Of a stretch of 32,774 nt of DNA, positions 1 to 32,774 are shown piece by piece; the stretch's first letter is position 1; the number at the start of each line of letters is the position of its first letter. The DNA comes from an uncultured Ureaplasma sp. GTDB lineage: Bacteria; Bacillota_I; Bacilli_A; Mycoplasmatales; Mycoplasmoidaceae. Below the pieces are notes generated by a model, which saw only the letters and a list, made by a program, of their open reading frames with translations, was not told where the DNA came from and did not search any database. The DNA is taken from the NCBI GenBank assembly GCA_947039545.1, contig CAMQZA010000006.1:1-32774 (forward strand). Reading direction: 5' to 3'. Made by a program: the position numbers and the translations under genes.

Positions 1-216
1 AATTACTTTAGTTTCTTTTTCAACTTTAGCTATTTTTTCAACAGCTGGTTTTTTAGTTTCTTTTTCAACTTTAGCTATTTTTTCAACAGTTGGTTTTTTA
101 GTTACTTTAGTTTCTTTTTCAACAGCTGGTTTTTTAATTACTTTAGTTTCTTTTTCAACTTTAGCTATTTTTTCAACAGCTGGTTTTTTAATTACTTTAG
201 TTTCTTTTTCAACTTT
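1..216 (-). repeat. In-frame tandem repeat encoding the L29 tail
   Basis: Read on the minus strand, about four and a half degenerate units follow one another, based on KVEKETKVIKKPAVEKIA (54 nt). Some units are shortened by loss of KIA-KVE or of VI. The codons are nearly identical between units (GTT GAA AAA GAA ACT AAA recurs), which points to recent slippage or recombination rather than old divergence. The array continues past the left edge of the window. Confidence 0.9.
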
Positions 217-516
217 AACTTTTGAACTTTTAAGAACTTTAGATTTAGTTTCTCTAAATATTTTTCTAGAAACTTTTTGTTCATCATCTTTTTGAAAATC
301 TAAAACTGTTCTAGAATCAAATGCAACTTCTCTTTCATTTAAAATTGTTAAAGATCTAGCGATTGTTTTTTTAATTTGATTTACATTAGAATTTTCATCA
401 TCACCATTTGCTATTTTAAATCTAACTTCTAAAAGTTGAGATTTTAATTTTCTAACAATTTCAATAAGTTCAAAATCAGTTTTTTTTCTAAGTTCATTAC
501 AAATACTATTTGCCAT
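1..516 (-). CDS. rpmC: 50S ribosomal protein L29 with long repetitive C-terminal tail (3' end outside window)
   Basis: L29 sits near the peptide exit tunnel of the large subunit. The gene is the tenth of the S10 operon, directly after rplP, the normal position. The start at 516 overlaps the rplP stop by 11 nt and has an AAGGGGA ribosome binding site inside rplP. Residues about 1-60 look like L29 (NELRKKTDFELIEIVRKLKSQ; later ARSLTILNERE). Beyond that the frame stays open to the window edge, at least 172 residues against about 65-70 for a standard L29. The last 72 visible codons are imperfect repeats built on KVEKETKVIKKPAVEKIA. The tail is seen directly; that it is disordered and basic/acidic is inference. 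Lineage-specific ribosomal protein extensions are known in mycoplasmas. Confidence 0.9.
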   Translation of the reverse strand, partial: MANSICNELRKKTDFELIEIVRKLKSQLLEVRFKIANGDDENSNVNQIKKTIARSLTILNEREVAFDSRTVLDFQKDDEQKVSRKIFRETKSKVLKSSKVKVEKETKVIKKPAVEKIAKVEKETKVIKKPAVEKETKVTKKPTVEKIAKVEKETKKPAVEKIAKVEKETKVI

Positions 517-931
517 TTGGAATATCCCCTTTTGTAACAATTTTTCAAGAAATAGAAAGTTTATTTCCAGCAGCTCTTAATGCATTTCTTGCAAGCTCTT
601 CTGGAATTCCTTTTACTTCAAACATAACAGTTCCATTTTTAACAACAGCTACTCATTTATCAGGAGCACCTTTACCAGAACCCATACGTACTTCTAATGG
701 TTTTTTAGTTAATGACATATGTGGAAAAATTCTAATTCACATTTTTCCAGTTTTACCTAATCTTTTACTAATAGCAATTCTAGCAGCTTCAATTTGTCTA
801 GAATCAATTCAAGCACCATCAGTTGCCATTAATCCTCACTCACCAAAAGCAACGTATGAATTACCTTTTGCTTTACCTTCATAACTTACTTTATGAGGTT
901 TTCGATATTTTGTTCTTTTTGGTTGTAACAT
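506..931 (-). CDS. rplP: 50S ribosomal protein L16
   Basis: L16 binds 23S rRNA near the A site and helps organise the tRNA entry path. The 141-residue product begins [14 protein letters not shown] and contains the family motifs [37 protein letters not shown] and the closing LSISWKIV. Several tryptophans are encoded by TGA. Length is normal for the family (about 137-144). A ribosome binding site AAGGAAG precedes the ATG. It lies 39 bp after the rpsC stop and overlaps the rpmC start by 11 nt, in the conserved operon order. Confidence 0.97.
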
Positions 932-970
932 AATATTCTTCCTTCTTTAATTCATTAATTTATCTAAAAA

Positions 971-1765
971 TTATTTTGTAACTTTTTCAGTTGTCGAATT
1001 TTTATTTTTGTCTGCGTTTGATTCTCTATTTGCAGTTTTATTTTTTGCATTAAAGTTTGGTTTTCTTGGTCCTCTTGAATCAAATGGTGATACAGTTCTT
1101 TTACAAACTTCAGATATTTGACCTCTTTTGAAAATAACTCCACGATTAATTCAAACTTTAACACCGATAATACCATAAGTTGTATGAGCTTCTTCAAGTG
1201 CATAATCAATATCAGCTCTAAAAGTTGATAAAGGAACATTACCTTTTGAATAACCTTCAGCTCTAGCCATCTCAACACCACCTAATCTACCAGATACATG
1301 TGTCTTAATTCCAAGAGCTCCACTAGTCATAACTTTTTTCATAGCTAATTTTTGTGCAGTTCTAAAAGAAATTCTTTTTTCAATACTATTAGCAATTTCT
1401 CTTGCGATAACTCTTGCATAAACATTGGGGTTTGAAATTGCAATAATTTCAATTTTAATTTTTGTTTTTTTAGAAACAATAGTTTGAATAAGATCTTTAA
1501 CATTCTTAATTTCAGCACCACCATTACCTATTAATAAACCGGGTTGTGTTGCATAAATAAACAAACTTATATCATCTATTTTTCGTCTTTCGATTTCAAT
1601 ATTATTGATGAAAGCTGGTGCATATTTTGAAATTAATAATTTTCTAATTTTATCATCTTCAACTAATCACAAAGCTGTTATTTCATCATTTTGATAATTT
1701 CATCTAGATTGTCATTCTTTATTAACGCCATATCTAAGACCGTTTGCGTTTACTTTTTGACCCAT
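971..1765 (-). CDS. rpsC: 30S ribosomal protein S3
   Basis: S3 forms part of the mRNA entry channel of the small subunit. The 264-residue product starts MGQKVNANGLRYGVNKEWQSRW, then carries the KH-type RNA-binding region (QPGLLIGNGGAEI, a GxxG-type loop) and the C-terminal S3 domain (SGRLGGVEMARAEGYSKGNVPLSTFRADIDYA). After the usual end (about residue 220) there is a tail of about 45 residues rich in Asn, Lys and Thr ending KNSTTEKVTK, so it is longer than typical S3. The ATG is one base after the rplV stop, with AAGGGAA as binding site inside rplV. Confidence 0.96.
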
Positions 1766-1766
1766 A

Positions 1767-2255
1767 TTAAATTGAATTCCCTTTTAAGTTTTTTCTTTCA
1801 GTTCTTGACATATTGCTGAATTGAATTTGTTTTTCACGATTTGCTTTAACTTTATCTTTTGAAGCTACTTTACTTGCAGCAACTTGAGCTTTTTTAGCTT
1901 CTAATAAAATTTTTCTTTCATTAGGATTATCACTTAATTTTATTTCTAAATGTGTTGTTCTTTTTAAGATCATATCAGCTGAACCTCTTGCTCTTGGCAT
2001 AGTTCTTTTAATAGTTGGCCCTTGATTTGCAACAATTGAATAAATATATAATTTTTCAGAATCCATTGCATGATTATTAATTGCATTAGCTATAGCTGAA
2101 TTTAATAATTTTTTAGCTATAGGTGAAAACTTTTTATTAGTATTATTTAATATAATAAGTGCTTCTTGAACATTTGCATTTCTAACTAAATCACAAACTA
2201 ATTGCGCTTTACGATGAGATATTCTGATGTTTCTTTGTATTACTGTGTTTATCAT
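1767..2255 (-). CDS. rplV: 50S ribosomal protein L22 with C-terminal extension
   Basis: L22 lines the peptide exit tunnel and binds all 23S domains. The core (residues about 1-110) shows INTVIQRNIRISHRKAQLVCDLVR, SAIANAINNH and the tunnel-loop region PRARGSADMILKRTTH. The protein is 162 residues against about 110-115 in most bacteria. The extra C-terminal 50 residues are rich in Lys, Ala and Ser (KKAQVAASKVASKDKVKAN) and end RKNLKGNSI. An AAGGAG site overlaps the end of rpsS. The core identity is secure; a function for the tail is unknown. Confidence 0.96.
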   Translation of the reverse strand: MINTVIQRNIRISHRKAQLVCDLVRNANVQEALIILNNTNKKFSPIAKKLLNSAIANAINNHAMDSEKLYIYSIVANQGPTIKRTMPRARGSADMILKRTTHLEIKLSDNPNERKILLEAKKAQVAASKVASKDKVKANREKQIQFSNMSRTERKNLKGNSI

Positions 2256-2266
2256 AATAACTCCTT

Positions 2267-2533
2267 TTAACGCTTAGCTGCTGTATGATTTTTAAAATTA
2301 CGAGTTGGAGAGAACTCTCCAAGTTTATGCCCAATCATATCTTCTGTAACAAATACTTTAGTAAAAATTTTTCCATTATGAACTTCAAAAGTTAAACCAA
2401 CGAATGAAATATCAATAGCACTTCTTCTAGATCATGTTTTAATTGGTCTTTTTTTATCTGAAGCATTCATTGTATTAACTTTTTTCAATAAATGTTCATC
2501 TATAAAAAATCCTTTTTTTGAACTTCTTGACAT
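2267..2533 (-). CDS. rpsS: 30S ribosomal protein S19
   Basis: S19 sits in the small-subunit head and contacts S13 and the A-site region. The 88-residue product is too interrupted by a TGA to be seen under the standard code. It reads [19 protein letters not shown], then [22 protein letters not shown] (Trp by TGA), and the family signature [18 protein letters not shown]. Length matches the family (about 92). It starts 12 bp after the rplB stop with an AAGGAG binding site and ends AAKR just before rplV. Confidence 0.97.
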
Positions 2534-2545
2534 ATTTTCTCCTTA

Positions 2546-3385
2546 TTACTTACGACGACGAATGATTAAAGCCGAAGATTGTTTCTTTTTGTTTCTAGTT
2601 TTAACACCCATATGTCTTTTACCTCAAGGTGTTCTTGGTGCATCCATCCCAATAGGTTGACGACCTTCACCACCACCATGTGGGTGATCATTAGGATTCA
2701 TAGCTGAACCTCTAACTGTTGGTCTAATACCTTTATGTCTGTTTCTTCCGGCTTTTCCAATATTAACTAAATTATGATCTTGATTAGAAACTTGACCAAT
2801 AGTAGCTCTACATTCTTTTCTTATTTTTCTAACTTCACCTGAAGCTAATTTACAAATAACAAATTTACCAGAATCATCATTCCCTAATATTTGAGCAGAA
2901 GTACCAGCTGAACGAGCTAATTGACCACCATGTCCTGGATAAATTTCAATATTATGAACTAATGTACCTTCAGGAATAATTTCTAATGGCATTGCATTAC
3001 CAATGATAATATCAATGTTTTCAGTTCCTGAAATTATTTTATCACCAACACTAATATTTTTTGGTGCAATGATATATCTTTTTTCACCATCTTCATAAAC
3101 AACTAATGAAATGAAAGATGTTCTATTTGGATCATATTCAACAGTTTTAATAAAACCAATTTTATTATCCTTATTTCTTTTAAAGTCAATAATTCTATAT
3201 CTTCTTTTAACACCAGAACCTTGATGTCTAACAGTAATCTTCCCTTGATTATTTCTTCCACCTTTGCCATGCATAGCTCTAGTTAGATTTTTTTCAGGAC
3301 TATCAGTTGTTAATACTTTTTTGTAGTCAATCATTATAGTTTGACGTTTACCACTACTTCTAGTATCAATTTTTTTAATTGCCAT
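2546..3385 (-). CDS. rplB: 50S ribosomal protein L2
   Basis: L2 is a core 23S-binding protein near the peptidyl transferase centre. The 279-residue product has the expected length. It contains [22 protein letters not shown], the SH3-like region, and the highly conserved C-terminal loop [14 protein letters not shown], whose His is important for activity in the family. One in-frame TGA codes for the Trp in TPWGK, and the protein continues to a basic end [10 protein letters not shown] strong AGGAGG site lies upstream of the ATG. Confidence 0.98.
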
Positions 3386-3419
3386 AGATACCTCCTATTT
3401 TTACGTTTTTTTTAAATTT

Positions 3420-3737
3420 TTATTTTTTTTGAGTTTCAGCTATTTCATCTTGAGTCAATGCAATATCTACACCTTTTGGAAGAATAATGAAAGCAATTTT
3501 TGTTTTCTTTGTTTTTCCTGGATGAGCTGTTCCAACTTTTGTATTTTGAGGTTTTTTAGTTTGAGTATTAATTTTTTCAGGATTAACACCATAAATTTTA
3601 AAAAAAGCTCTTCTTACATCATTTTTATTTGCTTTTTTATTAACAATAAAAACCAATGTTGATTTTTCAAAACCTTTTCTTAGTAGATAACTTTTTTCAG
3701 TATGTAAAGGTTCTATTAATATATTAGTTAAATCCAT
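3420..3737 (-). CDS. rplW: 50S ribosomal protein L23
   Basis: L23 lies at the tunnel exit and is a docking site for trigger factor and SRP in bacteria. The 105-residue product begins MDLTNILIEPLHTEKSYLL, and the family pattern continues as STLVFIVNKKANKNDVRRAFFKIYGV and VNPEKINTQTKKPQNTK. The C-terminus is slightly extended (DIALTQDEIAETQKK). The ATG lies one base after the rplD stop; the binding site AAGGAG is inside rplD, suggesting coupled translation. Confidence 0.95.
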   Translation of the reverse strand: MDLTNILIEPLHTEKSYLLRKGFEKSTLVFIVNKKANKNDVRRAFFKIYGVNPEKINTQTKKPQNTKVGTAHPGKTKKTKIAFIILPKGVDIALTQDEIAETQKK

Positions 3738-3738
3738 A

Positions 3739-4374
3739 TTAAATTAATATCTCCTTGAAATTATTGAATGAGTCTTGTTGAATAATCAAAAAATTATTAT
3801 GTAAAACATCTTTTACTGAAACTTGATCTCATTTTTTTGTTGTAATATTTTTTAAGTTATTTGTAGAAAGCTTAATATTATTATCATCATTATTTACTAT
3901 AAAAAGAATTTTTTTAGTATTGTCAATTTTTGTTTTTTCTAAAAAATTAATAATTTTTTTAACAGATGGTTTTTCTAATTTAGCATTATTTTCCAAAGCT
4001 AAAATAAAATTATCATTTGCTTTCATTGTTAATACTGATTTAAAAGCCAATTTTCTAACTTTAGAATTAACTTTTTTTAAATAGTTTCTATTTGGTTTAG
4101 GTCCGAATACAACCCCACCACCAGTTCAATGTGGATTTCTTGTAGAACCAGTTCTAGCTCTACCTGTATGTTTTTGTTTTCATGGTTTTCTACCACCACC
4201 TCTAACTTCACCTTTTGTTAAAGTTGAGTGTGTTCCTTGTCTCATACCAGCATCTTCTGCTATAACACAATCGAATATTGCTTGTTGATGAGGAACATCA
4301 ACTAATAATTCTTTATCTAATTTAAATTTAGATTTACTATTACCATCAATATCGTATATTTTAATATCAGTCAT
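3739..4374 (-). CDS. rplD: 50S ribosomal protein L4
   Basis: L4 reaches into the exit tunnel; in E. coli it also represses its own operon. The 211-residue product is split by two TGA (Trp) codons. The conserved extended loop is clear: [23 protein letters not shown], then [27 protein letters not shown] (cited in part). The C-terminal half is AT-driven and rich in Asn and Lys, ending NFKEILI. It starts 5 bp after the rplC stop. Length is normal for L4 (about 205). Confidence 0.95.
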
Positions 4375-4379
4375 TGTTA

Positions 4380-5099
4380 TTACCCTTTATTTTCAGAAAT
4401 TTCAACACTTGGTTCAATTTTTGTATTTGAATTTAAATTAACTAATTCAATTACATTCTTTTTATTTAAATGTCTAGTTGTTTGTCTTAATTTAACTAAA
4501 CTTTTATTAGGACCTGGAACAGCACCTTTTATTAAAATTAAATTTTTTTCTAATTGAACATCAACTATTGTTAAATTATGAACTGTAGTTTTTTCATGAC
4601 CATAATGACCTGGCATTTTTTGACCTTTAAAAACTCTTTGAGCTTGGCTACCACCACGACCACCAGAAATTGAACCTACGTATCTATGTGGATAACCAGC
4701 ACCATGACCCATTGGACCAATTCCGAAATTATGTCTTTTAATAGAACCTGTAAAACCATGACCTTTACTAAAAGCCTGAGCATCAACAATATCACCATTA
4801 GTAAATAAATCAGCTTTGATTAAATCACCAGTTTTATAACCAATTACATCTCTAAATTCTCTAATAAATCTTTTTGAATCAGATTGATTTTTTTCAAAAT
4901 GACCTTTTCTTGCTTTGGTAACATTTTTATCACTAATTGACATATAGCCAACTTGGATAGCATCATAACCATCTTTTTCTTTTGTTCTTACTTCTAATAC
5001 TTGATTAGGTTCGATATGAATTATTGTAACTGGTATTGATCTACCGTCTTTTGCAAAAACGTGAGTCATACCAACTTTTGTTCCTAAGATTGCTTTCAT
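4380..5099 (-). CDS. rplC: 50S ribosomal protein L3
   Basis: L3 is an early-assembly large-subunit protein close to the peptidyl transferase centre. The 239-residue product begins [15 protein letters not shown]. It carries the family signature region [20 protein letters not shown] and the following [16 protein letters not shown] and [12 protein letters not shown] segments. The C-terminus is about 25 residues longer than in E. coli (ending EISENKG). The binding site is AAGGAAA. It follows rpsJ by 28 bp. Confidence 0.97.
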
Positions 5100-5127
5100 A
5101 ATATTTCCTTATTTTATATAATTTAAA

Positions 5128-5430
5128 TTATTTTATTGAAACTTTAATACCAATTGGTGGTAATATTTTTTTCAAAGAATTCATAATTGCTGGATTTGCA
5201 TTTTCAATAATAACTAATCTTTTATGAGTTTTTCTTTCAAATTGTTCTCTACTTGATTTATTAACATGTGGAGATCTTAAAATTGTAAAAATTTCTTTTC
5301 TTGTTTTTAAAGGAATAGGACCTTTTATTTTCGCATTCTCTTTTTCAAGTATTTTAAGTAGAGATTTTATAAAACTATCTAATAATAGATGGTCGTATGA
5401 AAATATCTTTATTCTTAATTCATTATTCAT
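5128..5430 (-). CDS. rpsJ: 30S ribosomal protein S10, first gene of the operon
   Basis: S10 is a small-subunit head protein and, with NusB, an antitermination factor. The 100-residue product contains [16 protein letters not shown], the family loop [31 protein letters not shown] and the end [10 protein letters not shown]. The loop is almost invariant in bacteria. It has a strong binding site (GGAGG) and about 85 nt of leader from a likely promoter, so it is the operon's first gene. Confidence 0.97.
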
Positions 5431-5552
5431 ATTTTATTGCCTCCGAATTGATTATCTTTTTTTTGTTCTGACTAGTTACCTGATACTTGACAACTTCTTT
5501 TAGTGTATCAGCAATCTATGTCATTATATGAAATACTTTTAAAGTTTAACAT
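5431..5552 (-). promoter_or_regulatory. Likely S10-operon promoter and leader
   Basis: On the minus strand a consensus -10 hexamer TATAAT (5523-5528) is followed by about 85-90 nt of leader to the rpsJ start; the -35 region (TGTTAA near 5546-5551) is weak. The leader holds a short inverted repeat, TGATAC and GTATCA, at 5481-5510. S10 leaders in E. coli bind L4 for feedback control; whether this hairpin does so is not shown. The whole element sits between the upstream terminator and rpsJ, so it is the only place for an operon promoter. Confidence 0.5.
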
Positions 5553-5569
5553 TTTAAATTTTAAAAGCA

Positions 5570-5612
5570 ATATAAAAATAAGAATAAATTTAATTTATTC
5601 TTATTTTTATAT
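5570..5612 (-). terminator. Strong hairpin terminator after the 62-residue membrane protein gene
   Basis: Perfect 19-bp inverted repeat (arms 5570-5588 and 5594-5612, loop TTTAA), 8 bp beyond the stop of the upstream minus-strand gene and before the S10 promoter. The arms are entirely A/T except one G-C pair, and run out into T-rich sequence. It separates the fmt-lepA unit from the S10 operon. Confidence 0.8.
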
Positions 5613-5619
5613 ATTAATA

Positions 5620-5808
5620 TTATTTTCCATTTGATAACGCATAAATTATAGCACCTATAAACGGTGGTAAAAAAATGAACGGAATAAATCAAACTCATCC
5701 TGATAAGTTAAATATTTTTGTTAGTAGATAAACTATTAAACCTAAACCTAAACCAAGAAAAAGACTTCCTACAACGCCTCAAAAATGTATTTTATTATCA
5801 TTTGCCAT
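5620..5808 (-). CDS. Small two-helix membrane protein, function unknown
   Basis: A 62-residue reading frame that contains three TGA Trp codons and so is invisible under the standard code. It starts MANDNKIHFWGVVG, then has two hydrophobic segments: GSLFLGLGLGLIVYLL (about residues 14-29) and VWFIPFIFLPPFIGAIIYAL (about 39-58), ending SNGK. A good binding site (AGAGGT) lies 7 nt upstream of the ATG. It follows lepA by 48 bp on the same strand and is closed by the 5570-5612 hairpin, so it is probably the last gene of that unit. Hairpin-like topology in the membrane is predicted; I do not recognise a family. Confidence 0.75.
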
Positions 5809-5856
5809 ATATGTACCTCTAATTAAATTAATAACATTAATAAATCATCATAGAAA

Positions 5857-7653
5857 TTAATTTTCAAGAATTTTTATAAAAACATCTTGTTCAACATGAA
5901 CACTACCAATTGCTTTTAGTTTTTCTTTCCCTTTTTTCTGTTGTTCTAATAATTTTTTCTTTCTGGTTATATCACCACCGTAACATTTAGCAAGTACATT
6001 TTTTCTCATTGCTTTAATTGTTTCTCTTGCAATAATTTTTCCGCCAATAACAGCTTGTATAGGGATTTCAAATTGATGCTTATGAATTAAATCTTTTAAT
6101 TTAGAACAAATTTGCTTTGATTTTTTTTGTGCAAAATCAACATGAGTTATAAAACTTAAAGCATCTACTTTATCACCATTCAATAAAATATCAACCTTAA
6201 CTAATCTCTCAGACTTGTAACCTGTTATTTCATAGTCCATAGTTGCATAACCTTTAGACACTGATTTAATTTTATCGAAAAAATTATGCATTATTTCGGC
6301 TAATGGCATTGAATAAATTAATCTTCTTCTAGTCTTATCTAAATATTCTAAATCTTCATAAGATCCTCTAAAATCTTGGCATAATTCCATAATTCCTCCA
6401 AGATATTCTTCTGGAGTAATAATAATTAATTTAACAATTGGTTCTTCTATTTTAGATATTAAATTTCTTTCAGGCAAATCAGAAGGATTATCAATATATT
6501 CAATTGTGTTATTTGTTCTCATAATTTTATAAGAAACAGATGGAGCTGATGCTATTAGTTCAATATTAAATTCTCTGGTAATTCTTTCTTTTATTACATC
6601 CATATGTAATAAACCTAAAAATCCACATCTAATACCGAAACCTAATGCTTGAGAAGTTTCATATTCATATAATAATGAAGAATCGCTAAGACTTATTTTC
6701 AACATAATCTCTTTAAAAAGTTCATATTTTGATGTATCTATTGGATAAAAGCCACAATAAACCATTGGTGAAACTTTTTTATATCCTGGGAATGGATTCT
6801 TTGTAGGATTGCTTGCTAGTGTAATAGTATCGCCAACACCTATTTCTTTAATGTTTCTAATTGAAGCTGCTATTCAGCCAACTTCACCAGCTTCAAGAAA
6901 TTTCTTATTAATAATTTTAGGAGTTCTAACACCTACTTCAGTAACAGTAAATTCTGCATCATTCGAAATAAGTTTAATTTTATCTCCAACAGAAATCTTT
7001 CCATCTCTTATTCTGACAAAACAAACAACTCCCTTATAAGCATCATAATATGAATCAAAAATTAATGCTGAAAGTGGTAATGAATCATCTGCAATTTTTG
7101 GTGCAGGAATTTGATTAATGATTGCATTTAAAACTAAATCAACGTTTAGTCCTGTTTTTGCTGAAATACAAGGAGCATTAGAACAATCCAACCCTATTAT
7201 TTCTTCTACTTCTTTTTTTACTCTTTCAACATCAGCTGATGGTAAATCAATCTTATTAATTATAGGAATTATTTCTAAATTATTTTCAAGTGCTAAATAA
7301 ACATTACTTAATGTTTGTGCTTCAATTCCTTGAGCAGCATCAACAATTAATAAAGCACCTTCACAAGCTGCTAAACTTCTTGAAACCTCATACGTAAAAT
7401 CAACATGTCCTGGTGTATCAATTAAATGAAAAGTATATTCATCATTTTTTTTATCTGTATATTTAATTTGAATGGCATTCAATTTAATAGTAATGCCTCT
7501 TTCTCTTTCAATATCCATACTATCTAGTATTTGGTTTTGCATTTCTCTTTTTTCAAGAGTATTAGTCATTTCAATTATTCTGTCGCTTAATGTAGATTTA
7601 CCATGATCAATATGGGCTATGATACTAAAATTTCTAATTTTTGATTTATCCAT
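5857..7653 (-). CDS. lepA: Elongation factor 4 (LepA), ribosomal back-translocase GTPase
   Basis: EF4 is a translational GTPase related to EF-G that acts on stalled or mis-set ribosomes. The 598-residue product matches the family length. G-domain motifs: AHIDHGKST (G1), RGITIK (G2), DTPGHVDF (G3), NKID (G4). The LepA-specific C-terminal domain is present with [50 protein letters not shown] and the usual end VEQDVFI. Trp residues use TGA. Its AAGGAG site overlaps the stop of fmt, so the two are probably coupled. Confidence 0.98.
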
Positions 7654-7666
7654 ATTGATAATCTCC

Positions 7667-8623
7667 TTAATTTAAATAATCATTAATTTTAAAGAAAATA
7701 TTCCCATTAATAATATCTGAAATGAATGCTGGTTTTTTAGATGGCAATTGAATTTTTTTAAAACAAATATCATAATCTTTTGTAGCTATATAAATTCCTG
7801 TTTTATTAATATTTGAAATTGTTCCAGGTTTTAGATTTGATTCAAAGTTTGAAATCTCTGATTCTCATATTTTTATTATTGAGTTATTGAAATTAATTTT
7901 AGCACAAGGCTTTGAACATAATCCTCTTATTAAATTATATATTTCTTTCGAAGGCTTATCAAAATTTATAAAAGTTTCTTCTAATTTAATATTAAGAGCA
8001 AAAGTAACTTTATTATCATTTTGGACTATTGGGATATAATTTTCAGAAATAATATCATGTAAATGATCTTTAATCATATCTGATGATGTTTGCATAAGTT
8101 TTAAATATAAATCATCATAAGTATCTTCAGATGATATCTCAACTTCTTTTTGAAATAAAATATCTCCAGCATCCATTTTTTTAATCATTTTCATTAAACT
8201 AACACCGGTTTTGCTTTTGTTTTTAATGATAGCATGATGAATAGGAGCACCACCCCTTAATTCTGGAAGTAGAGATGTATGTATATTTATAGCTCCTATT
8301 TTAGGTATATTTAAAATATTTTCAGTAATAAATTGACCATAAGCACATGTGATAATTAAATCTGGTTTTAATTCATTTATTTCATTATAAATAGTTGATA
8401 TCTTTTCAGGTTGAAAAAGTTTAATATTATTATCAATAGTTATTTTTTTAGTTTCAGAAAATATAATATTTTTCTTTCTATCTAACTCTCTATCTGGTTG
8501 TGAAATACAAGCAATGACATTTGCTTTTAAATCTAATAATGTTTGAAGAATTTTACTAGCTATTAATGGTGTTCCGCAAAAAATAATTCTTGTATTTGAT
8601 AAAATAAATTCTTTATTTGACAT
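7667..8623 (-). CDS. fmt: Methionyl-tRNA formyltransferase
   Basis: Transfers a formyl group from 10-formyl-tetrahydrofolate to initiator Met-tRNA. The 318-residue product has the N-terminal formyltransferase fold ([18 protein letters not shown]), the substrate motif [16 protein letters not shown] with the catalytic His, and [12 protein letters not shown] with the conserved Asp. The C-terminal OB-like domain (from about residue 205) is divergent and ends FFKINDYLN; it contains one TGA Trp. Length is normal. Its start overlaps the preceding gene by 11 nt. Presence implies the cell initiates with formyl-Met and holds a formyl-folate source. Confidence 0.95.
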
Positions 8624-9326
8624 TTTTAAATTTTTCTTTTGTTTTGTTTAAGTTTTGATAAAATTTAGAATTAGATTTTTTTTCATCTTTTTTTATTCTA
8701 TTAATTTTATTTTTTTCATTAATATCATTACGTCTTTTTAATGCAATATCATCTTTTTCTTTAAGAGGAGAAATTCAAATCATTTCTTCTTCATAATTAG
8801 CTAAGGTAGAAATCACTTCTCTTCTTGTATCATTTTTAGCAATTCTGTTATAAACTACTTCACATTGAATAGCTCTTGGTTTATCTAATTCTTTTGTTTT
8901 AGCATTTCTTGTTTTAAATAAGATTATATATTCTTCTGGAAAACTAATTTTCTTATCATTTTTAATTTCATCCATTTTAATTTTATATTCAGTTGGATTT
9001 ATTTTCTTTAATTGTTTTAATTCTTTTGCTTTCTTGTCATGATCTAATTTTTGCTCTTTATTCATGTTGGTAATATCACGCGGATCTTTTCTTTTAGCCA
9101 CATATATTTCTATTATCTCTTTACCAATTTCTTTGGTATCTTGTAAATACCTTTTTGTAATTATTCATGGTTCATTATTTTTAGTGTCTTTCTTCTTATT
9201 AACGAAAGTACTTTCTTCTTCTTTCTTTTTCTTTTTATTTTTTGAATATAAAAAAATACCTACACCGATAACAACGATGAATAAAATTGGCATTAAGGAA
9301 GTTAAGGTTGTTGATTCAGTATTCAT
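8613..9326 (-). CDS. Membrane-anchored, highly charged hypothetical protein
   Basis: 237 residues, including TGA Trp codons in EPWIITK and MIWISPLK. A single hydrophobic helix (SLMPILFIVVIGVGIFLYS, residues about 10-28) is followed at once by KNKKKKKEEE, so it looks like a type of anchor with the bulk in the cytoplasm. The middle holds a more conserved-looking stretch (DTKEIGKEIIEIYVAKRKDPRDIT; later FKTRNAKTKELDKPRAIQCEVVYNRI), then a Lys/Asn-rich tail. I chose the ATG at 9326 because of the GAGGT site and because the helix follows it; a later GTG start would lose it. First gene of the fmt-lepA unit. Similar proteins exist in mycoplasmas as far as I recall; function unknown. Confidence 0.8.
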
Positions 9327-9442
9327 AAATTACCTCAAAAAAAATTATTAAGTTTATCAAATTAATATAAGTTAATATTTTATATATATCATTTTTTAAT
9401 TTAATATGTTATTATTTTATTTGTTAATTGAAAAGGAAAAAA
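9327..9442. promoter_or_regulatory. Divergent promoter region, hypothetical gene / rpsT
   Basis: 116 bp of almost pure A/T between two diverging genes, so both need a promoter here. For rpsT a TATTAT at 9410-9415 is the best -10 candidate; no convincing -35 is visible. On the minus strand several TATATT/TAATAT candidates exist and none stands out. Assignment rests mainly on gene direction. Confidence 0.35.
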
Positions 9443-9688
9443 ATGGCTAATATTCAATCTAATATAAAAAGACATAATCAAGATGAAAAAAAGCGATTTC
9501 TAAATCATTCTAAAAATTCTGAAATGAGAACTGCTATTAAAAAAAATAAAGCAAATCCAACAGAAGAAAATTTGGTTAAAATATATTCATTAGTTGATAA
9601 AGGTGCTAAAAATAACCGGATTCATAAAAATAAAGCTAATAGAATTAAATCAAGAAATAGCAAATTATTAAATCAAATAAATAACTAA
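9443..9688 (+). CDS. rpsT: 30S ribosomal protein S20
   Basis: S20 binds 16S rRNA helices at the base of the small subunit. The 81-residue product begins MANIQSNIKRHNQDEKKR, the usual S20 N-terminus, and continues AIKKNKANPTEENLVKIYSLVDKGAKNNRIHKNKANRIKSR (cited in part) with the family's conserved end. The ATG at 9443 has AAGGA just upstream; an earlier TTG at 9428 would overlap this site and was not chosen. It includes a CGG codon (in NNRI), so CGG is read here. Monocistronic, with its own terminator. Confidence 0.96.
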   Translation: MANIQSNIKRHNQDEKKRFLNHSKNSEMRTAIKKNKANPTEENLVKIYSLVDKGAKNNRIHKNKANRIKSRNSKLLNQINN

Positions 9689-9712
9689 AAAAACAATTCA
9701 TTGTTTTTTTTT
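9687..9712 (+). terminator. rpsT terminator
   Basis: Inverted repeat starting within the stop codon: AAAAAAACAA (9687-9696), loop TTCA, TTGTTTTTTT (9701-9710), followed by more T. Short but followed by the expected U-run. Confidence 0.7.
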
Positions 9713-9869
9713 ATATATATATTGTCTTAAAAAATATAAATAAATATCATTGTGTTAATAACAAGTATATAAAAGATTTTTTTAGTTGTGATTAATATAA
9801 ATATTAATATAACTAAATATCAAAGATATAAAAGATTTTTATTAATCTTAATATAACAAGATATATATA
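9713..9869. repeat. Non-coding AT-rich stretch with short direct repeats
   Basis: No frame, tRNA cloverleaf or stable RNA is visible. The 15-mer ATATAAAAGATTTTT occurs at 9767-9781 and again at 9826-9840 (59 bp apart), and the motif AATATAAC follows each copy. Both copies lie between two terminators of converging genes, so nothing is known to be transcribed across them. Confidence 0.5.
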
Positions 9870-9904
9870 AAAAAAAATACATAATTTATTTATGTATTTT
9901 TTTT
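9870..9904 (-). terminator. Terminator of the 387-residue unknown gene
   Basis: 15-bp perfect stem (arms 9870-9884 and 9890-9904, core TACATAA/TTATGTA) with A-run and T-run on either side, 20 bp past the stop codon at 9925. It can work in both directions. Confidence 0.75.
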
Positions 9905-9924
9905 ATATATAAAGAATAATTAAA

Positions 9925-11088
9925 TTATCCTGATATTTTTTGAGCTCATTTTTGTTCATGATTTTTTCTAAATGAAACTATTTTTTGAGTTAATTCATTA
10001 CTAAAATTAGTTGCTCTTGCATTTAATGCATCTAAATTAACTGAATTTTGTTTAAAAGCAGCTGCTTTTCTTAATTCAACAGTTAATGCTTGTTGAGCGA
10101 TAGAAATTTGTTGTTTTCCAATAGATTCATTATTAGCTAAAATAGCAGCTGTTTCTCTTTTAGCAAATTCTCTAAGAATAAAAGCTCTTAATTCTAAATC
10201 AGCAATATCATTAAATTTTTCTAAAACAATAATAGATGCTGGATTTGCAATTTTAGCATCAGTATTTTTAGCAATAACTGTTGAATAAGGAGTTCTAGCA
10301 TAGTTTTTACCAGCTTGATCAACAAGAACTAGTGGAATTTGATTTAATGGTTGTTCTGGTAAAGAAACTAAATTAGGTAAATCAGAAACATCAATTTTTA
10401 CTCATTCAGCATTTGCATTATTATCAGAAATAAATTTTCTAATTTCATTAATATAAATGTTTTGACTAGTTAAATCATTTTTTTCAATATTACTTACAAC
10501 ACTTAATAATTTTTTAACTTGAACATCATGAATTTGTGCAAATTTTGCTTTTTGCATTTCAGCTTTTGCTGGATCTTTTGAAGCTAATGCAACAATTTTA
10601 TTTTGAGCATCTTGATATTTAAGAGCATCAGTTTTTTGTTGTTTTGCAAAGAAATCTAAAGCTTTAGCATGATTGTTAAATCTATTTTCTCTAATTTTTT
10701 GAATTGAAGCAGATTTTCTTTTTAAAACATCTAGTTTTCTACTTACTTTTTTAAATTCGTTTTGTGCTTTTGAAGTTAAAACACCAGCAGCAAAATCATA
10801 AGTTCTAATAGCATTTGCAATACTTTCAGGTTTATGTTCATTAACAATAACTAAAGTTGAAATATCAGATTTAAGATCAGATGGTCCAAAACATAAAAGT
10901 GGTAATACACCAGTTCTTGTTGAATCATCTCTTGTAGGTTGTCCACCTGGTACAAAAGAAGGGATTATCATTTGTTCTTGAGTTTTTAATGAAACACCTA
11001 TTTCATCAATACATTTAATTAAATCAATTTTACTTTTAACAACTGGTTGGTTGTTAGCAGGCATATTCATATTTTGTTCATTAGCCAT
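9925..11088 (-). CDS. Unrecognised 387-residue soluble Ala/Lys/Gln-rich protein
   Basis: I do not recognise a family. The product begins MANEQNMNMPANNQPVVK; there is no signal peptide, lipobox or membrane helix. An ordered-looking first part (IIPSFVPGGQPTRDD, VLPLLCFGPSDLKSDIS, LVIVNEHKPESIANAIRTYD) is followed by long helical, probably coiled-coil segments (about 105-215: KKVSRKLDVLKRKSASIQKI, HAKALDFFAKQQKTDALKY), a Pro-containing linker (VSLPEQPLNQIPLVLVDQAG) and a second Ala-rich helical part to the end KWAQKISG. Two Trp (both TGA). The amino-acid make-up is much less Asn/Ile-driven than the neighbours, as in abundant, selected proteins. Single gene, strong AGGAGA site and its own terminator suggest high expression; a structural or cytoskeletal role is only a guess. 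Confidence 0.85.
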
Positions 11089-11173
11089 TATTTTTCTCCT
11101 ATTTTATATTTTAATAATATTTATATATTAACATAAAAAATAAAAAAGAATTAATATTTTATCTAATTTTTTT
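11089..11173 (-). promoter_or_regulatory. Promoter region of the 387-residue unknown gene
   Basis: 85 bp between the sufB stop and this gene, both on the minus strand. It contains T-rich tracts directly after the sufB stop and TAATAT/TATAAA hexamers closer to the gene, any of which could be a -10. No clear sufB hairpin terminator is visible, so read-through from suf is possible. Confidence 0.35.
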
Positions 11174-12487
11174 TTATTTCATTAATCTATTTAATTCAAC
11201 AGCGTATTCCATTGGTAATTCTTTATTAAATTGGTCTATAAAACCCAAAACAAGTAGGTTTTCAGCTTTTTTATTATTAAATCCTTTACTTGTTAAGAAA
11301 AATAATTGTTCTTCTGATATTTTTGAAATTTGAGCTTCATGTTCAATAACTGATGACATATTTTCTATTTTTTCATATGGATATGTATATGATTCTAGAT
11401 TTGGTGATAAAAGTAAATTATCACAAACAATTTTTGAATATGAATTTTTAGCACTTTTTTTGATATTCACATAACCTCTAAAATAAGTTTTAGAATTCTC
11501 ATAACCAATTGTTTTTGAAATGATACTACTTTTAGTATTTTCACCAATATGAATCATTTTAGCGCCAGTGTCTTGAATAATATGTTCTTTAGCTTTTGCT
11601 ATTGAAATACAATTACCACTAGAATTTTTACCTATTAAAATACATGTTGGAAATTTAATATTATGTTTAGAACCTAAATTACCATCAACTCAAGTCATAC
11701 TTGCATCTTCTTGAACAATCGCTCTTTTAGTTACATAATTTAAAACGTTATCTGATCAATTTTGAATAGTTGTATATTTCATCTCAGCATTCTTTTCAAC
11801 ATATATCTCAACAACAGCTGCATGAAGATTATTATCGTCATAAACTTCAGCAGTGCATCCTTCTATATAATGTAAACTACTATTTTCGTCTAAAATAATT
11901 AAAGTTCTTTCAAATTGACCCATATTTTTTGATTGGAGTCTAAAATATGAATGCAATGGTTTATCTAGTTTTGTATTTTTAGGAACATAAATAAAAGTTC
12001 CTCCAGATCATACTGATGTGTTTAGAGCTGCATATTTATTATCAGTATAAGGAACTAATTTATTAAAATATTTTAAAAATAATTCAGGATGTTTTTTATA
12101 AGCTGTATCAGTATCTAGGAAAATAATTTTTTTATCTTCTAATTCCTTATTAAAGGAATGATAAACTGATTCTGATTCATATTGAGCATTAATTCCATCT
12201 AAATATTTTTTTTCAGTTTCAATAACATCTAATTTTTCAAAAATATTTTTAATATCTTTATCAACATCATTTCAATCTTCTTTTATTGAAAAATTATTTT
12301 TTTTGAAATAAATAAAATCATTAAAATTAATATCCTTTAAATCTTCTTCACATCAAACAGGGTTTTTTTGTAATAAAAAAGATTCATAAGCTTTTAATCT
12401 TATGTTTAACATTTTTTCATCTTCTTGTTTTAATTGAGAAATTTCTTTAATTATTTCTGGATTAATACCTTTTTTTATTTTAAGCAT
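11174..12487 (-). CDS. sufB: SUF Fe-S cluster scaffold protein SufB
   Basis: SufB is the core scaffold of the SufBCD complex, where sulfur and iron are joined into Fe-S clusters. The 437-residue product is a little short for the family (about 465). Seen: [31 protein letters not shown], the β-helix motif IEGCTAEVY, and [18 protein letters not shown]. Residues corresponding to the E. coli cluster-assembly Cys405 and Glu434 appear as [11 protein letters not shown] and [24 protein letters not shown] (cited in part). Three internal TGA codons are Trp (Cys-Glu context, SVWSGG, MTWVDG). It overlaps the end of sufU by 8 nt, so the sufS-sufU-sufB unit is translated together. Confidence 0.96.
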
Positions 12488-12923
12488 TTTTTATATCTCT
12501 TATTAAATTAGTAATTGAGTCGTAGCCAATTAAAGCACACTTAATTCTATTTTGTTGTTTATTAATATTTTCAAACGCAATAGCTTCATTTAAAATTTCT
12601 TTATTATATTCTATATTATCAATCATTTTTTTATATTCATTAATTATAATTTGTGCTTCTGATAATGATTTTTTTAAAATATTATTACATAGAATATCTG
12701 TTGAAGAAGTTGAAATAGCGCAACCTACACCTATAAATTTTATATCAACAATAATATTGTTATTCATTTTAATAAAAAATTCAAAATCATCAATACATGA
12801 TTCTGATTTATTATGATAACTTTTATATTCTGTTTTGTCTTCTAAAGAATCTACTTTATTATCTGGAAAATCATAGTGTTCTAAAATTATTTGTTTATAC
12901 AAATCTTTATTATAAGATGCCAT
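12480..12923 (-). CDS. sufU: SufU-type sulfur acceptor / Fe-S scaffold
   Basis: SufU takes persulfide sulfur from SufS (a zinc-dependent sulfurtransferase in Bacillus). The 147-residue product keeps the three Cys and the Asp of the site: Cys43-x-Asp45 (SESCID), Cys68 (GVGCAISTSS) and Cys129 (RIKCALIGYD), closely matching the B. subtilis spacing (41, 66, 128). The usual Gly after the first Cys is Ile here. The segment between the second and third Cys has the length expected of SufU rather than IscU. AAGGAG site inside the end of sufS; 14-nt overlap with sufS and 8-nt with sufB. Confidence 0.94.
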   Translation of the reverse strand: MASYNKDLYKQIILEHYDFPDNKVDSLEDKTEYKSYHNKSESCIDDFEFFIKMNNNIIVDIKFIGVGCAISTSSTDILCNNILKKSLSEAQIIINEYKKMIDNIEYNKEILNEAIAFENINKQQNRIKCALIGYDSITNLIRDIKNA

Positions 12924-14109
12924 TTATTTCATCTCCTTTTTTAAAATTATCTAATAATTCGAATAATTTATCAATCTCTGATACTGTATTATAAATAGAA
13001 AAAGACATTCTAACAACGCCATCACAATTTAAAACATCATTAAGTAATTTAGCACATGAAAATCCTGATCTTACTATAAATCCTTTTGTTCCAAGATAAC
13101 TTGCTAAATCTTGACAAAAAACACCTTCAATATTAAAAGACATAATTCTTGAATTTTTTAAATTATAAATAATAATATTTTTTATTTTTGAAAGTTTTTC
13201 AATAGCATAACTAATTAATTTATCTTCATATTTAGAAATATTTTCATATCCTACTTCATTAATAAATTCTAATGAACCTAATCAACCATATATTCCAGCT
13301 ATATTAAGGGTCCCACCTTCAAATTTTGAGTAATTATCTTTATAATCAAATTTTTGTTCTCTAATATTAGAATTCATTCCTCCACCAAATTTAAAAGGTT
13401 TAATTTTAGTAATTAATTCTTTTTTAATATAAGCACCACCAAGTCCTGTTGGTCCAAATAATTTATGACAACTAAAAGCTGCGAAATCAACATCATAATC
13501 TTTTAAATCTACTGAATAATGTTGAATTACTTGAGCTATATCTAAACAAATAAAAATATTTTTATTGAATTTTCTAATTGCTTCAATTATTGGTTTTGCA
13601 TCAATCTTATTTCCAAGAACATTTGAAGCTGCTGTAAATGAAACTATTTTAGTTTTATTTGTTAATTGAGCAATAAAATCTTCTGGTTTTAAATCAATTT
13701 TATCCATATCAACAAATTTAATTTTTAAATCATGTTCATCTCTTAAATTATATCAAGGTAAAAGATTTGAAGCATGTTCTAAATGAGTTAATATTATTTC
13801 ATCATCTTTTGAAACAAATTCTCTAAGAGATGTGGCAATCATATTTAAAGATTCTGTAGCACCTGATGTAAAAATAATTTCATTATAATTAACATTAAAA
13901 AAATCAGCAGTTTTTTTTCTTACTTCTTCAACAATAATACTGGCTTTATTAGCAAAATTTGAATCTGTATTATGAGAATTAGATGACTGATTCACATAAT
14001 ATTCATTTATTTTATCAATTACAATTTGAGCCTTTAAAGTTGTAGCAGCACTATCAAAATAAACCAAATCTGGATTGTTTTTAAATCATGGAAAATATTT
14101 CTTATACAT
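12910..14109 (-). CDS. sufS: Cysteine desulfurase SufS
   Basis: PLP enzyme that takes sulfur from cysteine and hands it to SufU. The 399-residue product has the family length. Seen: YFDSAATT at the N-terminus, IFTSGATESLN, the PLP-stacking His in THLEHASN (about 112), LDIAQVIQH, the PLP lysine in SCHKLFGPTG (Lys216), FEGGTLNIAG, and the catalytic Cys352 in RSGFSCA. The family form is usually R[ST]GxHCA, so the residue before the Cys (Ser for His) is a small departure. Two Trp codons are TGA. First gene of the suf unit, diverging from the peroxiredoxin gene. Confidence 0.96.
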
Positions 14110-14196
14110 TTAAATTCCTTATATAATAAATAAATAATATTAATATTATTAATAAAAATATTATAGTTATAAATATACATTTAGGAGAATATATTT
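14110..14196. promoter_or_regulatory. Divergent sufS / peroxiredoxin promoter region with a palindrome
   Basis: 87 bp that must drive both genes. It holds a perfect 18-nt palindrome, AATAATATT-AATATTATT, at 14133-14150, near the middle. Possible -10 hexamers lie on both sides (TATTAT/TATAAA toward the peroxiredoxin). In such AT-rich DNA palindromes arise easily by chance, so an operator role is a suggestion only. An AGGAG site precedes the peroxiredoxin ATG. Confidence 0.4.
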
Positions 14197-14793
14197 ATGA
14201 TAGTTACAAAAAAAGCTTTTGATTTTACTGCTTTAACAGTTATGGGAGATAATGAAATAAAACAAACTAACTTATCTGATCACATGGGAAAAAATGGAAT
14301 AATTTTATTTTTTTATCCAAAGGATTTTACATTCGTTTGTCCTTCAGAAATAATTGCTTTTGACAATAAGTTGGAAGAATTTAATGAAAAGGGTTACAAC
14401 ATTATTGGTTGTTCAGTTGATAATGAATTTTGTCATTTAGCTTGAAAAAATACAGAAGTTAATAAAGGCGGAATAGGACAAATAAGATATCCTTTAATTT
14501 CTGATATTAAAAAAGAAATTTCAAAAGAATATGATGTGTTATTTGATGAAAGTGTTTCTTTAAGAGCAAGTTTTTTAATTGATAATAAGATGACTATAAG
14601 ACATTGTGTTATCAACGATTTACCTTTAGGTAGAAGTATTGATGAAATGCTAAGAATGGCTGATGCTTTAAATTTTCATAATGAAAATGGCGATGTTTGT
14701 CCTGCAAATTGAAAAAAAGGTAGTGAAGCTATGAAAGCTACTCCAGAAGGTGTTAGCAATTATTTAAAAAATAATTCAAATGATTTAAAATAA
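14197..14793 (+). CDS. 2-Cys peroxiredoxin (AhpC/Prx family)
   Basis: Reduces hydrogen peroxide and organic peroxides using paired cysteines. The 198-residue product carries FFYPKDFTFVCPSE with peroxidatic Cys48 and NGDVCPANW with resolving Cys168, the typical 2-Cys layout. SVDNEFCHLAW and RHCVIND are the family's SVDS..HLAW and RH.VIND, each with an extra Cys (79 and 137); Cys72 is also present. The C-terminus continues about 25 residues past the Cys. Trp in LAWKN and ANWKK use TGA. It lies between sufS and sufD; its electron donor (thioredoxin or AhpF) is not in the window. Confidence 0.96.
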
Positions 14794-14822
14794 TAATTAG
14801 ATTTTTTCACTAATTATTTTTT
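14792..14822 (+). terminator. Peroxiredoxin terminator, overlapping the end of sufD
   Basis: 9-bp perfect stem AATAATTAG / CTAATTATT (14792-14800 and 14810-14818) and a T-run. The sufD stop codon (14797-14799 on the other strand) is inside the left arm, so the same hairpin may serve both converging genes, though the minus-strand U-run is weaker. Confidence 0.7.
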
Positions 14823-15396
14823 CAAAATAATTTGATTTGTCTTCATTCAAGTTTTTTAAAACTAAATGAAAATGGGATCAAATTATTTTTTTTATTGCCT
14901 CTGTCTTAGAAAAATTCCTTGACATTAAAAATCATAAAATATCTTTATTAATTGCTCCAATATTACATGAATGATTAGCTTCTAGTTCGTTACTAGATAC
15001 TTCAAAAATTGGTTTCATAATAACTGAAGTATTTTCTTCATCAATTATTCCATTTAAAAGAAAAATTATTTTATTATTTGAAAAATTTTCAATAATTTTA
15101 CCATTAACTTTAATATCTAATGTTTTTTCATTTTTACATAGATAATTAATGTTAATTTTTGCATTATTGTTACTTGAGCAAAAATTAATTAAAATATCAA
15201 TTCTTTTTTTTATATTATTGATTCCAGAAATATTCAAATTTAAATTTGATGAAAACAAATTAATTTCTAATTTTAAAATATCAATAGAATTATCAATATC
15301 CAAAATATTAAAATCAACATCTTGATTATAATAATTATATTCTTCATTATTTTTTTTATCTAATAGTAAAAAACTATCAACTTTTATTTTTTTCAA
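14797..15396 (-). CDS. sufD: Short SufD-like subunit of the SufBCD complex
   Basis: 199 residues, less than half of a normal SufD (about 430). The N-terminal 100 residues are Asn/Ile-rich and I can only see β-strand-like alternation. The C-terminal part is SufD-like: PIFEVSSNELEANHSCNIGAI carries His142, which corresponds in position to E. coli SufD His360, followed by the family-type helix ILWFLMSRNFSKTEAIKK (TGA Trp). The start is TTG at 15396: a GGAA binding site overlaps the sufC stop 8-12 nt upstream, and the first ATG in frame is over 120 codons further on. It follows sufC by 7 nt. SufB paralogue is the alternative label, but SufB is already present. Confidence 0.85.
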
Positions 15397-15403
15397 AATA
15401 TTC

Positions 15404-16135
15404 CTATTTATTTAAATATTTATTAAATCCTTTTTTTAATGTTTCATTAGCTGTTTCATAATCACCAGTTTGAATTATTTTGCCATTACCAATTAAAAAG
15501 AATTTATTAGGTTTTAATCTTTCAATTAATTTTATATTATGTGTAATAAAAATAATTGTTTTTCCTTTTTCTTTTTCTTCTAAAAGAATATCAATAATTG
15601 TTTCATAAGTATCAACATCTAATCCCGAATCAATTTCATCAAGCATTATTATTTTAGGATTTAATAATAACATTTGCATGATTTCATTTTTCTTTTTTTC
15701 TCCACCACTAAAGCCTTGATTAATATATCTTTTTAATATACTTTTATCAAAATTAACTTTTTCAAGATAAGTATTAATTTTTTTATATGATTCAAAAATT
15801 GAAACTTTTTCATTTGAATTTTCTTTTAATAGTGAATTATAAAAATCAATATTAGTTATTCCATTAATTTCAATAGGACTTTGAGAAGATAGAAAAAAAC
15901 CTAATTTAGCTATTTCACTTGTATTCATATTTGTAATATTTATATCGTTATAAAAAATATCTCCATGAGATATTTTAAATGAATAGTGATTCATTATTGA
16001 CTTTAAAAGTGTTGATTTACCATGTCCATTGGGACCCAAAATAACAACAGTATCACCATTATTAATTGTTATATCTATTTCTTTTAAAATTTCGTTATTC
16101 TCTACTTTAACTGATAATTTATCAATTTTAAGCAT
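15404..16135 (-). CDS. sufC: SUF system ATPase SufC
   Basis: ABC-type ATPase that drives conformational change in SufB-SufD; cytoplasmic, not a transporter. The 243-residue product has Walker A GPNGHGKST (Lys40), the SufC-specific signature stretch SGGEKKKNEIMQMLLL, Walker B with the extended LDEIDSGLDVDT, and the H-loop ITHN. Those motifs distinguish SufC from other ABC ATPases. I chose the ATG at 16135 (MLKIDKLSV) because it gives normal length; an in-frame ATG 60 nt upstream exists. The binding site GGAAG is modest. Forms a two-gene unit with sufD. Confidence 0.97.
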   Translation of the reverse strand: MLKIDKLSVKVENNEILKEIDITINNGDTVVILGPNGHGKSTLLKSIMNHYSFKISHGDIFYNDINITNMNTSEIAKLGFFLSSQSPIEINGITNIDFYNSLLKENSNEKVSIFESYKKINTYLEKVNFDKSILKRYINQGFSGGEKKKNEIMQMLLLNPKIIMLDEIDSGLDVDTYETIIDILLEEKEKGKTIIFITHNIKLIERLKPNKFFLIGNGKIIQTGDYETANETLKKGFNKYLNK

Positions 16136-16245
16136 TGTAATCTTCCATATATATGAGTAACATATTTCTACTTTTAATAAAATACATTTTAACATAATTT
16201 TATATAATTATTATATAATAATAATGTTTTATAAAATGAGGTTTT
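16136..16245. promoter_or_regulatory. Divergent sufC / lipoprotein promoter region with a PerR/Fur-like palindrome
   Basis: 110 bp between diverging genes. Toward the lipoprotein two TATAAT hexamers occur (16203-16208 and 16214-16219). The first lies wholly, and the second nearly wholly, inside a perfect 9-1-9 inverted repeat, TTATATAAT-T-ATTATATAA, at 16200-16218. Its inner 13 bases (TATAATTATTATA) equal the core of the Bacillus PerR box TTATAATNATTATAA; the flanking pair differs. Two adjacent -10 elements could also create this pattern by chance. sufC must also start here; no single minus-strand promoter stands out. Confidence 0.45.
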
Positions 16246-19200
16246 ATGACTAAAAAAATTAAAAAATGATCATTGGGAGCTACGGGTTTATCTGTTGCTT
16301 TAGGATCTATTCTTTTTTTATCTAGTTGTGGGTCAGGTGTATCAAGTGCAATTGTTGATCAACAAGTTAGTACTGGTGATGGTAATATTTTTTATACAAG
16401 TGGTAATTCAAGTGAGAATAATCTATCAAATATTTCTAAACAATCTTTATCAACAGTAACTGGTATGGATACTTGAATTAATTCATTAGGTGATGAATTT
16501 ATTTATTCTTGATTTAAAAATATTGTAAATGCTGAAAACATTAGTACAAAATGAGAAGATTGAACTACTTCAACAGATGAATTATGAGATGCTAAAATAG
16601 AAGATTATAATGCAAGACACGGTTCTGATGCTCCTTATTTTATTCAAAATGAATTACTTTCACCATTTGGTGGAAATATTGAAGATTGAAAAAAATCTCA
16701 AATTATTACATTAGCTAATACTGAATTTACATCTCTAATTCAAAAAGATTATATATATTTATCAACAGCTAGTAATAAAAAAAATCCAACTGAATTAGAA
16801 ATTAATAATCCAATTAATATAAACGGTACAACAGCAGTAGGTACTAGTAATAATTTTGTTTTTGGAGCTGAAGCTTTAAATAGTAATGAAATTGGTAATA
16901 TTGAAAGAGGAATAGCTGATTTTAAAGAATTTATCTTTGATGAATATGTAAGAAATGAAATGCCTTATTTAACTTCAATGTCTTTATATAAACATCAAGC
17001 AGCTATGAATTCATCTTCTGAATCAAAATGATTTGATGTTAATAAAATTCAAGATTTTAACAAAGGACAAGTTAATCCTATTCCAGTTGAATCAAATTAT
17101 GCTTGACAAGTTTATGAAGAACCGAGTATTTCAACAGTTAATGGCGTTAATGCTTCTCAAAAATATTTAAATTTAGTTCCGCAATTAGTTGATGGCAAAT
17201 TTTTAAATAGCACTGCTGGTGGAAGTATTGACATTCCTTATAATAATGGTGAATATACTGATGATTCTGCTACTTCTTTTTTAGTGACTAAAAAAACAGC
17301 TTTCGATAGTTTATTTTTACCTTTTGCTTCAGCTGGCAACTATAAATTAAATAATGTTTTATATAATAAAACTGATCTAAATGTAACAACAGCTGATTCT
17401 ATAAATACAACAAGTATTATGGGTAATTTTTTAACAAACACAACTAGAAATGGTGCTTTTGCTTTACCAACAGAAATTGCTTCTTCATTAATAGGAGAAT
17501 ATGCTGGAATGACTCATATTTCTGATACTGTTGATTTAGGTGCTAATTCTCCATTTATTTTATCAAGAAATGAAGCTGGTGTTCATATTATGGGTATCGA
17601 TAGATATCAAGCGATGACAGCAGCAAATACTGCTCTTGGTTTTGATGGTGTTATTGAAGAAATGAAAAATACCTTAAAATGAAGACATGTTCAGACTAGA
17701 GAAGGTTTTAATAAAAGTGGATTAACTTCTGAAAGTTTTGATTTAAATAATTTAATAAATAGCTATTTTTCAACAAATAAAAATAGTTTATTGGTTAAAT
17801 ATATTATTGAAAAAGGAATAAATTTACCACCAGAATTACCTCCTAATGGTAATGTATTTTTGTTTTCAAAAGAAATAAGTAATATTGATAGAGATCAAGG
17901 TGTTGCTGAAAATCAATTATTATTACCTAATGAATCTCCTTTAGCTATTGCAATTTTAGGTGCAAAACAAGAACAATCTTGAAAAGATGTAAATGATAGT
18001 ATTAAAACAAAATTATATGCTGCTCAAGATGCTTATATAAATAAGTATTCACTTCCAAACTTTTTTAATGAAAATGATTCAACTATTAGTAATGGAATAG
18101 CTGGAATGTTACCTTATACAAGAAATATAGATAATGGTAATTATGATAGTATCGGTTATTTTAATACATTAAACACAGAAACTAATACTTGAAGTTTTAA
18201 TGACCTTAAATATAAAAAATTAGTTAGTGATGTTAATCCTTTAGCTAATACTTATATTGATGGATTAAGCTTAGATAAACAAAAATTAGATCCTTTTTAT
18301 GGAACTTATAATCAAAACATATTAACTAATAATGAATTAATTAACAAAACAATAAATTCAGTAATTGGTACTGATATTTCTAATGATATTATTATTTCAA
18401 AAATAGAAGCTGAAATAGCTCCTATTTATGATGCAAAAAAGAACGAATTTGTAACTAATAATCCTGGTGGCGGTACTCCTGCTACTAGACCGATTGCTAC
18501 TACATCACCTTCTGAAGCTACTAATTATATTAATAGTCAAATTGCTAATATTTTTCAAAAACAATATATATTAAAAAAATATATAACTGATAATCCTAAT
18601 TTATATAGTGATGGAAATTGAAATAATTATCCTGAGCTTTTAACTAAAGCTGTTAATGATCATAATACAAATATTACTAAAAATCAAGCTGGTGAAATTA
18701 TTATAAATTCTTCTGAAAGAAAATCTTTATACCAGTTTATTTTAACAATTCAATATGCCCTTGGTTGAAATTCTGAAACTAAAACTTATACATTTGAACC
18801 TTATAAAAATTATTTAAAAAATAATACTTTAAATAATGCTAAAGCTTCTTATATATGATTAGATTCTGATTATGCAGATATTGTTTCAGGATATGGAACT
18901 AATTTAATTAAAGATTTTGCTTTTGTTCAAAATCCTATAGCTTTAACTAAATATTCAAATACATACGGATATCAAGGTCAAACACCGCCAACAGTAACTA
19001 GTAATAAATTTAATGTTGATAATACAACATTAACAAATGATACTAATTATTTTAATGTTGTAAAACCTACAAATCAATCTACAGATGATTATACTGGTTT
19101 TTATGGTTTGCAATTTGAAAGTAATAATAATTTGCCTTCTTATATTTCAACAGCAATTTTTGATAATTCATTACTGACTGGTAATGCCACTGGAACAGTA

Positions 19201-19776
19201 AAAAATAGTGGTACTTTATATAACTATGAAAATAGAACTAATATAGTAAATACTATTAAAACAATTAATAATTTTAGTTCTTTGGAAGTATTTACAAATG
19301 AATTAGTTATAAATTTTAATATTGACACAAAACCAATATTTGATGCTAAAACTCTTGAAGAACAAAAAGAGGCATTAACAATTCAAGTTGAAGATATTAA
19401 TATTATTCCTGATGTTGCTTTTGAAGTTGTTTTAAATAAACAAATTTTAAATTCTGAAGCTACATCATCTAGTAATAAATTTTTTGGATCACCTACTGAT
19501 CAAAATACTCAAATTGTTTTAACTCAATTTAATAATTCAGATGTTAATAAAGCATTTAGTGAAAGTGGAATTAATTGAGCTATTCCTAATTTATTAAATT
19601 CAAGTGATGAAGCTTTCTTTTGAGGATTAGTTGATTTTGCAAACAATAATACATCTCTTCAAGGTGAAGCGTTTAATAATATGGTTGTTAATCAAGGAAA
19701 AGTTGTTGTTTATGATGTTAGATTAAATAATTCACTTGGTAGTGGTTTAGTAAACGATTTCAAACGACCTAGATAA
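16246..19776 (+). CDS. Large surface lipoprotein (1176 residues)
   Basis: A lipoprotein signal peptide is clear: MTKKIKKWSLGATGL, a hydrophobic core and lipobox LSSC with Cys28. After it the sequence is Ser/Thr/Asn-rich with many TGA Trp codons, as in exposed mollicute proteins. Residues about 90-170 (STDELWDAKIEDYNAR, FIQNELLSPFGGNIEDWKKS) resemble the N-terminal helices of PrsA/SurA-type chaperones, and AGVHIMGIDRYQ near residue 450 recalls the end of a parvulin domain; this is a weak impression, not a call. Pro/Gly linker near 750 (NNPGGGTPATRPIATT). No internal repeats seen. GAGG site before the ATG at 16246. Adhesin or large secreted chaperone are both possible. Confidence 0.9.
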
Positions 19777-19784
19777 TAAATATT

Positions 19785-19815
19785 AATCATATCTTCATGG
19801 TGTGATTTTTATTTT
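19785..19815 (+). terminator. Weak terminator after the lipoprotein gene
   Basis: 7-bp stem AATCATA / TGTGATT (one G-T pair), 9-nt loop, followed by TTTTATTTT, just after the lipoprotein stop. Marginal stability; partial read-through into miaB is possible. Confidence 0.4.
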
Positions 19816-19846
19816 AAAATAGAAAAATAAAATTTATGGAGTTTTA

Positions 19847-21757
19847 ATGGAAAATGTAACTTTATTATTTTGTGATATTCAAAATAAAAACGATATTTTT
19901 AATATAAATATAAAAAGATTTTTAAATGGTGGGCTTTTAAATGAATTAAAAGTTCTGCTTTCTACTAAAGAAAATAATGAAAAAACAATTTTAGAAATTA
20001 AGTATTTTATCCAACCAAATGATATTTTTATTGAGCATAGTAATAACTATGAAAATTATGATTTATTAAAAAAACTATTTAAAGAATATAATTTTTCTGA
20101 ATTCAATCAAATTAGCTTTAAAACTGATTTATGATTTCAAGAAATTTATAAAATAAATTTAAATATTAATGAACTTTATAATTTAGTTCAAAATAGTAAT
20201 AATCAAGAAATAGATGAATTAAATAAATTAATTAAACTTTTTTTTATTAATTATAATGATGATTGAAAATTAGAATATGAACTTGATAAAGATAATGATT
20301 ATACTAATATAAAATGTTCAATGATTAAACAAAATAAGGTTTTAAAACCTAATATTAAATTGGCTAGAAAAAGATTAGAAAGCGCTAAAATAATCAAGGA
20401 AGAAATTAATTTTAGTGATATTAATAGTAATCTTGGGAAAAATAAGACATATCATATTAAAACTTATGGTTGTCAATCAAATGTTAGAGATGGTGAAACA
20501 TTCAAAGGTATTTGTGAAAAAATTGGTTATACATGAAATGACGATATTTTTAGTAGTGATTTAGTTATTTTAAATACTTGTGCAATTAGAGAAAATGCTG
20601 AAAATAAAGTTTTTGGTGAAATTGGTTCTTTAAAAAACTATAAATCTAAAAATCCTAATATGCTAATTGGTGTTAGTGGATGTATGAGTCAAAGTGAAAA
20701 AGTTGTTAATACTATTTTAAAAAAATATCAATATGTTGATTTTATAATTGGAACTCATAATATTCATAAACTTGTTGATATTTTAGAAAATGCAAAACTA
20801 AGTTCTCAAATGATTGTTGAAGTTTGATCAAAAGAAGGTGACATTATTGAAAACCTTCCTATTTCAAGAGACAATAATCAAAAAGCATGAATAAATATTA
20901 TGTTCGGATGTGATAAATTTTGCACATATTGTATAGTTCCGTATACAAGAGGTAAAATTAGAAGTAGATTAAAAAAAGATATTTTAGATGAAGTTAATCA
21001 TTTAATTACTGAAGGATATTTGGAAATTACACTTTTAGGTCAAAATGTTAATGATTATGGAATTGATTTTGAAGAAAAAGATAGTTTTTATAGTCTATTA
21101 GAAGATGTAGCTAAAACAGGGGTTAAAAGAGTTAGATTTACAACTTCAAATCCTTGAAATTGAGATAATAGAATTGTTGATTTAATTAAAAAATATCCGA
21201 ATATTATGCCTTATTTCCACCTTCCAATTCAATCTGGTTCTGAGTCTGTTTTAAAAAAAATGAATCGAACTATGTTAATTAAGGACTATATTAAAAAAGT
21301 TGAATATATTCGAGAAAATATTAAAGATGCAGCTATTTCAACAGATATTATTGTAGGTTTCCCTAATGAGACTGATGAGGAATTTAATGAGACTATTGAT
21401 TTATATAATATAATTAAATATGATAATGCTTATACTTTTATTTTCTCTCCAAGAGAAGGCACATATGCAGCAACTATCAAAGATGAAATAACTAATGATA
21501 TTAAAAAACAAAGATTACATAAACTTAACGAATTAGTTAAAAAGTATTCTAAAGAAAACAATGATAAGCACATTGGTAAAATAATTGAAGTTTTAATAGA
21601 TGGTAAAAGTAGAACTAATCCTGATAAACTAACTGGTTATTCTCCTAATTGAAAAGTTGTTAACTTTGATGGTGATGGAAAAATTGGTGATTTTGTAAAA
21701 GTAAAAATATTAACTAGTTCTCGTTTTTCATTAAATGGAATTCAAATAAAAGATTAG
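19847..21757 (+). CDS. miaB: tRNA-2-methylthio-N6-dimethylallyladenosine synthase MiaB with extra N-terminal region
   Basis: Radical-SAM enzyme that adds methylthio groups to i6A37 of tRNA, using two 4Fe-4S clusters. From about residue 159 the protein matches Bacillus-type Mia[20 protein letters not shown], then UPF0004 Cys209 (YGCQSN), NTCAIREN and VSGCMSQ; radical-SAM Cys355/359/362 (GCDKFCTYC); TTSNPWNW; and a C-terminal TRAM domain ([22 protein letters not shown]). The frame is open, with TGA as Trp, for 158 codons more upstream to an ATG at 19847 with GGAG. No binding site precedes the ATG at 20321. The added segment ([18 protein letters not shown]... to NIKCS) is unrecognised. The whole is 636 residues; an internal start at 20321 would give a normal-size enzyme. 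Confidence 0.92.
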
Positions 21758-21767
21758 GTAAAACGTT

Positions 21768-22349
21768 ATGAACAACATTAAAAAAGGCATTCTAATAATT
21801 TTTAGTGGCCCCAGTGGAGTTGGTAAAAGAACTGTAATAGAAAAATTATTTTTAGATAAAAGATTAAATCTAAAATATTCTATTTCAATGACTACAAGAG
21901 ATAAAAGAAATGAAGAAATACAAGATGTTGATTATCATTTTGTATCTAAAGAAATGTTTGAAAAAAATATTGAAAATCATAATTTTCTTGAATGAGCAGT
22001 ATATGTTAGCAATAAATATGGAACTTTAAAGAGTGATGTTGATAAAGATTTAAATAATGGATTTAATGTTATTCTTGAAATAGAAACAGTGGGGGCTAAA
22101 AATATCATGAAAAAAAATATTCATGATATTAGTTTTTTTCTATCTCCACCAAGCATTAATGAATTAAAAACAAGATTAGAAAATAGAAAAACTGAATCTT
22201 CTGAAATTATTGATAAGAGGCTTCAAAAAGCAATTTTAGAAATGAAAGAAAAAGATCTTTATGAGTTTAATATTATAAATAATCAAATTGAAATAGCTGT
22301 AGAAGAAATTTCTAATATTTTATATGAAAGAATATGCAAAAATGAATAA
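21768..22349 (+). CDS. gmk: Guanylate kinase
   Basis: Phosphorylates GMP to GDP. The 193-residue product has P-loop GPSGVGKRT (Lys20), the GMP-binding stretch YSISMTTRDKRNEEIQDVDYHF, FLEWAVYVSNKYGT (TGA Trp) and VILEIETVGAKNI in place of EIDVQGA. The residue after the P-loop Lys is Arg, where Gly or Ser is usual. It starts 10 bp after miaB (AGGT site) and overlaps rlmN by 8 nt. In M. pneumoniae gmk is followed directly by prpC. Confidence 0.95.
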
Positions 22350-23361
22350 TATCTATGATTATACGTTTGATGATTTAAATGCAATTTTTGAAAAAAATAA
22401 TTTTAAACCGTATTTAACTAAACAAGTATTTAAATGAATATATGAGAGTTATATTTCAGATTTTTCTGAAATGACTAATATTAGTAAAAATAATATTGAT
22501 TGACTAAAAGAAAATTTTGAAATTAAAAAATTAAAACCAATAATTATTAAAGAAGATATTGATGAAACAATTAAGATTTTATTTGAACTAGATGATAAAA
22601 ATAAAATTGAAACTGTGATTATGAAATTTAACTATGGTTACAGTGTTTGTTTAACTACACAAGTTGGTTGTAATATCGGATGTAAATTTTGTGCATCTGG
22701 ACAATTAAAGAAAAAAAGAGATTTAACTGTTGGTGAAATTATTGCTCAAGTAATGTGAGTTAAAGAGAAACTAAGAGAAAAAGATCAAGAATTAAGAAAC
22801 ATAGTTGTTATGGGTATTGGTGAACCTTTTGATAATTATGAAAATTTAAAAAAATTTCTAACAATTGTTAATAAAGATTTAAAAATTGGGGCAAGAAAAA
22901 TAACTGTTTCAACATCTGGAATTATGAAAGTTATGCCTGATTGAATTAAAAATTTTCCACAAATTGGATTAGCAATAAGTCTGCATGCATCTAATGATAA
23001 AATCAGAAGTGAAATAATGCCTATTAATAATGCTTATAATATTGATTCAATTATTAATAATATGAAAGAATATACTGAAATAACTAAAAGAAGGGTTACA
23101 TTTGAATATATTTTATTAGATGGAATTAATGATTCAAGGGAAAATGCAATTGAACTTGCTGGATTATTAAAAAATATTCTATGTTATGTTAATTTAATAC
23201 CTTATAATAAAGTTGTAGGTAGTGAATTTTCAAGGTCTAAAAAAATAAAAGATTTTTATGATATTTTAAGAGAAAATAATATAACTGCAACTATAAGACA
23301 AGAAAAAGGTACAAGTATCGATGGTGCTTGTGGACAATTAAGAGCTAAATTAGAAAGGTAG
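22342..23361 (+). CDS. rlmN: Dual-specificity 23S rRNA (A2503) / tRNA (A37) methyltransferase RlmN
   Basis: Radical-SAM enzyme that makes 2-methyladenosine at 23S A2503 and tRNA A37. The 339-residue product shows the radical-SAM triad Cys110/114/117 ([12 protein letters not shown]), [35 protein letters not shown], and the methyl-carrying Cys330 in GACGQL. The N-terminal accessory domain ([21 protein letters not shown]) is present. Trp use TGA. Overlaps gmk by 8 nt and ends 4 bp before prpC. In Bacillus the same gene (yloN) lies directly upstream of prpC. Confidence 0.97.
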
Positions 23362-23365
23362 AAAA

Positions 23366-24124
23366 ATGATTGTATTTGATTTTGCTTCAGAAAAGGGTGT
23401 TGTAAGACCTAATAATGAGGACGTTGCTTGATCTGGGAAAAATGTATCTAATAATTTTCTTGCTATTTTATGTGATGGCTTAGGTGGTTATAAAGGTGGA
23501 AGTAACGCTAGTGATATTGTTCTTGAAACTTTTAAAAAGGCTTTTTTAAAAGTTAATTTTGATCATTTCAGTAAATCAGAAATAGATAAATGAGTTACTG
23601 AAATTATTAAAGAATCACGTCATAATATAACTCTTTTCTTAAAAAATAAATCTGAATCTATGATGTCAATGGCAACAACTATGGTTTGTGGTATTATCAT
23701 TAAAAATAAGGTTTATATTTATAATGTTGGTGATTCAAGAGCTTATTATATAAAAAGTAAAAAATCAAAACAAATTACAATTGATCAAAACCTTTTAAAC
23801 TTCTTTAAAAAAACAAATGCACCTGAAGAAAGATATGTAAAATATAAAAATGATTTATATTCTTTATTACAATTTATCGGTGTTGAAAGTAAAAGAGATG
23901 TTGATGCAGAATCTTTTACTATTGAATTAGAAAGAGATTCATATTTAGTATTAACATCTGATGGTGTTCATAATTTTTCAGATATTCTTATTATTGAGGA
24001 TATAATTTATAAAAATAAAAAAAATAAATTATCAGAAGCTTGTTCTAATATTATTAGTAATGCACTTGCTAATTCTAGTAATGATAATTTATCAATTGTT
24101 ATTATTGGTGATGAATATGAGTAA
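23366..24124 (+). CDS. prpC: PP2C-type Ser/Thr protein phosphatase PrpC
   Basis: Metal-dependent phosphatase that reverses PrkC. The 252-residue product has the PP2C motifs RPNNEDV, LCDGLGGYKGGSNAS, MMSMATTMV, NVGDSRAYYI, LTSDGVHNF and SNDNLSIVII, so the metal-binding Asp residues are kept. The usual LT.DHS is ITIDQN. AAAGGT site; overlaps the kinase gene by 8 nt, the usual coupled arrangement in Firmicutes and mycoplasmas. Confidence 0.96.
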
Positions 24125-25256
24125 TAAAAAATACTTTTTAAATAGACAATATGAATTAGTAAAAGAATTAAACACTGGTGGTATGAGTAGTGGTATTTTT
24201 TGTGTTAAAAAAACTGATGATCTTTCAGAAAATCCTAGTTTATTTATTGTAAAAGAAATCAAGAGAAAAGATGATAAATCAGCTGATGTAACTTGAGAAA
24301 AAGCAAAAGATGAACTTAAACTAACTCTTGCTTTAAGTTCTCGTTTAAAAAATAATTTTGTTGCATATCCTGTTGATTATCAATTAGAAGAAAATAAAAT
24401 TACTATCATAACTGAATATGTTGATGGCACAACTCTTGGTGAACATCTAAAGAAAAAAACTCTTTTAAACCCATCTGTAGCTATAGAATATATTAAACAA
24501 ATTATTGAAGGTTTAAAAGGTTTTCATTTTTATTCAGATAAAAGATCTATTATTCATAGAGATTTAAAAATAGAAAATATTATGATTACTAATGATTTTG
24601 AACAAATAAAAATTATTGACTACGGTATATCTACTTTTACATATAATAATGTTCTTCAATCAAATGAAGAAGCTATCTATTGTTCGGTACCTTATTCATC
24701 ACCTGATGTTTTAAATACAAGAGAACATATTAAAAACCTTAAAAAAGGTGTTGCTGGCGCTGATAAGAAATTAGTTGATACTATTACTTTTCAATTTGAT
24801 ATTCATTCTATTGGAGTTATTTTATATCAAATATTAACAGGTTCTTTACCTATGAAATATAAAACTGATATGAATGATCTTCAAAAAATTTCTATGTGAT
24901 TAAATTATGATGTTCCTCCTATGAATTCAAATATTCCAACTATCCCCAATTCAATTGAGAATATTTTTTTTAGATGTACTGCTTCTAAACCTGATGAACT
25001 TAAATTTAGATATAAAGATATTAATGAATTATATGCCGATATTTTAACATGAGATGTAGCAAATAGATTTGATGAAGAATTATTAAAACCTTTATCAAAT
25101 AGAAAATATGTAACTAATTCTAATATTGATTTATCAAATATAAATGAAGAAAAAAGTTTTATAAAAAGTAAAAATAGTATGTTTATAATTATTGGTTTTA
25201 TAACAACTTTTATCATAGCAATTGCTATTATTATTTCTGTAATGGGTTCTATTTAG
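24117..25256 (+). CDS. prkC: Membrane-anchored Ser/Thr protein kinase, PrkC-like without PASTA domains
   Basis: Hanks-type kinase. The 379-residue product has a Gly loop (LNTGGMSSGIF), ATP lysine Lys46 (FIVKEIK), catalytic HRDLKIEN (Asp149), metal-binding DYG at 168-170 (DFG in most kinases), and FDIHSIGVILYQILTG. After about residue 330 comes a juxtamembrane stretch and one hydrophobic helix (FIIIGFITTFIIAIAIIISV) ending MGSI, so almost nothing lies outside the cell: the PASTA sensor repeats of Bacillus PrkC are missing. Trp use TGA. I chose ATG 24117 because it overlaps the prpC stop and gives MSNKKYFLNRQYELV, the usual kinase start. Confidence 0.95.
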
Positions 25257-26110
25257 TGTTTGGAACTATTACAAAAAAAATAAGAAATAGTATTTGACTT
25301 AGAGATAATACAGATATTATTCATAAAGCAATTATTAAAGGTAATTTAAGACAAAACGATTTTAGCTTAATGGTTGGTGATAGAGTTCATTATTTAATTG
25401 AAGATGAAAAATATATTATTGATAAAGTTTATGATAGATTTAATCAATTGGATAGACCTAATATTTGCAATATAAATTATATATTTGTAGTTCAATCAAC
25501 TGTTGAACCTACTTTTTCAACTTTTTTATTAAGCAAAATGATGGCTCTTTATGAATCTAAAGGTGTTGAAGTTGATATGATTATCACTAAAACAGATATT
25601 GAAAAAATAAAAGATGAAAATATTATTAAAAATTTAAAGGATGAAGGTTACTTTGTTGTTGATGTTAATAATGAAGATGATATAAAAAAATTTAAAAAAG
25701 TAATCAAGGGCAAAACTATTTGTTTGGTAGGTAATTCTGGTGTTGGTAAATCAACTTTTATTAATAAGTTAGACCCAAGTTTTAATTTAAAGACTAATGA
25801 AATTTCTAAAGCTTTAAATAGAGGAAAACATACAACGACATATGCATCAATAATGGTTTTAGGAGATGGTTATATTGTTGATACACCTGGATTTTCAACA
25901 ATTGAATTCAAAGGAACTCCACAGGAATTAGCTAAATCTTTTTATACTTTTAATATTTTAAGCAAATTATGTAGATATACAAACTGTTTACATGATACTG
26001 AAGATAGATGTAATGTTAAGGCTGCTGTTGATGATAAATTTTTACCACAATGACGTTATAATGATTATCTAAAAATTTTAAGGGAAATTAAAGATGTTAA
26101 AAATAGATAA
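25256..26110 (+). CDS. rsgA: Small-subunit biogenesis GTPase RsgA
   Basis: Circularly permuted GTPase acting in late 30S assembly. The 284-residue product has an N-terminal OB-fold, then motifs in permuted order: TKTD (G4, about 111-114), GNSGVGKST (G1, 159-166), NRGKHTTTYASI (G2), DTPGFS (G3), and the C-terminal zinc site LCRYTNCLHDTEDRCNVK. The start is GTG at 25256 sharing one base with the prkC stop: it gives MFGTITKKIRNSIWLRDN, and no ATG occurs before residue 39, which lies inside the OB-fold. It overlaps pgi by 17 nt. Confidence 0.95.
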
Positions 26111-27371
26111 AAAATATATTGAAACAGATTTTAATATTAAAGAATATGAAAGTTCTTTAATAAATATTAAAAATAAAATTATTAATAAAGATGGTCTTGG
26201 TAATGAATTTTTAGGTTGATATGATCTTGCTAAAAATGGATTAGATAAATCTGAATTAGAAAAAATTAAACATATAAAAAAAGAATGAATTACACTTAAA
26301 ATTGAAGTTGTCGTTTTTATAGGTATTGGTGGCTCTTTTATTGGAACTAAAGCAGGTATTGAAATGATTCAATCTTATTATGATTCAAATATTGAAATTA
26401 TTTATTTAACAGATTTTTCTAATAATAAATTAAACAATTTAAAAAATAAATTAAAAAATAAAAATTGAGCTCTAACTGTTGTATCAAAATCTGGTACAAC
26501 ATTAGAAACATCTATAAATTTTAGAATTTTAAGAGAAGAACTATTTAATAAATATCAAGATCAAATAAATAAAAGAATAGTTTTTATTACTGATGAAAAA
26601 TCTGGAATATTAAGAAAAATAGCTGATAATAAAAAATATATGACTTTAAAAATACCATCTAATATTGGTGGTAGATTTTCTGCTTTAACTAGTGTCGGTA
26701 TTTTTGCTCTTGAATTAAAGAATGTTAACATTAATCAAATATTTTCTGGAAGTAAATTAGTTATTGATGAATTTGAAAATGAGGGAGTTTTACATAATAA
26801 AAATTTTTATTATGTAAGTTTAAGAGACTTTTTGATTAATAAGAAAAATAAGTTTATTGAAGTTTTTGCTAATTTTGATGAAAATTTAGATTATATTTCA
26901 GAACATTATAAACAAATTTTTGCTGAATCAGAAGGAAAGAAAGAAAATATAGTTTTTCCAACAATATCTCATTATCCTAATGATTTACATTCAATTGGTC
27001 AATATTATCAAGAAGGTAGTAAGAATTTTTTTGAAACTATACTTTATGCTGAAAAATATAAAGATAATAATATTATTAAAAAATCTTTATTTGATAATGA
27101 TGATGAATTAGATTACTTAGAAAACTATGAATTTAATAAAATAAACGAAATTATAGCAACATCATTGTCTCAAGCTCATTTTAATGATGCTAAAATTAAT
27201 GTTTTAATTTTAAAGTTGGAAGATTTATCTGAAAAATCATTTGGTTATATTTATACATGATTATGTCTTTCAGCAAGTATTTCTGCTTATTTAAATGATG
27301 TTAATCCATTTAATCAACCTGGTGTTGAAAACTATAAAAAATATATTAAAAAAAATACTAAGAATTCTTAG
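26094..27371 (+). CDS. pgi: Glucose-6-phosphate isomerase
   Basis: Interconverts glucose-6-phosphate and fructose-6-phosphate in glycolysis. The 425-residue product matches the mollicute/Gram-positive length. Seen: VVFIGIGGSFIGTKAG, VSKSGTTLETSINFR (Trp before it by TGA), NIGGRFSALTSVGIF, SHYPNDLHSIGQYYQEG and NPFNQPGVENYKKYI. A binding site AAGGGAA lies in rsgA, so the two are coupled. The C-terminus KKNTKNS is written in the palindrome that also forms the terminator and the end of uvrB; the two genes overlap by 14 bp tail to tail. Confidence 0.96.
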
Positions 27372-27380
27372 TATTTTTTT
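27349..27380. terminator. Bidirectional terminator: 32-bp perfect palindrome shared by pgi and uvrB
   Basis: A perfect palindrome centred on GAATTC (27362-27367) with ATACTAA / TTAGTAT next to it and A-run and T-run flanks, 16 bp per arm. Being self-complementary it gives the same hairpin with a U-run on both strands. It includes the stop codons of both pgi (27369-27371) and uvrB (27358-27360). Confidence 0.85.
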
Positions 27381-29346
27381 CTTTATTAGAATCATTAATA
27401 ATTGATAGTTCTGTTATTTCTGATTTATAAATTGCAGCTAATTCATAATTTTGATTTTTTGCTGCTTCAAGCATTAATTTTTTTAATTTTTTAATTTTTG
27501 ATGGAATTGATTTTTCTCTAATAACTTCTTGAATTGATTCAGAAGTATTAAACACACCTTCTTTAATAGATTTAGTAATCGTTGTTGGTATTATATTATT
27601 TTTAATATTATATTCATTTTGAATTTTTCTTCTTCTTTCTGTTTCTGAAATAGAAAATTTCATTGAATCCGAAATATTATCAGCATACATAACAACTCTA
27701 CCATTGATATTTCTAGCTGCTCTACCTATCATTTGAATTAATGATTTATCATTTCTAAATAATCCTGTTTTATCAGCGTCCAAAATAGCAACAAGAGATA
27801 CTTCTGGTACATCAAGACCTTCTCTTAATAAATTAATTCCAACAATACAATCGTAAACACCCTTTCTAAGATCAAGTATAACTTTTGTTCTTTCTAATGA
27901 AGTTAATTTATTATGCAAATATGCAGCTTTTATTTTTCTTTCTTTCAAATAATCAGTTAATTCTTCTGCCATTTTAATAGTTAAAACAGTAATAAATGTT
28001 TTTTCATTAACTTTTCTTTGTTTAAAAATTTGATTAACTAAATCATCCATTTGATTTTTTGTAGGTCTTACCTCAATAATAGGATCTAATAAACCGGTAG
28101 GCCTTACTATTTGTTCAACAATAATATTATTAGATTGTTCTACTTCTCATTCATTAGGTGTAGCAGAAACACAAATAATTTTATCTGTTTTTTCCATGAA
28201 TTCATCAAAATTAAGGGGTCTATTATTAAAAGATGAGGGGAGTCTAAAACCATACTCAACTAAATTCTTTTTTCTAGACTTATCAGTATTATGCATGCCT
28301 CTTATTTGAGGAAGAGTAATATGACTTTCATCAATAACTAATAATCATTCAGGATTTAAATATCTAAAAAAATTGAAAAGAGTGTAGGGAGTTGAACCGT
28401 CATCTCTATATTCTAACTGTGAAGCATAATTTTCAATTCCATTACAAATTCCAAATTCAGCTATTGATTCAATATCATTTAAAGTTCTTTGTTCAATTCT
28501 TTGAGCCTCAATAAATCTTTCGCTATCGTTAAAAAACTTTACTTGTTCTACCATTTCATTTCTAATGTTTTCAAGAGCATTCTTTCTATTATCTAAATTA
28601 GCAATATATTCTTTAGAAGGTCCTATTGTATAATTTTCAATTTTTTTAATAACATCTCCTGTTAAAGTATTATTAAGTGTAATTGATTCAATATTATTGC
28701 CAAACATAGAAATTCTTAAGAATTCTTTACTTGTATATGGTGGTGCAATATCAATAACATCTCCCTTAATTCTAAAAGTACCTGGAGCTAAATCTATTGC
28801 ATTAAATGTATATTCTAAAATAATCAATCTTTTTCTTAATTCTTTGATTGAAATAAACATATTTTTTTTAACAAAGATTCGCTCTTTCTCATAATTTTCA
28901 GGTGAAGCTGTAGGATAAATAGATGCAACTGAAGAAACTATTATTGTAGGTTCATTAGAAAGTAAATGATAAATACAAGCTATTCTATGCATTTCAATTT
29001 CTCTATTAACTTGAGAAGATTTTTCAATATAAGTATCAGAACCTGGTAAATATGCTTCTGGTTGATAAAAATCAAAGTATGAAGTAAAATAACCGACATT
29101 ATTATTTGGAAACATTTCTTTTAATTCTGAATATAATTGCCCTGCTAATGTTTTGTTATGTGCAATAATCAAAGTATTCATATTAGTTTTTTCAATAACA
29201 TTCGCTATTGTAAATGTTTTACCACTACCTGTTACACCTAAAAGAGTGTTTATTTTTTGTAAATCAATATTTTTTATTAATTTATCAATAGCTTGAGGTT
29301 GATCACCACTAGGTTTAAACTCTGATTTTAACTCAAAAAATTTCAT
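27358..29346 (-). CDS. uvrB: UvrABC excision repair subunit UvrB
   Basis: Helicase-like damage-verification subunit of nucleotide excision repair. The 662-residue product has the usual length. Walker A GVTGSGKT (Lys43), the damage-probing β-hairpin region [30 protein letters not shown] (helicase motif II), [27 protein letters not shown], and the C-terminal UVR motif ([26 protein letters not shown]). Trp use TGA. The hairpin has Phe at one of the positions that are usually Tyr. It ends NTKNS like pgi because both ends lie in one palindrome. Third gene of the RNase J-coaX-uvrB unit, 21 bp after coaX. Confidence 0.97.
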
Positions 29347-29367
29347 TTAAATTTATTATCCATTCTA

Positions 29368-30081
29368 TTAAAGATTAAAGTCGTTAATTATATCTAAAAT
29401 TGTTTTTAAAACAATTTCCTTAATAATTATTATCTGGTTGCTATTAATTTTATCATTTTTAATAAAATTAATATCACCACCAGTTAAGTAAACTTTATCA
29501 AACTTATATTCTTCAATAATTGAATTAATAGAACCATATAATATATGAAATAAACCATTTGATATTGATTGAGATGTATTAATTGGTAGATTCATATTTT
29601 CTTTTAATTCAATATTTTTAATATCTGTATTATCAATAATAGAATTAATAATTAATTGCTTGCCAGGCATAATAATAACTCCTTTTAATTCACTTTCATA
29701 AATTAAACAAAAATTACTAGTTCCAAATGAAAAACCTAAATGATTTTTAAAATTATTTCTTTTAAAGAAATAAAGATAAATTAATATATCAATGCCTAAT
29801 TCAAAGATATCTATTTCTTCATTTATATTAATTTTATTTTTAAAAAAAATATTTTCAAATAAAAAATAATCAATATTATTATCTTTTAGAAATTTAATAA
29901 TTTTTTTTAATATCTTTTTATTATTAGAACTTATATATATATATTTATTAAAAAATATATCCATAAAAAGAAATTTTTCTATTTCTATATTTGGATATAT
30001 TTTAATATCAGAAATAATATTATTTTCAATAATACCCATTTTTATATTAGTATTACCGACATCTAAAATAATTTTATTCAT
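29368..30081 (-). CDS. coaX: Divergent type III pantothenate kinase (CoaX-like)
   Basis: CoaX phosphorylates pantothenate, first step of coenzyme A synthesis. The 237-residue product starts MNKIILDVGNTNIKMG (the DxGNT phosphate motif) and has ELGID (Asp kept), a GTS at the position of GTA.T, IIMPGKQL and VYLTGGD. Departures: the GIDR Arg is Ile, and the family D-[FA]-GTATT is SFGTSNF. The Asn/Ile/Phe content is very high. It could be an active but drifted enzyme, or one that has lost activity. It starts 8 bp after RNase J with no clear binding site. Confidence 0.75.
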   Translation of the reverse strand: MNKIILDVGNTNIKMGIIENNIISDIKIYPNIEIEKFLFMDIFFNKYIYISSNNKKILKKIIKFLKDNNIDYFLFENIFFKNKININEEIDIFELGIDILIYLYFFKRNNFKNHLGFSFGTSNFCLIYESELKGVIIMPGKQLIINSIIDNTDIKNIELKENMNLPINTSQSISNGLFHILYGSINSIIEEYKFDKVYLTGGDINFIKNDKINSNQIIIIKEIVLKTILDIINDFNL

Positions 30082-30089
30082 TTTTTAAA

Positions 30090-31766
30090 TTAATTAATTT
30101 TTCCATTAAGTAAAACATCAATTTTTACAATCGGATTTTTATGTTTTCATTTTCAAATAATATTTTCAACAAATAATTTAACTTCTCTATTTATCTTGAC
30201 TATATCAATTGGAGTATTATCTTTTGGTATATTTTCACTAGTAATTGACATTATCTTAGACGACATTCTTGACATTAAAGCTGTTGATGCTTTAGCAAAA
30301 AATATTCCTCTATTATTAATATTTGGAAATAAAACTTTTTTATCATTAACAATGATTGAAATATTTATAATTCCATCAGTACTTAAAACATTTCTTTCCT
30401 TCATCGTTTTTGGAGAATTTCTATTAACAGAACTACCATCAATAAAAATAGGATTAACTTCAACATTATGATCAGTATAAGTTAATTTTTTATTTAATAA
30501 TTGCAATTTATTACCATTTTTAGTTATTAAAATATTTTCTTTTTTAAATCCTAAATCAAGAGCATTTGATTCCATTGTTTTTAACATTTTATATTCACCA
30601 TGAATTGGAAATATAAAGTTAGGTTTCAACATTTGAATTAATAATTGTTGCTCAGCTGATGTTGCGTGACCTGATGAATGAATTGGTTTATTAGGATTAT
30701 TTTCAATAACTTTAATTCCTTTTTTATATAAATTATTAATTAGGTTTTCAACAGCAATAAAATTACCAGGAATTGGATTCGAAGAAAGAATAACAGTATC
30801 TGTTGGTTTTAAACTCATCTTGCTATGTTGACCTCTAGACAAAGTACTCAAAGCAGCCATTTCTTCACCTTGAGAACCTGTTAAAATAACTAAAATTTCT
30901 TCATTCTTATAATTACCTATTTCAGTTACAGGAATGAAATTACTATCATCTAAATAACCAATGCCTGAACAAACTTTAGTATTATGTTGCATAGATTTAC
31001 CTAAAACACATATTTTTCTATTTAACTCATTAGCTATCTTAATTATTTCTGAAACTCTACCTATATTAGATGCGAAAGTAGATAAAAATATTCTATCTTT
31101 TGATTTAAGCATAAGTTCTCTAATGTTTTCAATAATTACTTTTTCAGAAGAACTAAATCCTTGAACTTCAGAACTTGTTGATTCACATAATAAAACATCT
31201 AATCCTCTTCCAGAAATTTCAGATAATTTATTTAAATCAGTTTGTGTTGTTTTAGTAACAAAATCAAATCTAAAATCACCTGTTGAAAAAATATTTCCAT
31301 TAGGTGTTTTAACAGCTACAGAAAATGCATCAGGAATTGAATGGCAAACTTGACAAAAATCAACTTCAAAATTCTTCGTTTTAATAACAGTTTCTTTATC
31401 GTAAATAATTATTTCTGGTAAATCAGGTAAATCATAATGTTCTTTTAAGTGTCTATCAATTAATTTTCAAGCTAAAAGCGGTGTATATATTTTTTTAATA
31501 TTTAATTGTTTAATTAAATATGGAACACCACCAATATGATCTTCATGACCATGTGTTATTATTAAACATTTTACTTTATTTTCATTTTCAATTAAATAAT
31601 CATAATTAGCAATAATACCAGAAATCCCAGGAGAAGATGCATTAGCAAATTTTATTCCTGCATCAATAACAATTATTTCATCATCATGTTCAACAACATA
31701 AGTATTTTTACCAATTTCGTTCAACCCGCCTAAAGCAAAAATATTTGTTGGTATTGTATTATTCAT
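30090..31766 (-). CDS. Ribonuclease J
   Basis: Metallo-β-lactamase-fold ribonuclease with 5'-exonuclease and endonuclease activity, the main mRNA decay enzyme of Gram-positive relatives. The 558-residue product has [16 protein letters not shown], the metal site [10 protein letters not shown] (His72, His74, Asp76, His77), [45 protein letters not shown] and [12 protein letters not shown] plus IFPIHGEY of the β-CASP domain. The N-terminus resembles RNase J1 (FALGGLxEIGKNTY) more than J2; which paralogue it is cannot be settled here. First gene of its unit; terminator just upstream. Confidence 0.95.
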
Positions 31767-31780
31767 TTTTTCTCATTTCT

Positions 31781-31814
31781 AAATAAAAGCAAAAATTAAT
31801 TTTTGCTTTTATTT
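31781..31814 (-). terminator. Terminator of the tandem-repeat gene, between it and RNase J
   Basis: 15-bp perfect stem AAATAAAAGCAAAAA (31781-31795), loop TTAA, TTTTTGCTTTTATTT (31800-31814). The minus-strand gene upstream stops at 31880, 66 bp before. A second, weaker inverted repeat (TAATTAAATT / AATTTAATTA, 31829-31863) lies between them. Confidence 0.75.
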
Positions 31815-31879
31815 TGTTTAAATAGTTTTAATTAAATTGTTAGTTAATTAGTTAATTTAATTATAGTCTAAAAACTTAT
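31815..31879. other. Non-coding gap with an AT-only inverted repeat
   Basis: 65 bp between the upstream gene and the terminator. 10-bp arms TAATTAAATT and AATTTAATTA (31829-31838, 31854-31863) around TTAGTTAATTAG-type sequence. RNase J must be transcribed from here or from within/after the terminator; no clear promoter is seen. Confidence 0.3.
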
Positions 31880-32774
31880 TTAATCTTCCTGATTTTTTTT
31901 AATTCAACAAAAATAACAAATTTGTTTGTCGTTATTTAAAGATATTGTTTGAGAAAATAATTTTATTTTTTTACATTTTAAACATTCTTTCGGTTCAGAT
32001 GAACTAACTTTATATTTTTTTCATATTTTCTTTTTTAATGAAAAATCATACGAATCAATTTCATCTTCCATAAAAGTCATTATTTTAATTTGATCTATAT
32101 TTTCATCATCATATTTGATAACTTTTTCAATATTATCTCAATCAATTTCATTGATTTTACTGATATCAAAAATCTTTGTTTTTTTTATTTGTGGTTTTTT
32201 TAAATTTGTTAAAGTATAAAAATTATTAATAATAGGCAAAGAAATTTGTAATGGATAAGAAATTTTTGGAATAGAAACATCAACATTTAAATTTGTTACT
32301 GATAAAAATTTATCAGTAATTATTTCAGAATCATTATCAATATATAGTTCATTAATAATTTCTTTTTTAAATGATTTTTCTATCGTTTCAGTTATTTTAG
32401 AATTATTGAAAATAGAATAAGTTGAAATCTTATCATTAAAAGAAATAGTTAATTTAAAATTATTTATTATTGAATATGTTTGGAATGAATTATTTATTTT
32501 TTTAGGAATATCAATATTTTTATCAACTATCTCATTATTAGAGATTATTGAATATGTTTGAAATGAATTATTTATTTTTTTAGGAATATCAATATTTTTA
32601 CTAACTAATTTTTTATTAATTATTTCATTATTAGAGATTATTGAATATGTTTGGAATGAATTATTCATTTTTTTAGGAATATCAATATTTTTAATAACTA
32701 ATTTTTTATTAATTATTTGATTATTAGAGATTATTGAATATGTTTGGAATGAATTATTCATTTTTTTAGGAATA
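31880..32774 (-). CDS. Tandem-repeat protein with C-terminal zinc-ribbon-like motif (5' end outside window)
   Basis: I do not recognise a family. The visible 298 codons begin inside a repeat array built on MNNSFQTYSIISNN and KNIDIPKK, followed by one diverged copy, a middle part with TYSI- and ISLPIINN-like segments, an acidic stretch (IDWDNIEKVIKYDDENID, MEDEIDSYDFSLKKK; Trp by TGA) and the end CLKC-x18-CYFCW. The paired CxxC motifs look like a treble-clef or zinc-ribbon site. No membrane segment is seen in the visible part. The frame is open to the right edge (IPKK before the first visible Met), so the true start lies beyond it. Confidence 0.75.
32464..32774 (-). repeat. 31-residue (93-bp) in-frame tandem repeats
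   Basis: Units at 32669-32761 and 32576-32668 are 31 codons each and almost identical; 32498-32575 is a shortened unit of 26 codons (the segment INKKLVS is reduced to VD, a 15-bp loss); 32464-32497 is a partial fourth. The array continues beyond the window. Near identity at the DNA level indicates recent copying and likely length variation between strains. Confidence 0.9.

Follow-up and report, generated by a model that had tools for sequence, protein, structure and literature searches.

A shortened, codon-adapted member of a genus-level helical protein family in an uncultured Ureaplasma sp.: a candidate internal scaffold protein

Most of what is known about the mollicute cytoskeleton comes from the Mycoplasma pneumoniae group and from M. 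mobile. MPN387 of M. pneumoniae is a cytoplasmic, non-enzymatic protein of about 358 aa with a helical coiled-coil shape. It has been placed at the bowl complex, and its mutants are reported to be unable to glide, while HMW1, HMW2 and P200 are large, lineage-specific, coiled-coil or disordered cytadherence proteins that build the internal core (PMC4923136). Here we consider P0001, a protein of 387 residues encoded within a contig of an uncultured Ureaplasma sp.; the whole stretch of DNA that was analysed, 32,774 nt, is referred to below as the window. P0001 is of similar size to MPN387 and, by prediction, likewise helical, cytoplasmic and non-enzymatic, but the two have no sequence relation, and the profile of the P0001 family has no match among the genomes of g7, the genus that bears EAGR boxes and that presumably includes the M. 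pneumoniae group. The same profile gives no sequence match to HMW1, HMW2 or P200. Moreover, the EAGR box (PF16713), which marks several of the M. pneumoniae cytadherence proteins, is confined to g7, with no match in the window's genome or in any genome of its genus (g1) or of the sister genus (g8), and an EAGR-type organelle protein was thus rejected as the identity of P0001. By analogy, P0001 may work like the core proteins of the EAGR set, though it stands outside that set.

The gene is read with the mollicute code (NCBI code 4), under which two in-frame TGA codons become Trp229 and Trp381; under table 11 the frame is interrupted at TGA. Code 4 also reads through the window's S10 operon, lepA, fmt, the suf genes, miaB and uvrB, and the host is therefore a mollicute in which TGA encodes tryptophan. 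A counterpart 92-93% identical to P0001 occupies the corresponding position in another, independent assembly, also an uncultured "Ureaplasma sp." metagenome-assembled genome (the sister genome, G003), so that the reading frame of 387 residues given in the preliminary description is confirmed. Its strong ribosome-binding site and strong terminator were also borne out (Table 1): the leader containing AGGAG is identical in the sister genome, and in the terminator stem one base pair has been altered there on both sides with pairing kept. The hairpin is symmetrical and could thus serve both strands. The accompanying claim that the gene is monocistronic stands only in part. Separate transcription from sufB is likely, but sufB, encoded on the same strand, ends just 85 nt before the gene, and a promoter search, which returned 17 candidates against 20 expected, found none above chance for P0001. 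At the edge of the window, a protein that by position and sequence is ribosomal protein L29 carries a long repeat tail and runs off the contig.

Table 1. Positions of P0001, its parts and the other features discussed (window coordinates unless a locus is named)
Feature	Position	Strand	Remarks
P0001 gene	9925..11088	(-)	387 aa, helix-rich, short member of a scaffold-like, lineage-specific family; code 4
P0001 N-terminal module, residues 1-175	10564..11088	(-)	homology with the N-termini of the long forms (983-1351 aa)
P0001 C-terminal module, residues 176-387	9928..10563	(-)	homology with the C-terminal part of the long forms
Ribosome-binding site	11096..11100	(-)	sequence AGGAG; 7 nt before the P0001 ATG
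Terminator hairpin of P0001	9865..9912	(-)	AT-rich, flanking A/T runs; -12.5 kcal/mol, z=-4.9
rpsT (S20)	9443..9688	(+)	convergent neighbour of P0001
Ribosomal protein L29	1-540	(-)	Lys/Val/Glu-rich repeat tail 'KVEKETKVIKKPAVEKIA'
Lipoprotein-like protein	16246-19776	(+)	1176 aa, LSSCGS motif; between sufC and miaB
Repeat protein	31880..32773	(-)	~93-bp tandem units 'NNSFQTYSIISNNEI...'; C-terminal CxxC-CYFCW domain; cut by contig end
g8 long forms with Cas9-type HNH domain (G012/G021)	L010:8632-12687; L011:8390-12436	(+); (+)	HNH at residues ~455-609
g11 two-gene locus (companion + helical protein)	L042:6001-8175; L079; L080; L081; L091; L093; L092		in G015, G109, G102, G101, G106, G103, G104

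The preliminary description recognised no family for P0001, and for public families this remains so: the best E values were 0.15 in Pfam, 0.029 in PHROGs and 0.45 against PDB sequences, and NCBIfam gave no match. Among genomes of the same lineage, on the other hand, relatives of 983-1351 aa do exist. When related genomes were searched with the single sequence, the four weak matches to P0001 were the ends of much larger proteins. A profile built exclusively from six such long forms recovers P0001 with E=1e-18 in two collinear domains, residues 18-145 (i-E 4.3e-9) and 197-381 (i-E 2.1e-9), and matches none of the other 277 ORFs of the window genome and none of 500 shuffles. Pairwise comparisons agree, with shuffle z values of 8-15 for the N-terminal module against the long forms of G005, G012 and G021, and of 9.1 for the C-terminal module against that of G004. 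Compared with each other for internal duplication, the two modules give an hhalign E of 0.05.

The family is narrowly distributed. Of 320 genomes in the order, it is present in 8, representing 2 of 50 genera (6 of 6 in the window's genus and both of the 2 in the sister genus), always in single copy, and its profile matches nothing in the other genera of Mycoplasmoidaceae or elsewhere in those 320 genomes. Within the genus, identity is about 20%. The long forms are found in G001, G002, G004 and G005 of the window's genus and in both genomes of the sister genus, and the 387-aa form only in the window species and its closest sister. The helical middle of about 600 residues that distinguishes the long forms is absent from P0001 and was not found elsewhere in either of the two assemblies with the short form; P0001 is thus a short variant of the long-form family. 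Taken together, these comparisons identify P0001, at the level of sequence, as the shortened orthologue of a single-copy, genus-level helical family, in which the end modules have been kept and the middle has been lost. Gene order is conserved on one side. In the window the family gene is followed by rpsT on the opposite strand, a yajC-like gene and fmt; in G012 and G021 the same series is found with two dehydrogenase genes between the family gene and rpsT. The common rpsT-yajC-fmt order is most simply explained if these are the same locus.

Some long forms have additions that P0001 does not share. Those of the sister genus (G012, G021) carry an acidic tail and a Cas9-type HNH domain (TIGR01865, E 1.3e-21; PDB Cas9, E 2.6e-12). 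At the positions that the alignment assigns to the active site of Cas9 HNH, the catalytic Asn is replaced by His in both genomes and the catalytic His by Tyr in G021, so that the domain is probably dead. No other or full Cas9 was found in either genome; Cas9 does occur elsewhere in four genomes of the window's genus. The long form of G004 has instead a CxxC/CYFCW domain at its N-terminus, and the same domain forms the C-terminus of the repeat protein at the far end of the window (local score 110, against a shuffle maximum of 69). That the two proteins have this domain in common hints that the repeat protein and P0001 act together, and the repeat protein is possibly a functional partner of P0001.

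A second candidate for a partner is a small companion gene beside trxB, which adjoins the long form in all six genomes that have one and whose N-terminal domain is conserved ('DAKALGIVEG..Q.VFIDG..V.V.FVDE'). An AlphaFold2 (AF2) model of the companion has a pLDDT of 55 and a fold that is not interpretable. The trxB/companion side of the locus is not kept in the sister genome, where a 150-aa companion sits on another contig at L043:7463-7915, and the incomplete assembly of the window's own genome yielded no companion gene. The companion domain is also present in most g11 genomes, beside trxB or udk; where the contig extends far enough, a 430-800-aa helical protein comes next, giving a two-gene locus with a 'DAxxLGI' N-terminal domain. 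These g11 proteins resemble the P0001 family in the type of locus, in which udk or trxB, the companion and the helical protein stand in series, and in an 'IVI' strand motif that precedes a long helix, but profile-profile comparison (hhalign) gives E values of just 0.02-0.7; the evidence is suggestive of a distant relationship with P0001.

The preliminary description had supposed P0001 to be abundant, and the comparison with ribosomal codon usage that it proposed supports high expression. With nine ribosomal genes as reference, P0001 ranks first among the 278 ORFs with a minimum length of 150 aa sampled from 418 of the 640 kb of the window's genome, with a CAI of 0.851 (mean 0.722, sd 0.047), a value that mainly reflects avoidance of G/C-ending codons, since ribosomal codon usage is much like that of the genome as a whole. 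Against genome-average synonymous usage for the same protein, its codon adaptation has a z of 4.3. Moreover, dS between the window species and its sister is 0.179 for P0001, near the 0.13 of rplC (L3), and 0.30-0.56 for eight other neighbours. First rank in CAI together with a low, ribosomal-like dS points to strong translation of P0001. The long forms are equal to or slightly above their own neighbours in codon adaptation and not clearly more adapted, so that high expression is supported for the short form only. From the same pair of species, a dN/dS of 0.24 places P0001 under purifying selection. (Among the genes compared with the sister, the highest dN/dS, 0.31, belongs to the lipoprotein-like protein.) These values bear on the notion that P0001 is the decaying remnant of a large protein and has no important function. 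The absence of some 600 residues found in every other member except that of the closest sister is what such decay would leave, but a clean reading frame in two species, the dN/dS, the leader and terminator conserved between them and the highest codon adaptation in the sampled genome all speak for a maintained gene; codon usage and dS already contradict decay, and we regard it as very improbable.

The composition of P0001 had been described as far less biased to Asn and Ile than that of its neighbours. This is correct for Ile, which at 8.5% falls near the bottom of the 6.8-21.9% span of the window genes, and Ala at 10.9% is the top value among them, but Asn, also 8.5%, is merely average for the window. 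The N-terminus (MANEQNMNMPANNQ) is hydrophilic and, judged by eye, bears no export signal, as had been stated. Helix richness is likewise borne out by an AF2 model built from eight sequences, which is of moderate quality (mean pLDDT 67, pTM 0.51) and predicts three long helices of 85, 54 and 89 residues at 87-171, 173-226 and 298-386 (pLDDT 70-95), with the N-terminus and a linker at 244-290 disordered. The first of these helices lies in the N-terminal module; the C-terminal module holds the last, along with an 'I[I/V]VL[E/D]KF' motif. The likely coiled coils of the preliminary description were not confirmed: heptad periodicity is not significant in the helices, and helical periodicity is significant only in the first, with a period of 3.6 instead of 3.5 (p=0.04), and absent in the other two. 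For this reason we term P0001 helical and not coiled-coil; it is not necessarily a coiled coil of the classical kind.

Foldseek returned no match to the P0001 model at E<=0.001 (best 0.027), and the profile and structure searches that had been called for gave no significant match to a known enzyme family; neither the model nor the sequence has an enzyme-like fold or catalytic motif. A shell-like role, which had been among the suggestions, finds no backing, in that neither a jelly-roll nor a BMC or HK97 fold is seen in the model and tblastn found no match in 50,697 phages, 72,556 plasmids or viral contigs. A phage or plasmid origin is rejected by the same tblastn result, and a known enzyme or shell family by Pfam, NCBIfam, PHROGs, PDB and Foldseek alike. 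The top weak Foldseek matches are designed helix bundles and ciliary and SMC-type coiled coils, the latter including MukB, Smc and JetC. These last, with a net charge of +12 and the presence in ~1350-aa relatives of a Cas9-type HNH domain, a nucleic-acid-binding fold, might suggest an abundant SMC-like, nucleoid-associated or ribosome-associated helical protein that acts on nucleic acid and is not a scaffold. We consider this unlikely, as none of the coiled-coil matches has an E value as low as 0.02, neither an ATPase head nor a hinge or DNA-binding family is present in P0001 or in the long forms of its genus, and the HNH domain is limited to the sister genus and has lost catalytic residues. 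Quite unlikely, too, is the idea that P0001, as a helical adaptor or chaperone-like protein, attends client proteins and bears no load: helices with disordered arms, a single-copy, abundant protein and a companion beside trxB in most relatives would all fit, but P0001 resembles no known chaperone or prefoldin-like family, and divergence to about 20% identity within a genus is unusual for chaperones.

The reading that we favour, and hold to be probable, is that P0001 has a structural and not an enzymatic role, as an abundant cytoplasmic protein that serves either as an internal scaffold or as a cytoskeletal rod. It is suggested by the predicted helical fold, the indications of high expression, the strong ribosome-binding site and terminator, the lack of a catalytic motif, fast change under purifying selection and a change of length through the tolerated loss of a 600-residue middle. 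In such a role the helices of P0001 would pack as a bundle or rod that self-associates or binds a partner, and the cell would use the mass of the protein and not catalysis. In most relatives, the family protein would work with the adjoining companion beside trxB. A broader and rather doubtful extension is that in this branch, which is without EAGR-type terminal organelles, a fast-evolving internal scaffold of two parts, the helical rod and the trxB-side companion, gives the cell its architecture, the rod having shrunk to 387 aa in one subclade while a dead Cas9 HNH domain was captured as a building block in another. In any case, a helical family that is highly expressed, conserved and unnamed offers a direct candidate for the structural core of this related branch, and the length series within it, from 387 to 1351 aa, shows which of its parts are dispensable.
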